Part shown: in pieces, positions 1-45,474 of the stretch | Numbering within the stretch: position 1 is the stretch's first letter | Layout: the number at the start of each line of letters is the position of its first letter | Source: Alistipes sp. | GTDB taxonomy: Bacteria; Bacteroidota; Bacteroidia; Bacteroidales; Rikenellaceae | Length of the DNA stretch: 45,474 bases | Assembly (NCBI GenBank): GCA_017555695.1 | Contig: JAFZFX010000020.1 | Location: forward strand, 1 to 45,474 | Direction of reading: 5' to 3' | Position numbers and translations under genes: made by a program | The notes under the pieces: model-generated | The model's input: only the letters and a program-made list of their open reading frames with translations | Databases searched by the model: none | What the model was told of the DNA's origin: nothing

Positions 1-16
1 AAAAAATATCCCTACC

Positions 17-370
17 CTACTTCTCGCGTTTGATGATGTAGCCACCCATATCGGGCCAGGTGTTGTAGAAATCCTCGATGTAGCGCAACTCGTCGTCGGT
101 GCAACCCACCATCAGCTTCATTTCGGCATCGCCCTTATCCAAATCGACAGTGCAGATTACAGCATTGAGTCCTCGCTCGGGCTCACTACCCAACCAGACA
201 TCCACACCCTCGCCGTCGGCAGAAGTGGTACCATCCAAGTAACCATAATCCAGTGCATAAACAATCTGCGGAAATCGGGGATGATGCGAACCCTTGGGTC
301 GGTCAATCACCACCTGCGAACGCTCAAGTAAAGCTTCAAGTCGCTGCCAAAATACACTATTTTTACTCAT
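17..370 (-). CDS. Inorganic pyrophosphatase-like protein (short)
   Basis: A 117-residue protein resembling the core of family I inorganic pyrophosphatase, which hydrolyses PPi to phosphate in the cytoplasm. The stretch around residues 36-62 (YALDYGYLDG, then ADGEGVDVW) matches the family's NYGY...DGDPVDV metal-binding segment, with the middle Asp replaced by Glu. It is much shorter than bacterial PPases (about 175 residues) and I do not see the usual N-terminal Glu/Lys/Glu ligands. The ATG overlaps the end of rmuC by 8 bp, so the two are probably translated from one message. The fold is likely; PPase activity is uncertain and another phosphate-ester substrate is possible. Confidence 0.7.
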   Translation of the reverse strand: MSKNSVFWQRLEALLERSQVVIDRPKGSHHPRFPQIVYALDYGYLDGTTSADGEGVDVWLGSEPERGLNAVICTVDLDKGDAEMKLMVGCTDDELRYIEDFYNTWPDMGGYIIKREK

Positions 371-1727
371 TGCTACTCAATTTATTATTATCACTCAATT
401 CAACCATTACTTCATCTTCATCCACGCCATCATAATCCTCTAACAACGCCTTCGACATACGCTTCGGTTCGCTCTTACCACTCAGCTTACGCAGACGCTC
501 GCCAAGGCGCACAATGTTGTTATTTCCCGTCTTCAGTCGCTTGTAGGCCTCATCGTATTTACCCTGCGCCTGCGCCAATTCGCTACCCACACCCTCGAGT
601 GCCGTAGTGAAATCTACAACCTGACGATACATCGTGAGCGCCGTTTTCAAAATCTCGGCCTGGTTCTTTGTCTGCTCCTCACGCTGCCACAGGTCATTCA
701 CGATCATCAGCAGAGCAAACATATTTGTCGGTGACGAGATTATCACCTTCTTCTTGTAGGCGTCGCTCCAGATGGTGTTATCCTCCTTGAGTGCATCAAG
801 GAAAGCGGGCTCGTTGGGCACAAACATAATGACGAAATCGGGCGACTTCGAAGCAATCAGGTGCTGATAGTTTTTACCGCTCAGTTCCTTCACATGCTGA
901 CGCATTGCCGCTATATGAGCCGTCATCGCCGCACTGCGCTCATCCACGCTCTCGGCCTCAACCGAGCGCACATAATCCTTGATATTAACCTTCGAATCGA
1001 TGATAATCTGACGATTGTTGGGCAGATTGAGTACCACATCGGGGCGAAGGTTGTTACCCTCGGCATCTTTCAGATTGTGCTGCGTGAAGTAATGAACGCC
1101 ACGAATCAGCTTTGAGTTCTCGAGGATCGTCTCGAGTATCATCTCACCCCAATCACCCTGCACCTTCGAGTTACCCTTCAGCGCATTGGTCAGATTGGTC
1201 GTCTCGGCCGTAATCTTCACATTAAGCTCCATCAGTCGCTGCAACTCGTTCTTCAGCGCACCGCTCTGTTCGGTCTGATGAGAGTAGATATCCTCTACCC
1301 TACGACGGAACTCCACGATATTATCCTTGAAAGGTTTGAGAATAACATCCATCGACTCTCGATTCTCATCCTTGAACTTACGACTCTGCTCACCCAGCAC
1401 ATCACCCGCCAAAGTACGGAACTGCTCGCGCATCATCTTCTCCATGTCCTCCTGCATACGCAGTTTATCGTTCAGCGCCTGACGCTCTGACTCCAGCTGT
1501 GTCTCGGCCTTAACACGAGCCATACGCTCGCGCTGATACTCCTCTCGCAGATTCTCCTGCTGACCACGCGCCTCCAGTGCTTGAGCCTCAGCCTGACGGT
1601 TAGCCTCCTCGGCCACCACAAGGCGCTCACGCAGCACCACCTCATTCTGCTTATGCTTGAGAATCATCACAACCAACACGCACACGGCCACCACCAGCAG
1701 CGCGATTACTATATACACGATATTCAT
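363..1727 (-). CDS. rmuC: DNA recombination protein RmuC
   Basis: A 454-residue RmuC-family protein. These are membrane-anchored proteins with a restriction-endonuclease-like core, reported to limit recombination at inverted repeats; the biochemical role is poorly defined. One N-terminal membrane helix (about residues 4-24) is followed by a long charged coiled coil (about 25-190), then the RmuC domain with VQGDWGEMILETIL near residue 190 and a conserved region ending near 420. The length is usual for the family. It overlaps the downstream pyrophosphatase-like gene by 8 bp. A -7-like element on the minus strand at 1755-1762 could drive both. Confidence 0.93.
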   Translation of the reverse strand: MNIVYIVIALLVVAVCVLVVMILKHKQNEVVLRERLVVAEEANRQAEAQALEARGQQENLREEYQRERMARVKAETQLESERQALNDKLRMQEDMEKMMREQFRTLAGDVLGEQSRKFKDENRESMDVILKPFKDNIVEFRRRVEDIYSHQTEQSGALKNELQRLMELNVKITAETTNLTNALKGNSKVQGDWGEMILETILENSKLIRGVHYFTQHNLKDAEGNNLRPDVVLNLPNNRQIIIDSKVNIKDYVRSVEAESVDERSAAMTAHIAAMRQHVKELSGKNYQHLIASKSPDFVIMFVPNEPAFLDALKEDNTIWSDAYKKKVIISSPTNMFALLMIVNDLWQREEQTKNQAEILKTALTMYRQVVDFTTALEGVGSELAQAQGKYDEAYKRLKTGNNNIVRLGERLRKLSGKSEPKRMSKALLEDYDGVDEDEVMVELSDNNKLSSNE

Positions 1728-1754
1728 ATTTCAATAGTTTTATTTTTCCACTAA

Positions 1755-1762
1755 CAAAGGTA
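1755..1762 (-). promoter_or_regulatory. -7 element for rmuC
   Basis: The minus strand reads TACCTTTG, a match to the Bacteroidetes -7 consensus TAnnTTTG, 27 bp upstream of the rmuC start. No TTG lies at the ideal upstream spacing, so the call rests on the -7 box and its position. Confidence 0.45.
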
Positions 1763-1850
1763 GGCACTTTTAGCCAAACAAACACCCAAAACCGACGAAA
1801 TAACAGATGATTTTCATTAAAAAAATTTCTCATACCCCGAGGTGCTGCAC

Positions 1851-1881
1851 TTGATTTGCTCTGCTATTTTTCATACCTTTG
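1851..1881 (+). promoter_or_regulatory. Promoter of glutaminase gene
   Basis: TTG at 1851-1853 and TACCTTTG at 1874-1881 are separated by 20 bp, matching the Bacteroidetes TTG-N20-TAnnTTTG arrangement. The predicted start leaves a 5' UTR of about 50 nt before the ATG at 1939. Confidence 0.65.
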
Positions 1882-1938
1882 CTGTTGGCAAAAACTTTTG
1901 TGCGCCACAAAGAGGCTAACTAACTTTAGGTTAAGGCT

Positions 1939-2853
1939 ATGGACTATCTACAGATTTTAGAGAACATATATCAAGCGATACTACCCTACTCCAAGGAGGG
2001 TAAGCAGGCCGATTACATCCCCGAGCTGGCAAAGGTGAATCCCGACCAGTTTGGCATGTGCATACACACCATCTACGGCGAGACGGCCGCCATCGAACAG
2101 GCCGACACGAGATTCTCAATACAGAGTATCTCAAAGGTCTTTACTCTGGCGATGTGCCTCTCAATCAAGGGCGACGACCTATGGAAGCGAGTGGGCAAGG
2201 AGCCTTCGGGCACGGCATTCAATTCGCTCATTCAGTTGGAGGTGGAGCATGGCGTGCCTCGCAACCCCTTCATCAATGCCGGCGCACTGGTAATGACCGA
2301 TATATTGCTCTCGCATCTCGATACCCCTGAGGAGGATTTTCTAAACTTCGTACGCAAAGTATCGGGCAACGACAGCATCGACTACAACCGCGATGTAGCC
2401 AACTCCGAGCGCGAAAACGGTTACCTGAATGCGGCCATTGTCAATCTGCTGAAATATCACGGAACAATAGATAACGACATCGAGAAGGTGCTACACTTCT
2501 ACTTCCTGATGTGCTCTATCGAGATGAGCTGCCGCGAGCTGTCGCTGGCGTTTCTGGCATTCGCCAACCACCGCCGCAAGTTCGACTATGCGGGCATAAC
2601 ACTCACTTCGTCGCAGGTTAAGCGTATCAATGCCATTATGCAGACCTGCGGTTTCTATGACGAGGCGGGCGAGTTCGCCTATCTCGTAGGCCTACCAGGC
2701 AAGAGTGGCGTAGGTGGCGGTATTGTGGCTATCTATCCATTACAATACTCCGTAGCGGTGTGGAGCCCACGACTCAACACGAAGGGCAACTCGGTAATGG
2801 GCATCAAGGCACTCGAGTTACTGACTACCGAGACCAAGGAGTCGATATTCTAA
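1939..2853 (+). CDS. glsA: Glutaminase (glutamine to glutamate plus ammonia)
   Basis: A 304-residue glutaminase of the serine-dependent beta-lactamase-like family, hydrolysing L-glutamine to L-glutamate and ammonia in the cytoplasm. The catalytic SxxK pair is S63-I-S-K66, and the family signature NPFINAGAL follows near residue 110. The C-terminal LPGKSGVGGGI segment is also typical. Length matches bacterial GlsA (about 305-310). It stands alone between its own promoter (1851-1881) and a strong terminator (2864-2902). In E. coli such enzymes contribute to acid resistance; nothing here shows that role. Confidence 0.96.
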   Translation: MDYLQILENIYQAILPYSKEGKQADYIPELAKVNPDQFGMCIHTIYGETAAIEQADTRFSIQSISKVFTLAMCLSIKGDDLWKRVGKEPSGTAFNSLIQLEVEHGVPRNPFINAGALVMTDILLSHLDTPEEDFLNFVRKVSGNDSIDYNRDVANSERENGYLNAAIVNLLKYHGTIDNDIEKVLHFYFLMCSIEMSCRELSLAFLAFANHRRKFDYAGITLTSSQVKRINAIMQTCGFYDEAGEFAYLVGLPGKSGVGGGIVAIYPLQYSVAVWSPRLNTKGNSVMGIKALELLTTETKESIF

Positions 2854-2863
2854 CAAACAATTA

Positions 2864-2902
2864 TTCCCATCAGACTTCACCGCCTGATGGGAATTTTCTT
2901 TT
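2864..2902 (+). terminator. Intrinsic terminator after glsA
   Basis: A perfect 10-bp stem (TTCCCATCAG at 2864-2873 with CTGATGGGAA at 2884-2893) is followed by TTTTCTTTT. It begins 11 bp after the glsA stop codon. Confidence 0.9.
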
Positions 2903-2925
2903 CATTGAGCCTACGACCGAGGCCA

Positions 2926-3516
2926 CTACTCTTGTTGCATAAGCTCCTTAACATTGGCTATCGCTTTGTCGGCTTCGCGGAGAATAATAAAGTACTTCTT
3001 AAACCCGAAGAAAGCGCCTATCGCGGCACCAATGGCGGCACAAACAAGAAAGAACTCTGCATCCTCGAGCATTAACTGGGCGTCCCTATAGAGATAATAA
3101 GACCACACAACAAGCGTAGGTATAGAAAACAACTGCCAGCGGCCGTAAACCTTACGGAAGTGAATCAAGCGTTGGTAAATCTCCACCAGATTACCGCGCG
3201 TAACATCCACCGACATCAAGCCCCAATGAGCATAGATGGTTGCACACACGCACACCACCAGGAACAGAGCCGTACTGATTACTAAAGACTTACTGAATCC
3301 GACATTATAAAGGCTCCAAGGGGAAAACACTGCGGCAAAAAGGCCCAATATTACATACATCTTGCCCGCACGATTGAGCGTACCAATACCCTTCTGTGTC
3401 GCTGCTATGATTGCCTGCTCTGATATAATCTGCTGACGCAAAAGCTTCTCTTTGAGCAGAGATACCTGCTCACGCAGCTCGTTCAACTCCTGGAATTCTA
3501 TATCATTTCTCTCCAT
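2926..3516 (-). CDS. Membrane protein linked to an ECF sigma factor
   Basis: A 196-residue protein I do not recognise by family. A charged N-terminal coiled-coil segment (about residues 1-45) precedes two hydrophobic pairs (about 53-95 and 127-170), suggesting four membrane helices with both ends cytoplasmic. It starts 12 bp after the sigma factor at 3529-4008, so the two are almost certainly co-transcribed. That placement is typical of an anti-sigma factor or of a sensor partner, but no zinc-binding anti-sigma motif (HxxxCxxC) is present. Role inferred from context only. Confidence 0.8.
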   Translation of the reverse strand: MERNDIEFQELNELREQVSLLKEKLLRQQIISEQAIIAATQKGIGTLNRAGKMYVILGLFAAVFSPWSLYNVGFSKSLVISTALFLVVCVCATIYAHWGLMSVDVTRGNLVEIYQRLIHFRKVYGRWQLFSIPTLVVWSYYLYRDAQLMLEDAEFFLVCAAIGAAIGAFFGFKKYFIILREADKAIANVKELMQQE

Positions 3517-3528
3517 ATCCTAAATATT

Positions 3529-4008
3529 TTATTGGTTGTTCATTGATTTCAACTGCTCGCGTATGCGATAGAGTCTTACCGACACATTCTGCGTTGAGAT
3601 ACCCACGATGGCGCCAATCTCCTCGTACGACATATTCTCCAGCCACAGCAGGATAATCGCTCTATCGAATGGACCAAGACGGCTGATGCGCTCGTGCAAC
3701 ATCTTAATCTGGCGCGTGTCGGCATCAGTGTCGTTGTAGAGGTCGATATTCAACTCCAGTGGCATAGGCGTACCTCGGCGCTTCTTGCGATCAATGGTGA
3801 TGCAGGTATTGAGGCTAATACGCCATATCCAAGTCTTAAGCGAGCTACGCCCCTCGAAGGAGGTAAAGCTCTTCCACAAATTTATCAGCACCTCTTGGTA
3901 GAGGTCCTCCACCTCGGCACTATCCTTCGAGAACATATAACAAGCCATATAGATGGTGTCCTTATGTTCCCGAACGGCTTGGGTGAACTCCTTTTCTTTA
4001 TTGTCCAT
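3529..4008 (-). CDS. RNA polymerase sigma factor, ECF (sigma-70) family
   Basis: A 159-residue ECF sigma factor. Region 2 lies at about residues 10-75 (DLYQEVLINLWKS, core binding; FEGRSSLKTWIWRISLN, -10 recognition) and region 4 at about 100-155, with a helix-turn-helix in MSYEEIGAIVGISTQNVSVR. Both domains are complete and the linker is short, as in ECF factors. It lies first in a two-gene unit with a four-helix membrane protein 12 bp downstream, which may control it. A near-consensus -7 box (AACTTTTG, minus strand, 4065-4072) lies upstream. Targets cannot be read from the sequence. Confidence 0.95.
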   Translation of the reverse strand: MDNKEKEFTQAVREHKDTIYMACYMFSKDSAEVEDLYQEVLINLWKSFTSFEGRSSLKTWIWRISLNTCITIDRKKRRGTPMPLELNIDLYNDTDADTRQIKMLHERISRLGPFDRAIILLWLENMSYEEIGAIVGISTQNVSVRLYRIREQLKSMNNQ

Positions 4009-4105
4009 AATCGTTAGGGTTACTACTCATTCTGCTTCCGTAGAAGCCTTTACTATATTAGTCGCAAAAGTTCTCATAAAACTACAAAAAAGTGACGAAA
4101 ATTTA

Positions 4106-4113
4106 TAACTTTG
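4106..4113 (+). promoter_or_regulatory. -7 element of the pseudouridine synthase gene
   Basis: TAACTTTG matches TAnnTTTG and lies 23 bp before the ATG at 4137, leaving a short leader. No matching -33 TTG is seen. Confidence 0.5.
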
Positions 4114-4136
4114 TCTGAAAATTTGACGAAAACCCT

Positions 4137-5762
4137 ATGTTGCATCGATTCAAATCGAATATAGAAGGCATCGCCTTACCCGAGAAGTTTACTTGGCCAT
4201 TTCACTATGTGCCGCACGCGCTGTCGCGCCTTGCCGCTGACGAGGTGATGGAGTATGTCGCATCACGCACCGAGTGGCAAGAGGAGCTGACAGCAGGCAA
4301 GATGTTCGGCGTATTGGTGGTCGAAGCAGAGGATAAGAGCATAGGTTTTTTGGCGGCCTTTTCGGGTAATATCGCTGGCGAGAATTTCCACGACTACTTC
4401 GTACCGCCCGTTTACGATATGTTGAAACCTACCGACTTCTTCCGTCAAGGGGAGGCCGAGATATCTGCCATAAACCAAAGGATAAAACATTTGGAGCAGA
4501 GCGAGGGGTATCGCAAGGCAAAAGAGGGGTTATCAACACTTAAAGCATCACTTGAGGCAGAGTGGCGCAACTTTATCGAGCAAAGTGCATTACGCAAAGC
4601 TGACAGAGACCGCCGTCGCCAAAATAAGGAGTGCGACGAAGAGCAGCTAATTTTGGAGAGTCAGCGCGACAATGCCGACAAGCAACGCCTAAAGCGCCGA
4701 CACAAAACACTGCTCGCAGAGGCCGAGGCAATACTCCACGAACAGCAGACAGAGATAGAGTCTCTGCGCAAGGAGCGACACTCTCGCTCGGCGGCGTTAC
4801 AGACAGCGTTATTCAAAGAATTCAAGATGCTGAATCAGCGCGGAGAGCAGATGGATCTGATAGAGTTATTTGCCCCCACCCCACAGATTCTACCACCCGC
4901 AGGTGCAGGAGAGTGCGCGGCACCGAAGTTGTTGCAGTACGCATATCTAAACAATCTGAAGCCCAAGACTATGGCCGAGTTTTGGTGGGGCGAATCACCT
5001 CGCGGTGAAGTGCGAAAGCACGGCTCATTCTACCCTGCATGCAACAGCAAATGCAAGCCGATATTGACATTTATGATGCAGGGACTTGATGTCGAGCCCA
5101 ATCCGCTGACCGAGATTGCACCTCCCGAACCAAAGATTCTTTTCGAGGATGATTATATGGTGGTGATTGACAAACCCTGCGGGATGTTGTCGGTAGATGG
5201 CAAGTCGGGCGTAAGGTCGGCCGAGGGTTGGTTCAAGGAGCACTACCCCACTTACGACGGCCCAGCGATAGTTCACCGACTGGATCAATCGACATCGGGA
5301 ATATTGGTTTTGGCGAAAAATAAGGATGTGCACAAAGAGTTGCAATCGCAATTCATTACTCGTTCTGTTAAAAAGTGTTACATCGCGCTACTTCAAGCAA
5401 AGATTGAAGCCACCAAAGGCCAAATATCGCTCCCGCTGAAGCTCGATTACGACAACCGTCCACGCCAAATGGTAAGCGCCGACGGCAAGAGTGCCATAAC
5501 CGATTACGAGGTGATTGGCTATGAGGGCAACAACACCCGAGTGAGGTTCTATCCGCTGACGGGGCGCACCCATCAGTTGAGGGTACACTCGGCACACAGC
5601 GACGGCCTCAACGCCCCGATAATTGGCGACGACATCTACGGCTCGGGGCAAAACGCCGACAACCGCAACGGCCACAGACTATGCCTGCACGCCGAGCGCT
5701 TGGAGTTCACGCACCCCATAAAAGACAAAAGAGTGGAGATAGAATCGAAGGCGGAGTTTTAG
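4137..5762 (+). CDS. RluA-family pseudouridine synthase with long N-terminal extension
   Basis: A 541-residue protein. The C-terminal half (about residues 325-535) is a RluA-type pseudouridine synthase, which isomerises specific uridines in rRNA or tRNA; HRLDQSTSGILVLAKN contains the catalytic Asp383, and GRTHQLRVH is the conserved C-terminal motif. The N-terminal 320 residues are not a typical S4 domain. They include a highly charged coiled coil (about residues 110-235) and a segment with two cysteines (about residues 290-315, GSFYPACNSKCKPIL). Standard RluA enzymes are 220-330 residues, so this is an extended form. Its RNA target is unknown. It is a single-gene unit. Confidence 0.92.
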   Translation: MLHRFKSNIEGIALPEKFTWPFHYVPHALSRLAADEVMEYVASRTEWQEELTAGKMFGVLVVEAEDKSIGFLAAFSGNIAGENFHDYFVPPVYDMLKPTDFFRQGEAEISAINQRIKHLEQSEGYRKAKEGLSTLKASLEAEWRNFIEQSALRKADRDRRRQNKECDEEQLILESQRDNADKQRLKRRHKTLLAEAEAILHEQQTEIESLRKERHSRSAALQTALFKEFKMLNQRGEQMDLIELFAPTPQILPPAGAGECAAPKLLQYAYLNNLKPKTMAEFWWGESPRGEVRKHGSFYPACNSKCKPILTFMMQGLDVEPNPLTEIAPPEPKILFEDDYMVVIDKPCGMLSVDGKSGVRSAEGWFKEHYPTYDGPAIVHRLDQSTSGILVLAKNKDVHKELQSQFITRSVKKCYIALLQAKIEATKGQISLPLKLDYDNRPRQMVSADGKSAITDYEVIGYEGNNTRVRFYPLTGRTHQLRVHSAHSDGLNAPIIGDDIYGSGQNADNRNGHRLCLHAERLEFTHPIKDKRVEIESKAEF

Positions 5763-5801
5763 AGCAAAGCAGATGTATTGGCTCGATTTTCGGGCCCGAT
5801 G

Positions 5802-5833
5802 TTTGGAAAAAAGAAAATACATACATATATTTG
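5802..5833 (+). promoter_or_regulatory. Promoter of tRNA-Ala
   Basis: TTTG at 5802-5805, a 20-bp spacer and TATATTTG at 5826-5833 form a full-consensus Bacteroidetes promoter. The tRNA begins 12 bp after the -7 box. Confidence 0.85.
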
Positions 5834-5844
5834 CACCCGCAAAC

Positions 5845-5918
5845 GGGGGATTAGCTCAGCTGGTTAGAGCGCTTGCATGGCATGCAAGAGGTCATCGGTT
5901 CGAATCCGATATTCTCCA
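5845..5918 (+). tRNA. tRNA-Ala, anticodon GGC
   Basis: A 74-nt cloverleaf. The acceptor arm pairs 5845-5851 with 5911-5917, with two G-T wobbles, and the discriminator A is at 5918. The D-arm contains TAGCTCAGCTGG, the anticodon stem CTTGC/GCAAG closes loop ATGGCAT with anticodon GGC at 5879-5881, and the T-arm is ATCGG/CCGAT with loop TTCGAAT. CCA is not encoded. The last 19 bases are duplicated 245 bp downstream (see the repeat entries), which makes this locus a likely integration or duplication site. Confidence 0.97.
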
Positions 5919-6015
5919 CTAATAGAACAAGCAAGACTGATTCTCGTTTCGAATCAGTCTTTTTTTGTGCATATTATTTACTCTGCATAAATGCAGTAAA
6001 CCTATGCACAAAAAA
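5900..6015 (+). repeat. 116-bp direct repeat, copy 1 (tRNA-Ala 3' end plus terminator)
   Basis: Identical base for base to 6145-6260. The repeat starts inside the T-loop of tRNA-Ala, covers its last 19 bases, the terminator hairpin and a second AT-rich hairpin (5961-6015, TTTTTTGTGCATA against TATGCACAAAAAA, with CTGCAT/ATGCAG inside). Direct repeats of a tRNA 3' end resemble attL/attR of tRNA-targeting integrases, but only 129 bp lie between the copies and no integrase is present. A local tandem duplication is the alternative. Confidence 0.95.
5933..5967 (+). terminator. Terminator of tRNA-Ala
   Basis: An 11-bp perfect stem (AAGACTGATTC at 5933-5943 with GAATCAGTCTT at 5951-5961) closes a 7-nt loop and runs into seven T. 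The whole terminator is repeated at 6178-6212. Confidence 0.92.
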
Positions 6016-6144
6016 AACAGTCGCATCAGCGACATTGCTTGTATGGAGAAGCGCATTACTCACCTTAAGGTGACGGTTGCGGGAATAAAAAAAATATTTA
6101 TTTTCAAAGGTATTCCCGCTCCACCGAAAACAAGTTTTCGGCGG

Positions 6145-6260
6145 TCGAATCCGATATTCTCCACTAATAGAACAAGCAAGACTGATTCTCGTTTCGAATC
6201 AGTCTTTTTTTGTGCATATTATTTACTCTGCATAAATGCAGTAAACCTATGCACAAAAAA
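6145..6260 (+). repeat. 116-bp direct repeat, copy 2 (orphan tRNA 3' end)
   Basis: A perfect second copy of 5900-6015, with no tRNA body in front of it. It is preceded by short hairpins in the 129-bp spacer: CACCTTAAGGTG (6061-6072), GGGAATA against TATTCCC (6081-6117) and CCGAAAAC against GTTTTCGG (6124-6141). Zero divergence over 116 bp of mostly non-coding DNA points to a recent event or to gene-conversion-like upkeep. Confidence 0.95.
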
Positions 6261-6286
6261 GTAAGAGTTGAAATTTCAACTCTTAC
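6261..6286 (-). terminator. 26-bp perfect palindrome, terminator of the lipoprotein gene
   Basis: A perfect 13-bp inverted repeat with no loop bases (GTAAGAGTTGAAA and its complement). On the minus strand it is followed by TTTTTTGTGC, so it should terminate transcription of the gene at 6324-7379, which ends 37 bp away. On the plus strand it is followed by an A-run, so it is directional. Confidence 0.8.
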
Positions 6287-6323
6287 TCAAAAAAAAGAAT
6301 CCTCAATTTATAAAATATATGCA

Positions 6324-7379
6324 TTACCACACATAATCGCCTTGCTCGTCTCCATGAGTATATGTATTACCCTCTTCAAGATCTGCATCCTCCTCATATT
6401 TCACATCAAATGATACACCCTCTAATGTATCATCATCATAAAATGCGATATTGACTGTTGTCATTGTCATTCTTTTATAATAGACTTTTATATTGTCATA
6501 TTTGTATGTCGTACCATCAGCTTTTGTCCAGACTATGTCAGATATAGTCTCTTGAACTCCACGACATTCAGACGCTGTTGTTGCTTTATACCAATCAGAA
6601 GCATACCATAATAAAGCAAACTCCGCCTCAACCTCCTTATTCTCAGGCGTGAGTTGAATTTGATATTTACTATTTTTTATCTCATCCCTACATGTCATAC
6701 TCAAAGTACCTTCTGTAAGAAAATCTCCAGCAACAACCCTCAATCCACACGCCATCTTCTTAAAATAAACACTGATTACCTCTCCTTCCGCAGTAGGACA
6801 AAATCCATCAACTTCTGCATAATAAGCACTTACCCCCGTTGTTCTACCATATACAAGACCATCTGTTTTTTGAATAAGCCCCAATTTTGTAAAATACTTA
6901 TCCGAAGAGTACTCAAACTCATTTGTTACTTTTGTAATTGACTCATTTTTTGATGCATTATATTTGTTTATTGCGGTAAATGGAGCACCATAACCATAAT
7001 AATTCTTATTATCCACCAATACAGAGTCACAATAAATCTTCTCTTTAGCATCATCAACCAATACAAACTCAAACTTGTAGTAGTGATTTTCTATAAGGTC
7101 AAGAGAGATATTTGACACATCATCAAAAAGTCCATAAGCATAATAGTCGTAACTTCCACCACTAACAGGCTTATAATAAACCTGAATAGCATACAAATCA
7201 CAAGTATCAGGAGTAAAACGAGTCAAAGGTTCCTGCTCAAAAGAGATTTCACCCGCCAAATTAAAATGTGCCTTAAAGACTTTTGGTGTTGGCTCAACAT
7301 TCTCGTCCTCTAAACCATCACAAGCAACCATACCCATACAGAGCATCAATGCTACCATCAAATAATGTTTGATTTTCAT
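6324..7379 (-). CDS. Putative lipoprotein, AT-rich, family not recognised
   Basis: A 351-residue secreted protein. The N-terminus (MKIKHYLMVALMLCMGMVAC) is a signal peptide ending in a lipobox-like MVAC, so C20 should be lipidated and the protein attached to the outer membrane or cell surface. The rest is rich in Tyr, Asp and Thr with alternating beta-strand-like pattern and an acidic C-terminus (EEDADLEEGNTYTHGDEQGD). It is reminiscent of fimbrillin or FimB/Mfa2-type surface lipoproteins, but no diagnostic motif is visible. Its codons are clearly more AT-rich than those of its neighbours, it sits in the AT-rich island beside the duplicated tRNA end, and it is preceded by a long structured leader; all suggest acquisition by transfer. 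Confidence 0.85.
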   Translation of the reverse strand: MKIKHYLMVALMLCMGMVACDGLEDENVEPTPKVFKAHFNLAGEISFEQEPLTRFTPDTCDLYAIQVYYKPVSGGSYDYYAYGLFDDVSNISLDLIENHYYKFEFVLVDDAKEKIYCDSVLVDNKNYYGYGAPFTAINKYNASKNESITKVTNEFEYSSDKYFTKLGLIQKTDGLVYGRTTGVSAYYAEVDGFCPTAEGEVISVYFKKMACGLRVVAGDFLTEGTLSMTCRDEIKNSKYQIQLTPENKEVEAEFALLWYASDWYKATTASECRGVQETISDIVWTKADGTTYKYDNIKVYYKRMTMTTVNIAFYDDDTLEGVSFDVKYEEDADLEEGNTYTHGDEQGDYVW

Positions 7380-7664
7380 AATTAAATTTTTATTAGTTAA
7401 ACAAAGTGTTTTCGTTCTACAACTGAACCCACCTTATTTCACTAATAAATTCCCCAAAAAAAGAGAGCGTGGATACAGTTCCACTTCGTTAGGTTTGGGA
7501 GAACCTGAGTTTACGGAAAAGTAGTACCCACGCACAGCGAGGGCATCCAACTTTATTCCTGTAAACTCTACAAAACCTCCCAATTTCACGAAGTACAGAA
7601 TAAAAGCCAATGCTTCAAAAATAAATATATCAAAACGCACAACGCGTTCTTCAACACAAAAGTA
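7380..7664 (-). promoter_or_regulatory. Structured leader with attenuator-like hairpins upstream of the lipoprotein gene
   Basis: A gene-poor stretch read on the minus strand. The -7 box TACTTTTG is at 7657-7664. The transcript would then contain a 10-bp stem between 7524-7533 and 7467-7476 (one G-T pair), enclosing a 5-bp hairpin AGGTT/AACCT (7491-7506), with U7 (7456-7462) 4 nt beyond the closing stem: a terminator shape. An upstream segment at 7561-7568 (GAGTTTAC on the minus strand) is fully complementary to 7507-7514, which lies inside that stem's loop, so the two folds would compete. A 68-codon GTG-start frame (7434-7640) spans the same bases and may be incidental or a leader peptide. 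Confidence 0.5.
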
Positions 7665-7985
7665 GTGATAATATTTTATTTATGGTAATAATCTATCATT
7701 TTTTTCTAAACTATATACTTCAACCTTGTAATCTGCGGTATTCCCTGACTTACAAAACTGGCAATGGAAATCCCCCCATAAATAATTCCCATATATCCCG
7801 AAGAAACTTGAAATAAATTTCAGGTTAAAAAATTAACGACACCATTGAAAAACAGAGGTTTAGTTTATCCCTCAGAAATTAAACTGGACAAAACCACTTG
7901 TATTTAGATATTGATATCACACTTTTTTGTGCACACTATCCACCTCTCAAAAATGCAGAATTTTCATCTATTAAACCTTTTTTAC
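7665..7985. other. AT-rich gene-free stretch
   Basis: About 320 bp without a convincing gene. It includes a diverged relative (27 of 36 positions by eye, 7923-7958) of the hairpin segment at 5961-5996, suggesting that the AT-rich island is bounded on both sides by related sequence. No RNA gene or other motif was seen. Confidence 0.4.
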
Positions 7986-7993
7986 TATATTTG
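7986..7993 (+). promoter_or_regulatory. -7 element of the beta-propeller glycosidase-like gene
   Basis: TATATTTG matches TAnnTTTG and lies 22 bp upstream of the ATG at 8016. No clear -33 element. Confidence 0.55.
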
Positions 7994-8015
7994 CATATAA
8001 TCAAACAACAAGATT

Positions 8016-9107
8016 ATGAATCGCAGATTAATCAATATCATAGCATCCATCGCGCTGATGCTTTTTATCACGCCTAAAACTGCCGTATTCGCCCAGCAGA
8101 GTGTCACACCCGAAAAGATGCAGGAGGTATTTGACGAGATACACGCAACCCACAAATATGGTCTGGTAATAACGGCTCCTACGGCCGAGCAGATGACCGA
8201 CAGCCCGAGCATATTCCGCAAGGGCGGCACTTGGTATATGTACTACATCATATACGACGGTCGTGGCTACGAGACCTGGATGGCATCGAGTAAAGACCTG
8301 TTGCATTGGGAGACTATGGGTCGTGTCATGAGCTTCTCGCCCTCTTCAGATTGGGACAGCAACCAAAAGGCTGGATATCTCGCCCTGGTCGATACGAAGT
8401 GGGGAGGCCGCTACAAGATTACCAAACACAACAAACGCTATTGGATGAGCTACTTGGGTGGTAGCGACACCGGCTATGAGAGTGGCTCGCTGGCGGCTGG
8501 CGTAGCATACACTGCCGACAACCCTACCCGCCCACACGAGTGGCAACGCAACGCTTCGCCCGTACTCTCGCCAAAGGATAGCGACGCCAGCTGGTGGGAC
8601 AACACAAAAATATACAAAAGCACTGTTATACGAGATAAAAAGAGGCTCACGGGGCATAAGTTTGCAATGTACTACAACGCCCAAGGCAACGCTGAGAGAA
8701 TAGGCATAGCCGTGAGCGACGATATGGTGAAATGGAAGCGCTACGGTAAAGAGCCCGTGCTGGACCACCATCGCGGAATAACGGGAGATGCATATCTGCA
8801 AAAGATGGGCAAGCTGTGGGTGATGTTCTATTTCGGCTTTAACTGGAACAGCGAGACATCCAACAAGGCGTGGGACTCGTTTGCCTGCTCATATGACCTT
8901 GTAAATTGGACCGACTGGAACGGAGAGCCACTCATAGAGCCATCTGAGGAGTTTGACGCCCAATACGCCCACAAACCCTGCGTCGTAAAGCACAAGGGCG
9001 TAGTTTACCACTTCTACTGCGCCGTAAGCAAAAGCGGTGGCCGAGGCATCGCCGTAGCCACATCAAAAGATATGGGCAAGAGCAATTTGCATTTCAAAAC
9101 CAGATAA
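8016..9107 (+). CDS. Secreted five-bladed beta-propeller glycosidase-like protein
   Basis: A 363-residue protein with a signal peptide (about residues 1-26, ending AVFA). The body shows repeated beta-propeller blades of the GH43/GH32/GH130 type: DSPSIFRKGGTWYMYY (acidic Asp62), GYETWMASSKDLLHWE, RIGIAVSDDMVKWKRYG, GDAYLQKMGKLWVMFYFGF and GRGIAVATSKDM. The recurring 'W/Y-Y..S.DL..W' blade ends are typical of this superfamily. I cannot assign a numbered GH family; it is likely a periplasmic or surface enzyme trimming plant or host glycans. It lies just outside the AT-rich island, has ordinary codon use and ends at a strong terminator. Confidence 0.85.
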   Translation: MNRRLINIIASIALMLFITPKTAVFAQQSVTPEKMQEVFDEIHATHKYGLVITAPTAEQMTDSPSIFRKGGTWYMYYIIYDGRGYETWMASSKDLLHWETMGRVMSFSPSSDWDSNQKAGYLALVDTKWGGRYKITKHNKRYWMSYLGGSDTGYESGSLAAGVAYTADNPTRPHEWQRNASPVLSPKDSDASWWDNTKIYKSTVIRDKKRLTGHKFAMYYNAQGNAERIGIAVSDDMVKWKRYGKEPVLDHHRGITGDAYLQKMGKLWVMFYFGFNWNSETSNKAWDSFACSYDLVNWTDWNGEPLIEPSEEFDAQYAHKPCVVKHKGVVYHFYCAVSKSGGRGIAVATSKDMGKSNLHFKTR

Positions 9108-9127
9108 TAGATAAAACCACGACATAG

Positions 9128-9168
9128 AGAGGTTGCTGACTCACAACAGTCGGCAACCTCTTTTTTTT
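9128..9168 (+). terminator. Terminator after the beta-propeller gene
   Basis: AGAGGTTGC (9128-9136) pairs with GCAACCTCT (9153-9161), extended inward by TGAC/GTCG, and is followed by eight T (9161-9168). Confidence 0.9.
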
Positions 9169-9298
9169 GTCTATATACAAGAAAATACTCTCGATGGGCG
9201 GAAATATCAGCAACAAGAGGCAGGCGAAAAGAGTGGAATAGGTTTTGGCACATCTATTGCTCGGTGTAAGGCAGAAATTAGTTCTAAATTTACGCTTT

Positions 9299-9868
9299 AT
9301 GAAAAAAATTCTACTATCATTTACGCTGCTCGCTATGGCGGCAACTATGACAGGATGCTCGCAGAAATCCAAATGGGACCACAAACAGAAGCGGGCTATG
9401 CGAGAGGCATTGCGAGAGTATCGCGATATGGTATATCTGGCAGATTTGACCGAGCCCGAGTTTGTCATCTTCACCGATGATGTGGCCAACGACATCGAGA
9501 CCGTATATCCCGTCTATACAACATTTATGCAGATGCCCGGAGTGAACGACACGATAGATGTGTTCGTAGTGACGACCATCGTCGATGAACTCAACGCCGA
9601 CGCACACAATATGCGACATATATATCCTTATAGATACCTTGTCAGCGAGGGCATACTGCCCAACAAACTCTCATTCGAACAGCAGCACCAATTCTACAAG
9701 TGTTTCGCGCAAAAGGTCAATCAGCAGTTCTTCTCGATGGAGCAGTTCTTCAATGCCGTACTCTCCGACACAACGCAGAACTCGTCGATAGCCCAGATGC
9801 AGCAGCAATGCGCCAACGAGTTGTTCGACTGGGTGGTGGAGGTTGATGAGGTGGACATCATAGAGTAG
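9299..9868 (+). CDS. Small lipoprotein of unknown function
   Basis: A 189-residue protein. I place the start at 9299, because MKKILLSFTLLAMAATMTGC is a clean lipoprotein signal peptide (lipobox MTGC, lipidated C20), while an upstream in-frame start at 9245 would put 18 unrelated residues in front of it. The mature part is mainly helical, charged, and rich in Gln and acidic residues (FVIFTDDVANDIETVYP; QQHQFYKCFAQKVNQQFFSMEQFF), ending VEVDEVDIIE. No family is recognised. It is a single gene between terminators, convergent with the lipid-kinase operon. Confidence 0.8.
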   Translation: MKKILLSFTLLAMAATMTGCSQKSKWDHKQKRAMREALREYRDMVYLADLTEPEFVIFTDDVANDIETVYPVYTTFMQMPGVNDTIDVFVVTTIVDELNADAHNMRHIYPYRYLVSEGILPNKLSFEQQHQFYKCFAQKVNQQFFSMEQFFNAVLSDTTQNSSIAQMQQQCANELFDWVVEVDEVDIIE

Positions 9869-9921
9869 GCTCTAAAGCAGCATCAAAGCCATTATAGTAT
9901 TACCTTTTTCCTAACAGCAGA

Positions 9922-9953
9922 GGGGTTGTCCAACAAGCATGTCGGACAACCCC
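9922..9953. terminator. Hairpin between convergent genes (repeated type)
   Basis: GGGGTTGTCC (9922-9931) pairs with GGACAACCCC (9944-9953). It lies between the convergent genes ending at 9868 and 9984 and probably terminates one or both, although the flanking T-runs are poor. A close relative lies at 45093-45122. Confidence 0.6.
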
Positions 9954-9983
9954 CAATCTTTATTTACTACCCTACCGCAAAGA

Positions 9984-10946
9984 TTACTCCTCGAGGAAAT
10001 CCTTGGTTACGATAACCTTGACGGCACGATGCATAATCTTGAACTCCAACGGAGTCATACCGAGCAACTCGCCATCGACCTCCAGCATAATGTCAGGAGT
10101 AGATTCGATGCGAATATGGCGACCACGATGGTGTGAAATATGGCCGATACTATAGATATCACCATTGAACAGACGGCGCAGGCGGAAGAGAATCTGCCAC
10201 CAATACATAGGTCTGTATAGCGTAATATCAAACAGACCATCATCGGCAATAGCCAATGGCAACTGCTGCGTACCGCCACCGTTATACTTACCGATACCGA
10301 TAGCAATGCTAAATAGCAGGTTGCTATGCACCAATTCGCCATCAATCCACACCTTCACGCCCGTGGAGTGATACTTAAAGAAACTCTTGACGCAACCCTT
10401 GGCATAGAGATGACGACCACGGCGACCCAGAGCCTTATAGTGCTCGTAAATCTTGGTTACCGAGGGGTCGAAGCCCACACCTGCAACATTGGCCATATAG
10501 CGTTTCTGCTGATACTGCGACTCTTCGTATGAGACTTCGCCAACATCCTGCAGGAAGGTGTGACCCTCCGAGATGGCACGCACGGCCTCGGAGTAGCGAG
10601 TGGGAATACCATACATACGAATCCAGTCATTGCCCGTACCTACGGGGATAACGGCTATGGTCACCTCAGATGCGGGGACAATTTGCTGAATAAACAGGCC
10701 ATTGACCACCTCATGCAGTGAGCCGTCGCCACCGATAACGATGATGCGACGATAGCCGTCATTGACAGCCTGCACGGTTAGTTCCGTCACATGGTACTTA
10801 TGCTGCGAGAAGACCAACTCGTAGGGGATATCGTTCTCGCGGATAAGTTTAGTAATGAGTGGCAGGTCAGCCAATCCTCGGCCGAAGCCGGCCACAGGAT
10901 TGACTATGACATACCAGGTTTGTGATATATCTGTACGAGGATACAC
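9984..10946 (-). CDS. Diacylglycerol kinase-family lipid kinase
   Basis: A 320-residue protein of the DAGK catalytic family (DgkB/YegS type), which phosphorylates diacylglycerol or a related lipid alcohol with ATP at the membrane's inner face. The nucleotide-binding signature is IVIGGDGSLHEVVNGL (about residues 71-86), preceded by NPVAGFGRG and followed by PVGTGNDWIR. The C-terminal domain (GKYNGGGTQQLPLAIADDGLFD) is the expected beta-sandwich. It is the last gene of a four-gene minus-strand unit and starts 6 bp after pepD. The exact lipid substrate cannot be read from the sequence. Confidence 0.92.
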   Translation of the reverse strand: MYPRTDISQTWYVIVNPVAGFGRGLADLPLITKLIRENDIPYELVFSQHKYHVTELTVQAVNDGYRRIIVIGGDGSLHEVVNGLFIQQIVPASEVTIAVIPVGTGNDWIRMYGIPTRYSEAVRAISEGHTFLQDVGEVSYEESQYQQKRYMANVAGVGFDPSVTKIYEHYKALGRRGRHLYAKGCVKSFFKYHSTGVKVWIDGELVHSNLLFSIAIGIGKYNGGGTQQLPLAIADDGLFDITLYRPMYWWQILFRLRRLFNGDIYSIGHISHHRGRHIRIESTPDIMLEVDGELLGMTPLEFKIMHRAVKVIVTKDFLEE

Positions 10947-10952
10947 TATTTA

Positions 10953-12419
10953 TTACTTTTTAGGAGCATTACTCAATGTGTGGAGCAGGAAGTCGTAGAA
11001 CTTGCCAACCGATGCAATCTCAACCTTCTCATCGGGAGAGTGAGGATAGCAGATTGTCGGACCAAACGAAATCATATCGAGGTTGGGATACTTACCACCG
11101 ATAATACCACACTCCAGACCAGCGTGAATAGCCATAACAGCGGGCTGCTTGCCGTAGAGAGCCTCGTAAGACTCAAGCATAGCCTTCAGGATGGGCGAAG
11201 CCATATTGGGAGCCCAGCCATCGTATGAACCTGAGAGGACAACAGAGAAGCCACCCAACTCAAGAGCCGACTTGATTGAGTAACCCAAAGCCTCCTTCTC
11301 AGAGCGGATAGACGAGCGAGTAAGGCACTGCACCTTGATGCTCTGGCCATCGGCTACGACACGGGCCATATTGTTTGAGGTCTGCACCAGGCCCTCCATC
11401 TCCATAGACATCTTATATACACCATCGGGGCAAGCGATGATAGACTTGATGAGCTTGCAACAACAAGCCATAACAGTTGCGGGAGCAGCAGCATCGGCTA
11501 CTGATACAGAGATAGAGTCCTCGATACCAGTAAACTCAGCCACAAACAACTTCTCATACTCGGCTGCGATAGACTTAACGCTCTCGACATCGGCCTCCTT
11601 AACCATAACAACGGCAACCGACTCACGAGGAATAGCGTTACGCAAACCACCACCATCGACAGTTGCGAGTTTAAGTTCAAGGCTCTCGTTCAAAGCGTAC
11701 AACAGACGGAACAACAGCTTGTTGGCGTTGGCACGCTGGCAAATAATCTGGATACCAGAGTGACCGCCCTTACAGCCCTTAACCGACAACTCCAAAGCCT
11801 TATAGCCCTCCTGGGGAGCAGCCACGGCTTCGTAAGGCATCTCGGCGCTTACATCCAAACCACCGGCACAACCTACATACAACTCGCCCTCGGTCTCCGA
11901 ATCGAGGTTAAGCAAGATATCACCCTGCAAAAGACCCTCCTTAAGACCAAACGCGCCATCCATACCAGTCTCCTCGGTAGCAGTAAAGAGCGCCTCGATA
12001 GGACCGTGAACAATAGTATCGTCCTCGAAGATGGCCAAGATAGCTGCCACACCGATACCATTATCAGCGCCCAAAGTAGTGCCGTTGGCAGTTACCCACT
12101 CGCCATCAATGTAAGCCTCGATGGGGTCGTTGATGAAGTCAAACTCCTTATCGTTGTTCTTCTGCGGCACCATATCAACATGAGCCTGAAGAACGATACC
12201 CTTACGATCCTCCATACCAGCAGTGGCTGCCTTGCACATATAGACATTGCCAGCATCATCGACCTTATGCTCGATACCGTTAGCAACGGCAAAATCTACA
12301 ACATACTGACGGATGCGCTCCTCGCTATGAGAGGGGTGAGGTATATTACAAATCTCTGCAAAGTGTTTCCACACGAGTGCGGGGTTGAGTGAAGAAAGAT
12401 TCTTGTTCATAGTTTTCAA
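10953..12419 (-). CDS. pepD: Aminoacyl-histidine dipeptidase (M20 family)
   Basis: A 488-residue cytoplasmic zinc dipeptidase of family M20C, cleaving Xaa-His and other dipeptides. Zinc ligand motif QAHVDMV (His80, Asp82) is followed by TTLGADNGIG (bridging Asp) and TATEETGMDGA (catalytic Glu pair), with the small dimerisation domain in the middle and a late His in CYPHSPDE. Length fits PepD (about 485). A second start three codons in (12410) is equally possible. It lies between phoH (23 bp upstream) and the lipid kinase (6 bp downstream). Confidence 0.95.
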   Translation of the reverse strand: MKTMNKNLSSLNPALVWKHFAEICNIPHPSHSEERIRQYVVDFAVANGIEHKVDDAGNVYMCKAATAGMEDRKGIVLQAHVDMVPQKNNDKEFDFINDPIEAYIDGEWVTANGTTLGADNGIGVAAILAIFEDDTIVHGPIEALFTATEETGMDGAFGLKEGLLQGDILLNLDSETEGELYVGCAGGLDVSAEMPYEAVAAPQEGYKALELSVKGCKGGHSGIQIICQRANANKLLFRLLYALNESLELKLATVDGGGLRNAIPRESVAVVMVKEADVESVKSIAAEYEKLFVAEFTGIEDSISVSVADAAAPATVMACCCKLIKSIIACPDGVYKMSMEMEGLVQTSNNMARVVADGQSIKVQCLTRSSIRSEKEALGYSIKSALELGGFSVVLSGSYDGWAPNMASPILKAMLESYEALYGKQPAVMAIHAGLECGIIGGKYPNLDMISFGPTICYPHSPDEKVEIASVGKFYDFLLHTLSNAPKK

Positions 12420-12442
12420 TTATTTTTTAGTTTATACATTTA

Positions 12443-13462
12443 TTACTCGTTATTTCTCTCGTCGTCGTGCTTATGGCGCAGGCGAACAACAGGGGCAGGA
12501 GCCTCCTTCTCTGCAGCGCGGTCAAAGGCCTCGACGATATATTTTACAAGGTGGTGGCGCACGATGTCGCGTTTGTCGAACTCGACCATACCTATGCCTT
12601 CGATATCACGCAGCGTAGCCATGGCACCCATCAAACCACTATCGCTCTTGCGCGGAAGGTCAATCTGGGTCATATCGCCCGTAACGATAAACTTGGCGTT
12701 GCGACCCATACGCGTCAGGAACATCTTGATTTGTGAGCGGGTTGTATTCTGCGCCTCGTCCAAAATCACAAAGGCATTATCAAGCGTACGGCCTCGCATA
12801 TAGGCAAGCGGGGCAATCTGAACGGTGCCATCCTCAAGATATTTCTGCAATTTGGCTGCAGGTATCATATCGTTGAGTGCATCGTACAAAGGCTGGAGAT
12901 AGGGGTCGAGTTTATCCTTCATATCACCTGGCAGGAAGCCCAATTTCTCGCCCGCCTCAACGGCTGGACGAGTAAGGATGATGCGGCGCACCTCACGCTC
13001 CTTCAAAGCCTTAACGGCCAAAGCAATGGCGGTATATGTCTTACCCGAACCTGCAGGACCTACAGCAAATAGAAGGTCGTTGCGTTCATAGAGTTCAACC
13101 AGGCGGCGCTGATTGACCGTACGGGCACGGATGATGTTACCGTTGTTGCCATAGACAATCGTATCGCGGTCGCTTACAGGCTCAACACTGTCGCTCAAAC
13201 CATCAGAGAAGGCCTGCGATACCACCTCGGTAGAGATGTGGCCATACTTGATGTAGTACTCGACCAAAGCGTTCATCTTGCGCTCGAATGAGGCCACCTC
13301 ACGCTTGGCGCCCAGCACCTTCATTGACGAGCCACGCGCAATAATCTTCACTGCAGGCGACAGCGTACGCATCTGCTCGAGATAGACATCCTGCGCACCA
13401 TACAACTCGCGGGTATCGACACCCTCGATAAGTATCTCTTTATTTATTGATTCCTGAGTCAT
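12443..13462 (-). CDS. PhoH family ATPase
   Basis: A 339-residue PhoH-like P-loop ATPase. The Walker A motif GPAGSGKT is at residues 135-142, Walker B is in FVILDEAQN (about residue 230), and TGDMTQIDLPR follows. The N-terminal 100 residues look like a KH-type RNA-binding fold, as in the PhoH/YbeZ group that works with the YbeY endoribonuclease in rRNA maturation. Length is normal. It starts 9 bp after the outer-membrane protein gene and precedes pepD. No ybeY is present in this window. Confidence 0.94.
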   Translation of the reverse strand: MTQESINKEILIEGVDTRELYGAQDVYLEQMRTLSPAVKIIARGSSMKVLGAKREVASFERKMNALVEYYIKYGHISTEVVSQAFSDGLSDSVEPVSDRDTIVYGNNGNIIRARTVNQRRLVELYERNDLLFAVGPAGSGKTYTAIALAVKALKEREVRRIILTRPAVEAGEKLGFLPGDMKDKLDPYLQPLYDALNDMIPAAKLQKYLEDGTVQIAPLAYMRGRTLDNAFVILDEAQNTTRSQIKMFLTRMGRNAKFIVTGDMTQIDLPRKSDSGLMGAMATLRDIEGIGMVEFDKRDIVRHHLVKYIVEAFDRAAEKEAPAPVVRLRHKHDDERNNE

Positions 13463-13471
13463 CTTTCAAAA

Positions 13472-14107
13472 TTAAAACATATAGCCCAAACTCAACACCA
13501 CCCAATAGTACGGTGAAGAGAACTCCGCACCCTCGAAGTAGTTGGAGGGGGCAGCAAAATTACCCACAAAACGCGCATCCAACAGCAGATGACGCGACAA
13601 CTCGACACCAACGCCCGCCACATAGCCTATGGTAGAGCGTACTCGGCCAAACTCCACACGCTCGGAGCCAGCATCGTAGCGAGCCGTACCCGCCAACGAC
13701 AACACGGGACCAACATTCAGGCGCACGGGGCCCAACCCCCTATACGAGAAGAGTAGCGGAATCTCCATAATATTGGACTCCACATCGGTGGCGAAGCTGC
13801 CCTTGGTGGCCTCAATCTCGTTGTAGAGATAGGCCAACTCCATCTGCAGGGCGTACTCCTCGCTCCAACACAGCGACATTGATAGTCCACCTCTGATGCC
13901 AAACGAGTGTGGCGCAAGGCCGACAGCAGAAGCAGATGACGACATATACGAAGCGCCAGCCATAATACCCATCTCAACCGACGAGCGGGGGCGAGTACGA
14001 TAGCGACCTATATCACCGCCGTAATAGTCAATCTGTTGTGCAGACACTTCGGCCACACAACACACCACTACGGAGAATATTGTCAAAAACAAACGGCGCA
14101 TAATCAA
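13472..14107 (-). CDS. Outer membrane beta-barrel protein (PorT-like)
   Basis: A 211-residue exported protein. The signal peptide covers about residues 1-24 (ending EVSAQ), and the remainder is a series of amphipathic strands ending in an aromatic residue (VVLSLGYMF), typical of an eight-stranded outer-membrane barrel. The pattern, for instance GIRGGLSMSLCWSEEYALQME, fits the PorT/outer-membrane beta-barrel families of Bacteroidetes. A second ATG two codons in (14101) is possible. First gene of the four-gene unit with phoH, pepD and the lipid kinase. Function unknown. Confidence 0.85.
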   Translation of the reverse strand: MIMRRLFLTIFSVVVCCVAEVSAQQIDYYGGDIGRYRTRPRSSVEMGIMAGASYMSSSASAVGLAPHSFGIRGGLSMSLCWSEEYALQMELAYLYNEIEATKGSFATDVESNIMEIPLLFSYRGLGPVRLNVGPVLSLAGTARYDAGSERVEFGRVRSTIGYVAGVGVELSRHLLLDARFVGNFAAPSNYFEGAEFSSPYYWVVLSLGYMF

Positions 14108-14155
14108 TCACAGTTCTCTGCAATATCGCGTGCTAAAGCTACGCACATAATTTTT

Positions 14156-14163
14156 CAAATATA
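14156..14163 (-). promoter_or_regulatory. -7 element of the barrel-phoH-pepD-kinase operon
   Basis: The minus strand reads TATATTTG, a full match to TAnnTTTG, 49 bp upstream of the first gene of the unit. Confidence 0.55.
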
Positions 14164-14290
14164 GGTATTTTTTGCCAAACGGCCTAATCGGAGGTGACTC
14201 TTTTTTCGAAAAGTGACACCGAAAGGCGCTCTTTAGGGGTGTATAGTGCAAATAATTTGAGAAAAAGAATTCTGAAATTTGAATTTGTAT

Positions 14291-14298
14291 TATCTTTG
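14291..14298 (+). promoter_or_regulatory. -7 element of der
   Basis: TATCTTTG matches TAnnTTTG. It ends at 14298, exactly where an upstream in-frame start codon lies; transcription would start after that codon, which supports the ATG at 14328 as the true start of der. Confidence 0.6.
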
Positions 14299-14327
14299 TG
14301 GCCGAAACGGATATAATATTTGAAATA

Positions 14328-15632
14328 ATGAGTTTAGTAGCAATCGTAGGTCGCCCCAATGTAGGTAAATCGACACTGTTTAATCGTCTGGTAGGACACC
14401 GTCAAGCCATCGTAGACGAGACTGCGGGAACAACGCGTGACCGCCACTATGGCAAGACAGACTGGAATGGTAAAGAGTTCTCGATTATCGACACGGGTGG
14501 TTATGCCGTGAATACGGATGATATATTTGAGGATGATATTCGTCGTCAGGTGATTTTGGCCATCGAGGAGGCTGATTTGATCCTCTTTATGGTGGAGGTC
14601 AAGACCGGCATTACAGACCTCGATATGATGATGGCTGACATCTTGCGCCGTTCGGGTAAGAAGGTGATAGTTGTGTGCAACAAGGTGGACAACTACGACC
14701 TGATTTACCAGTCGCACGAGTTCTACTCACTCGGTCTGGGTGACCCCTACTGCATCAGTTCGATGTCTGGTAGCGGTACAGGTGATTTGATGGATGAGAT
14801 TCTGAAGAATCTGCCCGAGGATACAAAGGCAGAGGTAGAGGAGGATCTGCCCCGCATCACCATCGTAGGCCGTCCCAATGTGGGTAAGTCGTCGCTCACC
14901 AACGCCTTGCTTGGCGAGGAACGCAACATCGTGACCAACATCGCTGGTACTACACGCGACTCAATCCACACACGCTACAACAAGTACGGTATGGACTTCT
15001 ACTTGGTAGATACTGCCGGTATGCGTAAGAAGGGTAAGGAGATGGAGGATTTGGAGTTCTACTCTGTGATGCGCTCGATTCGCGCTATCGAGAACTCTGA
15101 TGTCTGCATCTTGATGCTCGACGCAGAGCAGGGTCTTGAGTCACAGGATTTGAATATCCACCACTTGATTGTTCGCAACCGCAAGGGCTGTGTAATCGTA
15201 GTAAACAAGTGGGACTTGATTGAGAAGGAGAGCAACACAATGAAGGAGTGGAAGGAGTTTTTGGAGAAGAAACTCGCTCCGTTCAACGATATTCCGATTA
15301 TCTTCACATCGGTGCTGAACAAGCAGCGTATCCTGGAGGTGTTGCAGCAGGCTATCCGCGTACACAACTCACGCAAGCGTCGTATTCCCACATCGGAGCT
15401 CAACGACTATATCCTGCCCATCATCGAGGATTATCCCCCCGCATCAATCAAGGGTAAGTATATCCGTATCAAGTATGCTACGCAGTTGCCTACACCCACG
15501 CCGCAGTTCGCATTCTTCGTGAACCTACCGCAGTATATCAAGGAGTCATATCGTCGCTACTTGGAGAACAAGATGCGCGAGCAGTGGGACTTCTCGGGTG
15601 TACCTATTCAGATTTATTTCCGCCAGAAATAA
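14328..15632 (+). CDS. der: Ribosome biogenesis GTPase Der (EngA)
   Basis: A 434-residue protein with two tandem GTPase domains and a C-terminal KH-like domain, needed for 50S subunit assembly. The first P-loop is GRPNVGKST (residues 8-16) and the second GRPNVGKSS (about 184-192), each followed by a DTGG or DTAG switch II motif and NKxD (CNKVDN, VNKWDL). I start at 14328 because [14 protein letters not shown] is the canonical N-terminus and the frame's upstream start overlaps the promoter. Monocistronic, ending at a strong terminator shared with the convergent GH43 gene. Confidence 0.98.
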
Positions 15633-15655
15633 GCCACATAAGTGGGCTAAAACAG

Positions 15656-15696
15656 ACAGGCTGTCGAACATTGAAGTACGACAGCCTGTTTTATTT
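15656..15696 (+). terminator. Terminator after der
   Basis: An 11-bp perfect stem (ACAGGCTGTCG at 15656-15666 with CGACAGCCTGT at 15679-15689) is followed by TTATTTT. It lies between convergent genes and may also serve the minus-strand cluster ending at 15724. Confidence 0.9.
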
Positions 15697-15723
15697 TGCA
15701 CAAAAGGCAGCTTTTGCGAGAGC

Positions 15724-16707
15724 CTATTTTTGAGTCATTGGAACAATAAGTTCATCACCTACCTCAAGGCGGTAGCTCTTGCGGCCATTAGATTTGTCGC
15801 GCAGGATATTCAGCGGAGCAATGAGCGTCTGGCGAGGATGGATACGGGTGTGGGTATTATGGGCGTGATAGACCATATAGATCCCCTTGCGCGTATTGAG
15901 CAGGGTGTGATGACCCGTACCGACATATCCCTGATGGCGGCGAAGAATGGGGTTACCCTCGTAACGCTCGTATGGGCCGAAGATATTATCAGAAACGGCG
16001 TAGCCCACAGCGTAATCCAGACTTTGGTAGTCGTTGCAACTATATGTGAGGTAGTACTTGCCACGATGCTTAAGAATCATAGGGCCTTCAGACACATAGG
16101 CCTGCACACGCTCCCAATCCTCCTTGGGCTCGAGAATAAGGCGGGCGGTATCTAACTTCAGAGTGCGTAGGTCTGACGATAATTCCGCCATCCAGATACC
16201 ATACGGACCCTCGAAGCGCACCCAAAACATATAGGCCTTGCCACCATCGAAGAAGATGTGTGAATCGATACCCTTCTCTTCGGGCAGATATGGGCGCTTA
16301 TCGCTCTGTACAAATGGGCCACAAGGCGAGTCGGACTCGGCATAGCAGATATGCTCCTCGGCCGAATAGGTCATAACATACTTATCCCCCACTTTATATA
16401 CCTCGGGAGCCCAAAACCACTTTTCGCCCCACACATCGTCCTTATGCAGTGCCAGCTTTTCGCTTGCATTGCCACATCTGTCGCCCCACGAATGGAGGTC
16501 GCGCGAGCGATAGACTACGATGCCGTTATCGGAATGGGTACCGTAGATATAGTACCAATCGCCATCCTGCAACACATAGGGGTCAGCCAACATCAGCTGT
16601 CCATCAACGGCGGCACCATCGGCCGAAGGCTTCGGCTGTGCCATAGCGTTAAAAGAGATAAGGCTCACTAAGAGCAACAAAAGAGATACTCTATATTTCA
16701 TAATCAA
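15724..16707 (-). CDS. Secreted glycoside hydrolase family 43 protein
   Basis: A 327-residue exported GH43 enzyme, a five-bladed beta-propeller usually acting on alpha-L-arabinofuranosyl, beta-xylosyl or related linkages. The signal peptide covers about residues 1-23 (ending AMAQ). The three catalytic acids are visible: Asp42 in LADPYV (base), Asp148 in GIDSHIFFD (pKa modulator) and Glu207 in YVSEGPMIL (acid). It is the last gene of the cytochrome/oxidoreductase cluster, 3 bp after ccsA, so it is probably co-transcribed. That makes its glycan product a candidate substrate for the cluster's oxidoreductase. The linkage cannot be predicted from sequence alone. Confidence 0.93.
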   Translation of the reverse strand: MIMKYRVSLLLLLVSLISFNAMAQPKPSADGAAVDGQLMLADPYVLQDGDWYYIYGTHSDNGIVVYRSRDLHSWGDRCGNASEKLALHKDDVWGEKWFWAPEVYKVGDKYVMTYSAEEHICYAESDSPCGPFVQSDKRPYLPEEKGIDSHIFFDGGKAYMFWVRFEGPYGIWMAELSSDLRTLKLDTARLILEPKEDWERVQAYVSEGPMILKHRGKYYLTYSCNDYQSLDYAVGYAVSDNIFGPYERYEGNPILRRHQGYVGTGHHTLLNTRKGIYMVYHAHNTHTRIHPRQTLIAPLNILRDKSNGRKSYRLEVGDELIVPMTQK

Positions 16708-16710
16708 ATA

Positions 16711-17496
16711 TTAATATGTGTGAACACTTGCGCCCTGCGCCGAAGGCAGGAAGTTGATACCGTACCAGCACATCTGCAACAAAATGAACGAGAATACAAT
16801 CAGCGCGAAGGCGAGATGGTAATCCTCACGCAAACGCGGTCTAAGGTGCATATAGAGCAGATATGAGAGCCAAGTAGCGGCAGCCCAAGTCTCCTTGGGA
16901 TCCCAAGTCCAGAAATCACCCCACGCTTGTTTAGCCCACAGCGCACCCATAATCATACCGAGCGATAAGAACGACCAGCCTATACGCACGAGATTGTCGC
17001 AGACACCCATCTCCTCGCCGGTGGGACGACGCGCGGGGCGGCGCAACCACAGATAGAGAGCAAAGAGCGTAACGGCGCCCATCATAGCATAGGCGAACAT
17101 ATAGACTATCACATGCGGAACAAACCAGACACTCTGCAGTGCGGGCATCAGAGATTTGTTGTGGATTTCAGGCTTGAAGAGGTTGATGCAGATGAACACC
17201 ACCGACATCATAGTACTGAACGAGAGTATCCATTTATAACGCCAGCGCGAATAGACAGCCACACCCGCCAGCGATAGGAAGAAGGTGTACCACAAGCGGG
17301 TCTCGCCCATAGTACGCATAGGAGGACGCTCCAACGAGAGCCACATACCTACGATAAACGAAAGGAAGACAATCGAGCCACAGAGCGAGAGCGATGTAGC
17401 CACCCAACTGCGTCTGCTGCGGAACGCCACAACGGCGCCCGACAACCAAAAAGCCACTGCACAGAGTGCAAACCATATCAAATATTGCCAACTCAT
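16711..17496 (-). CDS. ccsA: Cytochrome c assembly protein CcsA (ResC-like)
   Basis: A 261-residue integral membrane protein of the System II cytochrome c maturation apparatus, which carries heme across the membrane and attaches it to CxxCH motifs. Multiple membrane helices are evident, and the tryptophan-rich heme-handling motif WGDFWTWDPKETW spans residues 192-204. Candidate heme-ligand histidines are His128 (VPHV) and His217. It follows the ResB-like gene by 8 bp, the usual partner order. Its place in a cluster with a tetraheme cytochrome suggests that it matures that protein. Confidence 0.95.
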   Translation of the reverse strand: MSWQYLIWFALCAVAFWLSGAVVAFRSRRSWVATSLSLCGSIVFLSFIVGMWLSLERPPMRTMGETRLWYTFFLSLAGVAVYSRWRYKWILSFSTMMSVVFICINLFKPEIHNKSLMPALQSVWFVPHVIVYMFAYAMMGAVTLFALYLWLRRPARRPTGEEMGVCDNLVRIGWSFLSLGMIMGALWAKQAWGDFWTWDPKETWAAATWLSYLLYMHLRPRLREDYHLAFALIVFSFILLQMCWYGINFLPSAQGASVHTY

Positions 17497-17504
17497 AACT
17501 ACTC

Positions 17505-18755
17505 CTACTTCGATTTAGATTTTACATCGGCAATCTTTGCCTTTGATTTACGAGCAAGCGAGCGGCCACCAGCAGTGACGAACATCACTACACCCGCCGC
17601 AAGCATCAGCCACAAGGCGATATGAACGGCCGAATACCATCCGTCACGCACACACTCCAAGACACTTGTCGTACTCCATCTGCCGCGTGCTGTATCGTAG
17701 CCCACCTGATAGATTCGCCACGCACCAATGCGGGCAGGATGGTTTACCTCGACATTGAACTTCTCGCGCTGACCATCCATATGCTCCACCTCAACACGCG
17801 AGAGGTAGCGCTTGGCGTCACGGCGAGGCATAGCAACAGCAAAGCGCTCACCCAAGAAAAGGTAAGAGGGTTCGAAGATATGGCTACCACAGCTGACCCA
17901 ACCCGAGTACTGCTCGCCCGAGACTTTGTTACAGGCTGTAAGATAGACCGCAGGGGCTGCGCCCGTATGTATCATCTCGCGCCAATCGGTAGCATCAGGC
18001 ATACGACCCGCCATATCAATCATCTGCTCAACGCGCAGATGCCAACCATCGATTTCAGCCTCAGCAGGCAGGCTCTCGACAGAGAGGAAATCCTTTGACG
18101 AGGATTCGTTCTTGGTATCGAGGATATAGAGTTTTGGCGGATATTCATCCATTTTGAACTCCTTGAGTGTAATGGCAAACGGGAGTGTTCGGCTGATACC
18201 ACGCCCATCCGTACCCTCAACAACGGGACGCTCGAGGTGGGTATTAACCGTCACACGCAGTTTATCGGCGCTACCAAAGATTCCACACACCAGAATGACA
18301 AATGTCGCAATGTGTGACATCATTGCCGCCAGACGACGATGGCGCCAATGGTGTAGGTCATCGATAACGGAGAGACCTATGGTGGTAGTGAAATAAAGTA
18401 GCAACAGATTGAACGGCCACGACGAAGTCATACGCGAAAAGCCGAGCAGGCCCACCAAACCCTCGGTGGATGGCTCCTGACGCGTAAGGCCAAAGATGAT
18501 GGTCATAACGACCATAGAGGCGAGCGACGAGGTACTCGCATAGGTATCGGAGAGTTGCTCGACCCAGCGCCACTTCTTGCGCATAGTGTGCAGCAACACC
18601 AGAATATAGAGGTAATTAACCGCGAGAATCAAACCCCACGGATATTGCAGAAAGGAGTTGTTCACATCGCCAACGCATAGTTGCAGCACGACACCCACAG
18701 CAAAGAGCAGCAGACATCGATAGAAGGCGCGACCATATCCCCACGACGAACTCAT
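17505..18755 (-). CDS. Cytochrome c biogenesis protein ResB-like (CcsB)
   Basis: A 416-residue membrane protein, the ResB/Ccs1 half of System II cytochrome c assembly. Membrane helices cluster near the N-terminus (about residues 8-60, 75-170), followed by a large periplasmic domain (about 185-380, with RISRTLPFAITLKEFKMDEYPPKL-type beta structure) and a last helix (about 382-400) before a Lys-rich cytoplasmic tail. ResB acts with CcsA to deliver reduced heme and apocytochrome. Its start lies 78 bp after the TIM-barrel gene. Confidence 0.88.
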   Translation of the reverse strand: MSSSWGYGRAFYRCLLLFAVGVVLQLCVGDVNNSFLQYPWGLILAVNYLYILVLLHTMRKKWRWVEQLSDTYASTSSLASMVVMTIIFGLTRQEPSTEGLVGLLGFSRMTSSWPFNLLLLYFTTTIGLSVIDDLHHWRHRRLAAMMSHIATFVILVCGIFGSADKLRVTVNTHLERPVVEGTDGRGISRTLPFAITLKEFKMDEYPPKLYILDTKNESSSKDFLSVESLPAEAEIDGWHLRVEQMIDMAGRMPDATDWREMIHTGAAPAVYLTACNKVSGEQYSGWVSCGSHIFEPSYLFLGERFAVAMPRRDAKRYLSRVEVEHMDGQREKFNVEVNHPARIGAWRIYQVGYDTARGRWSTTSVLECVRDGWYSAVHIALWLMLAAGVVMFVTAGGRSLARKSKAKIADVKSKSK

Positions 18756-18833
18756 AACAAGATGGTATTAAGACAAGAAGAGGCTCTCCGCAGTGATGCG
18801 AGGAGCCGCCTCCTGTTAGATATTAAGATTCGA

Positions 18834-19733
18834 TTAAGCCATCTCCCACTGTGCGCGGAGCAACTCAACAGCGGCGGGTACTGATACCTCACGCTCGCCC
18901 TTGCAACCGCACTCGAAGCTTACATAGTAGGGATAGTTAATCTCCTTCAAAGCCTTGAGACCTGCTACATAGTTATCTACCTCGCCATCCTCACCAGGCA
19001 TCTGACGATTGCCACGGCTTGCTACATGAACATGCTGGAGATACTCTGCACCTGCTGCCATAAGTGCTGCGTAGTCAGAGGTCTCCTCCTGCATATGCCA
19101 GAAGTCACCCATACACTTAACACCAGCGCTCTTTGAGTCACGGCAAACAGCAGCAGCATCAGCAACCTGACGCATATAGTGGCACTCGCGACGGTTCAGA
19201 GGCTCGAGGATAACAGTTGTGTTGTGCTTCAAAGCGTACTCACCCAACTCGTGCATCTGCTCGCAGAGGTACTGACGAGTCTCCAATGTGTGAGGCAAGC
19301 AAGGCTTCTGACCGTTGAAGGCGGGAACCATAATAACACCTGTTGAACCCAACTCACCAGCAGCAGCGATGATGTCGCGCATAGTAGAGTCGAACTGAGC
19401 CTTTACAGCGGGATCCTCAGCCAAAATGAAGCCATCGAAACCAGCGCAGATAGCAGAAACCTTGATGTTACGGCCAGCCAATGCAGCCTGAATCTCGGGA
19501 ACACGCTTTGCCAAATTACGGCCACCAGGCTCGAAACCTACGATACCGAGGTTCTCCATATAGTCGAACTTCTCGTTAAGGCTACCACCCGGAGCAATAC
19601 CCTCCTGGAATGAGAGCTTGAGCTCGGCTGTGCTCTTCTTTGCGGGAGCGCAAGATGTGAGCAAAGGAGATGATGCTACAGCAACAGTAGCAGCACCGAA
19701 CAACGACTTCTGCAAAAATTCTTTTCTATTCAT
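18834..19733 (-). CDS. Lipoprotein TIM-barrel enzyme (sugar isomerase/epimerase or lyase-like)
   Basis: A 299-residue xylose-isomerase-like TIM barrel. The N-terminus MNRKEFLQKSLFGAATVAVA has a Tat-like (RKEFL) signal and a lipobox LTSC, so C28 should be lipidated and the enzyme lie outside the cytoplasm. Likely divalent-metal ligands are Glu177 (ILEPLNRRE), Asp210 and His213 (MGDFWH), His236 (HVHVAS) and Glu274 (SFECGC). The family includes sugar epimerases and, in Bacteroides, enzymes acting on 3-keto-glycosides. Together with the lipoprotein Gfo/Idh enzyme upstream, a sugar lyase or epimerase role in the envelope is plausible; substrate unknown. It starts 8 bp after the cupin gene. Confidence 0.88.
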   Translation of the reverse strand: MNRKEFLQKSLFGAATVAVASSPLLTSCAPAKKSTAELKLSFQEGIAPGGSLNEKFDYMENLGIVGFEPGGRNLAKRVPEIQAALAGRNIKVSAICAGFDGFILAEDPAVKAQFDSTMRDIIAAAGELGSTGVIMVPAFNGQKPCLPHTLETRQYLCEQMHELGEYALKHNTTVILEPLNRRECHYMRQVADAAAVCRDSKSAGVKCMGDFWHMQEETSDYAALMAAGAEYLQHVHVASRGNRQMPGEDGEVDNYVAGLKALKEINYPYYVSFECGCKGEREVSVPAAVELLRAQWEMA

Positions 19734-19741
19734 AGTAAAAA

Positions 19742-20236
19742 TTATTTCTGTGTAAAATGATTTTCCAACTCTTCGATAAAGCGCTTTACACCCGACTCAT
19801 CATCAACGGCGGGAGTCCACGGAGCGATATTGTCGGCAGAGATGGGTGCATAAGGGCCTTGCTTGACCTCAAAGAGAACAGTGTCGTCCTCCAGCACCAC
19901 AAGACCGTGCCACACGCCAGCATCGATGTCGTAGCCCACACAGTCGCAACCAGCGCCAACGACGCGGCTATCGATGAGGTTACCCTCGCAATCGTAGAAT
20001 GTTACGCCTACCCTACCGCGCAACACCACACAACTCTCCGACCTATCGGGCGAAGAGTGGCGATGAACGGGAAGATAGGTTCCGCGATGCATCACATTAA
20101 TAAGGCGATTGACGGGCTCGTCGGTAGAGCGGTGAAAATTATAGTTCATACGCCCACGCGGAGAGAGGCGAGCCTCGGCGGCCACCGCATCCATCAGGGC
20201 AGAGTCTATATATTGGTATTTACGCTCTTCAAACAT
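19742..20236 (-). CDS. WbuC-like cupin-fold protein
   Basis: A 164-residue single-domain cupin resembling WbuC-family proteins. The first cupin motif is HRGTYLPVHRHSSPDRSESCVVLRG-like (His ligands near residues 50-60 and a Glu in the following strand), the second is DIDAGVWHGLVVLEDDTVLFEVKQGPY-like (His near residue 118). No signal peptide is seen, so it should be cytoplasmic, unlike its neighbours. WbuC proteins occur in polysaccharide loci with no settled activity. It is separated from the upstream oxidoreductase by 83 bp that hold a terminator-like hairpin, and from the TIM-barrel gene by 8 bp. Confidence 0.85.
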   Translation of the reverse strand: MFEERKYQYIDSALMDAVAAEARLSPRGRMNYNFHRSTDEPVNRLINVMHRGTYLPVHRHSSPDRSESCVVLRGRVGVTFYDCEGNLIDSRVVGAGCDCVGYDIDAGVWHGLVVLEDDTVLFEVKQGPYAPISADNIAPWTPAVDDESGVKRFIEELENHFTQK

Positions 20237-20246
20237 AGCTTCTATC

Positions 20247-20296
20247 GAAAAGAAAAAAGGGCAGAGAGGGAGTCATAGGCTCCTACCCCGCCCTCT
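20247..20296 (-). terminator. Possible terminator or attenuator inside the cluster
   Basis: On the minus strand AGAGGG (20291-20296) can pair with CCCTCT (20265-20270), with an alternative GGAG/CTCC hairpin inside, followed by GCCC and TTTTTTCTTTT (20248-20258) just before the cupin start. It could reduce read-through from the oxidoreductase into the cupin gene. Pairing is imperfect. Confidence 0.4.
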
Positions 20297-20319
20297 ATAA
20301 AGTTTAGCTTGTGTACAAA

Positions 20320-21672
20320 TTATTTACCAGGAACCATTACAACGCACTTGTCCATATCCTGCTTGCCAAGCTCCTGCTTGAACTCAGCCAAGTAGTCCTG
20401 CTTAGATGCGCTAATCTCATCCCAATTAACTGTAGCACCTGTGTAAGCGGCCTCACGACCCATCACACCAGCCAAGCAAGAGATACCGCAAGCCTCAGCC
20501 TCATCGTGAGCTGTGCCACGACGGATGTGGTTAACCCAATCAACATGCTCCAAAGTATAGGGGTCGTGCTGCTGGTACTGAGCCTTGGCAGCCTCCTCGT
20601 CGAACTTCCAAACTACATTGCCCTCGAGGTCCTTAATCTCGTGGTGAACGCTGTTCCAAGAACCCTTTGTACCCTGGATGAACTCGCTAACATTGTTAGC
20701 GCAACCGTTGATCTGACGGCACATAGAGTGCATGTGGATACCGTTCTCCATCTCGAAATCTACGCTGAACATATCGTACTGGTCACCAGTAACACGACGG
20801 TGGCGTGCACCAAAAGCAGTAGCCTTAACGGGCTTCAAGCCTGTCATCCACAAGAATACATCGATATTGTGAACATGCTGCTCAACGATGTGGTCACCTG
20901 AGAGCCACTTCCAGTTTACCCAGTCACGAATCATCCACTCTGTGTCAGTCCAAGCCTTGTCGCGGTTCTTGTACCACAACATACCCTGGTTCCAATATAC
21001 ATTACCGCCAGTAATCTCACCGATAAGACCGCTCTGAATCTGCTTGAAAGCCTCAACATAAGGACGCTGGTGGTGACGCTGTGTACCACAAACAACGCTC
21101 AAGTTCTTAGCCTTAGCCTGCTTTGCAGATGCCATAATCATACGGTAACCCTTGGGGTCAACAGCGATGGGCTTCTCGAGGAATGAGTGTACACCCTTCT
21201 CGGTAGCATACTGGAAGTGCAAAGGACGGAATACGGGAGGAGTAGCAACGATAACCATATCTACACCTGAATCGATAACTTTCTTGTAAGCATCGAAACC
21301 TACGAAGCACTTATCCTCGGGAACCTCCTGACGAGCAGACTCCTTAAGGCGTGTACGCAAATCGTTCAAACGGTCAGCGAAAGTATCACCCAAAGCAGCA
21401 ACGGTAATACCGTTAGCAGCTGCCAACAAATTGAATACGGCACCTGAACCACGGCCACCGCAACCGATAACACCAACCTTCAACTCCTTACCATCGTCAG
21501 CCATATCAGGCAACTCGGGGATGTAAGCGCCCTCCAACTGTGCCAGCGGAGTGTAAACGGGGCCCTTCTCCTGACAAGATGTCAGGGCTGCTGATGAACC
21601 AACGAGGCTTGTAACACCTAATACTGCAGACATAGACAAGAAGTCCTTTCTGCTCATTTTGTTCTTGCTCAT
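20320..21672 (-). CDS. Exported Gfo/Idh/MocA-family oxidoreductase (lipoprotein)
   Basis: A 450-residue NAD(P)-dependent oxidoreductase of the Gfo/Idh/MocA family. The N-terminus carries SRKDFL (Tat-like) and lipobox LTSC (residues 30-33), so the folded, cofactor-loaded protein is probably exported by Tat and lipid-anchored. The Rossmann loop GVIGCGGRGSG is at 67-77, the family EKP motif at 166-168, and the catalytic region HIVEQHVHNID has His266 and His268. An exported member cannot exchange free NAD(H), so it would need bound cofactor and another route for electrons; the tetraheme protein encoded 58 bp upstream is an obvious candidate. Substrate unknown, probably a sugar. Confidence 0.92.
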   Translation of the reverse strand: MSKNKMSRKDFLSMSAVLGVTSLVGSSAALTSCQEKGPVYTPLAQLEGAYIPELPDMADDGKELKVGVIGCGGRGSGAVFNLLAAANGITVAALGDTFADRLNDLRTRLKESARQEVPEDKCFVGFDAYKKVIDSGVDMVIVATPPVFRPLHFQYATEKGVHSFLEKPIAVDPKGYRMIMASAKQAKAKNLSVVCGTQRHHQRPYVEAFKQIQSGLIGEITGGNVYWNQGMLWYKNRDKAWTDTEWMIRDWVNWKWLSGDHIVEQHVHNIDVFLWMTGLKPVKATAFGARHRRVTGDQYDMFSVDFEMENGIHMHSMCRQINGCANNVSEFIQGTKGSWNSVHHEIKDLEGNVVWKFDEEAAKAQYQQHDPYTLEHVDWVNHIRRGTAHDEAEACGISCLAGVMGREAAYTGATVNWDEISASKQDYLAEFKQELGKQDMDKCVVMVPGK

Positions 21673-21730
21673 AATAGTAGTAGTTTTATAGTATTAATAG
21701 ATTAAATATCGCCTTAGTTTTAGTTTTGGT

Positions 21731-23263
21731 TTAGTTGGCTGATACGCCCTCGGGCACCTCGCAAACAACGCGGAAGCCGATACCCTTAATGTCAGAGTAC
21801 CACCAGATACTCTTCGGATTCTGCGGGTCGGTCTTAAGCCAAGCATCGTGGCTGGTCTTACCACGCGCTGCGCTACGCAAGTCGGCGGCATCATCAACAT
21901 AGTAACCACCACGAACAACATACTCCTCACCAGTGGCGGGACCCTTGGGATCTACGGCACCGTCCTGCATCTTTGAGTATGCATCCTCGGCATACCAGTC
22001 AGAGCAGTACTCCATAACATTACCCAACATATTCTTCAAACCGAAGGGGTTAGCCTTAACCTTGGCGGGCTCCTGCGAGCGGTTCTTACTGTTATTGGTG
22101 TAGATTACATAGCTATTGATAACAGTTGTATCAACACCGAAGAGGTTGTTCCAGAAACCATCGTTAGTGAACTTCTTGGGGTTACCCTCGAAGAAGTAAG
22201 GAGTAGATGTACCACCACGAGCGGCATACTCCCACTCTGCCTCGGTAGGCAGGCGGTACTTCTTGCCCGTCTTGAGTGACAACCACTGACAGAAAGTCTC
22301 TGCAGCATAGTGTGTCATAGTAATAGCAGGACGAGTGCCCATACCCCAACCCTGATCGGGGAATCCAAACGGAGGTGTAGGACCACTCACTGCGTCGATA
22401 TCCTCGCGAGTATTGTTTGCATAAATAGTCTCGGGAGATGTACGGCCCTCAGACATAGTCTCGTTGAAGAATGCCCAATACTGATCCCAAGTAACCTCCA
22501 ACTCACCCATAAAGAATGGAGAAATGGTTACATTACGCTGGGGAGCCTCGTCAGCCTTATGGAAAGGTTCTTTCTCAGAGCTACCCATAGTGAAGCTACC
22601 GCCAGGGATGGCAATCATGCTGAGTGAAGCCGATGTACCGGGAATAGTCTCAACGAAGTTGCTGAACGATGTAACAGCAGTAGGCTCGGTGAACTTCTCG
22701 GCATTATCATCTACGGGAGCCTCAGTCATTGCCGAGTGCTTGTAGTTGGGGTTATAGTGACCTACATCGAGGTGACAGCTGATACACTGGAGATTCAAAG
22801 CCTCCTCGTTCTCATCGTAGTATAGGTGAGCTGTTACGCCATCGTCGGTGATACCCTCGGGGAAGAGGTTGATGTGGCAAGCCTTACAAGACTCATTGTA
22901 AACGATATTCTTTGCGTACTCCAAATCGCCCTTGCTATCCCAATCAATCTCCTCGGTGTTCTTTGTAAGATATGACCACAAATCCTTTGTACCTGCCGAC
23001 ACCTTGGCCTTAACATACTCTATAGAGCCCTTGGGCGGGAGGTGACAAGATGCACAGTCGGTAACGGTACCGCTGCCATTGTTGTAGTGAACAGACTGCT
23101 TCCAACTAGCATCAGACTCGGGATGCACGTGGCAAGACATACAAGAATCATTCTTCGAAGAATTGACCCACATATAGTTGAAGGCTATCATCAGCGAAAA
23201 GCCCAATACCAATCCAAACAAGAGGGTCAAAAAAATAATCTTTTTACTTCCTGACTTTGACAT
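21731..23263 (-). CDS. Tetraheme NapC/NrfH-type cytochrome c fused to a SUMF1-type domain
   Basis: A 510-residue fusion (an in-frame start 14 codons upstream, at 23305, would give 524; numbering here uses that longer form). A single membrane anchor (residues 21-45) is followed by four CxxCH heme sites: CMSCH 55-59, CASCH 84-88, CKACH 140-144 and CISCH 174-178, as in the NapC/NirT/NrfH quinol dehydrogenases. Residues about 229-520 form a SUMF1/formylglycine-enzyme-like domain (IPGGSFTMGSSE; YRLPTEAEWEYAARGG; GNVMEYCSDWY; IGFRVVCE). The FGE active-site cysteine pair after RGG is missing (VVRGGYYVDDAADLRSAARG), so this is not a formylglycine generator. It heads the cluster with its own promoter; resB and ccsA for heme attachment lie in the same cluster. 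No nrfA follows. Confidence 0.93.
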   Translation of the reverse strand: MSKSGSKKIIFLTLLFGLVLGFSLMIAFNYMWVNSSKNDSCMSCHVHPESDASWKQSVHYNNGSGTVTDCASCHLPPKGSIEYVKAKVSAGTKDLWSYLTKNTEEIDWDSKGDLEYAKNIVYNESCKACHINLFPEGITDDGVTAHLYYDENEEALNLQCISCHLDVGHYNPNYKHSAMTEAPVDDNAEKFTEPTAVTSFSNFVETIPGTSASLSMIAIPGGSFTMGSSEKEPFHKADEAPQRNVTISPFFMGELEVTWDQYWAFFNETMSEGRTSPETIYANNTREDIDAVSGPTPPFGFPDQGWGMGTRPAITMTHYAAETFCQWLSLKTGKKYRLPTEAEWEYAARGGTSTPYFFEGNPKKFTNDGFWNNLFGVDTTVINSYVIYTNNSKNRSQEPAKVKANPFGLKNMLGNVMEYCSDWYAEDAYSKMQDGAVDPKGPATGEEYVVRGGYYVDDAADLRSAARGKTSHDAWLKTDPQNPKSIWWYSDIKGIGFRVVCEVPEGVSAN

Positions 23264-23381
23264 AATTACATTATAATACTCGGAGCCAAGCTCCTCATAG
23301 TTCATTTAATGACACACCACCAACGACCATAAATTAGCCCTCGAAAGGATAAAATATAGGTCGAAATGGTTATATCTCGGT

Positions 23382-23412
23382 CAAAAGTAATATTTTTTTT
23401 GCCATCAAACAA
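23382..23412 (-). promoter_or_regulatory. Promoter of the tetraheme-SUMF1 cluster
   Basis: On the minus strand TTG (23410-23412), a 20-bp spacer and TACTTTTG (23382-23389) make a full-consensus Bacteroidetes promoter, about 77 bp upstream of the longer start and 119 bp upstream of the preferred start. Confidence 0.65.
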
Positions 23413-23451
23413 CATTAACGGCCATTTTTTGATAAAAATAATGACATTATA

Positions 23452-23494
23452 TGAAAATAAAATTCGGCAAGCCGCAAAAACCGACTTGCCGAAT
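23452..23494 (-). terminator. Terminator after the cytoplasmic Gfo/Idh gene
   Basis: A perfect 10-bp stem (ATTCGGCAAG at 23462-23471 with CTTGCCGAAT at 23485-23494); on the minus strand it is followed by TTTATTTTC. It separates the gene at 23513-24685 from the cytochrome cluster, so the two are distinct transcription units. Confidence 0.85.
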
Positions 23495-23512
23495 ATATCG
23501 AGCATAAGGGGA

Positions 23513-24685
23513 CTACTTCTCCACCCATTTATGCCACTTTTGGTCTGAATCGTAACCAGCCTGCACCATCGTTTCGACGAACTGCATACCGCGTACTCCA
23601 TCCTCAACATTGGGAAAATCGAGACACTCGGCTGTAAGCTCCTCGCCAGCGGCTTTTGCTCTGACTGTCAGCGCGAAATTGCGATAGATATTGGCAAAGG
23701 CCTCGATGAAACCTTCGGGATGGCCGCCTGGTGTGCGGATATTCCATCGGGCTGCATCATCCAGATAGGCATTACCGCTACCGATCCGCACCTGCTCGGC
23801 GGGTCTATCAGGCCATTTAATATATAGGGTATTAGGTTGTTGTTGCCACCACTCTACGCCACACTTCTCGCCATAGACTCTCAAGCGGAGATTATTCTCC
23901 TCACCCGTAGCGACCTGCGAAGCCTGCAACAGAGCCGTAAAGCCAGCATCGAAACGCAAGAACGCACACGCATCATCATCGACGGGACGACCCTCGACAA
24001 CACGCTGCAAATCGGCACATACCTCAACGACCTTACCACCCGTAACATACTCGGTAAGATGCCAAGCGTGAGTACCGATATCACCCACACATCCGCCCTT
24101 GCCAGCCTGTTTGGGGTCGTTACGCCATACGGCATTGTTACCACCCTTGAGTTCGATACGCTCCGAGAGCCAACCCTGCGAATACTCGACAAACACACGA
24201 CGCACACGACCAAAATCGCCACGCGCAATACGCTGACGCAACTCCTTGATGGCGGGATAAGCGCTATAGACATGAGTTAAAGCAAGCGTGCGACCCGAGG
24301 CATTGACTTTGTCACGCAACATAAGCGCCTCCTCTAACGAGAAGGTCATAGGCTTGTCGATAACCACATCGAACCCTGCATCTAAAGCGGCAGCAGCAGG
24401 CTCATAGTGGAAACGGTTGGGCGTAACAATTGTAACGAAGTCCATACGCTCGCCTTCGGGCAGAGCAGCCTCGCGCTGCAACATCTCCTGCCAAGTGGAG
24501 TAGATACGCTCATCGGGCAGATAGTATGAACGGCCAGAAGAGAGCGAGATTTCGGGATTAATACTGAAGCAGCCGCAGACCAACTCAATCTGGTTCTCCA
24601 TCAATGCGGCACGGCGATGAATAGCACCGATGAACGCATCGCTACCTCCGCCAATCATTCCCATTCGCAGTTTACGGTTTTTCAT
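23513..24685 (-). CDS. Cytoplasmic Gfo/Idh/MocA-family oxidoreductase
   Basis: A 390-residue NAD(P)-dependent oxidoreductase with no signal peptide. The Rossmann loop is MGMIGGGSDAFIG (residues 8-20), the EKP-type motif reads DKPMTF, and the catalytic region is GCVGDIGTHAWHLTEYV. The family oxidises or reduces sugars, inositols and related polyols. It has its own promoter (24777-24807) and terminator (23452-23494), and lies between the GH84 gene and the cytochrome cluster. A link with the exported Gfo/Idh protein, for instance returning an oxidised sugar to its reduced form in the cytoplasm, is possible but only inferred from proximity. Confidence 0.92.
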   Translation of the reverse strand: MKNRKLRMGMIGGGSDAFIGAIHRRAALMENQIELVCGCFSINPEISLSSGRSYYLPDERIYSTWQEMLQREAALPEGERMDFVTIVTPNRFHYEPAAAALDAGFDVVIDKPMTFSLEEALMLRDKVNASGRTLALTHVYSAYPAIKELRQRIARGDFGRVRRVFVEYSQGWLSERIELKGGNNAVWRNDPKQAGKGGCVGDIGTHAWHLTEYVTGGKVVEVCADLQRVVEGRPVDDDACAFLRFDAGFTALLQASQVATGEENNLRLRVYGEKCGVEWWQQQPNTLYIKWPDRPAEQVRIGSGNAYLDDAARWNIRTPGGHPEGFIEAFANIYRNFALTVRAKAAGEELTAECLDFPNVEDGVRGMQFVETMVQAGYDSDQKWHKWVEK

Positions 24686-24776
24686 TTAGGCTCTTGAATT
24701 TTACGACACCCAGCACACCGCCTACAAGCAGACAGCGAACAGAGTCGTGTAGTACATAATTTTGTTAACTGTTACC

Positions 24777-24807
24777 CAAAATTAATGATTATTCATCGAA
24801 AAACCAA
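24777..24807 (-). promoter_or_regulatory. Promoter of the cytoplasmic Gfo/Idh gene
   Basis: On the minus strand TTG (24805-24807), a 20-bp spacer and TAATTTTG (24777-24784) fit TTG-N20-TAnnTTTG. The predicted leader is about 85 nt. Confidence 0.6.
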
Positions 24808-24871
24808 TTTTCCACCCAAAATTTACACTTTCCACAGAGTGATACGGTAATAAAATGTCGTTTACACCAAC

Positions 24872-24919
24872 AAAAAAAATCCCCGAATATACTCTGGGAT
24901 TGGAGTGATATTCGGGGAT
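24872..24919 (-). terminator. Terminator after the GH84 gene
   Basis: A 12-bp stem (ATCCCCGAATAT at 24879-24890 with ATATTCGGGGAT at 24908-24919), followed on the minus strand by an eight-T run (TTTTTTTG at 24871-24878). It starts 20 bp after the GH84 stop. Confidence 0.92.
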
Positions 24920-24938
24920 ATGGGATGTGTGAGGGTGA

Positions 24939-27155
24939 TTAGTTCACCTTTTCGATTTCGAAGACGAAGTCGTCGGGGCCATTAGTGGTGATGCGGTTGC
25001 CATCGCGCTTCCAGAAGCCCTTGCCACCACGGCCAGCGTTCTGGATGCTCCACTTGCCATCCTTCTTAACGAGGATGTAGGTGTGCCAATCGGCATCGTA
25101 AGGATTACGATTCTTGTTTACCCAGAATGTAGCCTTCTCGTTGAGGTAGCGGCCATCCTGCTTATTAGTAATCTTATAGCGACCCGTCTTGATATTCTGC
25201 TCGATTACCCACTGCTGGCGCTGGGGGTTAATCACATCGCGCTCGGTCTGGAATACGGGATAGTCACCTACCCTATCGGCACCAGCGTTTGCGTTGGTCA
25301 GGTACTCGCCATTGACCTTGATGAAATACTCGCCATCCTCGATAACCTGCACGGGCAGATGCTCGAGGCCGTAGGTAAAGTTCTTGCGATAGGTCTTAAT
25401 CAGACCCACAATATTTTCGTTCAACCAAGGAGTGATGACATCGCCACTAACAACGGGCTTCGCCTTGACGATAGAGCCCTCGTAGTTACGGCTGATGATA
25501 GCCTTCTGCTCCTGCTCCAACTTTGATTGAAGGAGATATTGCTCGATAAAGGTTTCGGGCTTGTTGTTCTTCATAGCCTCGGCCATCTGAACATAGGCCA
25601 AACCACGCTCACCCAACAGACGCATACTCTCGACCCAAGGCTTGATTTCGGCCAACATCTCGGGATGGTTCTTCTCATCACCAAGCACCTGCTCGGCTGC
25701 AGAAACCAACTGCTTGAAACTCTCGGTCAGAGCCTCCTTTGAGTCGGTCTTGAAGTTTGGGCTCTCACCCTCACGACGAAGGCCGTGGCCTGTAGGGCCA
25801 AGGTCCACATTATTCTCGCAGAATACGCGGAACGCCTCGGCACAAGTGGGCATCAAAGCACCCAACGCACGCTCCCACGAGCTAACAGCATCGTATGAGG
25901 GCATATTCCAGGTGTAGTCAGCAATGCTGTAGAGGCTCACCTTCGATGCCTCGGCATACTCCATAGGGTTAGAGCAGAAGCCGCTAACCATATCGTTGAT
26001 GTTAAGGCCGTTGCCATATGTCTTACCCATCAACAAACGGCTCTGACAATAGTCGTTTACGGGGTAGTTCAACCAGATGAATGCCTTACGCTTAATCTGG
26101 TCGTTAATCCACTGCATATCGTTCTCCTCAATCATATCCACCACCGAGTTACCAGTCCACATAATACGAACCTCTGGGTACATCTTCGTACCGAGAGTAT
26201 TGAGGTAGTCGCCATTGCTCCAATTCTTGTTATACTGCGAAGGGCACATAATCAAAGGCTCGACATCGTCGTGCTTGCGAACAAACTCGTCGGTGAGGTA
26301 GTTAAGCATCTCGGCCTGCTTGTCGCCACGCGCGCCCTCGCCCCATACATCATCGAAGAAGATAGCGAAAGTGCGTACGCCCAAGTCATACATAGCATTG
26401 AGCTTATTAACCACATTCCCGTAGTCCTCCAAGCCCCACTTGATATCGCCAGCAGGATGGATAGCCCAAACGAACTTTACCTTATTTTTATGAGCCGCAT
26501 CTACCAACTCTTTGAGCTGCTTAGCCTCCTTCTCGGGGTAAGGCACACGCCAGCGCGCACGGTGGTAGGGGTCGTCCTTCGGGCCATAAACATAGGTATT
26601 CATCTTGTACTGACCATAGAAGTCGAACTGGCGCAGACGGTCGCTATGGCTCCAGGGGTTGCCATAGAAGCCCTCGATAACACCACGGCACTCAACACTC
26701 GGATAGTCCTCAACCTGGCACTGCATAACCTTTGGCTGGCTCATCATCTGAACGAAGCTCTGTGCGCCGTAGAATGTACCGCTATTGTCACGACCTGCAA
26801 TAACCACCTTGTCGGGAGTAACCTCGAGGTAATAGCCCTCGCTCGCGGCGGGGATGCTTTTCTGATATTTTGCTACAGCCTTATCGCCCGCCTCACCGAT
26901 GATGATAGGCCTAGCCATAAAAAACTTTCTGGCATTTACCTTGTTGCTCACACCGATAATCTCGAGCTTCTCGGCAAGCAGATGAATGGCGTCAGCATCG
27001 GCCTCGGTGCTACCAACAACATAGAATTTAGTATCGTTGGAAAAAGCCTCTGCGCCCCAAGTCGCCTTCTGGGGCAGCGGCGAAATAGTCACATTCTGAC
27101 CCACAGCCGCAAAGATGGCCATCGAGGCAAAAAGTGTAGTGAATAGTTTTTTCAT
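24939..27155 (-). CDS. Secreted beta-N-acetylglucosaminidase, GH84 (O-GlcNAcase type)
   Basis: A 738-residue exported GH84 enzyme, closely resembling bacterial O-GlcNAcases such as the Bacteroides BtGH84. It removes beta-linked GlcNAc by substrate-assisted catalysis, most likely from mucin or other host glycans. A signal peptide (about residues 1-19) is followed by an N-terminal GH20b-like domain (20-150), the catalytic barrel (150-440) with GVIEGFYGNPWS and the catalytic Asp pair D268-D269 in FAIFFDDVWGEG, a helical domain, and a C-terminal beta domain (about 610-738) probably involved in sugar binding. Single gene with its own terminator; a possible -7 box TATTTTTG lies at 27259-27266 (minus). 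Confidence 0.96.
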   Translation of the reverse strand: MKKLFTTLFASMAIFAAVGQNVTISPLPQKATWGAEAFSNDTKFYVVGSTEADADAIHLLAEKLEIIGVSNKVNARKFFMARPIIIGEAGDKAVAKYQKSIPAASEGYYLEVTPDKVVIAGRDNSGTFYGAQSFVQMMSQPKVMQCQVEDYPSVECRGVIEGFYGNPWSHSDRLRQFDFYGQYKMNTYVYGPKDDPYHRARWRVPYPEKEAKQLKELVDAAHKNKVKFVWAIHPAGDIKWGLEDYGNVVNKLNAMYDLGVRTFAIFFDDVWGEGARGDKQAEMLNYLTDEFVRKHDDVEPLIMCPSQYNKNWSNGDYLNTLGTKMYPEVRIMWTGNSVVDMIEENDMQWINDQIKRKAFIWLNYPVNDYCQSRLLMGKTYGNGLNINDMVSGFCSNPMEYAEASKVSLYSIADYTWNMPSYDAVSSWERALGALMPTCAEAFRVFCENNVDLGPTGHGLRREGESPNFKTDSKEALTESFKQLVSAAEQVLGDEKNHPEMLAEIKPWVESMRLLGERGLAYVQMAEAMKNNKPETFIEQYLLQSKLEQEQKAIISRNYEGSIVKAKPVVSGDVITPWLNENIVGLIKTYRKNFTYGLEHLPVQVIEDGEYFIKVNGEYLTNANAGADRVGDYPVFQTERDVINPQRQQWVIEQNIKTGRYKITNKQDGRYLNEKATFWVNKNRNPYDADWHTYILVKKDGKWSIQNAGRGGKGFWKRDGNRITTNGPDDFVFEIEKVN

Positions 27156-27350
27156 AAAGTGTATTAGTTAATTATTAATCGTTAATTTTCACAAATATCC
27201 TCATCTCGCGACCGTCGCATCATCCACCCTCGGCAACAACCCGACAATCACTAATTTACAAAAATAAGAATTTATTTCTAAATTATGTGTTTATACACGG
27301 TAAAAACTTTTTCGCCATATCACCACGAAGAAACAGAGAGCAAAGCCGCA

Positions 27351-27387
27351 ACAAAAAAGTGTAGCCGAAATTCGACGGACTACACTT
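27351..27387 (-). terminator. Terminator after upp
   Basis: AAGTGTAG (27357-27364) pairs with CTACACTT (27380-27387), and an inner CCG/CGG extends the stem. On the minus strand the stem runs into TTTTTTG. The remainder of the 297-bp gap 27156-27452 holds only a possible GH84 promoter. Confidence 0.8.
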
Positions 27388-27452
27388 GTACTACTTAATA
27401 ATATATAATAGTATATAGGTGGCGCAAACGGCCACACTCCACTGCGGGCAAA

Positions 27453-28076
27453 CTATCTTGTGCCGAAGATTCTGTCACCGGCGTCGCCGAGGCCAGGCAA
27501 GATGTAGTTCTTCTCGTTCAAATCGTCATCGAGGGCAGCAAGATAGATATCCACATCGGGGTGTTGCTCTGTAACGGCCTGGACACCCTGGGGAGATGCA
27601 ACGAGACACATCAGTCTGATAGATTTGTAGCCGTCGGCCTTCAAGCGGCTAATGGCATCGCAAGCGCTTCCGCCCGTTGCAAGCATCGGGTCGGTAACAA
27701 TCACCAGACGATCCTTATTAGCGGGCATCTTGTAGTAGTAGAATACGGGGAGGCAAGTCTCCTCATCGCGATACATACCGATGTGGCCTACTCGAGCCGA
27801 GGGTATTAGCGTTGTCAAACCATCTACCATACCGAGACCAGCACGAAGGATTGGTGCGATAACCACCTTCTTACCAGAGATTTTGGGCGCCGACATTTTC
27901 ATCAGTGGAGTCTCAATCTCCTCATAAGTCAGCGGGAAGTCACGAGTAATCTCGTAACCCATAAACATTGCAATCTCTTTGAGCAGTTCACGGAACTTCA
28001 TTGTTGAAGTCTCCTTGCAACGCATAAGGCTGAGCTTATGCTGTACCAACGGATGGTCGATGATATGTAAAGCCAT
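27453..28076 (-). CDS. upp: Uracil phosphoribosyltransferase
   Basis: A 207-residue pyrimidine-salvage enzyme converting uracil and PRPP to UMP plus PPi. The PRPP-binding loop is [14 protein letters not shown] (about residues 125-138) and the uracil-binding C-terminal region is [16 protein letters not shown]. Length matches UPRTs (about 208). It is divergent from uraA, with 112 bp between the start codons; each has its own -7 box. The pairing gives uptake plus salvage of uracil. Confidence 0.98.
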
Positions 28077-28100
28077 AATGAAGTGTTTAATGTTCTAATG

Positions 28101-28108
28101 CAAATATA
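28101..28108 (-). promoter_or_regulatory. -7 element of upp
   Basis: The minus strand reads TATATTTG, a full match to TAnnTTTG, 24 bp upstream of the upp start. Confidence 0.6.
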
Positions 28109-28153
28109 GGATATTTTTTCGAAAATATTTCACATTTTTCCGTCCAAAATTGC

Positions 28154-28161
28154 TATTTTTG
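28154..28161 (+). promoter_or_regulatory. -7 element of uraA
   Basis: TATTTTTG matches TAnnTTTG, 27 bp upstream of the uraA ATG. The upp and uraA promoters are back to back within about 60 bp and could share a regulator. Confidence 0.55.
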
Positions 28162-28188
28162 TAACATACATAATTTTATTCACTCCAT

Positions 28189-29382
28189 ATGAAAAGTAAT
28201 AGCAATCTTGGCCCTCTGCAAAAAACTGCTGTTGGCGCCCAATTTCTGTTCGTGGCTTTCGGCTCGACGGTGTTAGTTCCGCTATTGGTCGGTTTAGACC
28301 CATCCGTAGCACTATTGACTGCTGGTATTGGTACACTGATTTTCCACGCAGTAACCAAAGGCAAGGTACCTGTCTTCCTGGGCAGTAGCTTCGCCTTCAT
28401 CGCCCCCATCATCAAAGCCACAGAACTCTTTGGTCTACCCGGAACGCTATCGGGATTGGCTGCTGTGGGACTTGTCTATGGATTGATGAGTGCGCTTATT
28501 CGTCTGCGAGGCGTAGGTTTTATCGCACGATTGTTCCCGCCCATCGTTGTGGGTCCCGTGATTATGCTTATCGGCCTGTCGCTGGCTGGCACGGGCGTGG
28601 ATATGGCAAAGAGTAACTGGCCGCTCGCTATCATCGCATTGGCTACCACCGTGGTGGTATCAATCTTTGGTAAGGGACTCTTGAAACTAATCCCTATCTT
28701 CTCGGGTATCGTGGTTGGATATATCGCAGCCGTACTTCTCAAAGTGGTTGATTTCCAACCCGTAGTAGAGGCTTCGTGGTTTGCGCTACCAGCCTTTGTT
28801 CGCCCCGAGTTATGTTGGGAGGCTATCATCTTTATGATTCCCGTCGCTATCGCTCCCGTAATTGAGCATATCGGCGATATTTACGCCATCAATGAGGTTA
28901 CCGGCAAGGATTTCGTATCTAACCCTGGCCTACACCGCACAATGCTTGGCGACGGCTTGGCTTGCGTTGCAGCATCGTTCATCGGAGGCCCTCCCGTGAC
29001 TACATATTCAGAGGTAACGGGCGCTATCTCGCTGACCAAGATTACCGACCCTGCTGTGATTCGTATTGCTGCCATTTTTGGCATCCTCTTCTCGGTTTTG
29101 GGCAAGGTGAGCGCACTGCTGAAAACCATTCCAGACGCTGTTCTGGGCGGTATTATGCTGTTGCTTTTCGGAACTATTGCATCGGTAGGAATCAATAGCC
29201 TTGTAAAGAACAAGGTGGACCTCGGCAACACACGCAACCTGGTTATCGCATCACTGATTCTTACGCTTGGCATCGGTGGCGCGGAACTTACCTTCGGCAG
29301 CATCACATTCGCTGGTATCGGCCTGTCAGCTCTGGTGGGTGTGATATTGAACTTGATTCTGCCAAAGAGCAAAGAGAACTAA
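28189..29382 (+). CDS. uraA: Uracil permease (NCS2 family)
   Basis: A 397-residue membrane transporter of the NCS2 nucleobase:cation symporter family. About 12-14 hydrophobic helices are visible; GSSFAFIAPI (about residues 64-73), the EHIGDIYAINEVTGKDF segment (about 225-241) with the conserved Glu and the GGPPVTTYSEVTGAISLT region carry substrate and proton sites typical of UraA. Length is slightly below E. coli UraA (429). It is divergently transcribed from upp, consistent with uracil uptake coupled to salvage. Confidence 0.95.
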   Translation: MKSNSNLGPLQKTAVGAQFLFVAFGSTVLVPLLVGLDPSVALLTAGIGTLIFHAVTKGKVPVFLGSSFAFIAPIIKATELFGLPGTLSGLAAVGLVYGLMSALIRLRGVGFIARLFPPIVVGPVIMLIGLSLAGTGVDMAKSNWPLAIIALATTVVVSIFGKGLLKLIPIFSGIVVGYIAAVLLKVVDFQPVVEASWFALPAFVRPELCWEAIIFMIPVAIAPVIEHIGDIYAINEVTGKDFVSNPGLHRTMLGDGLACVAASFIGGPPVTTYSEVTGAISLTKITDPAVIRIAAIFGILFSVLGKVSALLKTIPDAVLGGIMLLLFGTIASVGINSLVKNKVDLGNTRNLVIASLILTLGIGGAELTFGSITFAGIGLSALVGVILNLILPKSKEN

Positions 29383-29402
29383 AGATACAACAATCAAAAC
29401 AG

Positions 29403-29437
29403 AACGCCACTCGTAAATTCGGGTGGCGTTTTGTTTT
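29403..29437 (+). terminator. Terminator after uraA
   Basis: An 8-bp stem (AACGCCAC at 29403-29410 with GTGGCGTT at 29423-29430) followed by TTGTTTT. The rest of the 295-bp gap before pflB holds a small CATAGC/GCTATG hairpin (about 29452-29467) and the pflB -7 box. Confidence 0.85.
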
Positions 29438-29620
29438 GACTAAAGAGTGAACATAGCAGGGCTATGGCCTAGCTGCAAATTATGCCAAAAAGATAATTTT
29501 TTCGCTCTTAGCCCCACCAATCGGCTCCATCAAGGGTTAACTATGTTAAGCGAGTGTTAATTTATGCGCAAAATAGGTCAAGTTTTTACCATGTATGGCT
29601 AATTTTTATATCAAATCAGT

Positions 29621-29628
29621 TATCTTTG
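29621..29628 (+). promoter_or_regulatory. -7 element of pflBA
   Basis: TATCTTTG, a full match to TAnnTTTG, 50 bp before the pflB start. No FNR-type palindrome was recognised nearby. Confidence 0.6.
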
Positions 29629-29677
29629 CAGGCTGAAAAGAGAATGGAATAAATTTATAACGAATAAATATACGGTT

Positions 29678-31906
29678 ATGGAACTAAACAGCATTTTTAT
29701 TGATGGTCTTTGGAGCCAGGAGGTTAATGTCACAAGTTTTGTTCAGACAAACATCACTCCTTACACTGGCGATGCATCGTTCTTGGTAGGCCCTACCGAG
29801 CGTACAACACACCTGTGGAACCTCTGCCTTAAGGCATTGGAGGAGGAGCGTCAGAACAACGGCGTGCGTTCACTCGACAACAAGACTGTTTCTACAATCA
29901 CATCACACAAGGCAGGTTACATTGACAAGGAGAACGAGCTCATCGTTGGTTTGCAGACTGACGAGCTTTTGAAGCGTTCTATCAAGCCCTTCGGTGGTAT
30001 CAATGTAGTATCTCGCGCTTGCCGTGAGCACGGTGTAGAGGTGGATGACAAGGTAAAGGATATCTTTACTAACTACCGCAAGACTCACAACGATGGTGTG
30101 TTCGATGTTTACACTGAGGAGATTCGTACATTCCGTTCACTCGGTTTCTTGACTGGTCTGCCCGATAACTATGCTCGTGGCCGTATCATCGGTGACTACC
30201 GCCGTTTGGCTCTCTATGGTACAGACCGTTTGATTGAGGCTAAGCAGAAGGATTTGCAGTATATGACAGGTCCTATGACTGACGCTCGCATCCGTCTGCG
30301 TGAGGAGATCGCCGAGCAGATTAAGGCCTTGAAGGATATTCGCACTATGGGCGAGTACTATGGTCTTGACTTGAGCCGTCCCGCATACACTGCACAAGAG
30401 GCTATCCAGTGGGTTTATATGGCTTACTTGGCTGCCGTTAAGGAGCAGGATGGTGCTGCAATGTCATTGGGTAATGTATCATCATTCCTCGACATCTACA
30501 TCGAGCACGACTTGCAGACTGGTGCTATCGACGAGACATTCGCACAGGAGCTTATCGACCAGTTCGTAATCAAGTTGCGTATGGTTCGCCACTTGCGTAT
30601 GCAGTCATACAACGATATCTTTGCTGGTGACCCCACTTGGGTAACTGAGGCTATCGGTGGTCGCTTCAACGACGGTCGTACAAAGGTTACAAAGACATCG
30701 TTCCGCTTCTTGCAGACACTCTACAACCTCGGTCCGTCACCCGAGCCCAACATGACTGTACTTTGGAGCCCCGAGCTTCCTCAGGGATTCAAGGATTTCT
30801 GCGCAAAGGTTTCTATCGACACAAGCTCTGTACAGTATGAGAACGATGAGTTGATGCGTGAGGTACGCCACTCTGACGACTACGGTATCGCTTGCTGCGT
30901 ATCATACCAGGATATCGGCCGCCAGATTCAGTTCTTCGGCGCTCGTACCAACTTGGCAAAGGCTTTGCTTTTGGCTCTTAACGAGGGTCGTTGCGAGAAC
31001 ACCGGTACTTTGATGGTTAAGGGCATCCCCGCATTGAAGAGCGATGTATTGCACTTCGAGGAGGTTATGCAGAACTACAAGAAGGTTCTCCACGAGGTAG
31101 CTCGCGTTTACAACGAGTCTATGAACATCATCCACTATATGCACGACAAGTACTACTACGAGAAGGCTCAGATGGCATTCGTTGATTCTGACCCCCGTAT
31201 CAACTTGGCGTATGGTGTTGCTGGTCTCTCTATCGCATTGGACTCACTCTCTGCAATCCGCTATGCAAAGGTTACTGCGCGTCGTAACGAGCAGGGTCTG
31301 ACTTGTGGCTTCGACATCGAGGGCGACTTCCCCTGCTTCGGTAACAACGATGACCGCGTAGACCACTTGGGTGTTGACTTGGTATACTACTTCTCTGAGG
31401 AGTTGAAGAAGTTGCCCGTTTACAAGAACGCTCGTCCTACACTCTCATTGCTTACAATTACATCTAATGTGATGTACGGTAAGAAGACAGGTGCTACTCC
31501 CGATGGTCGTGCTGCTGGTGTTGCGTTTGCACCTGGTGCGAACCCCATGCACGGTCGTGATAAGAGCGGTGCTATCGCATCATTGGCTTCAGTTGCCAAG
31601 TTGCGTTACCGTGACTCACAGGACGGTATTTCTAACACATTCTCAATCGTTCCCAAGTCATTGGGTCCCACAGATGAGGAGCGCGTAGAGAACCTCGTAA
31701 CAATGATGGACGGTTACTTCACTAAGGGCGCACACCACCTCAATGTCAATGTCTTGAACCGCGAGATGTTGGAGGACGCTATGGAGCACCCCGAGAAGTA
31801 TCCTCAGCTTACAATCCGTGTATCAGGTTACGCCGTTAACTTCATCAAGCTCAGCCGTGAGCACCAGCTTGAGGTTATCAGCCGTAGCTTCCACGAGAGA
31901 ATGTAA
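29678..31906 (+). CDS. pflB: Formate C-acetyltransferase (pyruvate formate-lyase)
   Basis: A 742-residue glycyl-radical enzyme converting pyruvate and CoA to acetyl-CoA and formate in anaerobic fermentation. The active-site cysteine pair is C406-C407 (YGIACCVSY) and the radical glycine is G717 in RVSGYAV near the C-terminus. Length matches PflB (about 740-760). It is followed 42 bp later by its activase, and the pair ends at a terminator. Codon use is unusually uniform (GGT, CGT and AAG preferred), as expected for a highly expressed gene. It implies an anaerobic, oxygen-sensitive lifestyle. Confidence 0.98.
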
Positions 31907-31948
31907 TGATAATTCAGCCTTCGGGCAAAAAGTAGATATAATAAGATT

Positions 31949-32677
31949 ATGCTTCGCGTACACTCTTACGAATCTATGGGAACATTCGACGGACCGGGTC
32001 TCCGGTTCGTCGTTTTCCTTCAAGGATGTAACTTCCGCTGCCTCTATTGCGCCAACCCCGACACTATCGATGCCGAGGGTGAGAGCAAGCCGACTTCGGA
32101 GTATGATATATTGAAGCAGGTGACCGATATGAAGCCATTTTACGGCAAGCGTGGCGGTGTGACCTTCTCGGGTGGAGAGCCTACATTCCAGGCTACAGCC
32201 CTTCTGCCTCTGGTGCGTGCCATCAAGGAGCAGGGCATCCACATCTGTATCGACTCGAATGGCGGTATCTGGAATCCCGCAGTGGAGGAGTTACTCAAGG
32301 AGGTGGATTTGGTGTTGCTGGATGTCAAGCAGGCAAACTGCTCACGCCACGAGACACTCACAGGCCGTAGCAATGCACAGACGCTCCGCACAGCCGAGTG
32401 GCTGGAGCAGAATGGCAAACCCTTCTGGTTGCGCTATGTTCTGGTGCCAGGCTACAGCGATATGGAGGAGGATATCCGACTACTGGGCGAAAAGCTGGGC
32501 GGCTATAAGATGATTGAGCGAGTGGAGCTTCTGCCCTACCATACGCTCGGCGTACACAAGTACGAGGCAATGGAGCAGGTGTATCAACTCAAGGGAGTCA
32601 AGGAGAACACCCCCGAGCAGATTGACCGCGCCGCCGAACTCCTCAAGGAGTACTTCCCGATGGTAGTAGTGAATTAA
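31949..32677 (+). CDS. pflA: Pyruvate formate-lyase activating enzyme
   Basis: A 242-residue radical-SAM enzyme that abstracts a hydrogen from the conserved glycine of PflB, using a 4Fe-4S cluster and S-adenosylmethionine. The cluster ligands are C27, C31 and C34 in GCNFRCLYC, and the SAM-binding GG motif is TFSGGEPT. The start MLRVHSYESMGTFDGPGLRF is canonical. Encoded 42 bp after pflB with no promoter in between, so the two form an operon. Confidence 0.97.
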   Translation: MLRVHSYESMGTFDGPGLRFVVFLQGCNFRCLYCANPDTIDAEGESKPTSEYDILKQVTDMKPFYGKRGGVTFSGGEPTFQATALLPLVRAIKEQGIHICIDSNGGIWNPAVEELLKEVDLVLLDVKQANCSRHETLTGRSNAQTLRTAEWLEQNGKPFWLRYVLVPGYSDMEEDIRLLGEKLGGYKMIERVELLPYHTLGVHKYEAMEQVYQLKGVKENTPEQIDRAAELLKEYFPMVVVN

Positions 32678-32697
32678 TCACATATCATTATTCTTAC

Positions 32698-32732
32698 AAA
32701 CTCGTCCCGCCACAGCCGGACGAGTTTTTTTT
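32698..32732 (+). terminator. Terminator after pflA
   Basis: A perfect 10-bp stem (AAACTCGTCC at 32698-32707 with GGACGAGTTT at 32718-32727) ending in eight T. Confidence 0.92.
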
Positions 32733-32780
32733 GTGTTATATATCCCCCCCCAACACATCGTGCAAAATCAAATATTTTGC

Positions 32781-32788
32781 TAACTTTG
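32781..32788 (+). promoter_or_regulatory. -7 element of the small accessory gene
   Basis: TAACTTTG matches TAnnTTTG, 51 bp upstream of the start at 32840. Confidence 0.5.
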
Positions 32789-32839
32789 TAGTATGGCTAT
32801 GACAATCATTTTCAATCTGTTTAATCAAATAAGGTTACT

Positions 32840-33235
32840 ATGTCAATTAGGAGGTTTATATTAAAGGGTAAGGAGTCCATGATTGACCATGTTAAAAGCG
32901 TTAATGAGTTTGGATGCATATATTGGGTAACAGCTCGCAATAAGAATATGAATATTGGAGATATTTGTTACCTATTTTTATCGGGAAAAGATCACAACCA
33001 GATTAGATATCGCTTGGAGGTTATTGACACTAACTGTATGAGGGATGACAAATGTTGTTGGCACATCCCATTTGTTGGAAATAAGCCTTGTTATAAACTT
33101 ATTCCCACCGCAGAGATGTATCAAGGGAATGATTTAAGCCGTGAAGATTTGGAAGCTATAGGAATAAACAGATATGTTCAATATAAGGAGTTGAACGACT
33201 ACCAAATTTCATTCATAGATAGCTACTTTCAATAA
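32840..33235 (+). CDS. Small AT-rich accessory protein, possibly PUA/EVE-like
   Basis: A 131-residue protein that I do not recognise with confidence. The segment MNIGDICYLFLSGKDHNQIRYRLEVID-like (about residues 34-60) resembles the 'GD..Y.y.S......I....eV' core of EVE/PUA-like small-molecule or modified-base binding domains, and the flanking strands fit that fold. Cysteine content is high (C58-C78 region: CMRDDKCCW). It is AT-rich with codon use unlike the adjacent pflA, has its own promoter and terminator, and looks acquired. EVE/PUA domains often occur in defence or modified-nucleic-acid sensing proteins; no partner gene is present here. Confidence 0.72.
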   Translation: MSIRRFILKGKESMIDHVKSVNEFGCIYWVTARNKNMNIGDICYLFLSGKDHNQIRYRLEVIDTNCMRDDKCCWHIPFVGNKPCYKLIPTAEMYQGNDLSREDLEAIGINRYVQYKELNDYQISFIDSYFQ

Positions 33236-33250
33236 AGAATAGACTAAAGA

Positions 33251-33278
33251 AAAAGGCTGCTAAATTAGCAGCCTTTTA
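33251..33278. terminator. Bidirectional terminator between convergent genes
   Basis: AAAAGGCTGCTAA and its complement TTAGCAGCCTTTT form a near-perfect hairpin with A on one side and T on the other, so it can stop both the accessory gene (plus) and the protease gene (minus). Confidence 0.85.
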
Positions 33279-33317
33279 TGTTTATATAAGTTGTATAAAA
33301 TAGCCTTATTAGACGAC

Positions 33318-34130
33318 TTACTCTTTGATGTCGCCGACGGCGAGTTGGTACTGATGCCAGAGGGTTTCGATGTCATACTCTTCGCCGAGGACTTGCTTGA
33401 TGGCTCCATCGAATGACCAAGGCACAACGCTAAGTGTGCTGAGGTTGAACTTCCGCAAGAAGTCGGCATCGTAGTTATCACGCAACCACACGAAGAAGTA
33501 GCCCGCGTGGCGGTAGCCGTCGGTATAGTGACCTCGTTTGGGGCGGTCCTGCTCGCCCTTAAAGCCGCCGTTAGCGATACGCACCGCATCGGCCATACCC
33601 TCGATGAATACCCAGAATGTACGGTTAGTGCCGTATGTGCCTATACCCTGCGGCTCAAGCTGGTAGGCGTGAGTGAGCTCGTGCAGCAGCACACCTCGTG
33701 TTTCGAACAGCACCTTATCCTTGTCGTTGCCCTTGTAAGAGTTCTCAATATGGCGTGTGCTGTAGAAGATATGCACACGGCCATTACCGCCACTCTTGGC
33801 CGAGATACCCTCCTTATCCTCCAGCGTATAGTAGATTGAATTTACGGGCGTTACCTCATCCTTGGGCGAGAAGTAGAGCGTAGCCAACACCTCGCGGGCA
33901 CACTGGGCGATATACTCCTTGGGGTTGGGGATAAGCTCGGAGTATATCTTCGAGCCCTCACTACGGGGAGCCTTATCGTGGAAGCGGATATCTCCGACAT
34001 CGTATTTTTTCCACTTCTGTGTGTTTACGGGTTTTACCACCTCTTTTTTCTGTGCCGAGGCGGGCATAGCAATCATCGAGAGCGCACTTACGCACATCAA
34101 TGAGAGAATCGTCATTCGCAATTTATTCAT
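33318..34130 (-). CDS. Secreted basic-secretory-protein-type metalloprotease
   Basis: A 270-residue exported protein of the basic secretory protein family, first known from plants and related to zinc metalloproteases. A signal peptide (about residues 1-26, ending ASAQ) is followed by an apparent zinc-binding HELTHAYQ motif (150-157), with a third likely ligand in FIEGMADAVR (Glu177). The downstream tryptophan- and tyrosine-rich segment RHAGYFFVWLRDNY is also family-like. Probably a periplasmic or surface endopeptidase; substrate unknown. It lies between the shared terminator at 33251-33278 and the recQ terminator. Confidence 0.88.
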   Translation of the reverse strand: MNKLRMTILSLMCVSALSMIAMPASAQKKEVVKPVNTQKWKKYDVGDIRFHDKAPRSEGSKIYSELIPNPKEYIAQCAREVLATLYFSPKDEVTPVNSIYYTLEDKEGISAKSGGNGRVHIFYSTRHIENSYKGNDKDKVLFETRGVLLHELTHAYQLEPQGIGTYGTNRTFWVFIEGMADAVRIANGGFKGEQDRPKRGHYTDGYRHAGYFFVWLRDNYDADFLRKFNLSTLSVVPWSFDGAIKQVLGEEYDIETLWHQYQLAVGDIKE

Positions 34131-34185
34131 ATTTTTCTATAGTTTTATAAAATACACATTAACTATAAAAATAGGAGCTGTCCAT

Positions 34186-34230
34186 ATTAAAAGAGGAGCT
34201 GCGTAACTCTGATGGTTATCAGCCCCTCTC
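34186..34230 (-). terminator. Terminator after recQ
   Basis: On the minus strand GAGGGGCTG (34220-34228) pairs with CAGCTCCTC (34193-34201), with one G-T pair, and runs into TTTTAAT. It starts 24 bp after the recQ stop. Confidence 0.75.
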
Positions 34231-34251
34231 TAAATTTTCAATCACTCTATT

Positions 34252-36435
34252 TTAGTTTCCTACCTCGCTGAGGAATTTGATACGCACCAGACGAATCTCC
34301 TCCTCGGTATAATCAGAGCCCAACTCCTCGATAGCCTCATCGAGCGAGTCGCTCTCGGCATCCTCCTTGAAGTAGAGGTAGATATCTTCTATCTTATCCT
34401 CGTCCATATAGCTATTGAGGAAGTACGATATATCGAGTTTCGTACCCGAATTAACGATACCCTCAATCTCGGTAAGCAGTTCGTCGATATCGAGGTTCTT
34501 GGCACGGGCGATATCCTCGAAATCCATCTTACGGTCGATAGACTGAATGATGAAAATCTTGTTACCAGCCTTGTTTGCCACCGACTTAACGACCATATCC
34601 TGCGGACGAACGATATCCTTCTCCTCGACATAGGCCTTGATAAGTTTGATGAACTCCTCGCCAAACTTCTTGGCCTTACCTGCACCCACACCCGAGATGT
34701 TCTGCATCTCCTCAATAGTGATGGGATACTGCACCGACATATCCTCAAGCGACGGATCTTGGAAGATTACAAACGGTGGCAAGTCGTGTTTCTTGGCTAC
34801 CTTCTTACGCAAATCCTTCAGCATAGCGAAGAGCTCCTCGTCGGCAGCTCCACCCTTGCCCATATTGGCCATAGCCTCGTCATTGCGCTCCTCCTCGTCG
34901 TAGTTGTGGTCGCCCGTAATGGTTACGCGCTGGGGGTTATCAATAAAGTCCAGACCCTTGTCATTCACCGAGATAAGGCCGTAGTTCTCGATACTCTTGT
35001 CAATGAGGCCCATAATGAGTCCGTGACGAATAACAGCACCCCAGAACTTGGCATCGTGGTCGCTACCAGCACCAAACTCCTCCAACTTGTTGTGGCCGTA
35101 GCTCTTTACCTGAGCCGTAGTCTTACCTGTAAGTACAGCCTCCAGGTGGTCGGTCTTGAACTTGTCGCCAATAGTGTGCAGAGTACGCAACACAAGCTGC
35201 ATCTCCTCGCGGGCATCAATCTTCGGCTTGGGATTGACGCAGTTATCACAGCAGCCGCAATTCTCCTCGGTGTACTCCTCGCCGAAGTAGTGAAGCAGTG
35301 TCTTGCGACGGCACATAGAGCTCTCGGCGTATGAGACAGTCTCCATCAACAGCAGTTTACCAATCTCCTGCTCGGCCAGAGGCTTGCCCTGCATAAACTT
35401 CTCGAGCTTCTGAATATCTTTGTAGCTATAGAATGTAAGGCAGTGACCCTCGCCACCATCTCGACCCGCACGGCCTGTCTCCTGATAGTATCCCTCCAAA
35501 GATTTGGGGATATCGTAATGGATGACATAACGCACATCGGGCTTGTCGATACCCATACCAAAGGCTATAGTTGCCACGATAACATCAACGCGTTCCATCA
35601 GGAAGTCATCCTGATTGTTGGCGCGCGTCTGGGCATCCATACCTGCGTGGTAGGCCAAAGCCTTGATGCCGTTGGCAATAAGCAACTCGGCCAACTCCTC
35701 AACCTTCTTGCGGCTCAAGCAGTAGATGATACCACTACGGCCTGCACGCTGCTTGATAAAGCGGATGATATCGTGCTCGGCATTGTGCTTGGGGCGTATT
35801 TCATAGAAAAGGTTTGAGCGGTTGAACGATGACTTGAAGACAACAGCGTCGCTCATACCCAGATTCTTCTGGATATCCATCTGCACCTTAGGCGTAGCCG
35901 TTGCAGTCAAAGCAATCAGCGGAGCCTGACCGATATCGTTGATAATGGGACGGATACGGCGGTACTCTGGGCGGAAATCGTGACCCCACTCCGAGATACA
36001 GTGAGCCTCGTCGATGGCGTAGAACGAAATCTTGATTTTGCGAAGGAAGGCTACATTATCCTCTTTGGTGAGTGACTCGGGGGCGAAGTAGAGCAGTTTG
36101 GTCTTGCCGTCGAGCACATCCTGGCGCACCTGATTAATGGCGGCCTTATTGAGTGAAGAGTTAAGGAAGTGGGCTATACCCGACTCGGTAGAGAATGTAC
36201 GCATAGCATCAACCTGATTCTTCATCAGGGCGATAAGTGGCGAAATGATAATAGCCACACCATCCATAATCAAGGCAGGCAACTGGTAACACAAAGATTT
36301 ACCACCTCCCGTCGGCATTAATACAAAGGTATCACGCCCTTCGAGAAGGTTCCTGATTACCGCCTCCTGATTACCTTTGAAAGAGTTAAAACCAAAATAC
36401 TCTTTCAGTTTTTCGTGCAAAATAGCCTGCTCCAT
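34252..36435 (-). CDS. recQ: ATP-dependent DNA helicase RecQ
   Basis: A 727-residue superfamily 2 3'-5' helicase of recombination and repair. Helicase motif I is MPTGGGKSLCYQLPAL (about residues 38-53), the DEAH box is AIDEAHCISEWGHDFRPEY, and motif VI is YQETGRAGRDG. The RQC zinc site follows (CRRKTLLHYFGEEYTEENCGCCDNC-type cysteines), then an HRDC-like domain (about 525-605) and a helix-rich C-terminal extension beyond the usual E. coli length (about 610). The promoter overlaps that of the divergent lptB within about 40 bp. Confidence 0.97.
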   Translation of the reverse strand: MEQAILHEKLKEYFGFNSFKGNQEAVIRNLLEGRDTFVLMPTGGGKSLCYQLPALIMDGVAIIISPLIALMKNQVDAMRTFSTESGIAHFLNSSLNKAAINQVRQDVLDGKTKLLYFAPESLTKEDNVAFLRKIKISFYAIDEAHCISEWGHDFRPEYRRIRPIINDIGQAPLIALTATATPKVQMDIQKNLGMSDAVVFKSSFNRSNLFYEIRPKHNAEHDIIRFIKQRAGRSGIIYCLSRKKVEELAELLIANGIKALAYHAGMDAQTRANNQDDFLMERVDVIVATIAFGMGIDKPDVRYVIHYDIPKSLEGYYQETGRAGRDGGEGHCLTFYSYKDIQKLEKFMQGKPLAEQEIGKLLLMETVSYAESSMCRRKTLLHYFGEEYTEENCGCCDNCVNPKPKIDAREEMQLVLRTLHTIGDKFKTDHLEAVLTGKTTAQVKSYGHNKLEEFGAGSDHDAKFWGAVIRHGLIMGLIDKSIENYGLISVNDKGLDFIDNPQRVTITGDHNYDEEERNDEAMANMGKGGAADEELFAMLKDLRKKVAKKHDLPPFVIFQDPSLEDMSVQYPITIEEMQNISGVGAGKAKKFGEEFIKLIKAYVEEKDIVRPQDMVVKSVANKAGNKIFIIQSIDRKMDFEDIARAKNLDIDELLTEIEGIVNSGTKLDISYFLNSYMDEDKIEDIYLYFKEDAESDSLDEAIEELGSDYTEEEIRLVRIKFLSEVGN

Positions 36436-36493
36436 CCTTACAAAAATCTTTGCGACTCGGGTCGCAATCGTACTAAAAAACGAATTTCCATAT

Positions 36494-36501
36494 CAAAGAT
36501 A
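36494..36501 (-). promoter_or_regulatory. -7 element of recQ
   Basis: The minus strand reads TATCTTTG, a full match to TAnnTTTG, 58 bp upstream of the recQ start. It faces the lptB -7 box (36524-36531), so the two polymerases would compete for nearly the same DNA. Confidence 0.55.
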
Positions 36502-36523
36502 AAACTTTTTTTGGAAAAAATAA

Positions 36524-36531
36524 TAACTTTG
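36524..36531 (+). promoter_or_regulatory. -7 element of lptB
   Basis: TAACTTTG matches TAnnTTTG and lies 18 bp upstream of the ATG at 36550, which supports that start over the longer in-frame one at 36415. Confidence 0.6.
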
Positions 36532-36549
36532 TGGAAAATTTCAACGATT

Positions 36550-37314
36550 ATGCGTCTATATACGAGCGAACTTGTAAAAAAATATAAATCCCGTACGGTT
36601 GTAAACCATGTGACCATCGATGTCAAGCAGGGTGAAATCGTGGGTCTGCTGGGTCCTAACGGTGCCGGCAAGACTACAACCTTCTATATGATTGTGGGCC
36701 TCATCAAGCCCAATGAGGGTCAGATCTTCCTCGAGAACGATGAGGGCGAGGTGGCCGAGCTGACAAAGATGCCCGTGTACCGACGCGCACAGATGGGTGT
36801 GGGTTATCTGGCACAGGAGGCATCGGTATTCCGTCGCCTGAGTGTCGAGGACAACATCAAGGCCGTACTGGAGATGACCGACTACAGCAAGGAGTATCAA
36901 CGCGAAAGAGTGGAGTCACTCATCGAGGAGTTCCGCCTGCAGAAGGTGCGTAAGAGTCTGGGTATCCAGCTCTCGGGTGGTGAGCGACGCCGTACCGAGA
37001 TTGCGCGCGCTGTGGCTATCAACCCCTCGTTCATTCTGCTCGACGAGCCGTTTGCGGGTGTAGACCCCATTGCGGTGGAGGATATCCAGAGCATCGTGGC
37101 AACGCTCAAGAAAAAGAACATCGGCGTTATCATCACCGATCACAATGTGGACGAGACGCTGGCCATCACCGACCGCACATACTTGCTCTATGAGGGTAAA
37201 ATCTTGAAGACAGGTACAGCCGAGGATTTGGCCAACGACGAGATGGTGCGTAAGGTATATCTCGGTAAGAACTTCGTTCTGCGCCGTCCGCAGAGTTTCG
37301 AACCTCAGGAGTAA
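36550..37314 (+). CDS. lptB: LPS export ABC transporter ATP-binding protein LptB
   Basis: A 254-residue ABC ATPase that drives lipopolysaccharide transport from the inner membrane to the cell surface with LptFG and LptC. Walker A is GPNGAGKT (residues 35-42), the signature is LSGGERRRTEIARA, Walker B is FILLDEPFAGVDP, and the LptB-type switch ITDHNVDETL follows. I start at 36550 (MRLYTSELVKKYKSRT), since the 45 extra residues upstream resemble untranslated sequence and overlap the promoter. LptF/G/C are not in this window. It heads a long run of plus-strand genes. Confidence 0.96.
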   Translation: MRLYTSELVKKYKSRTVVNHVTIDVKQGEIVGLLGPNGAGKTTTFYMIVGLIKPNEGQIFLENDEGEVAELTKMPVYRRAQMGVGYLAQEASVFRRLSVEDNIKAVLEMTDYSKEYQRERVESLIEEFRLQKVRKSLGIQLSGGERRRTEIARAVAINPSFILLDEPFAGVDPIAVEDIQSIVATLKKKNIGVIITDHNVDETLAITDRTYLLYEGKILKTGTAEDLANDEMVRKVYLGKNFVLRRPQSFEPQE

Positions 37315-37376
37315 GACCAAGGGCGAAACACACAACACATCTAACATAATAAAAGAAACACACTACGAAATAATAT

Positions 37377-38627
37377 ATGGATAAAACCGTCTCCCGAGGG
37401 AGTGTCAAAGGCACAATCACCCCTCCAAGTTCAAAGAGCTATGCACAGCGTGCTATAGCCCTATCATTGTTAGCCGAGGGGCAAACCATACTGCGAAACA
37501 TAGAGTTTTGCAAAGACACCCGCTCTGCACTCAAGTGTATTGAAGCATTAGGAGCAAAAGTAACATTCATCGACGACAGCACCCTCTCAATCGAGGGAGG
37601 CCTGCACCCCACTTCCGACACGCTCTATGTCGGCGAGTCGGGTCTGGCTACGCGTCTTTTCACCCCCATAGCATCGTTATGCTCATCGCCCATCAACATC
37701 AAGGGCGAGGGAACACTGCTCTATCGTCCTATGACTATGATGATTGAGCCGTTGAGAGCATTAGGCGTCAGCGTGCGTGACGGCGGTGGCTATCTGCCCA
37801 TCGAGGTGCAGGGCCCCATTCACGGTGGTAGCGTGAGGGTTGATGGCAGCGTGTCGTCGCAGTTCATCACGGGTCTTCTGCTGGCACTTCCAATGGCCGA
37901 AGAGGATACGACGCTCTATGTTGATGATGCGGTTTCGACTCCATATATCGATATGACCATCGACACTGCCCGCCGTTTCGGTATCGAGATTATGCACAAC
38001 GAGGGCGACTACTCTGAGTTCTTCATCGAGGGTGGTCAGAAATATACCGCGACCGACATTGCCATCGAGGGCGACTGGAGCGGAGCATCTACTATGCTCG
38101 TAGCGGGCGCTATAGCGGGTGAGGTTACGGTAAATAACATCTCTACCCTATCGCGTCAAGCCGACACAGCTATCTGCCGCGCATTGGAGCGTGCTGGCGC
38201 AGGCATCATCATCGAGCACGACTCGATAACCACATCGAAGCGCGAGTTGCGTGCCTTCGAGTTCGATGCCACACACTGCCCCGACCTCTTCCCCGCATTG
38301 GCGGCACTGGCAGCAGCAGCCGAGGGCGAGAGCCGCATCATCGGCACATCGCGTCTGCGCCACAAGGAGAGCGACCGCGCCGAGACTATCCGCTCGGAGT
38401 ATGAGAAGCTGGGCATCAAGGTAGATTTGTCGGAGGATAATGTAATGAAGATTCAGGGTGGCGAGATTCATCCTGCCGAGGTATTCAGCCACAACGACCA
38501 CCGCATTGCAATGTCATTGGCGGCATCGGCACTGCGCTGTGAGGGCGAAGTGAAGATTACGGCAGCGGAGTGCGTCGAGAAGAGCTATCCCGACTTTTTC
38601 AACGATTTGGATTCTATAATTTTGTAA
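37377..38627 (+). CDS. aroA: 3-phosphoshikimate 1-carboxyvinyltransferase (EPSP synthase)
   Basis: A 416-residue shikimate-pathway enzyme making 5-enolpyruvylshikimate-3-phosphate from shikimate-3-phosphate and PEP. The N-terminal PPSSKSYAQRA motif and ESGLATRLFTP bind the substrates; RHKESDRAETI and FSHNDHRIAMSLA lie in the C-terminal domain. Slightly shorter than E. coli AroA (427). It starts 62 bp after lptB and is followed 10 bp later by aroC, so the last two common steps of chorismate synthesis are coupled. Confidence 0.97.
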   Translation: MDKTVSRGSVKGTITPPSSKSYAQRAIALSLLAEGQTILRNIEFCKDTRSALKCIEALGAKVTFIDDSTLSIEGGLHPTSDTLYVGESGLATRLFTPIASLCSSPINIKGEGTLLYRPMTMMIEPLRALGVSVRDGGGYLPIEVQGPIHGGSVRVDGSVSSQFITGLLLALPMAEEDTTLYVDDAVSTPYIDMTIDTARRFGIEIMHNEGDYSEFFIEGGQKYTATDIAIEGDWSGASTMLVAGAIAGEVTVNNISTLSRQADTAICRALERAGAGIIIEHDSITTSKRELRAFEFDATHCPDLFPALAALAAAAEGESRIIGTSRLRHKESDRAETIRSEYEKLGIKVDLSEDNVMKIQGGEIHPAEVFSHNDHRIAMSLAASALRCEGEVKITAAECVEKSYPDFFNDLDSIIL

Positions 38628-38637
38628 TGACTATAGT

Positions 38638-39618
38638 ATGAACTCTTGGGGACAGATATTCAGAGTAAGCATTTGGGGTGAATCTCACGGCGAGCAAGTG
38701 GGCGTCAGCATCGACGGCGTACCTGCAGGCATTGCACTCAGCGAGGAGGATTTCCTTGCTGACCTCGACCGCCGCAGAGCAGGTGCTGCTGGTACCACAC
38801 CTCGCAAGGAGAGTGACCAGCCACACATCGTGTCGGGGCTCTATAACGGCTACACAACAGGCTCGCCCCTGACGATAGAGTTCCTCAACGAGAATACACG
38901 CTCAGGCGACTACCGCAACCTTGTGGTGCATCCCCGACCCTCGCACGCTGACCTCGTGGCTAACCAGAAGTGGAACGGCTACAACGACCCGCGTGGCGGC
39001 GGTCACTTCTCGGGACGCATTACGCTAGGCATGGTGGCTGCAGGAGTTGTAGCAAAGAAGATATTGGGCGAAAAGGTATCATTCGCAACCACTATAACAG
39101 AAATTGGCGGTGAGTGCGACAAGGAGAAGTTTGCAGCCGTCATCGAATCTGCCCGTCAGGCACAGGACTCTGTGGGTGGCGTGGTGGAGTGTCGCGTGAG
39201 CGGCATACCAGCAGGTCTTGGCGAGCCGTTCTTCGACTCGGCAGAGAGCCTTATGGCACATCTACTCTTCTCGGTTCCCGCAGTAAAGGGCGTGGAGTTC
39301 GGGTGCGGTTTCGAGGCTGCGCGTATGCTAGGCTCGGAGCATAACGACCTAATAACTGACAGCGTTGGCACAACCGCAACAAACAACGCTGGTGGCATCG
39401 TAGGTGGCATCACCAACGGTAACGAGATTGTTGTGCGTGCGGCAGTCAAGCCTACGGCTTCGATTTCTAGAGAGCAGAACACTTTCAACTTCGAGAGTGG
39501 CCAGGTGGAACCTCTGGTAATCAAGGGACGCCACGATGTATGCATCACACTGCGAGCCGCAGTAGTTGTCGAGGCAGCAGCAGCCATTGCTTTGGCGGAC
39601 TTAACACTTCGTGCGTAG
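38638..39618 (+). CDS. aroC: Chorismate synthase
   Basis: A 326-residue FMN-dependent enzyme converting EPSP to chorismate. The N-terminal signature WGESHGEQVGV, the RPSHADLV(A) segment and the GGIxGGITNG motif (GGIVGGITNG) are all present. It is somewhat shorter than the usual 350-360 residues, with a compact C-terminus. Starts 10 bp after aroA and ends 3 bp before prmC, so it is in the middle of a tight operon. Confidence 0.96.
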   Translation: MNSWGQIFRVSIWGESHGEQVGVSIDGVPAGIALSEEDFLADLDRRRAGAAGTTPRKESDQPHIVSGLYNGYTTGSPLTIEFLNENTRSGDYRNLVVHPRPSHADLVANQKWNGYNDPRGGGHFSGRITLGMVAAGVVAKKILGEKVSFATTITEIGGECDKEKFAAVIESARQAQDSVGGVVECRVSGIPAGLGEPFFDSAESLMAHLLFSVPAVKGVEFGCGFEAARMLGSEHNDLITDSVGTTATNNAGGIVGGITNGNEIVVRAAVKPTASISREQNTFNFESGQVEPLVIKGRHDVCITLRAAVVVEAAAAIALADLTLRA

Positions 39619-39621
39619 GCG

Positions 39622-40479
39622 ATGCGGGCATCACGAGCCGACATAGTTAACTACTTGTGTAACGCGATGGGCGACCTATACTCCCCATCGGAGTCGCGCC
39701 GTATAGCACGACAGGTGGCGGCACACTTGAGTGGCTCGAATGAGATGGCTTTTATGATAGAGCCAAATACCGAGATAGAGATTGAGGGCATTGAGCGCGT
39801 AGCCGAGGAGTTGGCCACAGCTCGCCCACTGCAATATATCATTGGCAAATGCGAGTTCTGCTCGCTGGAGTTCATAGTACGCGAAGGCGTGCTGATACCC
39901 CGCCCCGAGACCGAGGAGTTGGTGATGTGGGTGGTGGAGCAAGCAAAGTATATGACAGCACCTCACATTGTGGACATCTGCACGGGTAGCGGTTGCATAG
40001 CCATTTCTATTGCCAAATCTCTGCCCGAGGCAAAGGTTACTGCAACCGACATATCGACAGAGGCGCTTGCCATTGCCAAGGAGAATGCACAGAAAAATCA
40101 GGCCGATGTAAGATTTTTGGAGGACGATGCCTTGCAGGGACTCAAAGCGCTGGAGAACGAAGAGGCCGACATCATAGTATCCAATCCACCATATATACCT
40201 CTTACCGAACGAGATTCAATGCACAGAAATGTCATACAGCACGAGCCACACATAGCGCTCTTTGTTGATGACAACGACCCGCTGATATTCTATCGCTCGA
40301 TAGCCAGAGCGGCCAAACGAGTATTGAAGCCCAAGGGACAGCTCCTATTTGAGATTCACTCGCCATTGGCTCAGCAGACAGCCGAGATGCTCGAGGAAGA
40401 GGGATACGAACAGATTGTAATACGCAAAGATTGTTTCGACAGAGAGAGAATGATATGTTGCCAACCAAGCCAAAAATAA
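39622..40479 (+). CDS. prmC: Release factor glutamine methyltransferase PrmC
   Basis: A 285-residue SAM-dependent N5-glutamine methyltransferase (HemK), which methylates the GGQ glutamine of release factors RF1 and RF2. SAM-binding motif VDICTGSGCIAISIA (about residues 115-129) and the catalytic NPPY motif (VSNPPYIPL, about 188-196) are clear; the N-terminal helical domain binds the release factor. The start is 3 bp after aroC, and the end overlaps recX by 25-49 bp. Confidence 0.96.
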   Translation: MRASRADIVNYLCNAMGDLYSPSESRRIARQVAAHLSGSNEMAFMIEPNTEIEIEGIERVAEELATARPLQYIIGKCEFCSLEFIVREGVLIPRPETEELVMWVVEQAKYMTAPHIVDICTGSGCIAISIAKSLPEAKVTATDISTEALAIAKENAQKNQADVRFLEDDALQGLKALENEEADIIVSNPPYIPLTERDSMHRNVIQHEPHIALFVDDNDPLIFYRSIARAAKRVLKPKGQLLFEIHSPLAQQTAEMLEEEGYEQIVIRKDCFDRERMICCQPSQK

Positions 40480-40982
40480 AGCGAGCCAAGACGGCCGATG
40501 AGGCACTCGCCTCATTGATGCGATTGTGTGCGCGTGCCGAGCGCTCGTCTGGTGATGCCATCAGACTGATGCGAGGTTGGGGTGTCGCCGAGGCAGAGCA
40601 AGCGGGCGTGTTGCAACGACTGCTGCGTGAGCGATTCATCGACGACAGGCGCTACGCCGAGGCCTTCGTCAGAGAGAAATGCGGACTCAGCGCGTGGGGT
40701 CACTACAAGATACTCGCGGCACTCAAACGCAAAGGCATAAGCGACACTATAATAAACGATGTACTCTCTACGCTCTCGCCCGAAGAGAATAAATCGAGGC
40801 TGACAGAGAAACTGCAACGCAAGATAAAGAGTGTAAAATACGATAACGCTTACCAACTTAAAACCAAGCTCATACGCTACGCCCTATCGTTAGGCTTCAC
40901 AATGAGCGAAGTGATGGAGTCAGTAGATGAGATTATAAAACAAAACGACATTAAGGAATGCGACGAAGAGATATTTTTTTAA
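40455..40982 (+). CDS. recX: Regulatory protein RecX
   Basis: A 175-residue (183 from an alternative start at 40431) helical-repeat protein of the RecX family, which inhibits RecA filament extension. Typical features are ALASLMRLCARAERSS, the LLRERFIDDRRYAEAFVREK repeat and GHYKILAALKRKGI. I prefer 40455 because it shortens the overlap with prmC from 49 to 25 nt; the choice is not certain. The stop overlaps the next gene by 25 nt, so prmC, recX and the peptidase are translationally nested. Confidence 0.92.
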   Translation: MLPTKPKIKRAKTADEALASLMRLCARAERSSGDAIRLMRGWGVAEAEQAGVLQRLLRERFIDDRRYAEAFVREKCGLSAWGHYKILAALKRKGISDTIINDVLSTLSPEENKSRLTEKLQRKIKSVKYDNAYQLKTKLIRYALSLGFTMSEVMESVDEIIKQNDIKECDEEIFF

Positions 40983-42706
40983 TCGCCATTACGGCGCTGG
41001 TAGGTAGCCTCACGGCCCAAGCGCAGAAGATTGACAAGGATTACTACGCCTATCCATTGAAAGATGTGGCGGGATACTACTCGGCCAACTTCGCCGAGAT
41101 GCGCCCCAACCACTTCCACTCGGGCATCGACTTCAAGACCGATGGCGTCGAGGGTAAGTCGGTGGTTGCTGTGGCTGATGGTTATGTGAGCCGTGTGTCG
41201 CTCTCCAGGTCGGGTTACGGTCTGGCTCTATATGTGAACCACCCCAATGGTACGACAAGTGTTTACGGCCATCTCTCGCGCTTCCGCAAGGATATTCACG
41301 ATTTTGTTCTTGCCGAGCGCTACCGCCGCAAGAGCAGCACTGTAGATATACAATGCGAGCCCAACAAGTTCGTTGTGAAGCGTGGCGAAGAGATTGCCAA
41401 GTCGGGTAATACAGGCTCTTCGCAAGGTCCGCACCTGCACTATGAGTTGCGCGAGACTGCATCGCAGAAGACTCTGAACATCATCGCCAGCGGAATAGTC
41501 ACACCGAAGGACGACATCTCGCCCTATATGATGAAGGTGCATTACATTGAGGTGGATACCGTTCAGGGTGTACCCTGCCACAGCAAGATTGCATCGTACA
41601 CCGTACACAAGGCTGACGATACAACATATAAACTTGCACAGCAGAGCCCCATTAAGGTTGGCCGCAAGGGTTATTTCATCCTGGAGACTTCTGACCGCAA
41701 GAACGACTGCGCCAACACCTATGGAGTCTATCACCTGACGGCTCAGATTGACGGCAAAACATATTTCGAGTACCGTAACGACGGCTTCACATTCGACCTG
41801 TCACGCTACTGCAACGCCGTATCTTATTACACTATGCAACGCAAATCTCGCAACGAAGTGATGCGTATTGCGGCATTGGAGGGCGGCACAAACTTCTTCT
41901 ACCCTACGCTTGTAAACCGTGGTCTTGTAAGAACAAAGGCTGGCGAGAAGCGCGAGGTGAAGTTTATCGCGACAGACGATTGTGGCAATACATCTACACT
42001 AAAATTTGAGATTGAGGGTAAGAGTGACGACAGTTGCTTCAAGGGCTCACTTCCCGAGGGCTCTCGCATCGTCTATCACAACCACGACTACGCCGACAAG
42101 GTGGATGACACATTCAGCGTAGTGATTCCCAAGGGAGCGCTTTATGAGTCAATTCCGCTCGATATGCACCGCTCGGATGTAAAGCCATATCACCCCGACT
42201 CTACTGTACGCATCCTCTCGGCTGCCTATACCGTACACGACAGCAATACACCGCTGCAGAAGGGCGTAGGGATGGTATTCTCAGTGCCCGCAGATAAGTC
42301 GTTGCAGGCGCACACCATTATGGCATCGGTAAGTGGCGACGGCCGCATATACGCCTCGGGTGGAACATACCACAACAACCGTTTGACAGCTCGCACAACC
42401 ACATTCGGCACATATTGCCTTGCGGCCGACACAACTCCGCCCACCATCAGACCGCAGTTTGAGGATGGCGAGGATTTCAGCCGCCGCGATGTCATATCGT
42501 TCCGTTTGTCGGACAACTTTGCAGGCATATCGTCTTATACCATAACCATCGACGATAATTGGGTACCCGTAATCTACTCGGGAGGACGCCTCTCGGCTAA
42601 CCTGCGCGAGGAGGGTATCAAGGGTAACAAAAAACACACCATAAAGGTGACCGTGCGCGACGGCTGTGGTAACCGCACCAAGTGGGAGGGCACATTCATT
42701 CGATAA
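40958..42706 (+). CDS. Secreted M23 family metallopeptidase
   Basis: A 582-residue exported protein. A signal peptide (about residues 1-22, ending LTAQAQ) precedes an M23 (LytM-type) peptidoglycan endopeptidase domain at about 45-175: HFHSGIDFKT supplies the first His and Asp zinc ligands, GNTGSSQGPHLHYELR the HxH motif. The remaining 400 residues are beta-rich, Ig-like or adhesion modules of unknown role, including DDNFAGISSYTITID-type segments. It probably trims the cell wall, perhaps in division or envelope assembly. Its ATG lies inside the recX end. Confidence 0.93.
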   Translation: MRRRDIFLIAITALVGSLTAQAQKIDKDYYAYPLKDVAGYYSANFAEMRPNHFHSGIDFKTDGVEGKSVVAVADGYVSRVSLSRSGYGLALYVNHPNGTTSVYGHLSRFRKDIHDFVLAERYRRKSSTVDIQCEPNKFVVKRGEEIAKSGNTGSSQGPHLHYELRETASQKTLNIIASGIVTPKDDISPYMMKVHYIEVDTVQGVPCHSKIASYTVHKADDTTYKLAQQSPIKVGRKGYFILETSDRKNDCANTYGVYHLTAQIDGKTYFEYRNDGFTFDLSRYCNAVSYYTMQRKSRNEVMRIAALEGGTNFFYPTLVNRGLVRTKAGEKREVKFIATDDCGNTSTLKFEIEGKSDDSCFKGSLPEGSRIVYHNHDYADKVDDTFSVVIPKGALYESIPLDMHRSDVKPYHPDSTVRILSAAYTVHDSNTPLQKGVGMVFSVPADKSLQAHTIMASVSGDGRIYASGGTYHNNRLTARTTTFGTYCLAADTTPPTIRPQFEDGEDFSRRDVISFRLSDNFAGISSYTITIDDNWVPVIYSGGRLSANLREEGIKGNKKHTIKVTVRDGCGNRTKWEGTFIR

Positions 42707-42724
42707 CTACAAAACTTTATATCT

Positions 42725-45010
42725 ATGAAAACCAAACTTTTAACACTGCTCGCCGTGCTTTCTACTGCAATAGCATCGGCAGAAAAGAGCGATTTCTCGC
42801 CGGTTGATTATGTCAGCCCGCTGGTGGGTACACAATCTGTACACGCCTTCTCAACAGGTAACACCTACCCCGCCATCGCACGCCCCTGGGGTATGAACTT
42901 CTGGACTCCCCAGACTGGTAAGATGGGTGATGGTTGGGCTTATGTCTATACCGAGCAAAAGATTCGCGGCTTCAAGCAGACTCACCAGCCCAGCCCGTGG
43001 ATTAACGACTACGGTCAGTTCTCAATTATGCCCGTAGTGGGTGCGCCCGAGTTCGACCAGGATAAGCGCGCAAGCTGGTTTGGCCACAAGAGCGAGGTGG
43101 CAAAGGCTTACTACTACAAGGTATATCTTGCCGAGTATGATGTAGTTACCGAGTTTTCACCCACCGACCGTGCTGCGTTGTTCCGCTTCACTTTCCCCGA
43201 GTCTAATGACTCATACATCGTAGTGGATGCTTTCGATCGCGGCTCTTACATCAACATCGACAAGGAGAACAACCGCATCACCGGTTACACTACACGCAAC
43301 TCGGGTGGTGTGACTGACAACTTCCGCAACTACTTCGTGCTGGAGTTTGACAAGCCTTTCGAGTATGTAAGCACATTCGCTAACGGCAAGCTCAAGAAGG
43401 ATGCAACCGAGCAGAAGGATAACCATGTGGGTGCCGTTATCGGCTTCAAAACCAAGAAGGGCGAGAAGGTACACGCCCGCGTAGCATCGTCATTCATCAG
43501 CCACGAACAGGCTGCACTCAACCTCAAGGAGTTGGGTAATGACTCACTGGAGGAGTTGGCCGAAAAGGGTCGTAAGGCTTGGAACGAGGTGTTGGGTCGC
43601 ATCGAGGTTGATGGTGGTAACCTCGACCAGTACCGCACATTCTACTCTTGTCTGTACCGCGCTACTCTCTTCCCGCAGAAGCACTATGAGATTAACGCCA
43701 ACGGCGAACCCGTACACTACAGCCCCCACAACGGCAAAATCGAGAAGGGTTACTTCTACACAGGCACAGGTTTCTGGGATACATTCCGTAGCCTCTTCCC
43801 TCTGCTGAACATACTCTACCCCGAGGAGAACAAGAAGATGCAGGATGGCTTTGTAAATGTATATCTCGAGAGTGGTTTCTTCCCCGAGTGGTCGAGCCCT
43901 GGTCACCGTGGCTGTATGGTTGGTAACAACTCTGCTTCGGTTTTGGCTGACGCTTACCTCAAGGGCGTAAAGGTTGATAACCCAAAGGCTATGTACGAGG
44001 GTATGCTGCACGGCGCAAACAATGTTCACCCCACAGTATCATCTTCGGGCCGTCTGGGTCACGAGTACTACAATACATTGGGCTATGTACCATACGATGT
44101 AAAGATTAGAGAGAACGCAGCCCGTACACTCGAATACGCATATAACGACTGGTGTATCTATAAGGTTGCTAAGGAGATGAATCGCCCGCAGGAGGAGATT
44201 GACCTCTACGCAAAGCGCGCTATGAACTACCGCAATCTGTTCGACCCCGAGACTAAGTTGATGCGCGGCAAGAACAAGGACGGCAAGTTTATGGCTCCCT
44301 TCTCACCTCTGAAGTGGGGTGACGCCTTCACCGAGGGTAACAGCTGGCACTACACTTGGTCGGTATTCCACGACCCGCAGGGTCTGATTGATTTGATGGG
44401 CGGCGACGAGGAGTTTGTTGAGATGCTCGACTCGGTATTTACCGTTCCTCCTATCTTCGATGAGAGCTACTACGGCGGTGTAATCCACGAGATTCGCGAG
44501 ATGACAGTGATGAATATGGGTAACTATGCTCACGGTAATCAGCCCGCACAGCATATGATCTACCTCTACAACTACGCTGGCCAGCCCTGGAAGGCGCAGT
44601 ATTGGGTGCGTCAGGTTATCGACCGCTTCTACTCGCCCACTCCCGACGGCTATTGCGGTGACGAGGATAACGGCCAGACTTCGGCTTGGTATATCTTCTC
44701 ATCTCTGGGCTTCTACCCCGTATGCCCCGCATCGGATGAGTATATTATGGGTGCACCCCTGTTCAAGAAGGCTACAATCCACCTGCCCAACGGCAAGAAG
44801 TTCGAGATTAACGCACCCGAGAACAGCACAGAGAACATCTACATCGAGAATATGAAACTCAATGGCAAGCGCTACACACGCAACTACATCACTCATAGCG
44901 ATTTGATGCGTGGCGGCAAAATGGATGTGGATATGAGCAACACACCTAACCTCAAGCGAGGCACAACAGACGGCGACCGTCCCTACTCATTCTCTCGCGA
45001 CGAGAAGTAA
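42725..45010 (+). CDS. Secreted GH92 alpha-mannosidase
   Basis: A 761-residue exported GH92 enzyme; the family removes terminal alpha-mannose (mainly alpha-1,2 and others) from host N-glycans or yeast mannan in a calcium-dependent inverting reaction. Signal peptide about residues 1-19. N-terminal beta-sandwich (VDYVSPLVGTQS; WSPQTG-like region), then the (alpha/alpha)6 barrel with FFPEWSSPGHRGCMVG, GNQPAQHMIYLYNYAGQPWK and GDEDNGQTSAWYIFSSLGFYPVCP, the last carrying the acidic catalytic residues. Specificity within GH92 cannot be read here. It ends at a strong terminator. Confidence 0.96.
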   Translation: MKTKLLTLLAVLSTAIASAEKSDFSPVDYVSPLVGTQSVHAFSTGNTYPAIARPWGMNFWTPQTGKMGDGWAYVYTEQKIRGFKQTHQPSPWINDYGQFSIMPVVGAPEFDQDKRASWFGHKSEVAKAYYYKVYLAEYDVVTEFSPTDRAALFRFTFPESNDSYIVVDAFDRGSYINIDKENNRITGYTTRNSGGVTDNFRNYFVLEFDKPFEYVSTFANGKLKKDATEQKDNHVGAVIGFKTKKGEKVHARVASSFISHEQAALNLKELGNDSLEELAEKGRKAWNEVLGRIEVDGGNLDQYRTFYSCLYRATLFPQKHYEINANGEPVHYSPHNGKIEKGYFYTGTGFWDTFRSLFPLLNILYPEENKKMQDGFVNVYLESGFFPEWSSPGHRGCMVGNNSASVLADAYLKGVKVDNPKAMYEGMLHGANNVHPTVSSSGRLGHEYYNTLGYVPYDVKIRENAARTLEYAYNDWCIYKVAKEMNRPQEEIDLYAKRAMNYRNLFDPETKLMRGKNKDGKFMAPFSPLKWGDAFTEGNSWHYTWSVFHDPQGLIDLMGGDEEFVEMLDSVFTVPPIFDESYYGGVIHEIREMTVMNMGNYAHGNQPAQHMIYLYNYAGQPWKAQYWVRQVIDRFYSPTPDGYCGDEDNGQTSAWYIFSSLGFYPVCPASDEYIMGAPLFKKATIHLPNGKKFEINAPENSTENIYIENMKLNGKRYTRNYITHSDLMRGGKMDVDMSNTPNLKRGTTDGDRPYSFSRDEK

Positions 45011-45034
45011 CGAAGGGATAAACGCCCAAAACAT

Positions 45035-45071
45035 ACACCCCGCAGGCCAATGGCTTGCGGGGTGTTTTTGT
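45035..45071 (+). terminator. Terminator after the GH92 gene
   Basis: ACACCCCGCAGGCC (45035-45048) pairs with GGCTTGCGGGGTGT around a 3-nt loop, then TTTTTG. It begins 24 bp after the stop codon. Confidence 0.9.
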
Positions 45072-45092
45072 ATTTAGACTCCACAAAACAAT

Positions 45093-45122
45093 GTGGTTGT
45101 TCAACAAATTTGTCGAACAACC
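45093..45122 (+). repeat. Hairpin related to 9924-9953
   Basis: GGTTGTTC/GAACAACC encloses AACAAATTTGTC. It matches the hairpin at 9924-9953 at 25 of 30 positions by eye, including a compensated base-pair change (C-G there, T-A here), so the stem seems to be under structural constraint. Confidence 0.6.
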
Positions 45123-45138
45123 CCTTATTCTTGGATGT

Positions 45139-45249
45139 TGTATAACAAGAGTTATTTTTAGGCTCACGAGGCCCGAGAAACCGCAGCATACTTAAGCGTA
45201 TGTGAGGATTTTGAGGGCTAGAGAAATGCCAAAATAGCCTTGTTATACA
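45139..45249. repeat. 111-bp inverted-repeat element in gene-free DNA
   Basis: TGTATAACAAG (45139-45149) and CTTGTTATACA (45239-45249) are perfect 11-bp inverted ends enclosing a further stem with CATAC/GTATG around TTAAGC (45187-45202) and TTATTTT/AAAATA arms. T-rich sequence follows on the plus strand, so it may also terminate transcription. The stretch 45011-45474 has no convincing gene; it also holds a terminator-like hairpin at about 45287-45317 and a tandem ATGTAGTCT (45441-45449, 45453-45461) near the edge. Confidence 0.55.
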
Positions 45250-45474
45250 GTTTTTTTGTATTTGGACACACCCACACAAAAAAAATGGGGCCACCTTGTT
45301 AGGCAGCCTCTTTTTCGGAAGTGAATAACACATTATTTCCGAATTAACTGATTGACAAAGTGTTAAGTTGTTTAATGGTGTAACGACTTTTCGTTAAAAA
45401 ACCGTTTAAACCTTTATTTTACGAAGATTCTACTCTTCTCATGTAGTCTTCTATGTAGTCTAAATTAAGACCAA

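Follow-up and report, generated by a model that had tools for sequence, protein, structure and literature searches.

We analysed a contig of 45,474 nucleotides from an Alistipes sp. (the window is this whole stretch of DNA), in which seven open reading frames lie on the minus strand, as given in a preliminary description of the sequence. Profile searches returned the families named there, and no gap exceeds 83 bp (58, 83, 8, 78, 8 and 3 bp in the order of transcription). The features are listed below in that order.

23513..24685, minus strand: Gfo2, a Gfo/Idh protein encoded upstream of the fusion, with no evident signal peptide
23462..23494, minus strand: terminator-like hairpin of 13 pairs plus a U tract, in the gap from Gfo2 to the fusion
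21731..23260, minus strand: fusion of a NapC/NrfH tetraheme and a SUMF1-like domain (the reading frame opens at 23305; the start of relatives falls at 23260)
22745..23248, minus strand: NapC/NirT/NrfH-type domain of the fusion, with an N-terminal membrane-helix-like stretch (judged by eye) and four CXXCH motifs
23129-23143, 23042-23056, 22874-22888 and 22772-22786, minus strand: heme motifs (CXXCH) of the fusion
21851..22621, minus strand: SUMF1-like (FGE-fold) domain of the fusion, without both FGE catalytic cysteines
20320..21672, minus strand: Gfo1, a Tat-type lipoprotein Gfo/Idh/MocA oxidoreductase with GxGxRG and EKP motifs
20247..20296, minus strand: hairpin with a T run after it, in the gap from Gfo1 to the cupin
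19742..20236, minus strand: WbuC-family cupin, accessory, present in 14 of 29 family relatives
18834..19733, minus strand: lipoprotein TIM barrel (AP_endonuc_2), nearest to PDB 3kws and then to PDB 6wn6
18756..18833, minus strand: gap with a strong hairpin and no U tract, between TIM barrel and ResB
17505..18755, minus strand: ResB-like cytochrome c maturation protein
16711..17496, minus strand: CcsA, the sole Cytochrom_C_asm (PF01578) match in the window's genome
15724..16707, minus strand: secreted GH43 hydrolase, peripheral and outside the conserved core

Since the relatives begin at an internal methionine (MSKS), 23260 is a likelier start of the fusion than 23305. The hairpin before the cupin, which had been pointed out earlier, folds better than shuffled sequence (z -2.55; 2 of 200 shuffles as good) and runs into a stretch of T; it was absent from the output of a simple terminator scan. 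The hairpin between the TIM barrel and ResB reached z -4.42 against shuffles. That between Gfo2 and the fusion is stronger than the one before the cupin (z -4.13 for its stretch), and because it is terminator-like, Gfo2 was ruled out as the first operon gene in the window's genome. Gfo2 neighbours the fusion in four of ten genus-mates and on a Tannerella contig (L071).

When the fusion was compared with Pfam profiles, Cytochrom_NNT (2e-25) and FGE-sulfatase/SUMF1 (PF03781; 1.8e-40) were matched. Its PF03264 score of 90 bits passes the domain cut-off and, together with the four CXXCH motifs, places it in the NapC/NirT/NrfH family; it is the sole PF03264 match in the window's genome. The list of CXXCH proteins for this genome covers 100 of 242 places, and further multiheme proteins are possible. 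All 43 full-length relatives also carry four CXXCH motifs. The fusion is neither NrfH proper (TIGR03153, 62.4 bits against an equivalog cut-off of 134) nor a GldK/PorK T9SS lipoprotein (98 bits against an equivalog cut-off of 350). Among structures, the fusion profile matched NrfH (2j7a, 1.6e-5) and the SUMF1 profile matched FGE, PvdO and PorK; the AlphaFold model of the fusion was unusable (mean pLDDT 55.5).

The likeness to the NrfH/NapC tetraheme quinol dehydrogenases consists of the N-terminal membrane-helix-like stretch, the four CXXCH motifs and the linked ResB/CcsA genes. The window protein differs in being fused to SUMF1 and in having a nicotinamide-type enzyme as partner instead of NrfA or NapA. 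NrfA is the usual partner of NrfH, and it was absent from all 80 genomes examined; nitrite respiration of the NrfHA type was therefore ruled out. With FGE, PvdO and PorK/GldK the SUMF1 domain shares the FGE fold. However, when the active-site cysteines of FGE (after the RGG motif) were located by alignment to 6s07, none of 95 aligned SUMF1 domains had either one. A sulfatase-activating role was thus ruled out, and this SUMF1 clade further differs from FGE, PvdO and PorK/GldK in having a Gfo/Idh enzyme as a frequent genomic partner.

Gfo1 has the characters of the Gfo/Idh/MocA fold (Rossmann GxGxxG, EKP lysine and C-terminal alpha/beta fold). Both Gfo1 and the TIM barrel protein carry the RK variant of the twin-arginine motif and a lipobox (LTSC), and with TatC encoded in the genome, Gfo1 is predicted to be exported. 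Among 39 fusion-linked Gfo1 proteins, RR was found in 27, RK in 10 and no motif by pattern in two; RR was present in 29 of 33 other Gfo1 proteins. From its motifs, Gfo1 putatively binds NAD(P) and acts on a sugar or cyclitol. The model of Gfo1 (mean pLDDT 88) gave 383 PDB matches at E<=0.001, including glucose-fructose oxidoreductase (GFOR) and aldose-aldose oxidoreductase, and these did not discriminate specificity. Its best single-sequence PDB match was glucuronide-3-dehydrogenase (2.6e-9), whereas the Gfo1 A2 profile matched inositol dehydrogenases best and ranked glucuronide-3-dehydrogenase about 30th. For the TIM barrel, the second PDB match (6wn6) is a 3-keto-D-glucoside 4-epimerase.

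The conserved core consists of three genes, namely those for the fusion, Gfo1 and the lipoprotein TIM barrel. The first two stand side by side in 26 of 29 family relatives and at all 14 loci of the named collection (at L075, Gfo1 lies upstream and is 42% identical); a neighbouring Gfo1 was missing at three fusion loci (L062-L064). At the 29 family loci, no other gene was found as often next to the fusion. Because the fusion-Gfo1-TIM neighbourhood recurs in many genomes, it is more than a chance arrangement, and the synteny is wide rather than limited to this genome, a limitation that the preliminary description had named as counting against it. ResB and CcsA are adjacent in 11 of the 29 family relatives. 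GH43, which had been drawn into the pathway, is encoded on the same strand nearby in six of ten genus-mates and at that place in none of 19 other family loci; its distribution ruled it out as a core member.

The pairing of SUMF1 with Gfo1 extends beyond the fusion. Its SUMF1 domain belongs to a clade whose heme-free members lay beside Gfo1-type genes in several phyla at 37 of 51 loci. Six of these loci supplied the Gfo queries for this count, which covers clade members drawn from the best 80 of 546 confirmed loci and includes one weak match (L128, 61 bits); the contig of L087 stops too soon. When only the window's Gfo1 served as query, 33 of 51 were counted. A second, partly dependent draw (L171 is identical and L168 95% identical to L113) gave 23 of 27. 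Weaker SUMF1 matches were beside Gfo1-type genes at 1 of 15 loci, the 140-bit line for the clade having been set after data inspection. When 395 genomes were drawn, all 38 with strong SUMF1-clade matches were among the 64 with Gfo1-clade matches, and the two genes were adjacent on the same strand in 33 of those 38.

The SUMF1 protein lacks an upstream heme motif in 46 of 51 heme-free or PSCyt1 clade members, so the SUMF1-Gfo1 pair needs no heme. The PSCyt1 heme domain is fused to the same SUMF1 clade at five Verrucomicrobiota loci, only one of which (L100) has a Gfo1-type neighbour. In the SUMF1 tree (a 'quick' tree with SH-aLRT values only, G494 left out) the NapC/NrfH fusions formed one clade with a support of 100. 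The tetraheme domain thus joined the SUMF1 clade once, and heme domains were fused to this clade at least twice overall. G494 (L152) carries the fusion in full length, in a genome coded as sharing no more than the phylum.

Genes elsewhere in the genomes were also compared. Ccs genes were present in 30 of 30 fusion genomes versus 24 of 50 others, and a strong 3-keto-disaccharide hydrolase (PF06439, E<1e-40, a line set after data inspection) in 30 of 30 versus 9 of 50, the 50 comparison genomes being taken from those listed and not at random (120 of 150 genomes surveyed had no full fusion). At E<=0.001 the latter counts were 30 of 30 and 17 of 50; the Fisher values calculated alongside the PF06439 counts ignore relatedness. 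Within the genus, the hydrolase at E<1e-40 was found in 11 of 11 genomes with the fusion versus 6 of 36 without. TatC was found in 29 of 30 fusion genomes versus 5 of 10 others. Of 43 fusion loci, a single one had a PF06439-like gene within 5 kb, as did 2 of 51 others; at L058, a 3-keto-disaccharide hydrolase gene lies inside the operon. The proposed link to 3-keto-glycosides therefore gained support from the PDB neighbours, the co-occurrence in all 30 genomes and the one operon with the hydrolase.

Assignment of ResB and CcsA as maturation genes of the tetraheme protein was also supported. Both exceed their Pfam cut-offs, as expected of System II; CcsA scores below the TIGR03144 cut-off (117 versus 188 bits) and no NCBIfam profile matched ResB. 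In six genus-mates without the fusion CcsA is beside another heme protein, so Ccs genes travel with a client. In the window's genome, which is 88% complete, menA (TIGR00751) was not found.

The same genome also carries, on contig C45, a BT_2158-family operon (tatC, TIM barrel, BT_2158-family glycoside 3-dehydrogenase and 3-keto-disaccharide hydrolase). The dehydrogenase on C45 scores 857 bits against a curated cut-off of 750 (NF058561), while Gfo1 with 24.5 bits is not a member of that family. The locus resembles the Bacteroides BT2158 glycoside 3-dehydrogenase pathway in its predicted exported Gfo/Idh enzyme, TIM barrel and co-occurring 3-keto-disaccharide hydrolases; to our knowledge, the BT2158 gene set has no SUMF1 or tetraheme partner. 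In Agrobacterium-type glucoside 3-dehydrogenases with a cytochrome c subunit, periplasmic oxidation of sugars at C3 is coupled to cytochrome c; these are flavoproteins of a family unrelated to Gfo1. In a literature search (listings with abstract openings), neither the fusion nor the SUMF1-Gfo pair was found described.

Taken together, several phyla have a predicted exported, lipoprotein-type Gfo1 and a SUMF1 protein encoded side by side as a pair of genes. A single fusion event, in Bacteroidales and their relatives, joined the SUMF1 partner to a tetraheme membrane anchor of the NapC/NrfH type; the lipoprotein TIM barrel often adjoins and, in the window's genus, so do the ResB/CcsA genes. This gene set suggests, rather than proves, that extracytoplasmic sugar breakdown is joined to electron transport in Bacteroidales and related bacteria. 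Our preferred reading, to which we give slightly less than an even chance, is a periplasmic sugar-redox module whose electron exchange serves 3-keto-sugar metabolism. SUMF1 would dock Gfo1, which with tightly bound NAD(P) would oxidise a glycoside or sugar at C3 or catalyse the reverse; the TIM barrel may convert or cleave the keto-sugar, and the tetraheme domain would carry electrons between Gfo1 and the quinone pool. Given such an exchange, periplasmic 3-keto-glycoside catabolism need not be redox-neutral. Bound NAD(P)H would have to pass electrons to heme, and since profile searches matched no flavin or Fe-S family among the seven cluster products, there is no evident bridge from hydride chemistry to one-electron hemes. 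Also weighing against this reading are the heme-free SUMF1-Gfo1 pairs, the PSCyt1 loci of which one alone has a Gfo1-type neighbour, the three fusion loci without Gfo1 next to them, the negative menA search in an 88% complete genome, the low BT_2158-family score of Gfo1, the inositol dehydrogenases heading its profile matches, the scarcity of PF06439-like genes near fusion loci and the strong PF06439 matches in 9 of 50 genomes without the fusion. Of the envelope pathway first proposed, the synteny, the 3-keto link and the maturation by ResB/CcsA stood; GH43 membership and the argument that an exported Gfo/Idh enzyme needs a cytochrome did not.

A more specific and doubtful version is that the SUMF1-like protein is a new redox adaptor, linking an exported nicotinamide sugar dehydrogenase with a non-exchanging cofactor directly to a membrane multiheme cytochrome. 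Periplasmic catabolism of 3-keto-sugars would then be respired and not balanced internally, the heme-free SUMF1-Gfo pairs would be ancestral and heme domains would have been added more than once.

It is also conceivable, though less likely, that Gfo1 is redox-neutral and recycles its bound NAD(P) by coupling the oxidation of one sugar to the reduction of a second, the tetraheme-SUMF1 protein of the same operon passing electrons to something else. GFOR is a Tat substrate whose nucleotide stays bound, and in it, as in aldose-aldose oxidoreductase, the cofactor is recycled by a second substrate; both are among the structural matches of Gfo1 and, like DgpA, share its Gfo/Idh fold. We know of no SUMF1 or cytochrome partner for these three enzymes. 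According to published work (PMC11239390), the cofactor of DgpA is likewise recycled by a second substrate, and the gut enzyme D3dgpA has bound NAD(H) that 3-oxo-sugars re-oxidise in a redox-neutral ping-pong. This, and the SUMF1-Gfo pairs without heme domain (most such pairs, at many loci in several phyla), speaks against the supposed need for a cytochrome. Against redox neutrality, the heme domain sits on precisely the SUMF1 clade found paired with Gfo1, a second heme fusion occurs in Verrucomicrobiota and Gfo1 is the most frequent neighbour of the fusion (29 family loci).

Electron flow in the outward direction, with quinol reducing the hemes and the module acting as a small respiratory reductase on a keto-sugar or some other acceptor in the periplasm, would agree with the established role of NapC/NrfH proteins as quinol dehydrogenases supplying periplasmic reductases. 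As NrfA is missing from all 80 genomes examined, the acceptor of the hemes must be another one. We regard this reading as improbable, since electron transfer from menaquinol to NAD+ runs uphill by about 0.25 V at textbook potentials and the associated genes (3-keto-disaccharide hydrolases, glycoside hydrolases) look catabolic. Least probable is a SUMF1 domain that, like PorK/GldK with their repurposed FGE fold, is only a scaffold or assembly factor holding Gfo1 at the membrane or envelope with the hemes as redox sensor or relic, for although GldK/PorK are among its matches and the FGE cysteines are missing from all 95 aligned domains, four heme motifs kept in all 43 relatives and a maturation gene in all 30 genomes argue for working hemes.

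Gfo1 is a candidate partner for a group of SUMF1 proteins without the FGE catalytic cysteines, which would probably still be given a name derived from FGE. For one gut Gfo/Idh enzyme, published work (PMC11239390) explains by a redox-neutral ping-pong how an exported nicotinamide enzyme of 3-keto-glycoside pathways re-oxidises a cofactor that it cannot exchange. A genetically linked multiheme protein would be a second, respiratory answer, testable in Parabacteroides, where genomes with the trio were found (L072 and L076).

Re-analysis of the cluster at 15724..23305 bore out the seven minus-strand open reading frames of the preliminary description, together with their families and gaps. The fusion protein consists of a NapC/NirT/NrfH domain (PF03264) with four CXXCH motifs, followed by SUMF1 at the C-terminal end. 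Its relatives begin at an internal MSKS, and the start is therefore probably at 23260. Both the adjoining Gfo/Idh enzyme (Gfo1) and the TIM barrel (TIM) carry an RK-type twin-arginine motif and the lipobox LTSC. The hairpin previously noted upstream of the cupin could be confirmed (z -2.55), with a T run after it. A hairpin with a U tract (z -4.13) lies between the fusion and the upstream Gfo/Idh gene Gfo2 (23513-24685), and a strong one without a U tract (z -4.42) occupies the TIM/ResB gap (18756-18833), where it may serve in the processing or stability of the mRNA. Glycan enzymes are also encoded elsewhere in the window:

8016-9107, GH43/GH130-like
24939-27155, GH84
42725-45010, GH92

The component families of the cluster are already known; no description of the tetraheme-SUMF1 fusion or of a SUMF1-Gfo pair was found in the open-licence full texts searched. 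We provisionally assign the tetraheme-SUMF1/Gfo1 module to the known kind of cytochrome-linked periplasmic oxidoreductases.

When 150 genomes of the family were searched, 30, including the window's own, contained a full-length fusion (matches covering SUMF1 only were left out). Synteny of the seven genes was only partly conserved in longer stretches around the 29 family relatives. A same-strand Gfo1 adjoins the fusion in 26, at a distance of at most about 600 bp, and TIM is present in 25 (the L068 contig stops short of its position). The cupin was found in 14, CcsA/ResB in 11 (all 10 genus-mates and L066) and a nearby same-strand GH43 in six genus-mates only. Three loci (L062, L063 and L064) have no Gfo1 neighbour and different genes downstream; L063 and L064 share a lipoprotein-like gene of 547-548 aa immediately downstream of the fusion.

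Among the best 80 of 546 confirmed loci in the named collection, 14 were full-length fusions, from Parabacteroides, Tannerella, Dysgonamonadaceae, Sunxiuqinia, Maribellus and further Bacteroidales, Bacteroidia or Bacteroidetes. Gfo1 adjoins the fusion in all 14 (the L075 copy is upstream and 42% identical) and TIM lies on the same strand in six. Immediately 3' of TIM, L070 has a fused CcsBA gene. In Tannerellaceae, a gene of about 240-290 aa occupies this place (L071 11106-11971, L072 11874-12602); by eye, the L071 product resembles a LuxR regulator at its C-terminal end, and the L072 product gave no Pfam match. In a second draw of 395 phylum genomes, the fusion was full-length in three, each with Gfo1 adjoining: the window's own, G496 (same order) and G494 (locus L152). 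As G494 is coded as sharing only the phylum with the window's genome, the fusion is not strictly limited to one order.

The exported-type Gfo/Idh enzyme and SUMF1 are co-inherited, also where the tetraheme domain is lacking. It is lacking in the other 66 of the best 80 collection loci, of which 51 reached 140 bits, our line for the clade, when scored against the SUMF1 domain of the window. A Gfo1-type neighbour (same strand, within 700 bp) was found in 37 of these 51, one contig stopping too early (33 when the window's Gfo1 was the sole query), and in 1 of the 15 loci below the line. In the second draw, 27 of 30 fetched loci had no tetraheme domain and 23 of the 27 had the neighbour; of these second-draw loci, one is identical to a first-set locus and another nearly identical. 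Of the 395 genomes, 38 matched the SUMF1 clade strongly (E<1e-45), and all of these belong to the 64 that matched the Gfo1 clade (E<=1e-90). In 33 of these 38 genomes the two genes lie side by side on one strand; in G320, one of the remaining five, a Gfo1-type gene adjoins on the opposite strand. As assigned from record titles, pairs occur in Bacteroidota, Planctomycetota, Verrucomicrobiota, Acidobacteriota, Rhodothermota and Balneolota. Many tetraheme-free SUMF1 proteins have, by eye, a signal-peptide-like N-terminal stretch, and 29 of 33 of their Gfo partners carry an RR motif. Of the fusion loci, 33/43 have a TIM barrel within 5 kb, compared with 14/51 other clade loci and 0/15 low-scoring SUMF1 loci.

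SUMF1 was fused once to the NapC/NrfH tetraheme anchor; when 95 SUMF1 domains were placed on a tree, the 44 with the tetraheme fusion formed one clade (support 100). None of the 95 aligned domains has a cysteine at either of the two catalytic-cysteine positions of the formylglycine-generating enzyme. In five Verrucomicrobiota SUMF1 proteins (L088, L095, L100, L101 and L116), the corresponding N-terminal position is taken by one or two PSCyt1 heme domains; heme joined the clade more than once. Only L100 has a same-strand Gfo1-type neighbour and the other four do not, which weakens the argument from convergence.

The presence of System II cytochrome c maturation (Ccs), Tat and 3-keto hydrolases correlates with the fusion. 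The Ccs family PF01578 was found in 30/30 fusion genomes vs 24/50 others, and its single match in the window's genome is inside this cluster. Ccs is also present in 14 genus-mates that lack the fusion, of which six were inspected (L191-L196). In all six, the neighbour of CcsA is another protein, about 454-487 aa long and with three CXXCH motifs, a candidate further envelope cytochrome (in L191 it lies behind an overlapping ORF); the maturation genes therefore sit with a client. TatC was found in 29/30 fusion genomes (the exception, G051, is 68% complete) vs 5/10 others, and NrfA in none of 80 genomes examined.

In the mechanism that we propose, Gfo1 would bind SUMF1, hold bound NAD(P) and exchange electrons with quinone through the tetraheme domain. 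Counting against the exchange, no flavin family matched among the seven cluster products, heme motifs are missing from most SUMF1-Gfo pairs, and a gut enzyme related to Gfo1 is described as redox-neutral (PMC11239390). Furthermore, menA (TIGR00751) was not found in the window's genome (88% complete), while a Bacteroides control genome gave a match. On these grounds, we hold only tentatively, at somewhat under even chances, that a periplasmic sugar oxidoreductase exchanges electrons with quinone, and regard a redox-neutral Gfo1 as the main rival, at a lower probability.

The Gfo1 module may perform C3 chemistry. The 3-keto-disaccharide hydrolase family PF06439 (E<1e-40) was found in 30/30 fusion genomes vs 9/50 others and, within the genus, in 11/11 vs 6/36. 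In G003, the operon itself contains a hydrolase with two PF06439 domains, placed between the Gfo1 and TIM genes; contig C1 of the window's genome carries a homologue (65% identical). Contig C45 of that genome (L184 7485-12170, minus strand) carries, in order, tatC, a TIM barrel, a BT_2158-family glycoside 3-dehydrogenase (857 bits, cut-off 750) and a 3-keto-disaccharide hydrolase. The best PDB matches of TIM were 3kws (6e-124) and then 6wn6, a 3-keto-D-glucoside 4-epimerase (1.1e-25). For Gfo1, glucuronide-3-dehydrogenase was the top match in a single-sequence search (2.6e-9) and inositol dehydrogenases in a profile search; the structural model of Gfo1 (mean pLDDT 88) agrees with the general Gfo/Idh fold and picks out no specificity. 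By eye from the listed places, at least 13 of the 29 TatC-bearing fusion genomes have tatC and a PF06439 gene no more than 6 kb apart.
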